This document shows, piece after piece, positions 1 through 64,000 of a stretch of DNA of 64,000 nt. Position 1 is the first letter of the stretch, and each line of letters begins with the position of its first letter. The notes beneath the pieces were generated by a model. The model ran no database searches. It worked only from the letters and a program-made list of their open reading frames with translations, and had not been told where the DNA came from. A program made the position numbers and the translations under genes. Origin of the DNA: Nannochloris sp. 'desiccata' (Eukaryota; Chlorophyta; Trebouxiophyceae; Chlorellales; Chlorellaceae); NCBI GenBank assembly GCA_019044685.2, contig JAGTXX020000007.1:434001-498000 (forward strand), read 5' to 3'.

Positions 1-55
1 CTATATAATTAACTAAATTAATCTATTTTAATTAATTCAATTCAAATTTGCAAAC

Positions 56-911
56 ATGCCTACCAAGGGTGACAAAGGTAAGCTCCCAAGACAATTTGTT
101 TATTTTCCTCATTTTGGTGATTGATGATCCCTGGCTTCTCACACCACGTTTCCTGTGTTTCCCTCCCTCCCTTTTGATTCCCATAGCTCCTGCAAAAAAG
201 TAAGTGCGACGGCGACACACATGCCCGCGTGTGGTGGTCGAAAATATTTTTTCAACATTTTGTAATTTTGATCCTTGCTCTACTTTCTCTTTGATGCTCC
301 TTTTCTAACGTTTCTGTGCTTTATCTACTCGTAAAAAATGCAGGACCGCCAAGAAGGTCGCCGAGAAGCGCAGCTCTCGCAAGAAGGCCGCTGCCAAGGT
401 CAGTTTCTCATTGTTGTTAACAATGCTCAGAATGAAAGCCCTTGTCCTCATTTGCTGACTTCAACCCCTCTTTCTCCCCACCCTTCATTACCTACAGGCC
501 GAGACCTACAAGATCTACATCTACAAGGTCCTCAAACAGGTGCACCCTGATACCGGTATCTCCTCCAAGGCTATGTCCATCATGAACTCCTTCATTAACG
601 TGAGTCCCTCCCCTGCGGTATATATCTCTCGCTTTTTCCTCGATCCTCCTAATTTTCTCTTTGTATTCGACGCCTTTTTATCGCGATGACTTTCCTGACC
701 TTGTCATTCCTCATCTTTGTAAATTTCAACTTTGCAGGATATCTTTGACAAGATTGCCGTCGAGACCCAGAACTTGGCCCGCTACAACAAGAAGCCCACC
801 GTGACTTCTCGCGAAATCCAGACCGCTGTCCGCCTCATCCTCCCTGGTGAGCTCTCCAAGCACGCTGTCTCTGAAGGCACCAAGGCTGTCACCAAGTTCA
901 CTTCTGGTTAA
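56..911 (+). CDS. H2B: Histone H2B, intron-rich copy
   Basis: Core histone H2B, which pairs with H2A in the nucleosome. Five exons fit GT-AG signals and keep frame: 56-77, 187-199, 344-398, 498-599 and 738-911. The Lys/Ala-rich tail (starts MPTKGDKAPAKK) is followed by the conserved fold including [31 protein letters not shown] and [17 protein letters not shown], the usual H2B C-terminus. A TATATAA string at 2-8 lies about 50 bases before the ATG. Four introns, and no 3' stem-loop like that of the clustered histones near 25-30 kb, suggest a polyadenylated, replication-independent copy; that role is inferred. The tail differs clearly from the second H2B at 29021. Confidence 0.95.
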
Positions 912-1595
912 GCACTCTCTCTGCTACTACCTATCTTACTGTGAAGAGCTTAGTGGCCGTGAATTACTCTTACTACTATCTTTAGTTGCTGAGAATGCCT
1001 CTATAGGTATGGAACCAGTAGTTTCTTCGCCATGTTCTTCTCTTTCTACGAAAAAATTTTTATCAAAAAAAAATTCCATCCCTGACGACTTGACCATATG
1101 CACTCTCCTTTCTCTCGTAATATAACACAAATACCCCTAAAAATAGAATCTTATCAAACACTTTGTGTCTTGTCTTTGTAACGTTGCCTTGTGGTACGAC
1201 CAAATAGCCCCTTTCTTCACATGAATAGCCCTATAAAGAAAAAATACAAGTCAATTCTAATTTCAACACAGCGGGGGAAATCTAGCAGAGCACTTAAAAG
1301 TTGAATTGCTGTGCTCTGCTTCCCTGTTTTTTGTAATTTAATTGATCTTTTCTTGGGTATTTGAAAGCGCATAGTTTGTATTCTGCATTGCTTATACATG
1401 TAATTAAAAAAAAAAAACCCCCCAATACTATTACGGCTTAAGCCGTTGAGAGTAGAGAAATAGAAAGATCGGGCGACGACGATGACAGAGACAGTTCTCT
1501 ATCTGTTACATGAACTATTTCATTAAGCTAGGTTAACAGTACATAATAGGTAGATAAATGTCAGTACGAGTATAGTTAATGCAACGATGTAGGTT
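912..1595. other. Intergenic, convergent 3' flanks
   Basis: Between the stop codons of the H2B gene and the oppositely oriented DIB1 gene. AT-rich, with A runs near 1406-1417; no further gene or RNA recognised. Confidence 0.6.
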
Positions 1596-2816
1596 CTAAT
1601 AACGGTATTTAGTAGAATAATCTGCAAAGGGAGAGAAGAGAAAACAGTTTGTGTGCGTGAGATTGATTGATTGATTGATTAATTACGATAAAGGGAGAGA
1701 CGCGGGGCCGAGAATTTTCAGGTCAAGAAAATTCAAGATCTTTTCTCTGCTTACCTTTCGGCGACACCACGAGACCTCTTCCTTTCCTAGCACCTCTATA
1801 GACAGTCTCTACAATATCAATAAACTCTTGCTTATCATTCATAGCCCAGTTAATCTTGTTATTGTTACCAGTGCCAAGATCCACCATGATGTGCTGCAGA
1901 CGCAGAAAAAAAAAGGGAAAAAAAAAGAGGGAGAGAGGATTTTGTGAGTGGTACACGACGAGTACAAAATAGATAGTTCTATAGTATTGATGATTGATTC
2001 TGTCTAAATATGTGCTAGATTAAGTTGTTTCAAGGACCAAACAACGCTCAGCTGTGATAATTTGCAAAGAAGTCCTTTTGTTTTGGCAAAAAATTCAGCG
2101 GCACATAACTTTCTTCCTCTGTAAAACACAAGGGAAGAAAATGCCGCTGCCTCTCTACCAAAAACAGGTTCTAAGCAAACTAATAAGGCAGCAAAATGAG
2201 CGATACAGTAATCCTGGAAGAGTATATATATACTTCAATATTGCAAAGGGACTGTCCTGGGGACACGAGAAGAGTCCACAAGGTAATTTTTCTTTGCATC
2301 AAAAACTAAAAAACATGCCATCCCGTCTTTTGGGGCCGGCACAACACATTGCAAAGGAAAAAAACATGATACGGAGCGCGAATCGTCTCCTTTTCCCTAT
2401 ATCCCTTTGGAAATACGTAGATTAGTATTGCTTACCTTGTTTCTAAAGAAGAACATTACTGTACAAGGGTCATAGAGTTCATACATTGCATTAAAATCTG
2501 GCACTTCTGTGATGTCGACAAGGTAGGTGACTGCAAAATTCTTCATTTTATCAGTGGTGGAGGACAGAATTTCGTCCATTTGCATGCATGTCTCGTCCCA
2601 ATCATGGCCGAAACGGATGATTACTACGCGGGCCTCTTCCTGCAAAGGAAGCAAGAATAAAAAGATGACTTCCTGTTGACTGTTGGTGCCGGGGAAAGGG
2701 AATTTGGTCAAAGATTGTGAGCATGGCGAGGATGAAGACAGAAAAATATAGCTTACTGTGACAATAGCTTGATCAACTGCATATGCAGAATGAAGATGAG
2801 GTAGCAAATAACTCAT
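1596..2816 (-). CDS. DIB1: U5 snRNP 15 kDa protein DIB1/DIM1 (TXNL4A family)
   Basis: Small thioredoxin-fold component of the U4/U6.U5 tri-snRNP, needed for pre-mRNA splicing. Four exons join in frame: 2757-2816, 2436-2639, 1755-1893 and 1596-1621. The last exon is only 26 bases and encodes DYSTKYRY plus stop, the invariant family C-terminus. The joined product is 142 residues, the usual family length. Hallmark stretches are MSYLLPHLHS at the N-terminus, VVIIRFGHDWDETCMQMDE, NFAVTYLVDITEVPDFN, YDPCTVMFFFRNK and DLGTGNNNKINWAM. The start is fixed by the conserved N-terminus. Identity is essentially certain from the whole-length match in remembered family sequence. Confidence 0.96.
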
Positions 2817-3382
2817 TTCTAGGTTTTAATTGATTTTCTGATTCTGGAATTTAATGAAGTTTGTTTATCAACGTTCACGCTTTCAAGGATGAGAGTGCAG
2901 TATTGTGATAAGTGAAGTAAATATTTTATAATAATTTATTAAGTCCGGCCTGCTTGCGTTTTCTTATTTTCCAGTTTCAATTTTCTTTGCCGTAGTTGAC
3001 GCCGCCGGCGGGCTGCCGACAAGAAGTGCAGCCCTGCCGGTCGCTTAAACCTAATGGAAGAGGTGAGTTTCAGATGGAAAAGTAAAGAAAGTGGTAAGTA
3101 ATCCGACATTGTAGGAATATCACACCGCCAAAGGTCTGACTCTTTTAATACCTCATTGGTGAACCCGACATGCTCCTCCTGCTTTCCCTTTATTTATTAC
3201 TCTATTAATTCTATAAATTTTTTGTTTAAACAGTTTACAGAAAGGAAATTTTACGCCAATAACGTACTTTCGTACCAAGAATTATAAAATCAGAAGAAGG
3301 ATAATTCAATAAAACACTTTAATTTATTTCATCATCAAAATGAAAACCACCAAGCCGCTTTCTTTTTCCTCCCTTTCTACCT
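2817..3382. other. Intergenic, DIB1 upstream / transportin 3' flank
   Basis: Both flanking genes read leftwards, so this holds the DIB1 promoter and the transportin 3' end. A TTTATTATTAT-rich stretch near 2925-2940 could act in either; nothing else recognised. Confidence 0.5.
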
Positions 3383-6314
3383 CTATAAACCAAGCATGTC
3401 TACGAGTTTTTGCCCTGCTGCAGGACTCAAACTTGATAAAGCAGTTTCCCATTGACCCAAACTTACAAGCTGCCCTTTATATTCAGACATCAACTGCACA
3501 AGCTCGTTTCTTAAACTCTCAAAATTAGGTACGAGAGCTCTCCAGCTCACCACAGCCTCACACAAAGGAGTGAAAGCGCCAGCGCCAGCCTGAGGATTGG
3601 CTCGAAGAACAGCACAAACCCCTAGAAAGGCTTGTTCCTTCTCTCTGCCATCTCGAACCGTGCGTAAAGCTCCGCACAGGGGCCCAATAAAGGCAGCAGC
3701 GTGTGGAGCAATCATGTCTGGACGCACCAAGCACAGCCTGCCTACAGCAATGGCACTATTTTCAATAAAACTGCGAGGAATTCCACCAGAAGGGACAGCG
3801 AGGACTCTTCCTAGCCTTTCTAAAGCAGGAAGAGCGTATTGCCCTACCTCTTCAGGTGTGCAGGCAATAGTAAGCTCTCCAAGCGACCAGGCAGCATTGT
3901 TGCAGGCGGAGATGGTAAGTTGACTTACTGCTGCCGGTTCTAAATTGGCTAATGCAGCACTAATTAGCTCTGCTAAAGATGGTTTTAAGTGAGGGATGCA
4001 TGTTTTAGCCAAATCTCCTACCAACGCAAATGCGCTTTGTCTCACATCGTGGTTGTCATCTGAACATGATCTGACAATCACATCCCGAAGTGCGCTACGA
4101 GCGACTAAACTCTCCACTCCCGCACCTAATCCTTCGATAATACCACATACAGCATCTAAAGCGCCTACAATAAACTCATCAGCTTCATCTTTTTCGTACG
4201 CACCGCTGGAAGCACCTGCTCCCATGCGATCAGCCATATCAACACATCTCCCAAACGCAGCTTCCGCAAACGCCTGAAGCTGAGGTCCAGCAGCTGGGGA
4301 GACAGCTGCAATGCACTCCAACAGCGGTAACAAGTCACGATCTCCATCAGGTAACGTAGCCAATTTCCCAAATAACGGTGGCAAGAGCAATGCTGCGCCT
4401 TCTCTTGTTTTAAGTGCATCTGGCAAATTTTCTGCCAGTGTAGCTACTGCGTCGTATGCATTTCTCACTGATCTACGCCCATACCGTTGTAAAGCCCCTC
4501 CTAAAGCAGTCATTATCTGTCTAGCATAGACCAAACCATCAATCTGAGCCTCTTCAACAAAACTTGCTATGCTTCCACAAGCTGCTTCCTGCACCTTCCT
4601 ATTATGATCTGCAGTTCTTTCACAAACTCCAGCTACCACAGCGTCGATGCCCTGTCTCTCTCCACTTGCTGCTCTATCTAGTAAACCCCGGGCGTATCTG
4701 GTCAACGCCCAGCAGGCGATGCAGCGCACCATCGGCCGGGGATCTTGCAACCCTGGCAGTAATGCAGCAACGATACCAGGCAAATGCTGCGCTAATCCAC
4801 CTGCACAGCCATCACTAACTGCCCCAAGAGCTAATATCGCACCTTCCCTAGCCCTCCAGTCAGCCTCTGCGAGCCTTGCTTGCACGGCTGGGAGGAGGAG
4901 AGGTAAGAGCGTGTCTCCAAACGACGTGGAAAGCATGTCCAGACCAGCTGCACTGCATCGTCTTAAATTCCATTTACCTACTTCTTCATCGTCATCGTCA
5001 TCGCTTTCTCCCTCACCAGTAGCATCACCACCACCACCACCACCACCGGCACTGCTGTGTCCTATATGGTGCGGCTTGATGTCAGCATCCTTTTCCTTTA
5101 CAGGAGACCTCCCCGATAAAGCTTCCTCTTCCGCAGCTTCTGCATCAGCTACCTCTTCATCATACTCATCAAATACCATATTTTTAAGTAAGACTGGGAT
5201 CAATCGTGGCAAGTAGGGTTGCAATGCATCCACATCTAAACCAGAATCTGGGTAGGCTGACCAAAATTCACAAGCCTCTACAGCCACAGTTTCATCAGAG
5301 TCTTGTGTGGATGCCAGCATATACTCAATAATACCAGATAAATGCGGTTCGAATCTTTCTGGTACGATTCCTATCAGCTGTACGAGACCAATACAGATTT
5401 CTTTTCGTACTGCAGCTGCGGGATCTTGAGCTAATGCAAATAAACCTTGAATATATCGATCGAGGTCTTTCATGAGTGCAGGAGGCATGTAATTTGCAGC
5501 GAGATTGATTGTTGAGACGGCCATAGCTCGTGCTGCGGGTTCAGGATGCTGAAAATGATTGAGTACTCGAGGAATGAGAGAATCAGATGGACGGTGACCG
5601 CTCCCTAGAGGTTGTTCTCTTTCTAAAACAACAGGGTCCTCTTCACACAGTTTATACACTGTATCTAATGCTCCATCTATGGCAGAAGCATCACTAGAAT
5701 CTAAAGCTTCGCAAAGTGCGATTGGTAATTCTGGCCATCCTTGCCGAGCCATGGTGACTGCGCAGGTGCCGGCTGTATGTCGCAAAGCTCTATCGGGCAG
5801 CTTTAATCCGGCAAGGATTGAAGCGTGAAGTTCATCAGCAGAATTTGTGGCACTCAGGGGAGCACGGAGATTATTTTTTAGTAATAGGCCTGCACTTTGA
5901 CGGACGTCAATTGCGAGGCCATCGCCACTGGCAAAAATGTAGGCCAAATAGTTGTTGAATTCTGGAATGCTACGGCATTGCTCTAATTGTACTAAAACCT
6001 GTAGGGAAAAGAATAGGAGGTAAAAATGAGAAACTTTTGCTACTATTTAAAGGAGCAATATCAGTCAGAATTACTTCTGGGGATGGAGGTGGCGGCAGTG
6101 GCGGGTAGATGGTTATATCAACAATACAGCCCAGATTTCATTAAATGCGCTTGATTCTGTTTCGAAATGCTTTATTCTATCACTACCAGTCATTTTTATC
6201 GCTTGAATCCCTTAAAATTGCACTCACTTTGTGTTGATCTGCTCCTGGCTGCTGGAATTCAGTCAGCAGGCCTACAATTTGCTGGAGACCGGCCTGGTTA
6301 GGCTGCCAACTCAT
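3383..6314 (-). CDS. TNPO1: Transportin-1 / karyopherin beta-2 nuclear import receptor
   Basis: Importin-beta family receptor that carries PY-NLS cargo (hnRNP-type RNA-binding proteins, some histones) through the nuclear pore and releases it on RanGTP. Two exons: 6228-6314 (MSWQPNQAGLQQIVGLL) and 3383-5998, joined in phase 0, giving about 900 residues, the human TNPO1 length. HEAT repeats run through the whole protein; the N-terminal block includes PEFNNYLAYIF and RQSAGLLLKNN, the C-terminal block ends LVDMLGL. The acidic loop that drives cargo release lies at about residues 325-370, here with a Gly run and ESDDDDDEEVG. An in-frame ATG 22 codons upstream (6380) is an alternative start; the chosen start matches the family N-terminus. 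Divergent from SF3B2. Confidence 0.95.
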
Positions 6315-6757
6315 TGTATCTGTCTCTAATGACTCTCCTTTACTCAGAAAAACGTCGCCGCCGCTTTGAAAAATAAGCAAGCGAAGTGGGTGCTCAAGTT
6401 TTTAAAACTCAGATGTTGTCAAATACACTGAAGAATCGAGATTATTAACGGCTTCGCTGCACCAAAACGTATTTTCAGGCAAACACAAATAGCCTGTGTA
6501 AACAATGCGGTCAAGATGGTGCTTCTTGGCTTCATAAACCTTCATTGAAAATTTTCTTTCTGTTTTGTTGCAAGCTGCTCCTGAACATATTCAAGGTCGA
6601 GCAACCGTGCCTCCAAATCAAAAATATCAACATCTTTTTAAATGTCATTAGATTTGTGTTAGGGGGATTAGGCGTAGTTATCTGATTAGACCTCATCACC
6701 CTCTATTTTTTTTACAATTTATTTCAAAAAAGGAGCCTAAGAACATACTTGGTGGCC
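6315..6757. promoter_or_regulatory. Shared upstream region of transportin and SF3B2
   Basis: Gap of 443 bases between two divergent start codons, so it must hold both promoters. No clear TATA box or other motif could be picked out. Confidence 0.5.
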
Positions 6758-8847
6758 ATGGCTGGCACTAGAGACAAGACAAAGCCTGTAGATGAGGAAC
6801 CAGCCAAAGAAAAGGCCCCTGCTGAACCTGAAAATGCCAAACTCACATTAGCACAGAAGAAGAGATTAAAGAAAAAGCAACGTGAAGCAGCCAAAAAGAT
6901 AGAGAGGTACGTATAAATAAATCATATTGTTGATATCATTCCCCAAATTTCAGCATGGGATGATCTTTGCTCCTCTCTTATATCTTTTAAGCTAGCAAAT
7001 TTCAATTTTCTCACCGCCCACCGCTCACATTTTTATAACATATAAAACACCTTTGCAGGGAACAGCAAGCAACGAAAGCCCCTGAAACCAAACCCACAAC
7101 TACACGACGGCAAAAGACAGCAGATGATGTAGAAATTGAATACGTCACTGCTCCATTAGAGGTAGCCTTGGCAGAGGCATTGCCCTCGGGCGGTGATGGC
7201 GGAGAAGAAGATGCAGCTGCTCTACAAGAATTTAATAGAATTATGGCACGTTTCAACGGCGAAGACGACGACGACGAAGCTGTTAAAACAACAGCAGAAG
7301 GCGTATCTAGAGAAGAGCAAGACGTTGAAATGAAACCCGCAAAAACTGGTAAAGAAGAAAGCGACAATCAAGGTCAAGCTGACGAAGCTGATGATGACGA
7401 GGACATGAACGAAGAAGCTGCTGCTTTATCAAGAAAGAAACGTAAAGAACTAACTCGTCTCAAAATAGCAGAATTAAAACAAGTAAGCGATCGTCCAGAA
7501 GTCGTTGAGGTATGGGATGTTTCATCCACCGACCCTGGATTGCTTGTTCATCTTAAATCGTACAGAAATACCGTTCCCGTACCCCGTCACTGGTCACAAA
7601 AGAGGAAATACCTACAAGGTAAACGAGGCTTAGAAAAACCACCATTCCAACTCCCAGCGTTCATCGAAGCGACCGGAATCGGAGAAATGAGACAAGCCTA
7701 TTTAGAAAAAGCCGACTCTAAAAATATGAAATCCAAGGGGAGAGAACGAATGGCACCCAAAATGGGCAAACTCGATATAGATTATCAGATCCTTCATGAC
7801 GCATTCTTTAGGCATCAAACAAAACCGAACCTAACGGGGCACGGCGATCTCTATTACGAAGGAAAGGAATACGAGTCTACCATGAAGCACGCTCGACCGG
7901 GGACCTTATCCTCGGAGCTACAGGAAGCTCTGGACATGCATCCTGGTACACCTCCACCCTGGTTGGTGTCTATGCAACGGTACGGACCACCCCCTAGTTA
8001 CCCTTCGTTAAGGATCCCGGGGCTGAATGCGCCGATACCGTTGGGAGCGCATTATGGATACCATACTGGGGGATGGGGGAAGCCTCCCGTTGATGAGTAT
8101 GGCAACCCTATTTATGGCGATGTATTTAATCAAGGTGGTGGAAGCAATGGTGGTACGGGTGGTGGTGGTGGTTTAGGGGATGATGATGAGTTTGGGCCTC
8201 AGGTGGTCAGTCATTGGGGTGAATTAGAGGAAGAAAGCGAGGAAGAAAGCAGCGAAGAAGAAGAAGAGAGCGAGGAAGAGGAAGAAAGTGGAGATGAGGA
8301 AGAAGGTGAAGAAGAAGCTGCGTTTGCTGATGGAATTGCAAGCACGATTAGTGGAATTGCGAGTACGATTCCTGGTGGATTGGAAACACCGGTGGAGGTG
8401 CAGTTGAGAAAGCAAGCAGAGGACCACGCAGCAAAGGCTCCCGAGGGGCAAAAACAGCTGTATCAAGTTCTGGAAGAGCAGAAAGCTGGGGTTGCTGCAG
8501 GGGGAATCATGGGTTCAGACCACGTGTACGTCGTTCCTGGTACTGGTGCTGGTGCCGGGGAAAAGAAGTTGTCTATAACAGCTGCGAAAAGAATGGAAGC
8601 CTTACGACGAGAGATGCCTTCAGATGTTGAGATTGCGATTGATCCTGCAGATCTTGAGGCTCTCGATGACGAAGCTTTGAAAGATTTGTACGAGATGCGT
8701 ATGAAAGAATCACGTGTTGCTGCGGGAAGGGAAGATTTCTCGGATTTAGTTGCAGCAAAGGCAGCGAATCAAAAAAGAAAGGCTAGTGATGGTAAAGGGG
8801 GAGGGCCCGGTGGTGGTGGTGGCAAAGAAAAGAAGTTCAAGTTTTAG
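6758..8847 (+). CDS. SF3B2: Splicing factor 3b subunit 2 (SAP145 / Cus1)
   Basis: Subunit of the SF3b complex of U2 snRNP, which anchors U2 at the branch point. Two exons, 6758-6906 and 7059-8847, join across a split AGG codon to give 645 residues. Family marks: the basic N-terminal block KKRLKKKQREAAKKIER, then EIEYVTAPLEV, and the conserved centre EVWDVSSTDPGLLVHLKSY, RNTVPVPRHWSQKRKYLQGK, ATGIGEMRQAY and the PSP-type proline-rich segment ending in GALGY-like PLGAHYGYHTGGWGKPP. A Glu/Ser-rich acidic tract spans about residues 438-474. The C-terminus is Gly/Lys-rich. Divergent from transportin. Confidence 0.94.
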
Positions 8848-9167
8848 CTTTAAAGGATGCATTTCTTTTTCTATAGTTGTGTAGCATACGCCCTATTGTA
8901 AGACTAATAGAACAGCTGGTTTTCTTTGAGCAAATATAAACGGGCAAATACGGATCAGACAAAGTTTTCTGGTCGATGCATTTCTGAACTTCGAGCCCTC
9001 TGCCAAGAAGCCAGCGAACCCCTGCATGAAAAACCTTTTATATTGTGGTATATTTACACCCGCTTTGACGGGAAGCATATGCTAGAGCAAAATATTGAAA
9101 TATCACATCCATTCAGTTACTGGCAAAAGAGCGTTGAAGGGAATTCCTCCTGAGATCAAATTAATCG
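8848..9167. other. Intergenic
   Basis: SF3B2 3' end and promoter of the Mpv17-family gene. No structure recognised. Confidence 0.5.
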
Positions 9168-9866
9168 ATGGCTCCATTGCAAGCCGGAGTTGTCGCGCTC
9201 TCACGCGCACCTAAAGCTTTATGGAGCTCTTATAAAAGAACTCTTGACGCAAATCCTATCCGCACCAAAGCTGCAACGTCTATAGGCGCTGCCTTAGTGG
9301 GAGATTCTCTAGCTCAGTTGCTCTCCCGCTCTTCTTCTTCTTCTGGCAACGCTGCAGAAGACTGGCGTTATGATTGGCAGCGTACAGCCCGCCTGTGCCT
9401 ATTCAACGCCGGTATGGGCTGTCTAGGCCATTACTATTACGGGGCTTTAGATAAGCGAATCGGCATCGCAGCCCCGAAGTCTGCTGGCACGGTAATTTCA
9501 AAAGTTGCGATTGACCAGCTTCTCTTCTCCCCCATGTGTACTCTAGCCTTCTACGCGTACAAGTGTACAGCAGAGGGCAAACCGAAAGAGTACTTTAGCG
9601 AGCTAGATAAGAAACTATGGCCGACATTAAAAGCAGGATGGTGTTTATGGCCTGCTGCACATGTTTTAAATTTTGCCTTGGTTCCAACACAGCACCGTAT
9701 CCTTTACGCTAATGTGGTTTCTGTAGCAGGGACCTTCTTACTATCTAAAGCAGCTGCTGGGGACTTCTCTAAAGGGAAGGAAGTAGGGCTACCCTCGGGA
9801 ATGAGGCGGCGCTCTGATCGGCCGAATGAAGTTCTTTTTGATGGAGTGTCAATCAAATATGATTAG
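9168..9866 (+). CDS. Mpv17/PMP22-family membrane protein
   Basis: Intronless gene for a 232-residue member of the Mpv17/PMP22/Sym1 family, four-helix proteins of mitochondrial inner, peroxisomal or plastid membranes that influence metabolite passage and organelle DNA stability. The N-terminus LWSSYKRTLDANPIRTKAAT is the usual family opening. It is followed by GDSLAQLL and the RTARLCLFNAGMGCLGHYYYG helix. The signature WPTLKAGWCLWPAAHVLNF then VPTQHRILYANVVSVAGTFL sits in the last third. No strong targeting leader can be seen, so the compartment is unknown. Confidence 0.88.
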   Translation: MAPLQAGVVALSRAPKALWSSYKRTLDANPIRTKAATSIGAALVGDSLAQLLSRSSSSSGNAAEDWRYDWQRTARLCLFNAGMGCLGHYYYGALDKRIGIAAPKSAGTVISKVAIDQLLFSPMCTLAFYAYKCTAEGKPKEYFSELDKKLWPTLKAGWCLWPAAHVLNFALVPTQHRILYANVVSVAGTFLLSKAAAGDFSKGKEVGLPSGMRRRSDRPNEVLFDGVSIKYD

Positions 9867-10527
9867 AAATAAATATTGAATTAAGAACTGTCTATGATGA
9901 GGAAGAAAATTACATATGAACGTCTGTTTATATTTGGCCATGTACACACTAAGGCCGGCAGTGATGCGAGACGCCGTCACCATGAGTTGAAAAATGAATT
10001 AATTTGTACGGCAATAGATCCACATGTACCCTCTTTCTCCACCTGTTTCGTCTGTTTCAACAAATGATTGAATAAAACAAAAATGAGTACCTTTTTGCAT
10101 ATATCTTTCTGTCTACGTTTTTTTGTGCGTCTTTTCTTCCCTGTTCATTGTTGGGGCCCTAGGATCAGCTCTAAGGCTGTTGCTGGGAGATTGCTTATTA
10201 ACCCTGCCTTTTTTGATTGATATACTTAAATGTCTATGCATTGTCTCATACAGTTTAAGCTTACCTGTAAAGTATGATAATAAACTAAATAAAAATATTG
10301 CGAGAAAACTTCTGGGTGTTTCACTTAAAATGCATTTTAAGCTCCTGCAGAGCTGTCAATTATTTTCAAACACTTGTGTGCTGACTTTCCTCAGGCTGAA
10401 GAATGCAAAATAAAAATTCCATTTTAAAGGCTATTTGCCGCAAATTCCGTCCATACTCAGCGAAAACAAAACCTTCTGAAGAAGTGATACTTCCCCTATA
10501 TTAGAGCCTGGCTTTCAGCACGCAAAG
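9867..10527. other. Intergenic
   Basis: AT-rich 661-base gap between two rightward genes. Open frames here lack coding character; nothing recognised. Confidence 0.5.
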
Positions 10528-11328
10528 ATGTCAAACGAATTTAGTGGCATTCCTAAGAATGGGTCCACTCATGATTTGTGGAGGGAGACCAATCTCACTC
10601 TCACTGGTATGTAGACTCTTCAATTCATTCTTCCTGTGCTTGCTGCCTCTCCTTGCAGTTTTTTTATATCCTTTTTCAATGTTTTTGCAGAGCACGACCG
10701 AGCTTCTCAGGAACTGAACCTTCTCGTAATGTCTGCCAGAAGCCAGCTTGAGGCCACCAAGACTGAGGTGGACAACGTCAACTCCAGTAAGCTGAGCTAT
10801 ACTAACCTCCAATAGATTCCTACTTGAAAAATATTTTATTCAGTTTTTTCTTCCTGAGCGCATACCTCCTCCGAGGTGGAAAAAGTTTTTCAACTCGGTC
10901 CACATCATAAATAGGCAAAAATCCAGCGTCTCTTGACATCTACACATCGAATTTTGCTGCACACTCCAGCAATTGTGGGCGAGTGAGGTCCAAGTGCATT
11001 GCTTCCTTGCCTAATCCTCTTCTTTCCACTTTTTCACCTTTATTTCAATGCAGTGAAGCAAGATGTCGAGACCAAAATGGATCAGATCGAGACTGCTTTG
11101 GCTGCTGCCCTTGATGAAAAAGAAAATCTAACTTCGAAATCCAGTCACGCCACCGAAGAGCTCTCTATCCTTCGCAGGCAGCTTGGCTTGCTTGCTTCCT
11201 CTTTAGCTGATGCCAAGCGCCGCTTAGATGATGAAAAAGCCGCGTTCCAAAAGGAGTTATCTGAGCAAGGAAAGAGGCTTCAGGCTCTCATTCTTCAGCA
11301 GAGCAACGCAGCTGCTCTCCTGCTCTAA
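10528..11328 (+). CDS. Small coiled-coil protein, unknown function
   Basis: Not recognised. Three exons (10528-10606, 10691-10786, 11054-11328) keep frame and give 149 residues. After a short polar N-terminus (MSNEFSGIPKNGSTHDLW) almost the whole chain has heptad-like spacing of Leu/Val/Met with many Gln, Glu, Lys and Ala, ending in ALLL. There is no signal peptide or membrane segment. A parallel coiled-coil dimer is the likely fold. It could be a cytoskeletal, centrosomal or tethering component, but nothing in the sequence decides this. The reading frame and splice phases are consistent, so the gene itself is well supported. Confidence 0.75.
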
Positions 11329-11625
11329 GCTTCCAAGAACGATTTCTAACTCTCACCCCCTTTTAGCGCCCTTCCCCCCCCTTCCAAAACAGACTCTTAC
11401 TAACCTCACAAAAAAAGCAGAGATACACCATTTAATGATACATAATACATATCAACAATATACATGTCCTTGATACAGAAATATATACCCACAGCCTGGC
11501 TTAAAAGAACCCTAATATGATACACCGACTTCTGATGATGTAACTAACCAACTGACTGAAGACTTCAGTGAAGCTGGAAAGAAATAAATCCCACCAAATA
11601 AATCCCGCCACCACCCCACTAGATA
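11329..11625. other. Convergent 3' flanks
   Basis: Between the stops of the coiled-coil gene and the calmodulin-like gene. C-rich then AT-rich; no further feature seen. Confidence 0.4.
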
Positions 11626-12518
11626 TTAATTCCCTAGCTGCTGTTTTCTTACAGCTTCCTTCTTCTCGTCCTCCATCTCGGTCTTTTTCACCTCCGATGG
11701 CACTACAGTGCTTTCTTTCTTTTCTTTTTTTCCACCTTTCTCTTCATCAAAATGCCAAACATAGCTCGCAAATTCTTCAAAAGTGACATCGCCAGAGCCA
11801 TCAATATCGATTTGGCTGAATATATAAGCCATTTCGTCTGTATCTAGGTCAATATTCATAATTTTGAACGCTTTATGCAACTGCAATAAGTAAAAATATG
11901 AGAAAAATGTGAGCTCAAATGAAAAAGAGAAGGTTGATTTGATTCTTTTGTATTTTCACAGAGGGCCTCTGAGAGGCAATGATTTGCTTACCTCCTCGCA
12001 AGACAGCAGTCCATCTCCATTTTCGTCTATGGTAACGTATAGATTCTTAAGCTGTTCAAGCTCTTCTTCTAGTTCATCTTCCTATGTTAATGGCAAAGGG
12101 ATGAAGGGGAAATAAAATAAGAGGCGGGCGAAGCAGCAGGCACGGGCAGTGATATATATTTATTTAGCACTGATATCATATGAAGCTTATTCAGCAATCC
12201 AACTAGAACCCAGTTAGTCTTCTATACTAAAATGTATCTTACCCCTTCTTTAACAGTCATTACAGCTGCAAATTCATCGAAATCTATCACCCCATCGCCG
12301 TTGGTATCCATCTGTGCTAGTAATTGCTCCAGTTCTAAAGGTCCAGGGTGATAGCCCATCGACTTCAAACATGCACATAGCTCTCCAGCATCGATAAATC
12401 CACTACCATCCTTGTCAAACGTGGCAAAGGCGCGTCGAATGGAATCTACGTCATCTACATTCACATGGCCAATGCTCTTGCTGCGATCAAAATGAAACTT
12501 CTTCACGCCACTAGGCAT
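11626..12518 (-). CDS. Calmodulin-like protein with four EF-hands
   Basis: Calcium sensor of the calmodulin/centrin class. Three exons, 12243-12518, 11992-12081 and 11626-11880, join in phase 0 into 206 residues. Four canonical calcium loops are visible: DKDGSGFIDAGE, DTNGDGVIDFDE, DENGDGLLSCEE and DIDGSGDVTFEE, all with acidic residues at positions 1, 3, 5 and 12. The N-terminus has a 25-residue basic lead, and the linker between the lobes is acidic (EDELEEELEQL). The C-terminal tail of about 40 residues is highly charged (KGGKKEKKES, VKKTEMEDEKKEAVRK), unlike plain calmodulin. Its start codon lies 291 bases from that of the divergent MLO-like gene, whose family binds calmodulin. Confidence 0.88.
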
Positions 12519-12809
12519 ATTGCCAAATTCTATTTGTGGACTTAAAGTTAAAAAAATGAGAATAAATGATGTAAGACGTTCTGCACACTACTGAACTCGC
12601 CGAGTCGATCACATTGTGGTAATGAAACTCGTAGGGTTTCGCATCTGGGGATTTATGCTTATTCATATCTTTTCAAAATAAATCTCATTGGGCGTGAGTC
12701 CCCTCTGATTGAGTAGCTACCAAGGATCGAGCTGCATTGCAGTCGAAGGGGAATATATCACGTGCATTTGCTTGATTATTTAAACTAATCCAGGCAGAAA
12801 CTTGGCAGC
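12519..12809. promoter_or_regulatory. Bidirectional promoter region, calmodulin-like / MLO-like
   Basis: The two start codons are 291 bases apart and face away from each other, so the genes probably share regulatory DNA. No TATA box is obvious. The MLO start is not certain, so the true spacing may be somewhat larger. Confidence 0.45.
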
Positions 12810-15601
12810 ATGAGTGTGAGCTTAATACAATATCTCTTTCCACTGATCGATAGTATGCAGGATCACCCACCGATTCAAATCCTTCATATCTATATACCCA
12901 TGCATTTTTCTTTAGATGACGTCCCCATGGCCTCAACGTCTCTCTCTCTTTTATTTTTTCTGCAGGGTGGAGTGATCGAGGAGAGTTTCCTCGAAACCCC
13001 CACCAGCATTCTCGCTGTTGTATTTCTCTGTCTACAAGCGATGTCTATCATTTTCCAGTTTATTGTCAACTCATTAAAAAGATTACTTCGATCTAGAAAC
13101 CGTCTTGGCATGATTACAGCGCTAGACCACTCTGTGTGGGAACTGACACTTGTAGGCTTTATTTCACTCTGTCTCATCGCTCTACAAAGCCAAATAACCT
13201 CAATTTGTGGTACGTACACCGTTTAAACCTCCCAAACAGTGCTACTTTGAAGCCCGAAATTTTCCCACGCCAACAGGCAGCGTTTTCATAATTTTCCTTT
13301 TTTAAATACTAACCCCATAATTTCCTCCTTTTGTGCTGTGCAGTAACTGCTTCTCCTGCAAGATCGAGCTGGTCAATCATCCAACGTATGTACTCAACCA
13401 ATACATGCAATTGCTGTCTTCAAGAGACCCAATACACGCAACAATGCATCTTGGAATTTTCCAGCTGCGGAAACCAACTAGATCCCTTCTGTAATTGTAA
13501 TAACCAAAATGCTACTTGTGTACAACCATACACTGTAGAGACGGTAGAAATTACAGACACGCTTACCGGTGAACAAGCTACTGCAGTGGAGAATGGAATA
13601 CCAGCAACAACAGCAGCAGGTATTACTTCTCCTTCGGCAGAAGGGCTCCGGCGGTTGCTTGCCGGCAGCGGTGGCGGTGCAAGTATCAGTGGTGGATCTA
13701 CGAGCGCGACTTTGGAGCAGTACTGTTTAGAAGATGTGACTGTCCCTAGTTCTTCTTGCCCTCCCGGTCAAATGCCAGTTGTCTCTTTTTTAGCACTGGA
13801 GCAAGTTCACTTGTTGATTTTCACCATTGCCGTCGTCCACGTTTTTCTTGGTTTCTTACTCTACTTGGCTGCGTCTGCGAGATTGTGGCTGCAGTGGAGT
13901 AGATGGAATATTAGAGATGATCCACATACGATTCTTGTACGGGATAAATTAGAAGAGTACTACACTTCATTAGATAATAATACTGATTTCAAGGACATGA
14001 TGGTACGGCGTGGTAATGGTACGAATAATGGTGGTCAAACTGATGGTATCACTGCTGCTGCTGCTTCTGATTTACCACGTTCCCCTTTTGCTACCTCTAC
14101 TTTAAACAGACCAATCACAAAAGAACGACGTTCAAGTAGTTCAAAATTTGCCTCTGTAGCTGCAGCAGTACTGGAAGCAGCAGGGATCGATTTAGAAGCT
14201 GGAAGACAAGATCCTCGTGTTGCTAGCAGTAATGCAGCTAGCTTTAAACAAACAGCAACAGCATCGGAAGAAGGAGGTACAGATGGTACTGCTCCTCCTC
14301 CTCTTGTATTGCCGTCCTTGAATGAGTGCGCAAAAAAGAAGGAATCACATTCTCGATATTCTTTAATAAGAAGGAATCTTTCTTCTCCCAGTACTAATGG
14401 ATCATCGCCGCTTCCTGATATCCTCGTACAGGAGAAGGATGCTACGACAAATCGCTTCGATTGTTTTGCCAGTGGGGGTGGTGCCCCAAACAGCGGCAGC
14501 AAAAATAGATGTAATAATATTTTCATCAGAATTTGGGAATATTCCACTTGTTTTTTCTTTGGATTATCTCCAATTGGAGTTATCGATCATGAGACCTACT
14601 CAATTATGCGTGCTTCGTACATCTACACCCACAAATTAAGCACTCAATTCGCCTTTTTGGATCATGTTCAAAGAAATCTAGAAGACGATTTGTCACATAT
14701 AGTCGGCCTGTCTGTTGAATTTTGGATCATAATCGTGTTGTTCATCCTTTCTTCCGGTCCGTTTGGGTATGCCGTGACTCCGTTCATGTCTGCAGTTGCC
14801 TTGATTTTGTGTCTAACCAATGCAAAGCTAGTGGAAATCACTCGAAAGGTCACAAGACGGGGTGGCATCGGCCGCTTAACCTCTTCAATTTTTTGGTTTA
14901 ATCGACCACAATTGCTATTAATTCCAATCAAATTGGTATTGTTCTTCTGCGCGTTTATTTATGCGTCGTTCATCTTCTTTGCCTGGCAATTTGGAAGTAG
15001 TTCCTGCCCGTTCAACGATGGTTTCTACACAGGATGGGTTTTACCCTGGTACACAATCCTTATTGTGAACACTCTAATTTTCTTTCATATGGCCATCGTG
15101 ACGTTGCCTACGTACTCTCTGTGTGTTCTCATGGGATCGGACGTAAAGGCGCATATGTTGCCGAGAAAGTTTGCCAAGAAACTGCTGGCTGTGGCGACTG
15201 CTGCAAAGGAAAAATTGAAGGCGGAAAAAGCAGCAGCTGCAGCGGCAATGGCGACCGGTAGCGGTGGGTCTGGAAATATTAATCAAGGTGACTTTTCAAG
15301 TACTTTGACTGTAGGGGTTACACAACAAGGTCAAGGTATTAGCGACACTTCTGAGATCTCAAAAGAAGAAGAAGAAAACCGCCACCTTGGAATTACCCCT
15401 ACTGCTGCTACAGGTCTTGAAGCCTGCCCAAGCAGCCCCACTGCTGCTCGCAGTAATCATTCGAATGTCATTGATCTTGCACCAACTCGAAATGCACCAG
15501 CAGGTGTTGTTATAAAAGAAAGTAGACTCGATAAAGTAGTATCGCTAATGTCTCGAAGATTAGTGGGGGGCAAAGACCATGGCCATGATGGTGGACAGTA
15601 G
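12810..15601 (+). CDS. MLO-like seven-helix membrane protein
   Basis: Member of the MLO family, plasma-membrane proteins with seven helices and a calmodulin-binding tail, known in land plants for powdery mildew susceptibility, pollen tube reception and calcium handling. Exons 12810-13209 and 13344-15601 join across a split GTA codon (888 residues). Family marks: FLETPTSILAVVF before helix 1, WELTLVGFISLCLIALQSQI (helix 2), a Cys-rich extracellular loop, EQVHLLIFTIAVVHVFLGFL (helix 3), a long Ser/Gly-rich cytosolic loop, then YTHKLSTQFAFLDHVQRNLE, a paired hydrophobic region with SPFGYA-like SSGPFGYAVTPFM, and FFAWQFG. The start is uncertain: an acceptor-like tgcag at about 12961-12965 means part of the N-terminus before GGVIEESFLE could be intron. 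Confidence 0.85.
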
Positions 15602-16812
15602 GGATCAGTATTGAGAATATATATAGCTGGTAATAGAAATAGAATGATTTGATTATTGTTTTATGACTCATTAGTACTTCCAATTGTATTATCTATCATT
15701 ATTTAATTTTTTTCAGACGCGCCGGCACCAGGTGCGTCGTTTTACTATACTACTGGAAGTTTGTACTATCTAGCTTATGTAACTGCTATATGTTTTTGAT
15801 TACTTTTAATGGTTTACAAGGGGGAGGGGAGGGGAAGGGAAGGGAGGGTATTGTGTCAAAACAAGAAAAATCACTTTCAAATTTTCAGGGTCAGTCTTTA
15901 TTAACGTACCCTCACCTCAGTATTTAGGGAGAAAAAGCAGGGGGAGTAACAACGCGTGTATAAATAGGACGCTGCGTATATGAACATTGGTCAAGCAGTC
16001 ACGTATTTTAAGCGTGAATAGAATCAATCAGTGGTTGGGTACATATGTCAGCAAAAGAAATAACTTTTTTCGAAAGAAAATTCAGCTGCCGAGGAATTAT
16101 CAGGAAGGGGACAGGGGGAAGAATCATTCAAATATAAATAGAGAAGTTGTATAAAAACTCCTACTTTGTATTTGAAAAAATGAAAGATAAAAAAATCATG
16201 GGGAGATTTTTTTTTGGCTTTGGGAAGAAAAAAAAAAGGAAAGGAAGCATTGCATGCAGATTTGTTGACAAGAAGAAAGAGGGAAAACAGTGGGCAGGGA
16301 GAGTGAGATGCGTTTCAAACGTACATACGAAGGGAAGCAAGGAAAGAGTAAGTAATGCAGTATGGATATTTAAGACAAACATGAGTCGAGTGGAATTGTT
16401 GGGGAAGTGGTAGGTGGGGGAATAAATACGAACGAGCGCACGCAGATACATAGGTAAGTAATTTAGTGTCTCTACTTCTTTCTTTAGGACAAGATAGGTA
16501 TACTAGACAGGAAAATAAAGATGGTGGGCGGAAAGGAGGGTAGGTACCAAGTGGGGAAAAGAAAAGGACGAAAAATAGAAAATTTTGGAGAGGACAGGGA
16601 AATGAGAATTCAAAAAACATGTTGTTGTTGGTGGTGGTGGTGGGGGGGGGGGGGGGGGGAAGGGGTCAGTGGGTGGGTCGGTTGGGGGGTATAGATTGAT
16701 AAAAAAAAAACAATGAACAATGCCAGCCACAGAAAAAGAAAAGCAGAAACGCAGAGAGACAGAGAGCGAGGCATATTCTTTCAGGTGGGATCATTTTTTT
16801 TATTTTTTTTGG
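15602..16812. other. Intergenic, purine-rich with simple repeats
   Basis: Gap of 1.2 kb between convergent genes. It is strongly purine-rich on the + strand and holds GGT repeats running into 18 consecutive G (16642-16659). The opposite-strand open frames here (Pro/Phe/Ser runs) are by-products of that composition. Confidence 0.55.
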
Positions 16813-19042
16813 CTATGCTTGAGCATCTTCAAGTCCTGGGGTATCAAATGCAGCCAACACTGCATCGAACTCCTCTGGGGACAAATGAATATGATTAATA
16901 TCTTGGAAAGGATCATTACCAGTATTCATATCTCGGTGGGGCACAGTCAACGGCAAGGAAGAAAGCGTTGACGGATCACCAACACCACCAGGGGAGAGGA
17001 GTGTACATGGGGACAAGGAAGGTAAATCAGCTAATAACTGAGCGGATGGCATAGGAGGAAGAGATAATTCATCAAGTTTCAGACTCGTATCTCTCTTCTT
17101 ATCCTTGGTATTTTCTGCCGCTTTACCTCCTCCCGCTGCCGCTGAGGGAGCTACCCTAACAGGAGGTAAACTTGAAGGCACAGGAATCGTGGCATTAGTA
17201 CTAGAAGGCATCTTCTGGGAAGTAAGTGCATCCACTGCGACAGGTGCAGCAGCTAACGCTGCTGCTGCTGCATGCATGCTCATCTGCATTGACGGTGGCG
17301 GTGGTGATGGGGCTGCAACAGCTCTGGTCATATATTGAGAAGGATAAGGATGCATAGGAAGCATTCCTGGTGCTACACCAGTAAGGCTTAGAGGCCCACG
17401 ACGATGAGGTTGTCCCATCATCGCCATTCCTTTAGTTGCCATCGTTGGCATGTAATGTGGCTGAGGTAGTAATTGCGGCGCCATGTTCAATCGATGGTGA
17501 GGAGGAAGAGGTGGTGGCATTATGTGAGCCCCGTTATGCCAGCCTGGAGGTGGTTGTGTAGGCATACCCATCATGTTTCCGTAAGGAGTAGGTGACATGT
17601 GCCTCATCGGCGGAGGTGGCATTCCATTGTTCATCCCCATTTGCCGAGGTGGTGGATAGGTCAGACCGATGGGTTGCTGCCTAGGAAGAGTAGCAGAAGG
17701 GTAATGGTGCTGATTATGAGCATGGGGATGGAGTAATGGAGCATTCAACATAGGAGGATTTACACCGCCATAGTGATGCTGTTGCTGTTGTTGTTGCTGT
17801 TGGACTACAGGGGCGGGTGGAGGGTGGTGTTGAGTATGGTATACTTGAGGAGCCATTTTCTGGCTAGGTGGGGTTGCATTTGCTACTCCTTGTGAAGATT
17901 TAGTAAGCGCTGTTGCGCTGAAAGGAGACGGGGCAAGCATCTCAGTTTGCTGTGGGGCAATCAAATGAGGCATTGACCCGTGGCCTTGAGGGAGCAGTGC
18001 AGCAGGATAGCGTGGTACGGGAGCAGAGTGAGGGGCAGTTGAAAGGTGCTGTAATTGGCCACCGGTAGTAGGAGGAGCTTGACGTACAGGTGGGGTAGGC
18101 GTAGGCGTAGACGTTGCACTTCTATATGCCTGTTGCTGCTGTTGCTGCTGTGGAGTCGGCTCTTTAACGGCAACAACGTTGTTGCTGCATTTGCGACGTA
18201 ACGCAGGTGGTAATAACGACGGCATTGGTGCACCATCTGTTCCATCAGAAGAGGCATCTTTAATTGCTCTTTTCCTAGGTCTAGATACAGGGGACCCGCC
18301 TGTTGTATTGTCCTTATTAGCATCCTTACTGCTACTGATATTGTTATTCTGGCCACCGCAATTGGCATGACCACAGCTGACAACTCCAGGGTTGGTAACG
18401 CTATCCAGCATAGATAATAGTTCATCACACGACATGGAGCTGTTTAAAGGAGGCACAGGCTCAGGTAAACAGCCGGAAGAAGCTTGAGGAGGCATCATTT
18501 TGTGATGAAGTTGCAGGGTCGGCACCGGTTTCCTGGTCCCATCTTTCTTTGCTGTATTAATATTGTGGAAGAGAATTTCGTCATTGCTTGACCTGGGGGA
18601 ATGTGAGCTAGGATGCTCGGCAGACCAAGGGCCTCCTGAGCCTGTGACAGGTTCGGGAGCAGCAGCTCGGTGGACTCCATGGGCTGCTTGACGTAAATGA
18701 TCGATTTGAGAGCTGATGTACTCATCCTGGCCACTTGTAAGCTCCTACAAATATATGGGGTGATATTGAGAAAAAAATTCAGATTGAAAAGCGGGCTAAA
18801 ATCACAATCTGTATAACAATGTGATGGCCTAATTTATGCGATACGACTAGGGAGGCTATTTGGGTTGCATTATATCCCCTTACCTTTGCGCTGCGCTGGA
18901 TCTCGTCAATGAGAGCTACGTGTCTCTGCAAGAGGTGATTGAGGTGCTCCCGGCGTTGGCTCAGTTGGGCAGGGCATGGCTGGCTGGCTAACAGATAAGC
19001 TAATCCTCGCCTTTCCCCGCTCTGGTTCGATGCTCTATCCAT
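16813..19042 (-). CDS. Gln/Pro/Met-rich nuclear protein, putative transcription coactivator
   Basis: Not assigned to a family. Exons 18884-19042 and 16813-18744 join in phase 0 to 696 residues starting MDRASNQSGERRG. The first about 80 residues are an amphipathic, coiled-coil-like stretch (REHLNHLLQRHVALIDEIQR, then SSQIDHLRQA). The rest is low-complexity Pro, Gln, Met and His with two polyGln tracts (CAG/CTG repeats near 17780 and 18133), a basic cluster SRPRKRAIKD that may be a nuclear signal, and an acidic, hydrophobic end (LSPEEFDAVLAAFDTPGLED) typical of activation domains. An acceptor-like site at about 19078 leaves room for a further upstream exon. A mediator- or coactivator-type role is only an inference from composition. 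Confidence 0.6.
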
Positions 19043-19513
19043 TACAACCTTGCTATTTGTTGGATTGAGCAACCCCTGCACGCGAAATGGATGCCCGTTA
19101 AGTAAGTGAATTATGCAGTGCAAATTCAAAATGAAGCAGTGCACCGAGCTCGTTTGCGAGGCTTCTTGATCGTGCGCTCACCAGCTTACCAAGCAATCTA
19201 AAATAAATGCGACTCCTAGTTTTGAAGAACTCTCGGGAGCAGTCGTAACTATGATCTCCAATGCCTTTGCTTTTTTGTTTCACTCTTTTACTCTCTTCTG
19301 TTCGGATTTCTTAAGAAGTTAGTATCAAATTAAATTATCTATACAAAATTATACATCTAATAGAACTATGACACGGCCAATACATTTCTGCCGGCTTCGA
19401 ACTCTTTTATCTTGCTCTCAAATTCAGATTTGTCAGAATTCGGTAACGAAGCTGATGATGAAGGTGAGGCCACAAAATTAAATTTAAGTCGAGCACATTT
19501 CAAGTGCGCTTCA
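19043..19513. other. Intergenic
   Basis: 471 bases between two leftward genes; could hold a 5' exon of the Gln/Pro-rich gene. Nothing else recognised. Confidence 0.4.
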
Positions 19514-22500
19514 TCAATTATTGACACTATGTAAACGCTCCCAATCCTGTTTTAACTTGTCCAATACCGTTTGAGCCTGCACAACAAAGGAGAAATATCA
19601 AAAACCAGCTCCAAAAATGAGGAAATCCTAAAAAACAATTCAAAAAGGGCTCGCCGCTTACCACAGCTGAAGGAGGCTTGCTAGGGAAGCTGAAATGCAC
19701 TAAAGGCACTGGTCCAGCTCCAGAATCTTGTACAATAGGTGTAAACACAACATTATGACCACGTGAATCAATTTCAGTTGCTATTTCAGGCAATTGCAAG
19801 CCTGTTTCCCTTCCCTGATAAGTTCCTTGGCCCGAGCTGCCTGCCGCCCTGTTGCCACGGCCACCAGCATTCGCCCCTGTAAGAGGAGGGGCGAATGCCT
19901 TAAGCTGTTCTTTTCTATAATTTAAAGTAGACACGGATAGCTTTTGCCCAGCATTTGTACTACCAGCAACGCTACTAGTTGTAGCAGTACCACCGCCTTC
20001 AATCAGGAGGGAAGAAGCAAACGGTGGCAAAGGAGGAAAGAAAGCAGCACGTGACTGTAGTGCAGCTAGTCCCGTACTATTTGACTCTTTCCCTGGGATG
20101 GCTCGAATATGAGGTGGTAAAGGAACAACTCCAGCACGAGTAAGTGCGGTGATAAACGTTTCTGTAGGAGAGTATGCCGCCGCCGCCGCCGCAGCATTGC
20201 TAATGTCGCTGCTGCTAGTAGCAGCGGCATGAGTCGCTCTTTTCTTTCTGCTTCCACCATGCCTAGAAGGCGTTATGCCTTGGAGGAGCAAAAAATTACG
20301 TTCTTGTGAGGTTGGAGAGGTCAGCGCTGTCCATGCTTCGGCTGCTGTGAAGGGGACGCGTGCTGAGGTCACCAGCAATGATTGTATTTTATTTCTCAAA
20401 TCATCATCAAGAGAGGGCTCGGGCTCTCTGTCTTCAGGCTCATCTTCTTTCTGTTGTTGTTCAGGAGGTGGGAAAGGGAAGGTGGCTAGATATTCTTCAG
20501 AATCCATATCATATTGTCGAATAGATTCTTCAAGTATCCATTTATGAAGAGACAGACCTACATAGACAGCTGCAAAAAAAAAAAAAAAAAAACTTCGGCA
20601 GACCCTTTGTTAAAAAAACTGAATGACGATATGAACATATTTTTACTACTATAATACGTTGATTAAACACAACGTACGTTGTTTTACGTTGAATTGAGGG
20701 TAAGTATCTACTTTCTTCTTTCCCACCGCGCCTCCATTGAAATCAAATTTTCCTCTGCTGTGGCTGCTGCTGCTGCTGCTGCCACCCCGCAGGGCTGTTG
20801 CAGTTGATGCCCCCACTTGTCCCGGTCCAACTACCCCAGCAGCTGCTTCTTTTGCTAATGTTATTTGTGGATCTTCTAGAATTCTACCACCAGAGTCTAA
20901 TCGTATCTCTTCAACACCACCTGGGTCGATTCTTTCTTTAAGAAGAGCAGGCTCTACAGGATTCAAAATTTGCAACAGCACCGGTTGTGCTGTGGTTGTT
21001 GGGGTAGTACTAGTATTATTAATACTAGCATTGTTGGGAAGAGTAGAACCACTACCACTGCGCAATTGAGCGAGGAGAAGCTCTTGTGTGGGAGAGAGCA
21101 TTGCTAACAAGGCCTCTACTCCTGCATTGCCACCGCCAACGCCGCTGCCAAGGCCAACACCACCTCGTTCAGTTGTACCAGTAGTATTAGTAGTAGTATT
21201 AGCCATGGTGGATGTACTATTCTCCCTCTTCCAGTCTTGTTGTAGTGGGATAATTGAAATACCAAGAAACTCAGGTCCAGTCCATGGAGAAGGTAAGAGC
21301 CTCACCGCTCGCTGCCGCTGCTGCTGCTGCTGCTGTTCTCGCCGTTGCTGTTGTAGAGGTATTCCTTCTTCTTGCTCTACTCTTCCAGTTTCTTGTCCTC
21401 CTGGTATTGTTGGTATTGATGTAGCTTCAGTAGTAGCTGCTATCGTTGCTCTATGCTTTTGAATATCTCTGCCCGTCTCCACCGCTGCAGCCAACGGCGC
21501 GGGGTACCCTTGTTTCAAATTAAAAAGCAACCTTGGTGGCTGCTCAGGCTGTATATCCGTCCAACAAACAGGTTCAAACGTATACTCTGCTGTATCCAGA
21601 GCATCGTCTTCATCAGAATCACTAGCATCTTGTTCATTTTCTAACGCACTATCACCATCACCTCTATTTTTAATTTTATTTTCCCCCGTCAATTTTGAAA
21701 TTTTCGAAAGAGGGTATTCCCATAACGCTGCTTTCTTTGCTGCAGCGATTCCTCCGCGAGTACGATGTTCATTCCATTCGCAAACTATAGCTTTGCCGTG
21801 AAAAGCATTACTGGCTACCAACTGGTAACTATGATCTAAAACCTTATTTTTATCATTCAGAGCTGCAGCAGCTGCGGCAGCAGCAGCAGCAGCAGAGGAA
21901 GAAGAAGGGCCGCTAGCACCACTTGAATTTGTGTTTCTATTTTCTATGCTAGAATTATATATTTGTGACGGTAGCCAGGTCAAAGTATCTGGTACTGCAG
22001 CATATATTGCATCGACGTCTTTCACTTTCCCTTCAGCAGTCATGCTATGCTCCCACGAGGCGAGCGCAGCATGAGGGCGCCGTAAATCAAATAATAAGAT
22101 TTCTGTCGCTGTAGACGCCGCCAGATAATGAGAACAAGACGAAGGCAAAGAAGAGGAGGAGGTAGTTGAGCTAGTATTTAATGAAGGTGTAGCTAAAGCA
22201 GAGATCCACTGTCCAGGAGGGCATTTATATATATCCTGAGAGAAGAAGCCATTTCTATGACCCCCACCACCACAGCGAAGGTCTACTGTACCAAGACGGC
22301 TATGCAAAGATACAACTACATGCCTCGGGTGATTTGCCGTGAAAGCACACCGTAGAGAAATACAGTTTCTATTATAACTCAAAAAAGAAGACGAGGATGA
22401 CGAGGACCTCGATGACGAGGTTGTGTTTTCTAAGAAAGGAAGATCGGAAAGAAGTTGACGACTTGGCGCCCATCCTGTTGGAGCCTCAATACCAGCTTCG

Positions 22501-23447
22501 TTATTATGATTATGATTATTCTTACTAGTAGCCCTTCTGCTATTTTTATTTGTATCTACAGCAACATCAAATAAGGATCCATTAGTAGACAGCACAACAC
22601 ATCTGGTAGGTATATAATGACACCATGCCACGTCAGCAGTTGTAGTGGTACTGCTGATAGTACTACTCGTACTAGAGGTAGAAGGAGGTATGTAAGCTAC
22701 CCCGAGACGCTCTTCTTTAATTTTCCATTTTGTATTTATATTAATGCCGTCCCTGTGGGCGCTGCTGCTGCCTGGGACACCTGTATCTTCATAAACCAGG
22801 CCATTCTGCTGCTCCTCCTCTGCGTCTTCCTCTTCCTGATTACGTTCCATGTGTTCCCTTTGTTGTTGCTGTTGTTGTTCAAGTTGCCAGAATTCTACAG
22901 AAGACGCTGAACGAGCAGCTACAATTGGAAGGTCCCGGGCGTGTCCCAAAGTTCTCGACCAGCCTTCTGGAGCAGAAAAATTCAATGCTAATTGCAGTAG
23001 AGGGGCATTTGCTCGTGTATACCAAGGTCTATAACCAGAAGAAGCAAGCTGGGCAAGAGATGCAGCATCAATACCAACTCCACTTTGATTTATAGTGCTG
23101 TTTTCAATAAATCCATCTCCCCGAGTCGGTGGCAGGGGTGGTGATGACTGGAGAGGTACTTGAGTGAGAGAAATAAGGTCCCTGGCCGGTCCAGCAGCTG
23201 AAAGAATCAAGCACACATCACCGAGACGCGTTCCAGTACTACATGATGTAGGATATCCAGCCTTATATCCACGGGAGGCTTCCAATGCGAGGGAAGAAAG
23301 AAGGGATGGTGGGACATAAACTGATGGGGCATGACGGCGGAGCCAATCAGGTTGGCGAGAGTGGGAAGAGGTCGGCGGAGGGTCAACCATAGCATCGATC
23401 CCATGTGGCATTACTGCAGCCATGGGGTTGGCGTGTAGAGGGGCCAT
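19514..23447 (-). CDS. Putative RNA polymerase I initiation factor, TAF1C/Rrn6-like
   Basis: Two long open frames and a short last exon form one gene: exons 20678-23447, 19662-20569 and 19514-19576 keep frame (AAA CAA C / CT GTC, then phase 0), total 1246 residues. The first intron ends in a long T tract plus CAG. The N-terminal two thirds look like a degenerate beta-propeller, with GDVCLILSAAGP, DLPIVAARSASSVEFW, DVAWCHYIPTRCVVLSTNGS and SHYLAASTATEILLFDLRRP followed by SWEH, the pattern I know from TAF1C/Rrn6 of the selectivity factor for rRNA transcription. The C-terminal half is low complexity with polyAla, polyGln and acidic runs; the end is a short helix, AQTVLDKLKQDWERLH. Family assignment is from motif memory and moderate; gene structure is more secure. 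Confidence 0.55.
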
Positions 23448-23828
23448 TTCAAGGCAACTTTAGGGTAGAAAAACCACAAGGGTGATCAGTTTTGCCAATC
23501 GAGATTCGGTGAACATTGTCGCATTGTGGTGGATAAAGCTAAATTGCCTGCACAGAAAATTAGCTATCAAATAATTGTAGCAGAAGAACTCAACAAATAA
23601 AGGTTTATTTTGTATTTTGTAGCGAAAATGAGGGAAATAGCATGGCCGTCTGGGCAGCAGGCCTGCTCTGAGCTAGATAAAACGGAGCAGTTGGAGCTAT
23701 TGCAACCGCATTTTTTAAGCTTTTGCATTTTATCGATTGCCTTAAACATAGAGAAGCCGTAACAGCAGTGCTGAGCTTTTAAAACTACCAATTTCTAAGC
23801 TTTACATCTGGTCTGCAATTTTCGAATA
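23448..23828. promoter_or_regulatory. Divergent upstream region, TAF1C-like / NXD1
   Basis: 381 bases between divergent start codons. No clear core promoter motif. A TTCGAATC string at 23979-23986, inside the first NXD1 intron, is not part of a tRNA. Confidence 0.4.
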
Positions 23829-24830
23829 ATGGGATATGGCAAAGCTCCCTGGAATTTCAAGGGCCAGGCTCTCTACCAACTCTCTCTAGTGAAGATAGAA
23901 GAGGTATAAATGCAACAAAATTCCCATTTCCCCCTGCAAATGACCTGAACTTCAGATGTCCGTTCGAAATCTTGTCCATGTTCGAATCTCACCTCAGTTT
24001 CAATTCCTTTTCCCTCCTTCCAGGCTAGAAAATTCGTGCCCCCAGAACTGCCCCTTGTCAACTTCTTTGGCTGGACGCTGGGTGGATTCTACCTCGCTCG
24101 GTATACAGACTCCCCTGTTGGTTCTTTTGAAGAGCTCGTAGCGTTGGCGGGACTTGTCTGGGACTTCCCCACGTCCTGCGCTTGGGCTGCTCGCGTTTAC
24201 GTCAACAATAAAGAAGCCCGAGACCATGGAATATCTTCAGTAGGTCTTCCATCTCGTTTAGCAGGCTTTAAAGCTATAAAATTGCATCAATTAAACCGAG
24301 GTGGCGGTGGGAACAATGGTAACATGTTTAAAAGTGGGAAAACATCGAAAAGATCTTGGTGGGATGTCGCAGCCCCTGGAAGAACAGAGAATGAAAATGC
24401 TAATAGTACTGTATCTACAGTGGCTATGGAATTGAGTAATTTAGAGCCACGGGGACGAGGGCGCAGAGGGTTGCATACTCCAGTTTGCCATTTGGATATG
24501 CCTCACGTTCCAAATACGTGGGCACCTCGAATTCAAATGTTTCTACCATCTTTTAGCGGCGCAACCCTTGAATACCCTGGATTATTGAAATATTCTTTGA
24601 AATTGATGACACATGTGCGTTTTTTGAAGCCAGTCAGCCTCCGGCTGCCTGATGAGCGGCACGAGGATGACCACAGTAGCGGAGAGGTGCTGGACGCTGT
24701 GTTGGGTGGAAAACCTTTGTTGTGTATGGCATTCGATAATATGGAGATGGTGGTGCAGCCGCCAGAGCCCTGGACGCCTTTGAAAGGTAAAGAAGTCAGC
24801 ATTGAGAGGATGCAGGGCAAGGCCGTTTAA
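23829..24830 (+). CDS. NXD1: Neoxanthin-deficient 1 (NXD1)-like protein
   Basis: Homologue of plant NXD1, a protein with an acetoacetate-decarboxylase-like fold required for neoxanthin accumulation in plants and algae; it is thought to assist, not catalyse, the step. Exon 1 is 23829-23903 (MGYGKAPWNFKGQALYQLSL) and exon 2 is 24024-24830, joined in phase 0 into 293 residues. Conserved blocks: FVPPELPLVNFFGWTLGGFY, DSPVGSFEELVALAGLVWDF, PTSCAWAARVYVNN and GLPSRLAGF. A poorly conserved Gly/Asn insert spans about residues 117-150. There is no obvious transit peptide. It is convergent with histone H3. Presence of this gene supports a photosynthetic host that makes neoxanthin-type xanthophylls. Confidence 0.88.
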
Positions 24831-24914
24831 TTTGATTAATTTCGTTTGATGTTTTTTTAAACTTTGTAAGTGAATAAATGTTTTCTTCTGATTCTTTTGA
24901 TTTCCTAGGAGGGT

Positions 24915-24930
24915 GGTGTTTAATAACACC
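24915..24930 (-). promoter_or_regulatory. Histone 3' stem-loop, H3
   Basis: Reads GGTGTT-ATTA-AACACC on the H3 strand: a 6-bp stem and 4-base loop starting 48 bases after the stop. It is followed at a short fixed distance by TAGGAAA. The same 16 bases follow H4, H2A and H2B here. Confidence 0.85.
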
Positions 24931-24978
24931 AGTTGTTGGTTTTTTGTTGTTGCTTAGAAAGCAGCAGCAGCAAGGCGC

Positions 24979-25597
<619 letters not shown>

Positions 25598-25630
25598 TTA
25601 ATAATAAGGATAACAAAATGGAGCAGGTTT

Positions 25631-25638
25631 CTCTGAAT
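25631..25638. repeat. Left target site duplication of hAT-like element
   Basis: CTCTGAAT, identical to the 8 bases that follow the right end of the element. Confidence 0.88.
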
Positions 25639-26384
25639 CAGTGCTTCGTTTAAGGATTTTGGCCTGGCATTTTTTCCCGGCATTTTTTCGTCCCTGGCCT
25701 GTTTTTCGGCATTCTGCCCCGGCATTTTTTCTGGATTCTGCCCCGGCATTTTTTCCATTTTTTTTCTTGACAGCATCAGGCACTATTTCTGAGCAGCGCA
25801 GATGCGCCTTATTGAAACATGGCTGGAATTTCTTTAGATTACATCTTTAAAAAAGCAAAAACAAGGAACTACAAATGCGCTCCACGACGCTTTTTCTTCG
25901 CCTTCCATACCTTTTTTCCTCTTCTGCAACAAGGAAGAAAATTCAGATTTGAATTTGGGTGGCTTATTTTAAGAAGTTAAGCATACAGATGACATCACAT
26001 ACCTTCAAAGCAGGTTCTTTGAACGGAGAAGAAGTCAAATCAATGGGTTGTTGCAAGTGCTGGACAGCCATGACTCGATCAAAGATCTGGGCAACCAAAG
26101 TTCGGACTAAGTCCTGATCATTGGTCTGCCGAGTGGTATCCATAGTGATAATGAGAGAATAACCTCTTACAAATGAACTTTTGTTAATTTAGTACTCTAA
26201 AACTGGCCTAAATCTCCGGCATTTTTTCAAAATTTTCGAAAAAAACGGCATTTTCCCCCGGCATTTCTGGCCCGCCGGAGCTCCGCTCCGGCACTTTTTG
26301 CACGGCATTTTTTCCTGTTCCTGCGCCTGAAAATGCCGGAAAATTGGCATTTTCCGGCATTTTCGGCATATATGCCGGCTAAAC
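25639..26384. repeat. Transposon unit 1
   Basis: First direct copy inside the element. Compared with unit 2 it lacks 6-7 bases near 25731 and differs at a few single positions; its right terminal repeat stops after GGCTAAAC. Confidence 0.85.
25834..26143 (-). CDS. Possible small protein within transposon unit 1
   Basis: A start codon opens 47 codons (begins MDTTRQTNDQDLVRTLVAQI, exon 26003-26143) ending at a good donor, GTATGT. A TTGCAG acceptor 79 bases on leads to a basic second exon (25834-25923). The joined product would be 76 residues. The intron is host-like in size and signals, which suggests a fragment captured from a host gene rather than a transposase. The exon 2 frame is uncertain: another frame gives the plausible basic end VWKAKKKRRGAHL. 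Function not recognised. Confidence 0.3.
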
Positions 26385-27161
26385 CAGTGCTTCGTTTAAG
26401 GATTTTGGCCTGGCATTTTTTCCCGGCATTTTTTCGTCCCTGGCCTGTTTTTCGGCATTCTGCCCCGGCATTTTTTCCATATTTGGATTCTGCCCCGGCA
26501 TTTTTTCCATTTTTTTTCTTGACAGCATCAGGCACTATTTCTGAGCAGCGCAGATGCGCCTTATTGAAACATGGCTGGAATTTCTTTAGATTACATCTTT
26601 AAAAAAGCAAAACAAGGAACTACAAATGCGCTCCACGACGCTTTTTCTTCGCCTTCCATACCTTTTTTCCTCTTCTGCAACAAGGAAGAAAATTCAGATT
26701 TGAATTTGGGTGGCTTATTTTAAGAAATTAAGCATACAGATGACATCACATACCTTCAAAGCAGGTTCTTTGAACGGAGAAGAAGTCAAATCAATGGGTT
26801 GTTGCAAGTGCTGGACAGCCATGACTCGATCAAAGATCTGGGCAACCAAAGTTCGGACTAAGTCCTGATCATTGGTCTGCCGAGTGGTATCCATAGTGAT
26901 AATGAGAGAATAACCTCTTACAAATGAACTTTTGTTAATTTAGTACTCTAAAACTGGCCTAAATCTCCGGCATTTTTTCAAAATTTTCGAAAAAAACGGC
27001 ATTTTCCCCCGGCATTTCTGGCCCGCCGGAGCTCCGCTCCGGCACTTTTTGCACGGCATTTTTTCCTGTTCCTGCGCCTGAAAATGCCGGAAAATTGGCA
27101 TTTTCCGGCATTTTCGGCATATATGCCGGCTAAACGAAGCACTGGGCTAAACGAAGCACTG
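26385..27161. repeat. Transposon unit 2
   Basis: Second direct copy, with a complete right end whose terminal 17 bases occur twice in tandem. Confidence 0.85.
26586..26894 (-). pseudogene. Second copy of the captured small gene
   Basis: Same two exons as in unit 1 (26754-26894 and 26586-26674). One A is missing in a homopolymer of the last exon, which changes the last residues and stop. First exon identical as far as I can compare. Confidence 0.3.
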
Positions 27162-27169
27162 CTCTGAAT
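27162..27169. repeat. Right target site duplication of hAT-like element
   Basis: CTCTGAAT, matching 25631-25638 exactly. Confidence 0.88.
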
Positions 27170-27174
27170 TTATA
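27167..27174 (-). promoter_or_regulatory. Displaced H3 TATA box
   Basis: TATAAATT on the H3 strand, overlapping the right target duplication. With the transposon removed it would lie about 55 bases upstream of the H3 ATG; now it is about 1.6 kb away. Confidence 0.65.
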
Positions 27175-27233
27175 GCCAGCGGAGGGCTGCTACGCGTTCT
27201 GAAACGCAGCAGGAACGGCGAGCTGGGGAGAAT

Positions 27234-27337
27234 GGCACACCTATCCGGGTTAGGCCCAATCCTGGCCTCTGAGGGGTGCTCCCAAAAAGTGATGCCCTGA
27301 GAGGCCAGGGATGGCCAGAACCCGGATAGGTGTGCCA
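27234..27337. promoter_or_regulatory. Histone promoter dyad, H3-H4
   Basis: Imperfect inverted repeat of two about 37-base arms. The left arm has CACACCTATCCGGG then TTAGGCCC; the right arm has GGCCAGGGATGGCCAG then CCCGGATAGGTGTGCC. The same arms recur between H2A and H2B but nowhere else seen in the window, so they are probably histone-specific control sites. A TATA-like CATATATTTG follows at about 27353, some 80 bases before the H4 ATG. Confidence 0.75.
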
Positions 27338-27429
27338 GCCCGCAAATTTCTCCATATATTTGGCTTTCCCCGCTTCATTTTGCTTTATCTCAACTTTGGT
27401 TTTCCTTTTAAAACCCCAAACTCAACTAA

Positions 27430-27747
<318 letters not shown>

Positions 27748-27839
27748 GTGGATTACTCTGCTTTGCTCCTGGCTCTTACAGCACTCACTGGTGGTTCCTT
27801 GCGGTTCCTTCAGGTGCTAACAACAAAAAACCAAACACT

Positions 27840-27855
27840 GGTGTTATTAAACACC
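27840..27855 (+). promoter_or_regulatory. Histone 3' stem-loop, H4
   Basis: GGTGTT-ATTA-AACACC, followed by ACC and a slightly diverged downstream motif, ACTGGGAA, where the other three genes have TAGGAAA. Confidence 0.85.
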
Positions 27856-28229
27856 ACCTAACTGGGAATCACTCTTTACACAACAATAGAACACATCTTA
27901 ATGTAATACCTCACACAGTCTAGTGCCAGCAACAGCTTGCCATCTCTAAGCAGTCTCTTCTGACCTCTCTCCCTGATCTCAGCGGCAGGAAAGCAAAGAA
28001 TTTGCTGAACCAACATATAGAGAGAACACAGTCTACACTGGCTTTTACTGTATATGACTGCAGCTACCATTTGCAGTCTCCCACAAGAACAGCAGCAGCA
28101 CTAGTCTGCCTGCGTATTACAGCAGCGCGGAATTCAACGATGACTGTTGTGTTCTGCCTTTTTCTTTACATATGCTTTCATTACTTCTGCTAATACTGTA
28201 ACTATTGATCTGATAGTTTCCTAAGAGGT
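27856..28229. other. Intergenic, convergent H4 / H2A
   Basis: Between the two 3' stem-loops. No gene or repeat recognised. Confidence 0.5.
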
Positions 28230-28245
28230 GGTGTTTAATAACACC
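28230..28245 (-). promoter_or_regulatory. Histone 3' stem-loop, H2A
   Basis: Same 16-base stem-loop on the H2A strand, 63 bases past the stop, followed by ACCACCTCTTAGGAAA. Confidence 0.85.
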
Positions 28246-28308
28246 AGTTGTTTGGTTTTTTTTTTGTGTGTTGAAGTAGGAGAGAAGAGAAGAGGCGGCG
28301 GTAAACGC

Positions 28309-28686
28309 TTACTCGTCCTTCTTGCCAGACTTCTTGGGGAGCAAGACAGCGTGGATGTTGGGGAGCACACCACCCTCGGCGATGGTGACACCGGCCAAGA
28401 GCTTGCTTAATTCCTCATCGTTGCGGACAGCCAACTGGATGTGGCGGGGCACGATACGGGTCTTCTTGTTGTCGCGAGCGGCATTGCCAGAGAGTTCGAG
28501 AACCTCAGCAGCCAAGTACTCGAGGACGGCAGCGAGGTACACGGGGGCACCAGCACCGATGCGCTCAGCATAGCGTCCCTTCTTGAGGTAACGAGCGACA
28601 CGGCCAACAGGGAACTGAAGACCAGCCTTGGCTGACTTGCTCACGGCCTTCTTGCCGGAGGATTTTCCTTTTCCGCGTCCAGACAT
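28309..28686 (-). CDS. H2A: Histone H2A
   Basis: Core histone H2A, 125 residues, no intron. [20 protein letters not shown], then [20 protein letters not shown], the acidic-patch region [19 protein letters not shown] and the docking region [21 protein letters not shown]. The C-terminus lacks an SQEF or SPKK motif, so it is neither H2A.X nor a plant H2A.W type. The in-frame ATG at 28761 is rejected because the histone N-terminus begins at 28686. Divergent from the clustered H2B with a 334-base spacer. Confidence 0.97.
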
Positions 28687-28799
28687 GGTTGAGTAGGGTG
28701 AGTGGGTGGGTGTAGGTGTAAAACCAGAGAATAGATAAAGAAAAAGAAGCAGGGAGGGCATGACTATGTAAGCACCACCTCTGTGAAGTGGAGGCCTGA

Positions 28800-28886
28800 G
28801 AAGCCAGGGATGGCCAGGACCCGGATAGGTGTGCCATCAAAATCGACCACACCTATCCGGGCTAGGCCCGGTGCTGGCTTGTGAGG
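28800..28886. promoter_or_regulatory. Histone promoter dyad, H2A-H2B
   Basis: Left half has GCCAGGGATGGCCAGGACCC continuing into GGATAGGTGTGCC; right half has CACACCTATCCGGG then CTAGGCCC. The halves are the same two arms as in the H3-H4 promoter but in swapped order, so the CACACCTATCCGGG strings point outward toward each gene. A TATA-like CTATATAC at about 28932 precedes the H2B ATG by about 85 bases. Confidence 0.75.
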
Positions 28887-29020
28887 GCTCAATTTGAAAG
28901 CCTGGAAGGCCTCTGAACCTCAGTGAAGGTCTATATACTTGCCACACCCTTTCCACTGCCCCTTTATCCTAATAATCTTGGTTACCACTTTGTGTCACCT
29001 ACCCCCACAACTCCATCACA

Positions 29021-29555
29021 ATGGCTCCCACCTCCGGAAAGAAACCTGCTGCCAAGAAGGCCGTCAAGAAGGACGCCTCTAAGAAGAAGTCCAAGAAGGG
29101 TGTTGAATCCTACAAGCTTTACATCTTCAAGGTGTTGAAGCAGGTGCACCCCGATACCGGTATCTCCTCCAAGGCCATGGCCATCCTCAACTCCTTCATT
29201 GCCGACCAGTTCGAGAAGATCGCCTCCCAGGCTGCTCAGGTTAGTAGTATCTTATCTCTATCTTTGGTTGATTGAGAGAATTAATACGGGGGTCAGAGCT
29301 ATTTGGACATCCCAGTCTTCAGATCACCCTTGCCGCTTGCGTGGTAACAACACCGTCTGAACACACTTACGAACATTATTCTCACCTCGTTATTCTCTCT
29401 CTTTTCCCTATCTACAGCTTGCTCGCGTCAACAAGAAGCCCACTCTTACTTCTCGCGAAATCCAGACTGCCGTCCGCCTCGTTCTCCCCGGTGAGCTTGC
29501 CAAGCACGCCGTCTCTGAGGGCACCAAGGCCGTGACCAAGTTCACCTCTGCCTAA
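29021..29555 (+). CDS. H2B: Histone H2B, clustered copy with one intron
   Basis: Core histone H2B, 118 residues. Exons 29021-29239 and 29418-29555 join in phase 0. The tail is [20 protein letters not shown] followed by [12 protein letters not shown]; the fold reads [35 protein letters not shown] and [16 protein letters not shown]. It differs from the intron-rich H2B at 56 in tail length and in many core positions. It carries the 3' stem-loop at 29606 and shares its promoter with H2A, as expected for a replication-coupled copy. Confidence 0.97.
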
Positions 29556-29605
29556 GCGCCTGGCTCTTTGTATTTTTTAAAAACCAAATCAAAAAAAAAT
29601 CAACT

Positions 29606-29621
29606 GGTGTTATTAAACACC
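29606..29621 (+). promoter_or_regulatory. Histone 3' stem-loop, H2B
   Basis: GGTGTT-ATTA-AACACC, 50 bases past the stop, followed by ACCACCTGTTAGGAAA. Confidence 0.85.
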
Positions 29622-29744
29622 ACCTGTTAGGAAAATTAATTACACCGCACAGAGAAGCACAAATTAAGTTGCTCAGCCCCGGCTTTCCAATCTTTTTGCA
29701 TAAAATGATCAATTTTGAGCAACAGAAGAGCGAAATTAAATCAT

Positions 29745-30578
29745 TTATTTGCTCATTAGACTCTTCACCATTGGATGATTCAATGGATTCAATAAGGCGT
29801 CGATGTCTTTGCTATGTACCCGAGCAGCAGCCAAAGCTTGCTCTGCCACCTGAACGCGAGAAATCACACGAGCTTTAGAAGTGAGATAAAGCCTAGTAAG
29901 ACAGTTAACAAGCAAATAATATCACGATGAATGTAATACAGTACAGCGAAAGCCATCTATACTTACCAATGCATCTTGGCGTCTCTTTGCTACTTCGGCA
30001 GTCAGTTTAGCAATATTGCCGCGAGCTTGCTCTGACCCAACAAGAGCCTCCTCCACCGCTTTCATCATTGTATTCTTTTGATCCTCCAATATTTCAACCT
30101 GTTTATATGCTGCTGATAAGTCCTTATCCAAGCCAACAAGCGCTGCTTGGTGTTCTTTGGCTTGATCTTCTAGGGTGATTGCTAACTGCTTTTCTCTTTC
30201 GGCAGACTTTTCTGCTACTGCGGCTGCTTTTAATTCTGATTGATATTTATCTTGAATGCGACGTTCTTCTCCATGGCTGTCATAGACCTGGTAGCCGACC
30301 TGTCCAGTGAGGGAAATAGTAATATAGAAGAGTCAGAGAGTTGTAAAAATAAATCAAAAAAACTATTTAAGTTTACGACAGCGGGAGAGGCCAAGCAAGC
30401 GGAGAAGATCAGATGGGGTTTTTCAACAGATGCCGCATCCCCATGGGGTAATTCATCTACACCACCAATAATATAGAATACGAAGTTCCCGTTATGCAAT
30501 CGCTTGTTGCCGCACCTGGCCATAATAAAGCGCCACACCTCCAATTGCTGCAAATTTTGCTGTTTGCAAAATCCCCAT
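29745..30578 (-). CDS. Membrane-anchored coiled-coil protein, unknown
   Basis: Not recognised. Three exons (30516-30578, 29967-30299, 29745-29849) join in phase 0 and give 166 residues. Residues 3-20 (ILQTAKFAAIGGVALYYG) form one short hydrophobic helix with a small-residue face, and the remainder is a long charged coiled coil (Glu, Lys, Ala, Gln rich) ending in LLNPLNHPMVKSLMSK. Such an N-anchored, coiled-coil layout suits an organelle inner-membrane or tethering protein, for instance a MICOS-like factor, but no motif proves it. Its start codon is 695 bases from the divergent ClpP gene. Confidence 0.6.
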
Positions 30579-31273
30579 CGTGATTAAACTAGGAATTAGA
30601 TGCGAGTATATACAACTGGGTTTTGTTTAATCAATTAAAAAATGTATTCAACAGATGTTTTTGAGATACAAGAGAGAGAGATTAGGTCAACCCTAGGGGC
30701 AACGTTCAGTTCTAGCTCACCCTCCGACGGCGCTTGTTGTGAAATGGAGTAGTTAAAGAAGCTTTGGGAGCTGTGTAGCAAAGAAGAAGGATTTGACAGC
30801 ACCATTATGTACTTCATCAAAGAAAATATAGATCAATTGAATGTGTGTGAGCGTTAACTGTACTAAAGAAAGCTGTTTTGATCACCGCCCGGCTGCCCCA
30901 CCGTCGGCAATCAATAACCTAACAAATAGAACCGATTTTTACTAATAAGGGCGGGATTTATGATCTCATACGTGTCCAAATGAGGAATATGTGCCCTTTT
31001 TTGGAACATTTTCGGGTCTTATAGCTATAATGAAGTGCTGCCCTGAATGCAAGACCTTCCATTCCAGCCAAAGAGACGAGACTTTCGCAACATACTTAAG
31101 TTCAAGAAATCATCAAACAATTGCATTCTAAATTTCCTTATTAATGTATTTTTGGACACTGGCGGCGTTGTTATTGTTGTAACGGCATAAGTGAATCCCA
31201 TCTCTTATCAATCATAGATAATTAGTGCAGGGCCTTAAATCGATTTAGCTTTACAAAAAACAGAATCACGAAA
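30579..31273. other. Divergent upstream region before ClpP
   Basis: Promoter space for the coiled-coil gene and for ClpP. A 61-codon leftward frame at 30635-30820 has no coding support. No motif recognised. Confidence 0.45.
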
Positions 31274-32609
31274 ATGATGCTTAGCATTCAGAAGCCGTCA
31301 TTGGCGCAAGGACTCCGTTCCTCTGCTCTTAAGCCCAACGCAAATGGTGGACGCAAATGCCATCTTACAGTCGCAAAAAGGTATGGCTAAGCCGCTTTCC
31401 CCTGTTCTTATCTACATTTCAAATGCCGTTACAACCCTTCATTCTGACACTGATCAACTGACCTTGTCAACCTTTTATATAATTTTTCTCAGCAGTAACC
31501 TTTGGACGCCCGAATCCTCAAGAGCCGTCCAGTTCACTGATGCACTGTCTGCCGATAAAAAAATCTATGCCAACCAGGGACCTCCCCCTCCCAGTCCATT
31601 TGTCGTAGAGCGCTTCCAGCAGGTAAGAAAAGATGCTGAAATTTATTATAAAAATTTGAGGAATGATGTGGTCGTTGACTGACGTCGATTTCGTTTTTTT
31701 TTCCAGGTTGTTTCTCAACTGTTCCAGCAGCGCATTGTCCGCATTGGTGGTCCAATTGAAGACGAAATGGCCAATCTTTGTGTTGCACAGCTGTTATACC
31801 TTGATTCTGTCAGCCCTAACCAGGATATTACCCTCTACATCAATGTAAGCACCACCTACTCTCCAAATTTCATATCTTCCCCCCCCCCCCCCCCCCCCCC
31901 CCCCGCTTTTTCTCTACAAAAAATTTAATCTTCCCCCACCTAATAGTATCTTTTATTAAACTTTATATCCTCTACCCCATCATAAAACTAATGTTCTTCT
32001 ATTTCTTTATATATCCATTCAACAGAGCCCTGGTGGATCTGTCACTGCTGGTATGGCAGTCTTCGACACCATGAGGCATGTACGACCCAACGTCTCAACA
32101 GTGTGTGTTGGCCTTGCTGCCTCAATGGGAGCCTTCTTATTGGCCTCTGGACACCAGGGAAAGCGTTATTCTTTACCTAATTCTCGTATTATGATCCATC
32201 AACCTCTTGGTGGAGCTCAGGGCCAGGCTGCCGATATTGAAATTCAGGTAAGCGATCAAGACAAAAAAAAAAAAAAAAAACGCTGACGGAAGCCTTTTTG
32301 TATTTCATCCCCTGTTCTGTTACTTTAAGCCGAATTCGTCAATTAATTCACTTTCTGTAAAAAACTCTGTACATTCTGATTTTATATTCCTCAACTACCT
32401 GCTTCTACTTCTCTATTTTCTTGCTACAGGCGAACGAAATCCTGCACCACAAATCTTGCCTCAACAGCTACCTTTCAGAATTTACTGGGCAGAGCATGGA
32501 ACAGATTACTTTGGACACAGACAGAGATTTCTTTATGAGTGCACAAGAGGCAGTAGATTATGGATTAATTGATGCTGTTGTTCAGAAACCACAGATGGTG
32601 ATGCCTTAG
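31274..32609 (+). CDS. clpP: ATP-dependent Clp protease proteolytic subunit, nuclear-encoded
   Basis: Serine peptidase subunit of the ClpP tetradecamer that degrades proteins fed by ClpC/ClpX chaperones inside an organelle. Five exons: 31274-31380, 31493-31622, 31707-31844, 32026-32247 and 32430-32609; 258 residues. The catalytic triad is in place: Ser in [11 protein letters not shown] (about 159), His in [15 protein letters not shown] (about 181) and Asp in [18 protein letters not shown] (about 229). The first about 50 residues ([20 protein letters not shown]) are a Ser/Arg/Lys-rich leader without acids, a transit peptide for plastid or mitochondrion; the sequence does not settle which. Introns contain a 26-base C run and an 18-base A run. 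Confidence 0.95.
31879..31904. repeat. Poly-C tract in ClpP intron 3
   Basis: 26 consecutive C on the + strand, prone to length error in assembly. Confidence 0.9.
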
Positions 32610-33060
32610 AGAAATCAGCAGTTTTCTCCTAGCTGGTTTGATTTATATTTTTCGGGTGATGTCGGGGGATGAAAAGTGGTGGTGCTGATGGTTTCTATTT
32701 TCTTCTATATCTTTTCTGGCACAATTCAATGTTCAATATAAAGTGTAATAATGCCTAGGTCTTGTGAATTAGTTTAGTCTTACAAAGAAAAGAAAAAAAC
32801 TAGAGAGCTATGATGAAAATTAACGGAAAAAAATCAAATTGGGAGGTCAGACGGTGCAACAAGAGCAGCGGAGGAAGAATGAAAAGAGATTAAAAGAGAA
32901 ATATAAGAATTAAAAAAATGAAAGGAAAAGCTGGGAAAATCTACCTTTGCGGTTCATTACTAATCATACAAAACAATATACGGCTTTCTGTTATGGTAAA
33001 CAAAAAAATTTAAAACCATCTAGAAAAGTAATTCGACGGCATTTTTTATTTTTATTTTTG
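32610..33060. other. Convergent 3' flanks, ClpP / one-helix protein
   Basis: AT-rich, no feature recognised. Confidence 0.5.
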
Positions 33061-33527
33061 TTAAAGTCCAATATCAAGTCCGCCTCCAGTGGAGAAACCA
33101 AACACTTCAAGAATTCCTTTGTTTGTCACAGCCTCAATAATCAGCAGTGCAATCCAGCCAATCATAGCAGCGCGGCTATTAAGGCGTTCTGCGTTGTCAA
33201 CAAAGCCAAACATCGGGGGAGGGGTGGTGGGTTGGCGGGGAGGCTGGGTGACTCCCTTGGGAGCAGCTGCCATGGCGATGATATTGACCTGACGGCGGGC
33301 AGAGACTTGACGAAAAGTCTTTGTGGTAGGTCTGCAAGGGGGAAAATGTAGAAGTAATGAGATAATGAGTTGGTTAAAGGAGGGAGAGGGAGGCGCACAG
33401 GCAGCGTCTCAGAGCCTTAGTTTGCAAAGGGAATAGAATTGCAAATTGCTGGTTTCTGTGAAGCGTACCTGCTAGTAGAGAATACCAAGGAAGATCCGAG
33501 AGGCTGTGCAACGGTTAACGCCTGCAT
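33061..33527 (-). CDS. Plastid one-helix protein (OHP/HLIP type light-harvesting-like)
   Basis: Single-helix member of the LHC superfamily; such proteins bind chlorophyll and carotenoid during photosystem assembly and in photoprotection. Exons 33469-33527 and 33061-33331 join across AG/A into 109 residues. The leader MQALTVAQPLGSSLVFSTSR plus an Arg-rich stretch is a simple plastid transit peptide. The mature part has a Pro-rich spacer, then the chlorophyll-binding helix FVDNAERLNSRAAMIGWIAL followed by LIIEAVTNKGILEVFG, with the E-x2-N-x-R motif intact. An OHP1-like role is likely from length and single helix. The internal Met at 33273 is not the start; the transit peptide exon precedes it. 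Confidence 0.9.
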
Positions 33528-34061
33528 ATTTGCTGGTTTCTAAGCGAATTGGGCTGAAGAACGAGTGAGAGAAACGTCGATCACTTGGAAGCTACCAACA
33601 AAAGTTTATTGCGCGGCAGTGAAATGTGATATATCCAAGTAGAATATATAAAGCAAGATGATGTGGTGGAGCAGGAGCCTTTTTAATGTCTGGCTGAGTG
33701 GAGCACGCAGTGGCGTGAGGCGGTACAACTTTTCCAATGTACCTCACGATGAGCCAAAAAAACAAAAATTAAAAAACCAATTTCCTAGGGCTTGGTCATA
33801 CTAATCATCCTTAATTCGTTCTACGAAACGGTCTAGAGGCCAGACAATGCCTCGGCCCTTGGTTTTGGGCTAGGCTATTGCAACCTCGCAATCAATCATC
33901 AGTGCTTCAGTGCTTTAGACTTCACTGACGCCTCTATTTAGCTGCTGAACACACTCTGGTGATTTATCTAAACTTATTAAGCTGGCGAAAAGGGTCATAC
34001 AGCAATAATCATCACAGACCCCCTCTAGCAAGTTTTATTATTCTTTTGTCTATACTATAGC
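33528..34061. other. Divergent upstream region
   Basis: 534 bases between the one-helix gene and the Enhancer-of-polycomb-like gene. A GAAGCTACC-rich stretch and short palindromes are visible but no recognised element. Confidence 0.4.
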
Positions 34062-37000
34062 ATGGGTCTCCTCTCGTGGCTGAGTCTCGATAAAAAACGA
34101 GGCGGTGACAACGCTCTCGATAGGTATGTAGCACCATATTTCTAGAATTAATTTTTAAAAACCCAAAACCAATGGAGGTGATGGGAATTGGCGGTGATGA
34201 ACAAGCCATGTTTTTAAATAGCAGTCAGCTTGCAAATTTTATATGGAAATCATTATATTACGCTACGCATCCTATCTAGGTTTTATAAAATATATTTTAA
34301 CCTCTGTTTCAAATCATTTCATCACTATTACAGGGACAAGGGAGAGGGACCTAGCAAAAAGCATACCGGTGCCGCTGCTGCCTCTGCCCCAAAAACTCGT
34401 AGCAGAGCTCCTAGTGAAGAAAGAGACCGACAGCCATCAAAGAAAAATGCATCATCTAAGAAAAATTCTGCGGCGAGTGATAAAAAGCGAAAACAAGTGA
34501 AAGATTCTCAGAAAAAGTCGTCGTCTTCAGCATCTCGCAAGCAGCAGCAGCAGCAGGAAAAGAACAAGGCTTCTGGCTCCGGTATTGCAGGAAGGGCAAC
34601 GAGAGGTGGTGCCACAGCAAATGGAGGACGTGGGAGATCTTCTTCACCACCTCGGGCAACTGCCAATGGTATCAACAAACGCAGTGGTGGCCGGGATGGC
34701 GCCAATAATAACAGAAACATGTCCCCTCCTAGAAAGCAGCAGCAGCAGGAAAAGAAAGCTGAGGTATATAAGAAAGCATCTAAAAAGAGACGTAGAGATG
34801 CTTCTCCTTCTAGTCCTACCACCAGCACAGCAGAAGCAGCAGCAGCAGATGCCCCAAAACGGCAGCAGCAGCAGCAGCAACTTAATATTGCTGGTGCGAC
34901 GACAACTACTGGTGGTCTGAAACGCGTCCGTTCTTCCTGGCGTCTTCGTCCTCTTATTGTAGACGAGAAACTCCGTGTTTTTGTGGAAGGCAGGGACGAA
35001 GAGCTTTTACACTACGATGGCGGTGAATTTTGGAAATGGCTCAAAGACTGTGAAGTTGGAGCAGCAGATCCTACAGACGGCTTTCCGTATCCTTTAGTCG
35101 TACAAGATTCCGATCTCCGTACTGTATTAGAAATCAAAGAACCTGCTGCAATTCTACCACAAACAGCGGCAGCAGCTGTGGCAGCAGCAACAGCAAAGCG
35201 GGCGAAGAAAAATGCATCAGATGGTACTGCTGCGATTACTGTGCCTACTTGGAGTGTATTGCCTGAAAAACAACGTGCAGATGCTATGCTCCGTGCCATG
35301 GATCCTAGCGATGTCCCAGTAGTGAATAGAAACGCAGGAGGCGATACTAGCCTACCAGATGTACATGGCTCTTCTGCTGCTGCAGCAGCGGTCGCCGCTG
35401 CCTGGTCTTCAGCACAAGCTGCTCTGGCGTCTGATCCTCCGTTTCTTCGGTATGTGCAACCGACCCCTGATGACCTTGATCTCGCTATAGAGTACGATTT
35501 GGATGAAGAAGATGAAGAATGGCTTGCTACTTATAACGAGTCTGTGAAAAGGCACGGAGGTGGCAATTCCAAAGCGCGCAGTGCGAAGAAACCCCTCGCT
35601 GAAGAATGGCTTGAACATCTCATTGATCGTATGGAAAAGGAATATACGGCAGAGTTACAACGCCACCCTGAGAAATGGGTTCTTGGTGCAGGGGCAGGGA
35701 ATAACATTGGAGATGGTGCTGCGCCTGAAGTGAGTCTACCTCCAATCGAGGAGGTTTTCCCACTGGAAAAATGTCTTCAATTAGAAGGGATTAACCAGTA
35801 CGAAAGTGTGGTGAAAGCTGTGTATAAATACTGGGTTGTGAAACACAGAAAAGCAGGCAGACCCCTGATCCCTCGTCTTTGGTATGAGCCTCCCTGGGAC
35901 AAAAAAGCAGCTGCTAGAAGATTAGCTTCTGCTGATGGTGCTGAAGAAGATGGCGGTGATGGTGTTTTTGCCGGCCATGAATCCCCTCTAGCCCTGGCAG
36001 GGATCAGAAAAAGAAGAATGGATGCAATGGAGGTCCGAGGTCGATTTGAAAATATCCGAAGAGATCTCGAAGCTGCTCGAACTTTAGCTGACCAGGTCCG
36101 TCGTCGTGAGAAGCTGAAACGACGGGAAGCGCAGTTGCTAAAAGAAGAATGGGCTGCACGGATGCAAGATGTCGCTGATGGGCAGAGAGTAGTATTGGTT
36201 AAAGGTAAACTGAAAGAACGACCTCCACAGGTGCATGCATTAAAAATGCTGAGCCGCGCTGGAGCTCACGATTCACGATCTGCTGCTGCACAAGCCGCTG
36301 CTGCTGTGTTAGGATTTGATCCGTTTGATTTAGGAGGGGAGATTATGCCTGCTGTAGCGGAAGATCGAGCCGCTCGGTTGGCGGCCAGAAGGGACGCCAG
36401 GGACGCCGCTGCTGGATTCTTATTATTTCCTACGCGTCCTGCTGCAAAGACGCAGCCACCGCCTTCAACGACCTCACAACGTCCATTATCACGACCTGTA
36501 TCTGCTCTTCACCGTCCAGCTTCTGCTGCTGGAGGCAGCAGGAGCGGAGCTGGTGCTGGAGTCCGAGGCCCCGCCCCAGTTCGAGGTGTCACCCGCGACC
36601 CTCACTGCGTCTGGTGCGGCTCTGAAACCTCTGATTCTTTACTTTTAGGATGCAGAACGTGCCACAGATGCTTTTGTTTCAAATGTTTCCAACGGAGACC
36701 TGGCCTGGGAGTGAATAATTGGAGCAGAGCAGTAAAAGATGCTTTGTACCAATGCGTTATTTGCAGAGGGCTGGAAAATGAAGAGGATGGTGATTTGGAA
36801 CTGCAAGAACTGGGCTATGATGGTGGTACTGGTGGAAATGCTAGTGCAGATGCGAGTAAGAGGAGAGCAGCTCGAGCTGCTGACCGAGGCGGCGGTAGTG
36901 CTTTCTATGAGGTTGAAGGTGGTGCTGATGGACTCCCAAAGGTTATACAGCCACGTAGAGCGACTGGCCAGTTTGCACCCTTCCCGAAATCCTCTGATCC

Positions 37001-37934
37001 AGCTATCTCTGAAGAAGAAGAAGAGGACGTGGCGGCGCCGGACGACTCAGATAGCGAAACCGAAGACTCTTCTTCAGACGACTCTTCTTCGTCTGACGAT
37101 GACGATGTTGACTCTTCCGACTCAGATAGCAGCAGCAGCAGTGATGATGATAGTGAAAGCGAAGGGGAAGAGGCGTTCTTCGATAAAGAAGAGAGCGAGC
37201 AGGCGGAAGTTGATAGCACAGATGAGAGTAGCAGCAGTGATGATGAAGAAGAAGATGAAGAGGCCCCTGGTGTTATTATTACGACATCCCGACGCCATGG
37301 TCAGAGAGACCGTCAGCAATCTATTCCTAAAGCTACGGCTACACCAGCTGTTAAGAAGCGCCAGCTAAAGAAGAAGGATACCAAAACGACTTCCTCTGCT
37401 AAGAAGAATCAAAATCGAAAACAAAAGCAGAGTCTCTCTCCTCGTAGGCTCCCTCGTCGTTACAATGGCGATGCCGGTTATGAAGGAGACGAGGCAGCTG
37501 CTGCTTTAGAAGAAGCTGAAGCTGCTATCTCCAATGGAAAGAAAGTCCCACGCGAACTTCTTTCTTTATTAAGAAGGAAAAGCAAAGCGAGCAGTAAACA
37601 ACAAACTGCCGCTGCAGCTGCCGCTGCTAAAAATAAAAAGGACAACAGACCTTCTTCTAGAAAAGGTGTACTCGATGGGAAGAATAAGAAGAAGGGTCGT
37701 GGTCCTGGTGTTATTGCTACTGCTGCTACAAAGGTAAAGAGCGGAGAAGGCCCTAGTGGCGGGAGCAGTGGGAAGAGAAAGAGGGAAGCAGCAAAAATTC
37801 CCGCTCCAGCTTCAGCCCAAAAGGGTAAGAAGAAGAGGCGAAGCGGGTCTGGGATGAGCAGAGCTGACGTAGAGATTATGCTGCAACAAGCTGTGACCAC
37901 GCCTTCTAGGAAATTGAGGAGTGGTAAAAAATAA
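34062..37934 (+). CDS. Enhancer-of-polycomb-like chromatin protein with zinc finger
   Basis: Exons 34062-34123 (MGLLSWLSLDKKRGGDNALD) and 34334-37934 join across AG/G; 1220 residues. After a basic low-complexity region with polyGln, an EPL1-like domain runs from about residue 225 to 545: LRPLIVDEKLRVFVEGRDE, PPFLRYVQPTPDDLDLAIEY, DLDEEDEEWLATYN and YKYWVVKHRKAGRPLIPRLW. In yeast EPL1 this domain organises the NuA4 acetyltransferase core. A Cys-rich finger follows at about 778-831 (CVWCG, CRTCHRCFCFKC, CVICRG), resembling PHD/ADD or 4CXXC-R1 fingers. Then come a Ser/Asp/Glu tract (about 912-997) and a Lys-rich tail. EPL assignment is fairly firm; the finger class is not. Confidence 0.75.
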
Positions 37935-38423
37935 AGCTGGAGTTAAGTGGTTTAAATAAGTAAACACGTATTTTTTTCTTCTCTGGCTCCGTTGTCTGTC
38001 TCGGGTGTTCTTCCTCTTTCTAAAGATATTATTAACGTATTTTAAAGTGTATTTTTCAGACAGGTTTTTTAGTTAGTTATTCCTGAATGTGTTTTATTAC
38101 AATATACTTCGTACTGTGACCAAAATGACAGAGAGAAAAGAAAGTAGGGTGACTTAAAAAGTAAAGAGAAGAGAGATTCGGGCATCGTGGGGCTGCGCTT
38201 GATCGAGTGGAGAGGATTGCGGCTCTTTCCTCCTCTAGAAAACGAGTCGTCAGTTTTTAGTGCATTTATTACTGACTTTCAATCTACATAGCACATTGCC
38301 TTTTTGAGCTTGCGGTTGAAGCCATCCATCCTTTCTTTCATTCGCCTAGGATTGCTGCAGCTTGCTCTTTGCAAGTAATCGCAGTGTCTCGCATCTTCTT
38401 TAGTCACCATCAAACGTGCCTCC
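37935..38423. other. Intergenic
   Basis: 3' end of the EPL-like gene and promoter of the pyrophosphatase. Nothing recognised. Confidence 0.45.
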
Positions 38424-39237
38424 ATGGCTAGTAACGGCGGTGCTCGGGGGTATGTATCCCATCGAACTTTCTTGTTCAGATATAAACTCGCTATCGAGCA
38501 CTCTCATTTCTCCCGTTACGCTGGCAACTTACTTTTTCATCTCCAAATTCCTCAACTGCAGCCTCGCTTCCCATCCCTGGCACGACCTCCCCATCGGCGA
38601 AAAAGCTCCCGATATTGTAAACGCTGGTATGTTTAAACCCATCTATACACTTGCTCACCCCACGTTTTCCCCATTTTAAAAAAAAATAAACACATTCCTA
38701 CAACTCCTTTTTCACCCGCCGTTCCCCTCCCCCTCAATTTATTTCTACACAGTTATTGAGATCCCCCGTGGCTCTAAAGTCAAATACGAACTCGACAAGG
38801 TCACCGGTCTCCTCCACGTTGACCGTGTTCTGTACTCCTCAGTTGTTTACCCCCACAACTACGGCTTCATCCCCCAGACCTACTGTGAAGACCACGACCC
38901 ACTTGATATCCTGGTGCTCATGCAAGAGCCCGTGGTTCCTTTTTCTTTCCTCCGCGCTAAGCCTATTGGAGTGATGCGTATGCTTGATCAAGGCGAACAG
39001 GATGACAAGGTCATTGCTGTGCATGCTGATGACCCCGAGTTCCGTGATTACAAAGACATTGCCGACTTACCTCAACACCGCCTCGCAGAAATCCGCCGTT
39101 TCTTTGAAGATTATAAGAAAAATGAGAATAAGATCGTGCAGGTAGACGAGTTTTTGGGTGTTGTAGATGCAAAACGTATTATTGAAGAGTCTATTGCGAA
39201 ATATGTGGAAGAATTCGTGCCGAAACGCCAGAGATAG
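38424..39237 (+). CDS. PPA: Soluble inorganic pyrophosphatase, family I
   Basis: Hydrolyses pyrophosphate to two phosphates, pulling biosynthetic reactions forward. Three exons, 38424-38449, 38562-38626 and 38753-39237, keep phase (2 then 1) and give 191 residues. The N-terminus is [20 protein letters not shown], as in cytosolic plant-type enzymes, with no transit peptide. Metal and substrate residues are in [35 protein letters not shown] (Asp triad) and [19 protein letters not shown]. Length is close to the short plant/prokaryote type. The tiny first exon was placed from the GTATGT donor and the CTGCAG acceptor. Confidence 0.93.
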
Positions 39238-39698
39238 ATAGAAGCTTAAACATTTTTTTTTTGTTTTTTTTTTAAGGCAAAAATTTGGCCCCGCTTCTCT
39301 TATTCTCTTTTATTTCTGTGGAGAAAACTTGCTCATTATATATATACTACTCAGCACTTCGCTCTACTCTGGTTTTCTTCATTCATTTTTGAAGTTTCTC
39401 TGTTCTTAATTCTTTGAAACGACCTGAAAACTCTAATTTCCAAAAATTAGAAATAAAAACTATTCCTCTCTTTCGCACCCGTCCCAAACACCCCGAGCTT
39501 TCTCTCACTTTTTTATTTTTGAATTGATGAAAAGGCAAAGGGATGGGTAATACTCATCCTCCATTTCTTTCTCCCTTTCTGAAGACTTTCTTTCATGCAG
39601 TAGCTTTTTGTAACAAGAAATAGGAAGATACAAACAATTTGTAAAAGTTCACTGACAACAAATTTCACTTCTCTGTCTTTTATTTGACTCTAACTAAG
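39238..39698. other. Convergent 3' flanks
   Basis: Pyrimidine- and T-rich; no gene recognised. Confidence 0.5.
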
Positions 39699-39911
39699 CT
39701 ATACAAAAACGCCACACCAAAGCAGGAAGAATAATAATCCAAAGCCTAACAGAAAAGAGGCCACTGCCCCTGTAAACAGTTCTTGGACGCTGCTGCTGTC
39801 TTCGACGGTTTCAACGCCCAAGGCTCCCATAGCTACAGCACCTCCAGCGAGGAAGACCGTGGCTAACGTTGGGATGAGAGATTCAGAAAGGAACGGTTGA
39901 GCTGGATCCAT
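39699..39911 (-). CDS. OST5: Oligosaccharyltransferase small subunit OST5/TMEM258
   Basis: Intronless gene of 70 residues with two membrane helices (about 12-32 and 47-68). The end, GAVASFLLGFGLLFFLLWCG then VFV, matches the conserved C-terminus of TMEM258/Ost5 (SLFMGFGVLFLLLWVGIYV in the human protein as I recall it). The N-terminus holds the DPAQP...SESLIPTLATVFLAGG segment at the expected place. It is a structural subunit of the ER complex that N-glycosylates nascent chains. Small size makes chance similarity possible, but helix spacing and terminus agree. Confidence 0.82.
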   Translation of the reverse strand: MDPAQPFLSESLIPTLATVFLAGGAVAMGALGVETVEDSSSVQELFTGAVASFLLGFGLLFFLLWCGVFV

Positions 39912-40213
39912 AGAGCTCGTTTATTTCATAAGAGGGAAATAAGCCTTTCAATCTAATTTCTTAAGATGTCAGATCAGTATGAAAAGAGATGTGCTTCAAG
40001 TGAGGATTAACCTGCTATTTTGCTATCGGTTAGATGTGAATATACTTCAAGGTATATGCAAATGACAAATAAAAGTATGAAACTCCTAGACCAAGGTGAA
40101 AATAGCTTTCGCTTAGTGCAAAACCCAGAAAGAAACAGAGAAAGCGGACAAATTGAGCGTTTACAAGTAATCTCGAAATATTTCAGTATATCCTTTACAC
40201 CTTCTTGTTCATC
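39912..40213. other. Divergent upstream region
   Basis: 302 bases shared by OST5 and the MEKHLA gene; no motif recognised. Confidence 0.35.
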
Positions 40214-41383
40214 ATGTTGCCACACAGGTGCGATGCTCGACCATCAAACGCACATTCTAATAAAAATGTCTCATTTATCTAAATCATCTCTCACACCCAT
40301 TTATTTCCCCTTATTTGATCAATGTAGCATTCTCATACCACAGACGAGATCGTTAGGACTCGCTAGACCACACTTGCTTGCCCCTGCATCCCGCCCTTTG
40401 CGTTGTGTGGTTGTGGCTGGCAAGAAAAAAGGCGGCGGCGGCGGCGGCGGTGGTGGTGGCAATAAGAAAAAAGGAGCTGGCATCCCTCAAGCTGCACCAA
40501 AGGTAGCAAGACCATACCTCACAGCTCCTGTTATCATGCAGAATCTCCTCCTTATTGAGAGCCATTTCCGTAAGACTGGCAGGTTAGTTGTTAAAATGAA
40601 AAAAACAAAAATATTAACAAGAAAGTATCGATTTGCTCGGCCTCCAAAATCTTTGTGCTAAGTAATTATTGTCATTATTTTCCTCTTACTCTCTCTCTCT
40701 CTCCTCATTACAGACCTCTTTTCACTGAAGAATTAGATATCAGCGAAGTAGCAAAAGCTCTCTGGGAAGCTCCTTTCCCTGTCCTTTCCCACGACACAGG
40801 AGAGACAGAGGCAGAAAATCCCGCACCGACTGGCCCAGTTTTTGTGTATGCTAATCAAGCAGCTTTAGATCTCTTTGAAGCAGAATGGGATGAACTCATA
40901 GGCACCCCCAGTGCTAAATCTGCTGAACCCATTGATGATATTCAACAGGACCGCTCTTCTATCTTGAGCAAGGTGCTTGAAAACGGCGCTGTGGACAATT
41001 ACCAGGGTAAAAGAATTTCATTTAAGGGCACTAAATTTAATATCTTAAAGGCAACGCTGTTTAATGTGGAAGCTCCTTCTGGGGATATGGTAGGGCAAGC
41101 TGCGGTGATTAAATCCTGGGAGTTTGAGGATGGAAGGAAAGGGGGCGAAGCAGCAGTGGAAGAAGAAGCTGCTGCTGCCGCAGCAGAGGCAGCCGAGAGA
41201 GCGGCAGTGGGCGTCTCTCCAGAGGAGATTGCAGCTGCAGAAGCTGCTGTAACTGAACAAGCGCAAGTTGTTAGGGAGCTTAAAGAGGTGAAGGGTCTAG
41301 CAAATAGTTCTGAAGAAGTTGAAGCAGCTGTGGCGGTGTTATTAGAAAAGAAAGCAGCCTTGGCGGCGTTAAAGACGTCATAA
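40214..41383 (+). CDS. MEKHLA-domain protein, probably plastid
   Basis: Stand-alone MEKHLA domain protein (PAS-like fold, found in HD-ZIP III factors and alone in cyanobacteria and algae; possible light or redox sensing). Proposed exons are 40214-40227, 40328-40582 and 40714-41383, phases 2 and 2, 312 residues. The short first exon is a proposal that gives a plausible transit peptide (MLPHSILIPQTRSLGLARPH). Then come a run of ten Gly among Lys, and the domain: APVIMQNLLLIESHFRKTGR, APFPVLSHDTGETE, FVYANQAALDLFEAEWDELI, GTPSAKSAEP, GKRISFKGTKFNILKATLFN and GDMVGQAAV. The last about 90 residues are an Ala/Glu-rich helical tail. Confidence 0.8.
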
Positions 41384-41591
41384 ATTTAAAGTTACTTTCA
41401 TATTTTTTACGTGTATCTACAGGTTTCCCCGTGTTAAAGAAACATATATCAACAAAAAGCAACTTGAACACAGAGAAATAAAACAAACAGGATATAAAAA
41501 GAAACTGAACGTAACTTATGTACATGCATATGAAATTTTATTTACGTAAAGATTCTACTCTGTTTCTGTGATCGCACCCTTGTAAAGCTTT

Positions 41592-42459
41592 TTATGAAGG
41601 CAATTCACCTTCTGATCCAGGTTCTTTGGAAGTAAGATCATGCACAATGTCATACATCCTACTATGATGTTGGGCATGGGCAGCTGTCTTCACCAAGTCA
41701 GGAGTATCCACAGCAGAGGCACCAAGGTTTTCTTCGCCATACCCCATAGCCGACTGGAGAGAGAGCAGAAAAAGAAGAAAAGAGAAGAAAAATTTCATTT
41801 TTCTAGTTTTTTTTTACAAAATAAAAAGATTCATCTATACTCTATTCTTAATCTCTTTGTACCTTGGTAAGGGCATCTTCAGCCTCGGCATCTCTCATTC
41901 CACCTGTTCCGCCAGAGGGCGTTTGAGGTCCTTGGTATTTTTCTTCTAAAGAAGCACCCCCCACTTGTTTGGCCAAGACCTCTTCAGTCGAGGACGGGAT
42001 CGCCCCATGTGCTAATTCTGCTTCATACGCATTCTTAGGTAACATTTCTTGATGGGTTTCCGTGGCGCTTTTGCCGATTAACTCATCTTTGGTGTGGTCG
42101 TACGTCCATTTCGCCTTGTCCTCGATAGAATGCAGCACGCCAGAGGCTTTATCCTCCGCAGAGTGTAAAACGCCTGTCAAAGGGTCTGCTACTTTGTGAT
42201 AGTATTCAGACAAGGTATCGCCGACAGAGTGAGCAGCGTGGGCTGCTTTCTCTTCAGCAGTTTTAGTGGCTTCAGCAGCCTTGGGTTTGGAATCGGCAAT
42301 TATCTCTTCAGCACTGCTAGAGGGGGAGAAGTGGATGTCGCGAGCAGTGGTAGTAGTAGTACCTGGGGTAGTATCTGCGGCGGTAGTCTGATGTCCAGGG
42401 CGGTGGAGTACATGTTCCCTGCAAACAATGAATTCAAAATTAGAAAAGGCATCAGCGAC

Positions 42460-42493
<34 letters not shown>

Positions 42494-43769
42494 TGTTGAA
42501 ATTTGAGAATTTGCGAAAAGAATCTATCTCTGCTTGTTCTTTTCTACCTCAAAGCCTTTTTAACAAGAGGTATATGGATATCTCCAGGTAAGGCAGAGTA
42601 TTCATGAATTACTGGAGGGCGGGGGCTTCCTGGTCTAGCAGTTGTGGTAGAAACTCTCCCAGGTCGCCTGCACACCTCAGCAGCAGCAAAGTAAATAAGA
42701 ATAAATAGATATGTATTCAAAAAAGTGGAGCTATATTACAAAACAAAAGGATATAGCTACATCAAGGTGCACACGTTTCTAAACGCAACGACGTGGAAGC
42801 GAAAAAAAAAAACCAAAATTGGATTTTTGGAACAAAAGACGACTAGAAGAAGCGAAACTCTTCATTTTTTGCTTACCTAACATATTCTTTTGCTTCTCCA
42901 GCCTTCTCTCCCATCACCTCGGCCAGTCCTTTTGCAGAACGATCTTCAGTTTCACCTCCCAATAACTCAGAAGGCAAGGGAACAGACTCAGGACCTGGCT
43001 CTGGCGCACCTCCTTCATCCAAAATGGCGCCCTCAGCCACCAAACTCTCTGCCAGAGGACGATTTTTCTCGATTACCTCCACTTCAGAAGGTAAACCAGT
43101 CGTTTCTCCAGGTCTACCCATAGCTTCATCAAGTAAAGCTTTGCTTTGACGTTCTTCCGGGGTCAAATCTTCGTGCTCTACTCTGGGTAGATGTTCTTTA
43201 ATGAACTCGAGAGCATTGTGAACGCCTGTTTGAACAGTCTCACCAGCTTCAGTGAGTTTTTCTTTAGCGACCGCGGTTGCATCTGCGACTTTTTCACCTG
43301 CGTAATGAGTCTTATCGGCTACTGTCTGAGCTGTAGCTTTGGTGGATTCTTTCGTTGCTTCTGTGGCTTGGGCTGTGGCTTGAGAAAGTTTCTCTTTGGC
43401 AGCCTGTGATATGAAGAAATATAGCAGAAAAGTAATGAATGAGAGGAAATACAGCCCCATGGACTTGTAGATATCTGTTAGAAGGACGGATGAATAGAAA
43501 AGTGCAGAACAGAAAGGGTTTACTAGTCGAAAAATAATGCTCTCTTCACTTCCTTCACTCACCAAAGTAGCCTCACTCGCGCTTTCACCAGCAGCAGAAC
43601 CTGCCTCTACAGCTTTGTTCTTGGCTTCAGACGCGTGAATCTCAGCTGCCTGGCCATGTGGAGCAGCAGCAGTAGAGGGGGAAGTCGCAGGCGGCGCAGT
43701 GTCCGCGACAGAAACTTGTTTGGTCACGTCGGCAACAGCCTTGGATTGCTTTTTCTGAGTAGAAGACAT
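41592..43769 (-). CDS. LEA-like stress protein (group 3 type repeats)
   Basis: Five exons, 43563-43769, 42877-43403, 42548-42667, 41863-42418 and 41592-41753, join in phase to 523 residues. Most of the chain is Ala, Lys, Glu and Thr in 11-residue-like amphipathic helical repeats (AKEKLSQATAQATEATKEST, ADKTHYAGEKVADATAVAKE, HSAEDKASGVLHSIEDKAKW), as in late embryogenesis abundant group 3 proteins that protect membranes and enzymes on drying or freezing. It has no signal peptide. The exon 3-4 part is Pro/Thr-rich. The first intron (43404-43562) is 159 bases without an in-frame stop, so retention would insert 53 hydrophobic residues. Confidence 0.78.
42462..42492. repeat. Poly-T tract in LEA-like gene intron
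   Basis: 31 consecutive T on the + strand (poly-A in the transcript), between exons 3 and 4. Confidence 0.9.
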
Positions 43770-43854
43770 TTTCCGTTATTTGATTTCTTGCTTTATTGGT
43801 TTCTTAAGAGAAATATGTATACACAAAAATAATTAACCGGTTTGAACTCGCTAA

Positions 43855-44382
43855 ATGCAGGTCAAGAAGAAGTAAAATAACAACAGAAACGAGGATGAAG
43901 CTAGTCAGAAGCTTGCTGACATTTCGAAATAGAAAAACACGAGCTCTCCTTCATGCTTTGATTCTCCCCTATTGTTTTTCGAAAAAATTTGCAACGAAAC
44001 TCTAGCTGTTAAGCCTCCTCGGACTGGTAGTCCTGTTCCACACGACACAGGAAAAGGGCAGGCTTTTGCCGTTTGACGGCGGCGGTAACGGTGTTGACGG
44101 TTTTGCGCCAAGCGGACCCACAGGCTTATTGGCTTATGGTCTTGATTTCCCCTGTTCTTTGCTATTGTTTATCTGTGCTTTATATCTGGGATTAACAAAT
44201 GCCGCGGCAACAGTGAGTTTTGGCGCCTTGGTTTCTGGGTTTCGTACTAAAGTCGGCTGTTTTTTGAACCTTGAATTTTGCATTTTTCAACTATAATAAA
44301 TTCAACTTCCTAGTAAATGAGACATTAGGTAAAGAAGAATTTGGCTCGATGGGCACCAATTGGAATGAATCAGTACAATTAG
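43855..44382 (+). CDS. Small two-helix membrane protein, unknown
   Basis: Not recognised. The secure part is exon 44006-44212, open in one frame, with two hydrophobic helices (LLSLLGLVVLFH and LDFPCSLLLFICALYLGL) around a Gly-rich loop (FDGGGNGVDGFAPSGPTGLL). It ends at a GTGAGT donor. A third exon at 44329-44382 gives VKKNLARWAPIGMNQYN and a stop across a 116-base intron. The first exon is tentative: ATG CAG at 43855-43860 followed by GTCAAG. The total would be 88 residues. Divergent from the LEA-like gene. A small organelle or ER membrane subunit is the likely nature. Confidence 0.4.
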
Positions 44383-44825
44383 GGGGACCAAGGGCCCCTT
44401 AAATGCAACCCTAAATCTTTCAGATCCTTCTTTAAAACTGCGGGTGGTCCCATAGCTATAGAGACCCCATACAGAAAATATATCTCAATGGCATATAGAG
44501 TGTCGTTGCCCTCCCTACTAGTTATTATTATTTGCGTCGCTGTACGATTACTAGCTAAATTAGAGTGACAATCAAGAAAGAAGAGCTGCGCCACCGCCAT
44601 GTGACCAGACAACTCTCGGTCTCGGTCTGTCTCTCTCTTCCCCCCCCCTTCCCAAGAACTTTTAAACCGACACAAACATCTAAACTCAACGCTCTCTGTC
44701 CTCTCTAAACACTATAGTAGCTACATATAGTAGCTACATACACACAATTATACCATGTTACATCTTTCCTCAAATCTTATAGTAACTAATTAGTTTATAA
44801 AGAGACCAAAATATATCAAATCTTA
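44383..44825. other. Intergenic
   Basis: Includes a short direct repeat of TATAGTAGCTACATA near 44714-44741 and AT-rich 3' flank of glutathione reductase. The leftward 98-codon frame at 44379-44675 lacks coding character. Confidence 0.4.
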
Positions 44826-46456
44826 TTACTTACCAGGGACCTTCTCCCCTTCTCCTTTTACAGTTCTGGCCGGGCTGCTCATGGTAACCCACTCTTCAGC
44901 AGCACTGGGATGGATACCCACCGTGGAATCAAACACCGCCTTGGTAGCTCCACATTTCAGCGCAATGCCCAATCCTTGCATAATTTCAGCAGCATCTGGT
45001 CCTACCATGTGACACCCTACGACTCGATCCGTATCGACATGTACCAGCATCTTCATAAAAGTTTTTTCATCTCTGCCGCTGAGGGTATTTCGCATAGGTC
45101 TAAAACGAGAGACGTAGACATCAATGTCCCCAGAAAGCTGTTTAATAGCTTGTTCCTCAGAATACCCTACAGAACTCAACGGAGGCTGAGCGAAAACAGC
45201 AGTGGGGATGTTGTCGTAATTTGGTTTTGTAGGCACACCGCCAAACATTGTTGCGGCAAGAGCTTTTCCCTCCATTAACGCGACTGGAGTTAAAGCCATA
45301 CGACCAGTGACGTCGCCAATAGCCCAAATGGAAGGTACATTCGTACGGGAATATTCATCTACCGTAATTGCTCCCGTATTGGGATCTGTACGGACTCCAG
45401 CATCTTCTAAACCAAGACCTTTTGTACTCGGCGCTCTGCCCGTAGCAAACATCACTTTTGCAGCGTGGATTTCGCCAGTCGCACCGTGTTTATCGGTATA
45501 ATGGACGAGTAAGGAGCCATCTGGGTTACGGGTAATAGAACTGGGGGAACATTCCATGTGTAAGTGAATTCCTCTACGTTCCATGTTGTCCGCCACCACC
45601 GCTCGACATTCACCATCAAAGACGCCCAGAGGATATTTTTGTCGACATACTAGGTGAACGTCTGCACCAAGGCCTTTGAAAATGCCGGCGAATTCAACGC
45701 CAATATACCCTCCCCCGACAATCACCAGAGGTTGTTTCGCAGCAAGTGAGTCGATGACTAAAGCTTGATCAGAGGTAATTGCGTGCTCTGCTCCTGGAAT
45801 GTTGATCTTTACTGCATGTCCTCCAGTAGCGATAAGAATGTTTTTTGCACGAAGGGTTTTGACGGTGCCGTCTGTACCGCGGACTTCAATGGTATGAGGA
45901 TCAAGAACGATGCCACGACCTTCGTAATAGTGAACTCCGGAATTTTTTAAAATGTTGCGATAGACACCATTCAAACGATCGATTTCAGTGGTCTTGCGGG
46001 CAATGAGGGCACGGATGTCGTGAGGAGGGGCGGAGGCAGCCCAGCCAAAACCAACGGCATCGGAGAAATTTTCAGAGAACTCAGATGCGTAGACTAAAAG
46101 CTTCTTGGGCACACAGCCTCTGATCACACAGGTTCCGCCAGCACCTCCGATGCCATCGCCAGAAACGTAGCCAAAGGGCAGCTCGACCACCGCTACCTGA
46201 ACACAAGTTCATCGTCGAGGGTTGGAGAGTATTAGAGCACAGCAGGCAATAAATTGCAAGAAGAATTATGCTTTGTTCAAAGCAGTTGTTGATGAAGTAT
46301 GATCTTGTTCTTGCTCGCAAAAAACAATAGTAATCCTCGACTTACCTTGGCTCCATAAGTTCCAGAGGCCATACGAGCTGCACGGACACCTCCACTACCT
46401 GCTCCGATGGTAACTAGATCATAATCAAAGTCTTGGTTTCCGTTTTCAACTTCCAT
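44826..46456 (-). CDS. GSR: Glutathione reductase
   Basis: Flavoprotein that reduces glutathione disulphide with NADPH. Exons 46346-46456 and 44826-46196 join in phase 0 into 493 residues. FAD site: DLVTIGAGSGGVRAAR. Redox-active disulphide: GGTCVIRGCVPKKLLVYASE. NADPH site: PLVIVGGGYIGVEFAGIF with the Arg pair in VCRQ. Second FAD motif: RTNVPSIWAIGDVTGRMALT. The His-Glu pair sits in VGIHPSAAEEWVTM. No plastid leader is present in the predicted start, so this form may be cytosolic; an acceptor-like ctttag 55 bases upstream leaves room for a further 5' exon. The last bases before the stop read CCTGGTAAGTAA, so a small extra 3' exon is possible. Confidence 0.93.
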
Positions 46457-46794
46457 TTGAATGCTTTTAAGCTGGACTCTTTCTGCTGTATTAGCTATCT
46501 TCTGATCTAAAGGGCAGATATCCTTTAAAAGTTTATTTTTGATTTATTTGCCATGCGAAACAAGGCACAGCTTGTATGGCTACGCGTTCTCTATCTCTCC
46601 ACATACATAACGTCAGCAACCTTCACTTCACTGCAAGTGAACACCAGGGTTTTAGGGTTTTTTTTTACAGTAACTGAACAACGAAAAAACCAGTATATAT
46701 ATTCTCAATATCAAATAGCACATCACTATATATACAGTACTACTATCAGCTCTCTCGCACCTGACTCTCTTTTCACTCTTCGCACTACTGCTCT
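46457..46794. other. Intergenic, glutathione reductase upstream
   Basis: Promoter of glutathione reductase and 3' end of the ZIP gene; contains TATATATA strings at 46696-46732. Nothing else recognised. Confidence 0.4.
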
Positions 46795-48144
46795 CTAAGC
46801 CCAGATCGCTAGCAACGACATCAGCCCAAACCCGAGCAGCAATGCTCCAAGCTTTGCTAAAATCCTATCTGGATCATGCAGCTCTCTAGGAATGACCTCC
46901 ATAAAGGCAACATACAAAAATGTGCCGGAAGCTAATGCAGATATTGCCGCAGCGCCTACCCCCTGGGCTATGTCAGAAATTATATAGCCTATAAAAATGC
47001 CAATGGGCGAGGCAAAGGTGAATGGCAATGCCACTGACAAGAATCTACGAAACCCGACGTTTGATTCTGCTATACTACTACCCAGAGCGTACGCTGCTAG
47101 GCCTTTATGTGAGACGATAGCTATGAATATGTGTAGAGAATTAGCTATGGTAGGCTGTGCACCCATGGCTGCACCTTCGAGCAAAGAATGGAAACAGAGC
47201 GCCACAGCCATGAGCACTGCAGTTATGAAACTAACTACTGGGGCACCTACTGCTCCATTGCCTCCATGTTGATGATGGTGATGGTGACTATGACTGTGTC
47301 CGTAGTGGTTGTGATGGTGGCCTGGTACTGGTTGATACCTACCACCACCCGCTCCACCATTGGTGCTATATTGTGTATTGAAGCCTTCTCCACCATCCTC
47401 TAACTCAAAAGACGTGCTAGGCGCGATTCCATTTCCACCATTTCCAGCAGCTTCTAGGTCAGTTTCCACCATCCCAGCAGCTGCCCGTAGTTCGAGACCA
47501 CTAACGCTCATCATCGCCACATCACTCCCAGTCCTATTTACTACGAGGGAACTATCTTGTAATGCAGGTTCTCTACGATGTCGTGCTAAACTTCCTGCCT
47601 TAGTAGGCGATGCAGAACTACTTGGCTCCGTTCGAAGTAATGCCAGTTCCTCATCGCCATTAAAACTGTGACGGTCTTTCCCTCCAGCAGTTGGGATTGT
47701 ATTGGAGGTACTATTTGCAAGTCTGTTTGACCTGTTCTCGGGGTTGGCAACCACCCTTTCTGCGAGATCAACACCGACTATGACTTCTACACCTTGATCT
47801 AGCCCTCCAGAAGCGGAAGAAGAGGAGCGAAGCCCTGTTAGGATAGTGGCCGCCTTGTCGGCACAGAGAGTTATCAGATAACCAAGTCCACAGAGAAAGG
47901 TGGCTAGGGAGAATTGCATCGCTGGCATTGTTTTTACTGCTTCTCCTAATAAATGGCAAAAGCCAGCTGATACCATAACGCCTGCGCTAAACATGTTGCC
48001 TAAGATTAAAGCCAAGCTACGGCCAGAAGGGTTGCTCGAAGAGCGATCTCTTTGAACAAGATACATCGGCAAGTAGGACCCTAGAGCTGCTGTGACAGCT
48101 AATATAAAGGCTGCCAAGACGTCAAAACCTAGTCTTGACTCCAT
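46795..48144 (-). CDS. ZIP-family zinc/iron transporter
   Basis: Intronless gene, 449 residues, eight predicted membrane helices in the ZIP pattern: three at the N-terminus (ending ATFLCGLGYLITLC), a long cytosolic loop, and five at the C-terminus. The loop ends in a His-rich metal-binding stretch (HHHNHYGHSHSHHHHHQHGG). Helix 4 has CFHSLLEGAAMGAQ and helix 5 has AIVSHKGLAAYALG, the paired His/Glu transport-site motifs. The end is FMEVIPRELHDP and a last helix. It moves Zn or Fe into the cytosol; the metal and membrane cannot be told. Confidence 0.92.
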   Translation of the reverse strand: MESRLGFDVLAAFILAVTAALGSYLPMYLVQRDRSSSNPSGRSLALILGNMFSAGVMVSAGFCHLLGEAVKTMPAMQFSLATFLCGLGYLITLCADKAATILTGLRSSSSASGGLDQGVEVIVGVDLAERVVANPENRSNRLANSTSNTIPTAGGKDRHSFNGDEELALLRTEPSSSASPTKAGSLARHRREPALQDSSLVVNRTGSDVAMMSVSGLELRAAAGMVETDLEAAGNGGNGIAPSTSFELEDGGEGFNTQYSTNGGAGGGRYQPVPGHHHNHYGHSHSHHHHHQHGGNGAVGAPVVSFITAVLMAVALCFHSLLEGAAMGAQPTIANSLHIFIAIVSHKGLAAYALGSSIAESNVGFRRFLSVALPFTFASPIGIFIGYIISDIAQGVGAAAISALASGTFLYVAFMEVIPRELHDPDRILAKLGALLLGFGLMSLLAIWA

Positions 48145-48741
48145 TTTATATGCCTAGACTAGGCTATCTATCAGTATGTCTCTAAAAAGGAGTTGAGATA
48201 AAAAAAGAATAAGAGGCGAGATGGTGGCAAGGCCGCCGAGAGGGATATAAGCTTGAGAAACAGCAGGTTTGTAAGATTGCTAGAATTTGCTCCCTTTGCT
48301 TGATCACCGTGTAAAACAAATCTTCATGCTGGGGGGTTACTTAAAGAATGCAGCTTCGTTTTGAGGTTTTAATAAGGTGCCGCAATTTGATTTAAAAAAC
48401 ACGATTTCATATGTTTTCAAGTGTAAACTCTTTATTGACCATATTTTACAATACTATCTTGCCTGAATAAATTGCTATGTAAATTTTATTTGCTCATTTA
48501 GCTTTATCGCTCGGCAAAGGCTTCGTCTCTGGCCACGAGCAAGAAAAAACTTTTTCATCTCCCACCCGGTGACGGTGTGCAGTGACGCAAAATAATGTTT
48601 TTGTATGAAGCCTCAGGCTTCTAATATTGCAGGCTGCAAGCATTCAAGCATTCATTTTTTTCCTAGTTTGTATTTAATACTCTAAGTGTTAAGTGGACTG
48701 CTGGCTAAGGTTGTTTCCGCTTTTCCTCGTAATTTTCCTCG
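48145..48741. other. Divergent upstream region
   Basis: 597 AT-rich bases between the ZIP gene and an unknown gene. Nothing recognised. Confidence 0.45.
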
Positions 48742-49530
48742 ATGCAACGCCCAAGCCGTGGGCCGTTTGCTCTCTTAGGGACCGCAGCGGCATTAGGAGT
48801 AGGATTCAGAGCGATCAAAAAAGTAAGCGCATCATCTTTGCCGTTTTTGTTGGCAAACATTAGAATTTATCTGAATTGTTTGTTGTTTTCATCTTGGATC
48901 AGCTCACTAATTGATTTACTGTTCTCTTGTACTTGCGCATCTTGCAGGCTCGTCCATTCCAAGCCTGCAATGCCCTAAACCCCCTGAGTTCTACGTTTTT
49001 ACCGGCCAGCTTGGCTTCATTCGAACTTGCTGCGGAATCCGCCTACTCCAGCTCAACCTGTAAACCAGGGGTTTGGAGCATCACCATCAAAGATGGAATT
49101 CTCCTCGTGGTCTTTTTGGCAGGAGTGGTTCTATGTGGACAAGCTGCCTTGGCTGCCGTAAGTGCCTTCATTTTCAAAAAAGTGTCTTTTCTGGCGGGAG
49201 TTCCCGGCCCTCTATATCTTCTTTTCCTCATTTTCTAAAATATGACTTCACTCTACTTTCATTCTGTAGAATATCGGATATCCTAGAATTGCTGGTTTCA
49301 CTTTCGCAGTTGGATCCGCTTCGTATACCGCTGCAAGCAAGCTCTTTGGGATTGAAAAAGAAACCGCAATTTTAGGCCTAAAAATAGATCAAGAAACCGC
49401 AATTTTAGGCCTAAAAATAGATCACCTAGAGACGAGCCAAGCAGAAGTCAAGGCCGATCTTAAAGAGATGAAGTTTTATTTTATTGGCATGGGCGTTATC
49501 CTCTCAACTTTAATTCTTTTAAAGCGTTAA
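48742..49530 (+). CDS. Unknown membrane protein with C-terminal anchor
   Basis: Not recognised. Exons 48742-48822, 48948-49157 and 49270-49530 join in phase 0; 183 residues. The N-terminus (MQRPSRGPFALLGTAAALGV) could be an organelle leader. A hydrophobic helix, GILLVVFLAGVVLCGQAALA, lies about residue 74-94, a coiled-coil-like stretch near 130-165 (KIDHLETSQAEVKADLKEMK) and a final helix FYFIGMGVILSTLILLKR. The layout (helix, coiled coil, tail anchor) resembles MCU-regulator (DUF1640)-type proteins, a weak comparison. An exact 33-base in-frame tandem repeat duplicates ETAILGLKIDQ. Confidence 0.6.
49360..49424 (+). repeat. 33-base in-frame tandem duplication
   Basis: Two identical units starting GAAACCGCAATTTTAGGCCT, adding 11 residues to the encoded coiled-coil region. 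Confidence 0.9.
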
Positions 49531-49594
49531 TAGGTTTAAATAAGGCTCTCACTGTTCAAATATCACTTTTATCGAACAAATTACAATCATTTTT

Positions 49595-49596
<2 letters not shown>

Positions 49597-49656
<60 letters not shown>
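49597..49656. repeat. (CT)n microsatellite
   Basis: Thirty uninterrupted CT units. Confidence 0.95.
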
Positions 49657-49659
<3 letters not shown>

Positions 49660-50052
49660 CTTCTCTACTCTCTCTTATCTTCTTTTTTCTTAAAAACAGC
49701 ACTTTCTGCTGCTGGTCCTGGAAGGTTTGCCCCAATAGATTTTCAATGTTTGATATTCCCTCATTTTTTTTTACGTTTTCTTCTCTCATTCTGTCTTTAT
49801 TTCTGTTCTTTAATGAATATGTAAGTATATTACCCATCGTATAGAGCAATAGAAAGCAAAATCCGGCCGAGCATTAACTGTATGTTCAGACGGATTTGAC
49901 TTGACGGTGAAAATGTACATCTCATAAAACTGAGATAAAAAACCAGTATAGCTGCGTCTCAGCAAGGCAACTCGCTGCATACGGGCGGTGCAGCAGTAAA
50001 TGAAAGCTTTGGCGCTGGTTACCGGAGGTTTCTTCACCAACTCGAGGTAGTA

Positions 50053-50500
50053 GACAGCTTGGCAGCCACCCGGGGGCTGGAGGGCGGCGGGAGCGGCGGT
50101 GGGAACCAGTGGGATTTGCCCAAGGCAGCAGCGACTCAGCCAAGAAGAGAACGAGCGCAGCTGGATATTCAACGAGATAATGTATGTGATTCGATATCAT
50201 GGATGCCGCCAATCAGGGGTGCAGACGCAGCAGGCGATCAGGAATCGCCTGAGCGATCATCAACATTGTGATCAGCGCGGCACTGGTGGAGAGCAGGCTG
50301 CTGCAGCCCTCGTAGAAAACTTGGTTCTCATCTCCCTTTTGCAAAATTGCTCAAATTGGCGTTTAAATGCCAGTTCCCAGCCATCTCCCAGCCTTTCTCC
50401 CAGCCTTCTCCCAGCCTTCTCCCAGCCTCACTTTCTCATCTCCCACGCAAAACTAGAATGCAGATTTCTTTCGCAGATACTTGGCTGAAGTGTTTAAAGA
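50053..50500. repeat. Left arm of diverged inverted repeat
   Basis: Matches 51410-51848 in reverse complement with many substitutions and small gaps. Best-preserved core: AGGAATCGCCTGAGCGATCA at 50240-50259, identical in both arms. Confidence 0.7.
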
Positions 50501-51409
50501 AGTTCAATGTAAGGTTACATGAGAAATTCACGATGAAGTTATTTTAAATAGATGCAAGAATGCAGTAGAAACAGGGGCGCAGGCGCTATTGCTTTTTCAG
50601 CAGCGGATATGTTGGCAAGCGTCACGGTGCCGCTTCTTTTGCAGCAGCTTGCAGCCTTATGACGTCTTGTCCCCAACCGTCGCATCGCACATTTTATGCA
50701 TTTCAAGTAATGGGTTACTGTTCAAGTTAGGTTGAAAGAGCGGTAAAAGGGAGAGACTTCGGCGGCATAGCCTCTCCATCTTCCGTAGGCGGGGCAACGG
50801 TCTTCCAATTCCTGTTTTTCCCGCCGAGGTTACATATTCCACAGAACGCGCAGCGCGTCATATTCCCAAACGTCGCATCGCATATTGTAGTCCACCTCGA
50901 CAGCAGTAGCTCCGCATTGCTCCACGAAGACGCGTAGATTAGATCAGGCCGGCGCTGCAAATTTGGTGACTCTTCGCTGACAGAAACTTCTTGCTTGCGT
51001 TTCAGCGTAGCGGGATCAGTTTGTCTATCTCTTCGCGTTACCGCAGGCATGGTCTCTGCTCCACACTACGGTTCAACCTGCAGTTTAATACAAGAAGAAT
51101 AATCAGATGATTGATTATTTGACATCAAAATTTTCCTACGGCGCTTTGGACCGCCCCTCACCCTCTACAGTATTCTTACACAGTGCAGGCACACGGTAAC
51201 GTTGAGACATTTAGAAAATACCTGCCTCCGGATACTTGGGGCCCGGTCAACTCAATTTCGAGCAAGATCAGTTGGAGTGCGTGCGCGTCTTCTGCAGTCT
51301 TTTGGCCGTGCTCTCCGCTGTAGAGTGTCGAAAGAAGATTTGTGATGCTATTTTACAGGGCCGCGCAGGAATCTATGGGAACTTCTGCCTTTCTCGGCTG
51401 ATTTTCACC

Positions 51410-51848
51410 GTCCGAGAAAAAAATGGCGGGCTTACTATTTCTGACAGTATGAAATCTGGAATAATGGACGTTCAAGTTTCTCAGGAGGGAGATAAGAAAT
51501 CGAGGCTGGGAGAAAGGGGAATAGCATTGAAACGCCTTTTTACACATTTTCTGCAAAACAGAGATGAAGATCAAATGCCTACGGGTGGGCGAGCCTGCCT
51601 GCTCCCCACCAGTGCCGCATTGATCACAAGGTTGATGATCGCTCAGGCGATTCCTGATCCCCCTGCTGCGTCAGCACACTTGATTCTAGATCGGCAGTAC
51701 CCACGATATGAAATCATCGGTATTATCTCCTTGACTCTAGCTGCGCTCGTTCCTCACTGGGCTGGGTCGCTGCTGCCTTATGAGAATCCCAAACCTATTT
51801 CCACCGCCACCGCCGCCCTTCAGCCACCAGTGGCTGCCACGCTGTCTT
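51410..51848. repeat. Right arm of diverged inverted repeat
   Basis: Counterpart of 50053-50500. In the + orientation the arm is open (IAQAIPDPPAASAHLIL, then ISLTLAALVPHWAGSLLPYE), while the matching minus frame in the left arm has stops, so both look like remains of one protein-coding sequence. Confidence 0.65.
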
Positions 51849-52177
51849 TTAGCAACAGCTGATGACCGATCCAAAAAGACTGACCCTCCGGCGAGAGGAC
51901 ATGGCGATGACACCATCGATACCCTCCGAGAAACCACCGACGAATCTGTGTTTGATGAGGTGCTGCCTCCTGTGTGCAGCTGCAGGGACAGACCTGATGG
52001 CATGAGACGGGCTGCGCCGATCCCTCGCATGAGACCGGCTGGAGCTGCCCGCAGAAGGATTCGCCCCCCTCGGGTGCAACGCATCCCACCTGTTCCCAGG
52101 AGAAGACACGCTTTGATGACTATAGCCAGGAAAGTGCCATTGTCTCGTCCCAAGACCCCCCTCCTCCTCCTTCTCAA

Positions 52178-52899
52178 ATGCCAATGAATGAACACATCAT
52201 CTGCCATGCAGTGCCGTATCTTTCATGCATCCCTAAAGATGCGATGCATTCCATTCGTGTGGAATGCAGATTGGTACAAATTGTTTCTGGAGATGTCGAT
52301 ATCTCGGGTTCGGACCTGATGATGGCGTTGCAGGAAGCGTCTGAAAATACGGTGGTCTGGAAACTCGCTCGCCCCATGAAAACGTTTGAGACGTTCAACC
52401 AGACCGATTTCGTCGCTGGCATGGCGCACACCATCGGAACCAAGTTGGAAGAAGAACAGGCGGCCGACCAGGCAGCTGCACTCTCACTAGTATCCTCGGC
52501 TGAGTGCTTCCTAGATTCTTATCTGGGAAACGAGACGTTCCTAGATGCTCATTTCCTAGAACTTTTTTGGACTTCCTAGAAGGGAACCTCTCGTTTCCCC
52601 TATTAATTCCCCCGTTAACTCCTAGATTAAGCGAGGTTCCTAGATCAGCTCCTAGATTAAACTTGGAATCTAGGAACCGATCTAGGAACTGGAGGCGTCA
52701 ATCTAGGAAGCACTCAGCCGAGGATACTAGTGTCTTGTTGGAAGATTTCGCGGACGCTGCGAAGACGTCTTTAAAAGAAAAGCCAACTCCAGTCATACCT
52801 GTGCCACAAGAGATCGTCGTTCAGAACGATGACAGCGACAGCGATGGCGACAGCAATGGCGTATTCAATGCGGCGTACATTGCTGATGTAGAAACCTAG
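52178..52899 (+). CDS. Interrupted reading frame of unknown gene
   Basis: Two coding-like frames flank the inverted-repeat element. The first runs from ATG 52178 (open back to 51998), with MPMNEHIICHAVPYLSCIPK and an acid/Ala-rich end; the second ends VVQNDDSDSDGDSNGVF then NAAYIADVET and a stop. Simply removing the element with one target copy (240 bases) leaves them out of frame. A GT at 52504 and an AG at 52705-52706, both inside the terminal repeats, would splice them in frame (203-base intron). No family recognised; the 5' part is unresolved. Confidence 0.3.
52487..52730. mobile_element. MITE-like element with 33-base inverted repeats
   Basis: The sequence beginning CACTAGTATCCTCGGCTGAG at 52486 and ending with its exact complement at 52731 forms a perfect 33-base inverted repeat. 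If CTAG (52487-52490 and 52727-52730) is the target duplication the element is 236 bases. Because CTAG and ACTAGT are palindromes, duplication and repeat end cannot be told apart. The inside is packed with CCTAG/CTAGG motifs and a GGGAAACGAGA inverted pair. It encodes nothing. Confidence 0.75.
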
Positions 52900-54124
52900 G
52901 GCAATCAGCACTACTCTTTCATGTAGTGCTGAAACACCTTATAGATCGAGCTCCACTGCTAATACATAACTCTACTGTCTTTATAATCCCAGTTTCACCA
53001 GACAAGTATCTACCTTCCACCTGCACCGCCTGCCACTGCCAAGCGTGTTAACAGCAGCAGATGGTGCAGAAACCTCATAAGCAATCAGCCTTAACCTTCA
53101 CATACTACTGAATTCGTCTTTATGTAACAAGAACATACAAATACTAGCTAGCCTGTCTTGATATGCTCGTTAACTAGCTTCTGCGAGGCAAGCATTATCC
53201 TGCACCTTTCTTCAAGGAAAGCACTCTGGGGAAACAAAAGAGGTTGGCGAACTTTGAGTGGGAAACCTGGTCTCAATTGAAACCCGACAGAGTTGCTAAT
53301 TTAAAACAAAATTTTGTTTCCCAAGAGGGAGAGGCGTGCGCGGTGATTCACATTCCATTGCGGGCTTGTCCGTCACCCCGCCCGCGCCACGCTGAGGCCC
53401 TCTCCTCGGAGAAACTAAGATGGAAATATGACTTACATCTATAGACTCGTCATCTCTCTATATACCTTTACACGCCTTCAATTTGCAGCAGTTGGCCGCT
53501 GGTTCTAGGCGAACACCCAGTTCTGGTGATTCCCCCACGCTGCGGGAGCACCAGCTGCTCTCTGGTAGGTAACGCGCGCTACGATTCTAGACCCATCTGA
53601 ATGCAACATCCTGCTTCCAAATTACCGTCACTATCCATCTCTTTCCTGGCGCTGGAAACTCTACAAACTAGTATTGATAGCATTCAAAACAAAAAAAAGC
53701 CTCGACGATTCTCAAGATGTTTTTCACGGCCAGCAGCACGGCGCCACCCACGCTGCAAAGACCGATGCTCTTACTGGACGTAACCCAATAACGCAGCATC
53801 TGAAGCCTGTTGGATAGTGGCGCACTGAAAAGACGAAGACGACAACGACGGTCTTGGCAAAGGCGCTGGTGGGCGACGGCACGGCCCCCGGCAGCATGTC
53901 GAAAATCGGCACGAAACTCTCCAAATTTGCTTTCCCTGGTCCACCACGGCAGTATTACCCCGTATACATCTTAGATCAACTCCAAAGCTCGCTGTAAAGC
54001 CTAATTATAGAATGTAAAAATAGCCTAAAAATCGTCCCCGGAGCAAAAATAGTAAGAATTAGCCAAGCCAAAAAGCTTATTTCACAGTCTACTTGGTCAA
54101 CAATATCAGTTATTATTCGCAACT

Positions 54125-56284
54125 ATGGGGGATCCACTTTGCAGTAATTCCACTAGTTCCACACCTCGGCTCTACGAGGACGTTACATTGCTTCTGGCCG
54201 ATCCAGAAAAGCAGTTTCCCGAGGAGTTTGATCCTAAGCGCCCTTTCAAGGTCAAGGTGATGAAAAAGACATCACGTGAAACATTCTGTTCAAGGTTGGC
54301 CAATGTAAATGGCGAAGCTGTGGTGGCTCTTGAAGATTTCGATCCTACAGGGCAGAAGGATGAACCACCAGAGCTTGTCGAGCTTTGCGACGAGGCTACG
54401 TACATTGTCGTTCCTCGCGAAGACAAGGCCACCGAAAAGAGGGTAAGCCTCTTTGCTTTGCATGCTGCATTTGTTATCTGTGGTAGATTTAAAATTAGAG
54501 AGAGAGAGAGAATTACAGCCTTTAGCACAGAGAATGTGCTCTACTGCCAATCACAAGAGAACAAATGACAGAACGCAGGTGCAATCAGGAAGAAAATAAT
54601 CAAGAAAAATATATGTAAAAACTCTGTATGATAAGCGAAAAACTCAAAAGAATAATGCATCAAGTTACGGCTTTCTTGACGGAGAACTCCTCGTGAGTCC
54701 GTCAATTGGATTCTACACAGCAAGCTTTTCAAAAAAACCGACAGCGGCGGCAGAATTTTCCTTCCACTAACACCACAATATTTCCACTAAACGCCAATTT
54801 CCGGCGATACTAACTTTTCTCCACTTCATTCTACAACATCGTCTCTCCATTTCTCAAGCTATCAATCCCATTCACTTAATCTCTCTTCTTTCTGCTAATT
54901 TTTCAAACACATCTTTGATCGAAAATACTTTTTTCTTATTTTGATCCCTTCCCCACACTTCACCCCTTTTCCTAACAATAAAAAGTTTGTTCTTAGATTT
55001 CTTACATTTTTATCTATATCTTTTTCGCATTTTGCGTTTATTTTTGCTCTGACAACCTTAGCACCCTGAAAAGTGTGCTGTGTTGCTGACTGGGAGCACC
55101 CAATAGCACCTTCGACGACAACCCTGCAGCACCTATACACAGCCGAGTTCCTCCTACGATGGTCTACTAATCAAAACTCGTGCTAACTAACCTGGAATCA
55201 GTCCTCACCTCTTCCCAAGCCCCTCTGTAGGTACGTAAAACACTATACCTGCTGTCTGCATCCCATTTTTCTATTTTGCCCACTATCTCCTCTATGCTAG
55301 CGCGAGTTTTGGATTAGAGATTCAGTCGAATAAAGAATATATTACAAACCCACGCAGCTTGCTGCGTCAATCTTCAGTAAGTGTTTTCTCCTAGAGAAGC
55401 TCATTCTGTATAATAAGCGAAAAACTCAAAAGACACCAAGGCCAGAAAAAAACGGTGCCGCCGTAGATTTAAAATTAAACACTGATCTTTTTGGCAAAAT
55501 TTCACCTTTGCGTTGATTTGTTTCTTTTGATTTTGCAGTTTGAAAGCATCGAAGTTTGGCAGAAGAATCAGACATCCGGCGATGAACGCATGCTGGTGAA
55601 ACGTGCCATGAAAGAATTGGAGAAGAACCATACTAACGTCAGGCCCTGGTGCAAGAAAAAATTGACTGGCCCTGATGGCTGGTTCCGAGAAGTAGATGCA
55701 GCAGCCATTGCTGATGGGTGTGCTATTATAGTTGAGCACAAAAATATTATGGATTCACAGGGCGCTTCTCAGCTTACAGAGCTGGCTGATGAAATTGAGT
55801 ACGTCCTCGGTTCGGTTGAAAATTATTCCCATTCTTTTTGTTGGTTTTAGGGAATAACGTTTTCTTGATTTGGATTTCATTCATCTTTCTTGTGTCTTCT
55901 TTTCCTTTCTGCAGTGCGTATAAAGACAGCGGCGTGGGTACCGTGGCCGACTTTGCTGGCCTGCGCATCATGTGTGCCATTGCTGGCCCAGTGGAGACGA
56001 GCAACCCCAATGACCTAAAGAAGATGAACGCTCGGTTACAGAGATACAATTGCTATAAATGGTTTGAAGAGAAAGGTTACGGTGATGACCCTTGCAGCCC
56101 TTTCCAGGCTTCGGGGGCTTCCTGTGATGCTGATGTATCCACTAAGAGCCCCGGCAATGGCCCCACCGCTCCGGCTGCGGTGCCTCGTAGAGTTGGGCGT
56201 CTCCTCGCCCCAATGCGAGGATCAACCATGCTGGTCCGCCCTCGCCTGGCCAACAGGGTGTCTGGCTTCAGATCCTCTTTCTAA
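54125..56284 (+). CDS. PD-(D/E)XK nuclease-like protein
   Basis: Exons 54125-54442, 55539-55798 and 55915-56284 join in phase 0 then 2 into 315 residues. The N-terminal about 105 residues are an unrecognised, charged domain. The middle exon has the restriction-endonuclease-fold pattern: a Glu-rich helix (SGDERMLVKRAMKELEKNH), then WFREVDAAAIADGCAIIVEH followed by KN, giving Glu, Asp and E-x-K in the expected strands, and a helix with QLTELADEIEAYK. The C-terminal third is Pro/Arg-rich. Such a modular header plus nuclease layout is reminiscent of Crinkler-type or transposon-associated nucleases, but the N-terminus lacks the LFLAK-type header. It stands alone in repeat-rich DNA. Its first intron (1096 bases) is the longest in the window. 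Confidence 0.5.
54624..55433 (+). repeat. Direct repeats bracketing part of a long intron
   Basis: Twenty-eight bases starting CTGTATGATAAGCGAAAAAC at 54624-54651 recur with one change at 55406-55433, bracketing about 750 bases of the first intron of the nuclease-like gene. They may mark an insertion. Confidence 0.5.
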
Positions 56285-57862
56285 AACCCTCCTGATAGTC
56301 ACGAGGTATTCTTTCTTACCGGTATTTCAAGAATAATAAATTACCACTTGATTTTTTTCTTTCATCTGCATGACCATCTACTATTTCTCAGTTTTCCCTT
56401 TTCCACATTCCGTAGTAGTACTAGCTCCTAAAAGTTTTGATTCATTTCATTTTGGTTCAACGGTCGAGATGTCCTTTCTGTTTTAATGTTCTTTCTATTT
56501 CTGTCTTTCTGTAGCACACGTGTAAAAATTACAATTTAGGTCTTTCATATTCGAATCAGCTCCTGCACCCAGTATCGCTACATGGCAGCTGCAATAGTAC
56601 CTAATAGAATGGAATAGATGTCTCTCCAGCGACGGTAAATACAATATCACCAAAGGCAGGTACAACCAGCCCGCCTGATTTTAAACACGTGGATAGGACG
56701 CAAAACTTCCAGATCGGATGCACCAGCTGCCTTCTAAAACTCCGCCCAGTGTGGATCGTCAAGAATACATTTGGCGCACTGGCCAGTGGTGCAAGCCGGG
56801 ATCATCGACGATAGGGTCCGTCGGTGATCCTAGAAGTTTGCTGTGTATGTTCTCTTTGGAGAGGGCGACTGGGGCAGTACCTAATACGTCAAATCTGCCA
56901 GTTCTTTTACTTCTTCCTGTTGCGAGCCCATGAGCGGGCTCCAGCGAGCCCAGGAGAAAGCCGGCGGGCAGGATATCCTTGTGATCGATCACAAAAGGGA
57001 TATAAAGAAATGCCGCCTCAATAAGATAATGAAGCGCTCGCAGGGACTATGACAAGCCCTCTAGAGTCACCGCGCGTATATAAAGTATTTACGGAATCCG
57101 CTAGTGGCTACAGGGAGGAGCAGCCTGTCTTGTCTTTATGATTACGATTCAGTATTTTGTGATCTCGGGAAACAGCGAGGTCGCTTAGTGCCGTTTCCCC
57201 GCGCAAAAAGACGTTTCCCTTAGATATAAAAATGCATTTGCGGGGAAAAATCGAGTTTCCCAGCCTTTCCCAAGAGGGAGAAAACTGTTTCCCACGAGCC
57301 TTTCTTGGGGCACAGCAGCAGAGATCCAAGAGGACCCTTCTTTCACGCTTGGAGATGCTTTCCAAGCATACCCTCTTCTAATTGACCTATATTAATGTGT
57401 AGATTCTATGCTGTAGATTTCTGTTGAGAAATTTGTCCTCTAAAAGTGGACCTGATCTAGCTCCAACCGATCTGGCTACCCTGACACGAAGACGAGATCG
57501 TACACTATTGGTCAAACAGACCTTCTGCCCGCCAATGCGATGATTCTTGACGCGCGAGATGTTCCTCTTAGAATAGCGCTAGGGCTCGGTTGAAGAGTAA
57601 ATCCTCGTCCTGCAATCATCTGCGGGTAAGCTTGCAGAGTAGTATTTGGCCGTGCAGTCGTAGCCGGAACAACAGTGGCGAAATTTCCATTGCGCAGATA
57701 TATTGTAATAGTTCAATGGTGGTTTAGCGCGGTGTAATTAGTGTGAAATTTTGCGAGCCTCTGAAAAGTTTCTTCTTCGCTTGATTTGAGTGGTAGCATT
57801 GGCATTGTTCGAGCTATAAAGCCAACTCTGGCCCCGTCGAGCTACCTTGACAAATTTATAAG
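56285..57862. other. Gene-poor gap with GTTTCCC motifs
   Basis: 1.6 kb without a confident gene. From about 57165 to 57295 GTTTCCC/GGGAAAC strings occur at least six times in both orientations. A leftward frame at 56759-56992 is open but unassignable. The last 300 bases must hold the SHMT promoter. Confidence 0.45.
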
Positions 57863-59742
57863 ATGGCTCTCTTGCTCAGGCACGGTCGCCGTGCCCTTGA
57901 AGTCTCAGCTCGCGGCTTGGTAGGTTTCATTTCTGCGGCTAGTGCTATTTCAGTGGAGCTGTGAAGACTCGAAAACCGACTCATCTCTCAAATTTACTCC
58001 ATCTTGTGCAGGGATCAAGTGTCCGCACCTTTGCTGCTCAGGTTAGTAATGTGATCTGTGCCGCATTCCCTTCCACAGCGTCGATTGACACCTCAAACTT
58101 TGCGATCCACCCACCAACACCTCTCACTTTTGATTTCTTATCCCCTTTTCTACAGCCTGCTACCAATGATGCCGATTATGAGAAGTTCTCTTCTGATGTG
58201 AACCGTTCTCACGTCACTGTAAGCCCCATTTTACAAACTATCTTTTGATTAAAGAATCTACTACCTGCACCCCACACCCAACCCGCCAGTAGCTCACCCA
58301 TTTTTATTTTTATTTTCGTTGTTCCCCCTTTGCAGTGGCCCAAGGTTCTTAACCAGTCTCTTGAAGAAGTCGACCCTGAGCTCTATGATATTATTGAGCA
58401 CGAAAAGAATAGACAATACAAGGGCCTCGAGCTCATCCCTTCTGAAAATTTTGTGTCTCGCTCAGTCATGGAGGCAGTCGGCTCTGTCATGACCAACAAA
58501 TACAGTGAAGGATACCCTGGTGCTCGTTACTACGGAGGTAACGAATTTATTGATCAAGCAGAAAGCCTTTGCCAACAACGTGCTCTTGCTGCATTCCGCC
58601 TCGATCCCGAACAGTGGGGTGTCAATGTTCAATCCTTATCTGGCTCTCCTGCCAATTTCCAAGTCTATACCGCTCTTTTGAAGCCTCATGACCGTATCAT
58701 GGGGTTGGACTTACCCCACGGTGGACATCTTTCCCATGGATTCCAAACAGACACCAAGAAAATCTCAGCTACTTCAATCTTTTTTGAAACCATGCCATAC
58801 CGTCTTGATGAGTCAACTGGGTTGATTGATTATGACGCGTTGGACAATTCCGCTACCTTGTTCAGGCCTAAGCTCATCGTTGCCGGTGCTTCTGCCTATA
58901 CCAGACACTACGATTACCCTCGTATGCGTGCTATTGCAGACAAGCACAAGGCTATTTTGCTTGCAGATATGGCACATATTTCTGGCCTCGTGGCTGCTGG
59001 TGAAGTCCCCTCACCTTTTGATTACGCTGATGTCGTGACCACCACTACCCACAAATCTCTTCGTGGTCCCCGTGGTGCTATGATCTTCTACAGAAAGGGC
59101 CAAAAGGGAACCGATAAGAAGGGAAATCCTATCATGTACGATCTTGAAACCCCTATCAACTTTTCCGTCTTCCCCGGTTTACAAGGAGGCCCCCACAACC
59201 ACACCATCTCTGGCCTTGCCTGCGCTTTAAAGCAATCTACCACTGCTGAATTCAAGTTGTATCAACAACAGGTCCTCCGTAACTCTACTGCTTTGGCAAA
59301 TGGACTTCAAGGGCGTGGCTTTACCTTGGTGTCAGGTGGTACTGACAACCACATCGTGTTGACTGATCTCCGACCTCAAAATGTCGATGGATCTCGCGTT
59401 GAACGCGTTCTTGAGTTGGCACATATTGCTACTAACAAGAATACTGTGCCTGGAGATGTGTCTGCCATGGTGCCTGGGGGTTTACGCATGGGTTCACCCG
59501 CTTTGACTTCTCGCGGCTTTGTCGAGGCTGATTTCGATCACGTCGCTGAGCTTGTGTCACGTGGTGTTGGCATTGCCCAGGCTGTGAAGAAGCAGACCGG
59601 TCCTAAATTGAAGGACTTCAAGGAGTACTTGGAGAAGGAGGCTCCTGCCGAGCTTGTTGCTTTGCGTGAAGAGGTGGAGGAATTCGCCAAGCAGTTCCCA
59701 ACTATCGGCTTTGAAAAGGCATCTATGAGGTATACTGAGTAA
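57863..59742 (+). CDS. SHMT: Serine hydroxymethyltransferase, mitochondrial type
   Basis: PLP enzyme that interconverts serine and glycine with tetrahydrofolate; in photosynthetic cells the mitochondrial form works with glycine decarboxylase in photorespiration. Exons 57863-57919, 58012-58041, 58156-58218 and 58336-59742, all phase 0; 518 residues. The leader [20 protein letters not shown] is Arg-rich without acids, a mitochondrial presequence. Family blocks: [60 protein letters not shown] and [19 protein letters not shown], with the PLP lysine at about 289. The three tiny 5' exons split the leader from the catalytic exon. Confidence 0.96.
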
Positions 59743-60622
59743 ATTAAATTAAATTTACGTAGGTAGGAAGTAACTTGCATTTTAACGTCTGCTTAGCATG
59801 GCCACGACACACTCTCGGGCCCCGGCAATGAAATCAAATTAGAGAATATTAAACTAAAAAATAGCAGCAACACCCAGTTATTAGGTAACATACTATACTA
59901 TTATATACTACGTTCTTATCTAGGATCTTTTAAATTTGAATTAATTAGAGGAAAATATAAAATACAGTCTTCCCCTCTCTCTCTTGGGGGGATTTTCAGA
60001 ACGGAAGGAAATCAACTATACTTTTACTTTTTGATTTGATCAATACATCTCAATTTGTAAATTTAATACGACCAGAAAAGAAGAAGAAAGGAGTATTAAG
60101 TAATGGTGGTACTGCCGAGTCTGAGTGCAATTTCTCTCTTGAGCTGTATTGTAAAAATCCCGAGACTAGTATCTCTCAAGGAAAAAATGGCGTTCAAGGA
60201 AAAACTGAAGATTTTTTTTTTTATACTGTTTGTGGTATCTATCTATCTACTATGAAAGATTGGCATTACAGGGTTGAAGGCATAGGTTTATGCCCTTCCT
60301 CCTAAAAAAAGTGTTGAGAAGCATACATCTGAATTGTTTCCTGAATTGCCGTAATTAAACAAACCATATATTTTTACAACGTGATTGCAAAAATAAAAAT
60401 GGTCGGGGCGAATGACGGAAAGAAGAAGAAGAATGGAATGACTTAAAAGCAAGAATCAAATTAAATTTTAAAAAATCTGTACGAAACAAAGGAAGAACCC
60501 TGTTATTATTCCAAAAACTCGCAAAGCTAAAAGTAGATTTTCAAGTTTTCAAAAAAAAAAATAACCGGGGGAAATAAAAAAATCTTAATTCTTCCTCAAC
60601 AAAACAGACTTTAATTAAAAAT
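59743..60622. other. Convergent 3' flanks, SHMT / GapA
   Basis: 880 AT-rich bases; a 89-codon frame at 60036-60305 shows no coding character. Nothing recognised. Confidence 0.5.
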
Positions 60623-62431
60623 TTACTCCCATTTGGATGCAACCAATTCAGACAAGTCCAAAACACGCTGGGAGTATCCCCACTCGTTATCATACCAAGC
60701 AACAACCTTGACCATATCCTCGCCCATGACCATGGTGAGAGCGGCATCAATGGTGGAAGAGACATTGGTCATTCTGTAATCGCAAGAGACCAAGGGCTCA
60801 TCAGAGATGCCCAAAACTCCCTTCATGGGACCAGCAGAGGCGGCACGGAAGGCAGCGTTGACTTCCTCAGCCATGGTCTTCTTCTCGACTTGTACAACGA
60901 GATCGACCACTGAGACAGTAGGGGTAGGCACACGGAGAGCAACACCGTTGAGCTTGCCCTTCATGTTGGGAAGGACAAGAGCGACAGCCTTGGCGGCACC
61001 AGTGGTGGTGGGCACAATGTTGAGGGCGGCGGCGCGAGCACGGCGGAGATCACGGTGAGAGGCATCCAAAAGACGCTGGTCACCAGTGTAGGAGTGAGTA
61101 GTGGTCATGGTTCCCTTGACAATTCCGAACTTCTCGTCAATAACCTTGACGAAGGGGGCAAGGCAGTTGGTGGTGCAAGAAGCGTTGGAGATGATCTTGT
61201 CGGAGTGCTTGTACTGGTCAGCATTGACACCGATAACATAGGTGGGGATGTCATCACCCTTTGCAGGGGCAGTGATAAGAACCTTCTTGGCACCAGCCTC
61301 AAGATGCTTGGAGGCACCCTTGGTGTCAATGAATACACCGGTACCTTCGATCACAAGATCGATGTCCATAGCAGCCCATGGGAGCTGGAGAGGGTCACGG
61401 GAAGAGACAACTGTGATGGTCTTGCCGTTGACGGTGAAGGTGTTGTCACCGGTGATCTTGACATCAGCGTTGAAGGTACCCATGGTAGAGTCGTACTTGA
61501 GCAAGTGAGAGGCCTGCTTGACACCGCCGGAGTCGTTGATGCAGACAATCTCCAAGTTGGAGTTGGCACGGCCCTCCCAGCAGCGGAGGAACTGGCGACC
61601 AATGCGGCCGAAACCGTTGATAGCAACCTTGATCTTCTTGGCGGAGACGGTTACCTGGCGGGAACCGGTACCGGACTGCATTTAGGAAGAAAATGAAAGA
61701 GAGGAAATGAGTAAATAGAGTCAGTGCCAAGAACAAGATCAAGCAGGGCAAGATAGCTCTGTGCTGAATTGGGAGATGGAAGGCCACCAATCCAACATCC
61801 AAGCCGCACATTTCTCTACTGACAAGGTGTGAAAGCCTTTGCGCAGTGTGAAATTGGCGGTGCAGAATAAAATGAGGTGAAACAACAATGGTGATAAGGA
61901 GGTGCCGATCCATACTTACGCTAGCAGCCTGGGTGGCGACACGTCCAGCAAAGTCCTGGCCCTCAGACTGTCCCATCTTGTAGACGGAAGCAGACTTGAA
62001 GCCATTGAACTCGCCGAAGGAAGAAGCCTGCGGAGAAAAACGTGGATAAAACGAGAGAGAATGAGTCAAGATGTCAACTTTTTTGAGCACATTGTGCTGC
62101 CCACAAGCATTGAAACTATTCAACAATAGCATAAGTAGAATAGGGGGCTAGCAGGGCGGTGGAATTGCCCCAAGCTCAACATTGGGTGCTGGCTCCTGAA
62201 CAGTGCTATGGGTAGAGATTGGGCTAAAACTGGTCAAAATAGCCAAGACCAGCCAATATCAGCCACAAAACTCAACATAAGCAAGTAATGGAGCCATGTT
62301 TACCGCAATGTATGGTCCCTAACCCACAGATTCCACTGTAAATTGCCCACCTTGGCACCAGCGCGGCGGGGAGCAGAGACGCGCATGCCTCCCACCTTGG
62401 TGGGGGCGTTCATAACGAGAGTGCCAGCCAT
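60623..62431 (-). CDS. gapA: Plastid glyceraldehyde-3-phosphate dehydrogenase, GapA type
   Basis: Calvin cycle enzyme that reduces 1,3-bisphosphoglycerate, usually with NADPH. Exons 62351-62431, 61920-62027 and 60623-61675, phase 0; 413 residues. The first two exons encode a transit peptide ([20 protein letters not shown], Arg-rich, no signal peptide). The mature enzyme starts near [26 protein letters not shown]-like [16 protein letters not shown] is the GapA form of the cofactor loop; the catalytic Cys is in [12 protein letters not shown] (about 231); [20 protein letters not shown] and [15 protein letters not shown] follow. It ends SKWE, so there is no GapB CP12-like tail. The ATG at 61681 overlaps the splice acceptor and is not the start. 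Confidence 0.95.
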
Positions 62432-62817
62432 AGTGCTAATGCTGCCACAGTCTAAACTAGTCAGGAACAACAGAGGGCAAATGCGTCGGGGATGAGAGAC
62501 TTTATAGTTAGCGCAATTTTTATCAATGTTCGCCAGGGTCGATTGAAAAAAATGGAATTACTATTAAAAATTGCATATCTATTACAGCCCTGTCTCTGCC
62601 TGCCACCCTCTTCTAGCCACTGTAGAAAACCCAATTTACCTCACTATCTAACAAGACAGCAATCAATAGAAGCCACTGAGTCATCTACAAAAATACAGCT
62701 CAAAATGAGACCTGCTCACGAAAATATCAAACTTTCTCTTTTTTGCCCGCTCTCTGCTTTTGAATTAGTCTCCCTTACTTTCACCCCCTTCCTGCTACAG
62801 CACTACTACCACTCTTC
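62432..62817. other. GapA upstream region
   Basis: 386 bases between GapA and the D-lactate dehydrogenase stop; must hold the GapA promoter. No light-response motif could be named. Confidence 0.4.
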
Positions 62818-64000
62818 TTAATAATGTTCTCTTTTACTAAATGCTCTTGGATCTGATCCTAATTTACCAGGATTCATTATATCCCCAGGGTCTAAAGAAA
62901 GTTTTATTGCTCTCATTGCGTCTAATGCCGCGACACCGCCAAATTCTTCTTGTAAATGATGAAGCTTGCCATAGCCTACCCCATGCTCTCCTGTACACGT
63001 ACCCCCCATATCATGCGCTATATGCACCATTTCATCCACTGCAGCTTCAGCTTTAGCCATCTCTTCTTTGTTATTTGGATCTAAAACCAAGCAAAGATGA
63101 AAATTTGAGTCGCCCACATGGCCAACCAAAGGAGCTAGTAGCCCTTCTCGTTCAGCTATTCCCTGGCATTTGAGTACAGCATCTGTCAATTGAGATAATG
63201 GAACACAGAGATCTGTGGGGAATCCACGACAACCTGGCTTTAAAGCGATGCCAGCGTGATAAGCAGAGTGTCGAGCCGCCCACAATTTCTTCCGCTCTTC
63301 TACCGTGGACGCCCACTGAAAGCCAGAACCTCCCTGCTCTTGTACAATTAAAGAGGCAACCTGTGCAGCTTCTTGTGCTGTAGATTCACTCCCATGAAAC
63401 TCAAAGAACAATGTAGGAGCAGGTGTTAGGTCTGTTTTTGAGAATTTATTCACGGCCGTGATAGCAACTTGATCCAGCAGCTCTATCCTAGCTACTATGT
63501 TACCACATTGCATGACCTCTACAGCAGCATCTACCGCTGCTTTTAAACTAGGAAATGAACAAACAGCTGCAGTTGCAGCTTCAGGCTGTGGGTGTAGTTG
63601 CAATGCAACTTCTGTTATTATGCCCAAGGTGCCCTCGCTGCCGACAAAGAGAGCAGTCAAATCATAGCCTGCTGAAGACTTTCTAACTGGTCTACCTGTT
63701 TGGATTACTTCTCCATTGGCTAATACGACGGTCAACGCTTTCACGTTGTCCCTCATGGTACCATATCGTACTGCTGTAGTACCGCTAGCACGGGTAGCGG
63801 TCATGCCACCCAATGTAGCATTAGCTCCAGGATCTACAGAGAAGAATAAACCTGTATCGCGGAGATGCAAGTTAAGTTGTTCACGGGTCACCCCTGCTTG
63901 CACTCTACACGTCATGTCTGTCGTCTTAACTTCTAGGATTGATGTCATGTGCCGACTTAAATCTAGACAGACACCCCCACGAATGGCCGCGATATGGCCT
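62818..64000 (-). CDS. D-lactate dehydrogenase, FAD/cytochrome type (5' part missing)
   Basis: Runs off the window: the frame stays open to 64000, so about 394 C-terminal residues are visible. It is a FAD-linked oxidoreductase of the GlcD/DLD family, which in plants passes electrons from D-lactate (methylglyoxal detoxification) to cytochrome c in mitochondria; a D-2-hydroxyglutarate type is less likely. FAD-binding part: [55 protein letters not shown] and [20 protein letters not shown]. Catalytic and cap region: [16 protein letters not shown] and [13 protein letters not shown], then [13 protein letters not shown]. No intron in the visible part. Confidence 0.92.

What the first reader, a model, noticed from the sequence alone, without database searches (positions are those of the whole stretch)
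25631..27169. hAT-like transposon splits the divergent H3-H4 promoter and detaches the H3 TATA box
The element has perfect 14-base ends (CAGTGCTTCGTTTA) and an 8-base duplication CTCTGAAT. It sits 53 bases upstream of the H3 ATG. Removing it with one duplication copy gives a 319-base H3-H4 spacer, close to the 334-base H2A-H2B spacer. It also puts TATAAATT (27167-27174, overlapping the duplication) about 55 bases from the H3 ATG. H3 now has either a new promoter from the element, or a weak or dead one, while H4 keeps its own.
Basis: partly seen in the sequence, partly recalled or inferred. Interest (0 to 1): 0.8.

Follow-up and report, generated by a model that had tools for sequence, protein, structure and literature searches.

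The report
Nested hAT transposons split histone H3-H4 promoter
In a small green alga, two copies of a recently active cut-and-paste transposon, one inserted inside the other, sit between a histone H3 gene and its TATA box, while three sister H3-H4 gene pairs keep the uninterrupted promoter.

Summary
A 755-bp element (A) lies in the H3-H4 spacer with an 8-bp duplication CTCTGAAT. A 760-bp copy of the same family (B) is inserted 9 bp from A's right end, with its own duplication GGCTAAAC, which rebuilds A's end. The genome (a 100% transposase match names it Nannochloris sp. 'desiccata') holds 27 nearly identical short copies and one 3,245-bp copy with an uninterrupted hAT transposase whose predicted fold matches Hermes. 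The short copies are internal-deletion derivatives of this long form. Three of three other H3-H4 pairs carry the same spacer uninterrupted, with a single CTCTGAAT and the H3 TATA box 58 bp before the ATG. Two solo H3 genes have TATA-like sequence at the same distance; the interrupted H3 has none. The element also adds upstream ATGs, five in one frame that overruns the H3 start. H4 keeps its control region. That H3 is weakened is inferred, not shown. A second A+B composite on contig 9 has its own duplication, which suggests the pair can move as a unit. This is a clean new case of known kinds: Ds-like deletion derivatives, nested self-insertion, macrotransposition.

The parts
24979..25585 (-). 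histone H3 gene (contains an intron); the 99 residues searched are identical to three other copies
   Evidence: stop codon read by eye
24915..24930 (-). GGTGTT-4-AACACC palindrome downstream of H3 (histone mRNA 3' end type, name recalled)
25631..25638 (.). outer target-site duplication CTCTGAAT, H3-side copy
25639..26384 (+). element A (755-bp subtype), first 746 bp, with left 14-bp terminal inverted repeat
26377..26384 (.). inner target-site duplication GGCTAAAC, left copy (also part of A)
26385..27144 (+). element B (760-bp subtype), complete, inserted into A 9 bp from A's right end
27145..27152 (.). inner target-site duplication GGCTAAAC, right copy
27153..27161 (+). last 9 bp of element A (GAAGCACTG); with the duplication it rebuilds a full 17-bp right end, so 27128-27144 and 27145-27161 are identical
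27162..27169 (.). outer target-site duplication CTCTGAAT, H4-side copy
27167..27174 (-). TATAAATT, TATA box of H3 in the three uninterrupted pairs (-58), now about 1.6 kb from the H3 ATG
27234..27336 (.). shared control module with inverted copies of GGCACACCTATCCGGGTT (27234-27251 and 27319-27336); CCCGGATAGGTGTGCCA, CACACCTATCCGGG and GCCAGGGATGGCCAG also stand in the H2A-H2B spacer
27355..27362 (+). TATATTTG, TATA-like site of H4 at -81 (TATATTTA at -80 to -82 in the three other pairs), not touched by the insertion
27436..27747 (+). histone H4 gene

Best explanation
A non-autonomous hAT transposon (A, an internal-deletion derivative of a 3,245-bp, apparently autonomous form still present in the genome) inserted at the TATA box on the H3 side of a divergent H3-H4 promoter. 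A second copy (B) inserted 9 bp from A's right end. This left two tandem right ends and a 1,523-bp composite. The H3 side lost its TATA box and its closeness to the shared control module; the H4 side lost nothing. Shown: nested structure, family membership, empty paralogous sites, recent mobility of the family, loss of the TATA position. Inferred: that the full element's transposase moved both copies; that this H3 copy is poorly expressed and the five other close H3 copies compensate; that the similar A+B pair on contig 9 arose when transposase used A's left and B's right end.
Against: No RNA data, so loss of H3 output is not shown. The H3 protein part is identical to the other copies, which fits a very recent insertion but also a still useful gene. 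Green algae tolerate some upstream ATGs by leaky scanning (PMC11892635, passages). The full element differs from the short copies by 2-3 substitutions in the last 482 bp, so it is not their exact parent. The three empty sites are paralogues, not alleles. The assembly's haplotype status is unknown.
Confidence: 0.9

Rival explanations
1. The composite arrived ready-made: A and B nested elsewhere, and the 1,523-bp unit then jumped into the H3-H4 spacer using A's left end and the rebuilt outer right end.
For: The same A|B junction occurs exactly twice in the genome (up to 2 mismatches) with the same sub-types in the same order, so composites can exist elsewhere.
Against: Two successive insertions at this site need no extra step. 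The contig-9 composite lacks the outer 17 bp and so is not the direct source of the window form.
Confidence: 0.3
2. H3 is still transcribed normally, from a promoter in the element end or from the shared module acting at 1.6 kb.
For: The 53 bp upstream of the ATG are intact apart from one base. Control elements may act at a distance (recalled).
Against: No TATAWAW match with up to one mismatch from -20 to -200 in the filled site, although a TATA or TATA-like site stands at -58 in the five other close H3 genes (the more distant H3 relatives were not examined). Starts inside the element would carry overrunning upstream ATGs.
Confidence: 0.25
3. The contig-9 composite came not from movement of the pair but from loss of one of two tandem 17-bp right ends by slippage, after an independent or moved full composite.
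For: The window form ends in a perfect tandem 17-mer, a substrate for slippage. The contig-9 copies of A and B both have one extra A in a homopolymer that window A and B lack.
Against: Needs an extra step. The contig-9 composite is flanked directly by its own perfect 8-bp duplication CCCCAATG at A's left and B's right end, as one transposition would give.
Confidence: 0.25
4. Assembly artefact or collapse of repeats.
For: High-copy identical repeats can be misassembled (general knowledge).
Against: Both levels have exact 8-bp duplications that an assembler would not invent. The second composite has the same inner junction at another site.
Confidence: 0.03

Closest known systems
Maize Ac/Ds (hAT), Ds-del elements
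   Same: 8-bp target duplications, short terminal inverted repeats, repeated subterminal motif (here GGCATTTT, 9 copies in B), non-autonomous internal-deletion derivatives of a full element (PMC3260210, passages)
   Different: 14-bp ends CAGTGCTTCGTTTA; transposase without a sequence match in the PDB set; one deletion form makes up 27 copies
Double Ds of maize
   Same: one element inserted into a copy of itself
   Different: PMC3260210 (passages) says nested Ds elements gain chromosome-breaking properties and that no chromosome-breaking double Ds was detected in maize B73. From recall, double Ds is in inverted orientation; here the two are in direct orientation and the insertion lies 9 bp from the end.
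Ac macrotransposons
   Same: termini of linked elements that can move as one larger unit (PMC9910405, passages; [quoted passage not shown]
   Different: here no DNA lies between the elements; movement is inferred from one second site (contig 9)
hAT families of Auxenochlorella UTEX 250-A
   Same: potentially active hAT families in another diploid trebouxiophyte alga, with many insertions of its repeat families differing between haplotypes (PMC12633428, passages)
   Different: no sequence comparison was made here
Hermes transposase (house fly, host recalled)
   Same: predicted fold of the contig-10 transposase
   Different: 11-14% identity

Membership tests
hAT superfamily | 8-bp target-site duplication | tested here: met
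   28 of 30 insertions perfect; L027 has 7 of 8 bases alike, L020 has no second end
hAT superfamily | short terminal inverted repeats | tested here: met
   perfect 14 bp at both ends in 28 of 30 insertions
hAT superfamily | hAT C-terminal dimerisation domain | tested here: met
   PF05699, 23.2 bits against a cut-off of 21.4
hAT superfamily | RNase H-like catalytic fold with hAT insertion domain | tested here: met
hAT superfamily | catalytic D, D, E and CxxH motif | tested here: met
   D276, D347, C375-x2-H378 and E772 invariant in four aligned relatives. In an alignment of eight, four of which are 442-600 aa long, D347, C375 and H378 stay in the invariant list and D276 and E772 do not (only a summary was printed). 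Roles assigned from recall.
hAT superfamily | excision and insertion by this transposase | not testable with these tools
   needs an assay; the filled and empty arms on contig 15 are indirect evidence of family mobility
Ds-del-type deletion derivative | both ends of the full element kept, one internal deletion | tested here: met
   L034 aligns to full-element bases 1-279 at 100% and 2753-3245 at 99%
Double Ds | one copy inserted into another in opposite orientation | tested here: not met
   A and B are in the same orientation; the definition is recalled
Macrotransposon | pair of elements moves as one unit | tested here: inconclusive
   contig-9 composite with its own duplication CCCCAATG; slippage remains possible

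The most novel reading that the evidence does not exclude
Self-insertion 9 bp inside a hAT end rebuilds the outer 17-bp end through the 8-bp duplication and leaves two alternative right ends. The resulting direct dimer is a new mobile unit, already seen at a second site on contig 9, and in the window it has turned one arm of a bidirectional histone promoter off without touching the other.
Probability: 0.45. Interest if true: 0.5.

Novelty: new member of a known kind. Interest (0 to 1): 0.38.

Why it matters
It gives a very recently active hAT system (one full element, 27 short copies) in a small green alga, a possible native insertional-mutagenesis tool. It also offers a natural experiment on a bidirectional histone promoter: one pair with the H3 core promoter split off, three near-identical uninterrupted pairs as controls in the same cell. 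The two A+B composites let one ask in nature how nested hAT copies become a larger mobile unit.

Tried and rejected
Single-element reading: rejected because four perfect ends and two levels of duplication are present. Rfam scan of the window: no match at gathering thresholds. PDB sequence search with the transposase: no match up to E 10, so the fold route was used. Retroviral integrases, P element and mariner transposases also align by fold but with much lower Z; taken as the shared RNase H core. Confirming the species with a second window protein (20649-23447) gave four metagenome relatives without an organism name (candidates capped), so the species rests on the transposase match and on a second hAT copy: 7 of 7 sampled 30-residue pieces of NCBI protein P0003 were found exactly in L054, six in one frame and one in another. 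Haplotype status: the longest-contig lengths listed for the NCBI proteins P0001 and P0003 do not equal those of C10 and C14 here, so I do not know which haplotype, if any, this assembly represents. Contig-15 duplication: could itself be two haplotypes joined in one contig; either way the element is present in one version and absent from the other. The insertion-site control was run at three frame lengths (100, 150, 200 codons) and all point the same way; the two L013 sites were judged with a flank of only 171 bases on one side.

Full report
What is there. The window lies at contig 7, 434001-498000, of a 21.55-Mb genome. The genome carries light-harvesting genes. A transposase from its contig 10 is 100% identical, over residues 100-854, to the NCBI protein Ndes2526B_g05133 of Nannochloris sp. 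'desiccata'. PMC12633428 (passages) lists Nannochloris among trebouxiophyte algae with diploid genome assemblies. I take the window to be this species or a very close relative.

The insertion. CTCTGAAT at 25631-25638 and 27162-27169 flanks 25639-27161, which begins and ends with CAGTGCTTCGTTTA in inverted orientation. Inside are two more perfect copies of this end. The 760-bp element B (26385-27144) is flanked by GGCTAAAC on both sides. Without B and one GGCTAAAC, the rest is a 755-bp element A, identical to eight other copies in the genome; B is identical to seven other copies. B therefore inserted into A, in the same orientation, 9 bp from A's right end. Because A ends in GGCTAAACGAAGCACTG, the 8-bp duplication rebuilt a full end: 27128-27144 and 27145-27161 are identical.

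The family. The 14-mer occurs 59 times in the genome, against 0 for the reversed control. I fetched 27 regions holding these sites, in addition to the window. Of 30 insertions examined (the contig-9 composite counted once, by its outer ends), 28 have two perfect 14-bp ends and a perfect 8-bp duplication. The exceptions are L020 (one end only) and L027 (one mismatch in one end, 7 of 8 duplicated bases alike). The 27 short copies fall into six sequences of 755-761 bp, which differ by a 6-bp indel, three single-base indels and one substitution (the 9-base end of one copy was added for comparison). One copy, L021:1045-4289, is 3,245 bp long and reads without interruption through three exons with GT-AG splice sites, 854 aa (exon borders set by me). 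The NCBI model starts at the second methionine and has 830 aa. Short copy L034 aligns to bases 1-279 (100%) and 2753-3245 (99%) of the long one; the deletion removes 2,484 bp and has ATACC at both breakpoints. In the last 482 bp the long copy differs from A and L034 at two positions and from B at three. A 382-bp derivative, 94-95% alike, exists on contig 9 (L017).

Recent mobility. An inverted duplication on contig 15 (99.9% identical; 6 mismatches in 7,247 aligned bases) has a short copy in one arm and an empty site with a single CTGCTAGT in the other. The family avoids long reading frames: 1 of 27 insertion sites lies in a frame of 200 codons or more, against 12 of 20 control positions spread over the genome (Fisher p = 2.5e-5; at 150 codons 3 of 27 against 14 of 20). 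This shows insertion preference, selection, or both.

The H3-H4 promoter. The genome has four H3-H4 pairs on contig 7 with identical H4 proteins and identical H3 over the 99 residues searched, two further H3 genes at 99% identity, and three more distant H3 relatives. The three other pairs have spacers of 318, 320 and 320 bp. They match the window's 319-bp joined spacer almost base for base and carry CTCTGAAT once. They serve as empty sites within one genome; they are paralogues, not alleles. TATAAATT stands 58 bp before the H3 ATG in 3 of 3. The two further H3 genes (contig 4:237267 and contig 7:512051), which have no H4 in the fetched flanks and whose upstream sequences look unrelated by eye, have TATA-like sequence with one mismatch at the same distance; such matches occur at 0.0076 per base in the window. 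In the filled site none is found from -20 to -200. The shared module with inverted copies of GGCACACCTATCCGGGTT (27234-27336), parts of which recur in the H2A-H2B spacer, is now about 1.6 kb from H3; H4 keeps the module and its TATATTTG at -81. Transcripts that began in the element would meet up to seven ATGs within 200 nt of H3, five of them in one frame that runs past the H3 ATG; the three uninterrupted pairs have none within 200 nt. In Auxenochlorella an added upstream AUG severely lowered downstream reporter translation, though weak starts are leaky (PMC11892635, passages). I infer that this H3 copy is weak or silent. The intact protein fits a very young insertion.

The second composite. 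The junction GCCGGCTAAAC|CAGTGCTTCG occurs twice in the genome: here and on contig 9. There, a 755-type A lacking its last 9 bp is followed by a 760-type B and then directly by the outer duplication CCCCAATG. The simplest reading is that one nested insertion happened and the transposase later used A's left and B's right end, as in maize macrotransposons (PMC9910405, passages). Loss of one 17-bp repeat by slippage is the alternative. Against a single simple origin: both contig-9 copies have one extra A in a homopolymer that both window copies lack; this may be slippage or sequencing error.

What is new. Deletion derivatives, nested copies and composite movement are known in Ac/Ds. PMC3260210 (passages) calls nesting rarer for Ds elements and reports no chromosome-breaking double Ds in B73. 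My paper searches (most lists were capped) showed no title or abstract on this locus or family; the 2022 genome paper of this alga is not held. The finding is a well-supported new instance, not a new kind.

On re-reading my calls I corrected these points: the two solo H3 genes are not unlinked (one is on contig 7); the long copy differs from the short ones by 2-3, not 3-4, substitutions; the -58 position and the absence of near upstream ATGs were counted directly in the three pairs.

Noticed in passing
L062 and L063 (contig 15, about 313-326 kb against 932-944 kb): Inverted duplication, 99.9% identical over the 7.2 kb compared; related 906- and 922-bp elements at L058 and L059 have reverse-complement flanks, so it extends further. 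Could be real or two haplotypes in one contig.
   Followed up: partly
window 24915, 27840, 28230, 29606: GGTGTT-4-AACACC palindrome near the 3' ends of the four core histone genes; two each in the fetched loci of the three other H3-H4 pairs, one in L046, none in L045. Rfam found no match at its threshold in the window.
   Followed up: partly
L054:1301-4409 and L055:840-3279: Two further hAT-like elements with perfect terminal inverted repeats and perfect 8-bp duplications on contig 14; L054 has a 716-aa open frame, L055 one of 559 aa.
   Followed up: partly
contig 1:14153 and contig 16:6352: Two H3 relatives at 48% identity with equal scores close to contig starts; candidates for centromeric H3 or a subtelomeric duplicate.
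   Followed up: no
window 25639-27144: Each short copy keeps exon 1 of the transposase and, if spliced like the full gene, B would encode a 74-aa peptide that starts with the transposase's first residues; a possible inhibitor, untested.
   Followed up: partly
L016 and L013: An extra A in one homopolymer is shared by both copies at each of two double loci and absent from both window copies; unexplained.
   Followed up: partly
contig 9:1373583, contig 17:290002 and 370059: Three light-harvesting gene hits with identical scores, pointing to further duplicated segments.
   Followed up: no
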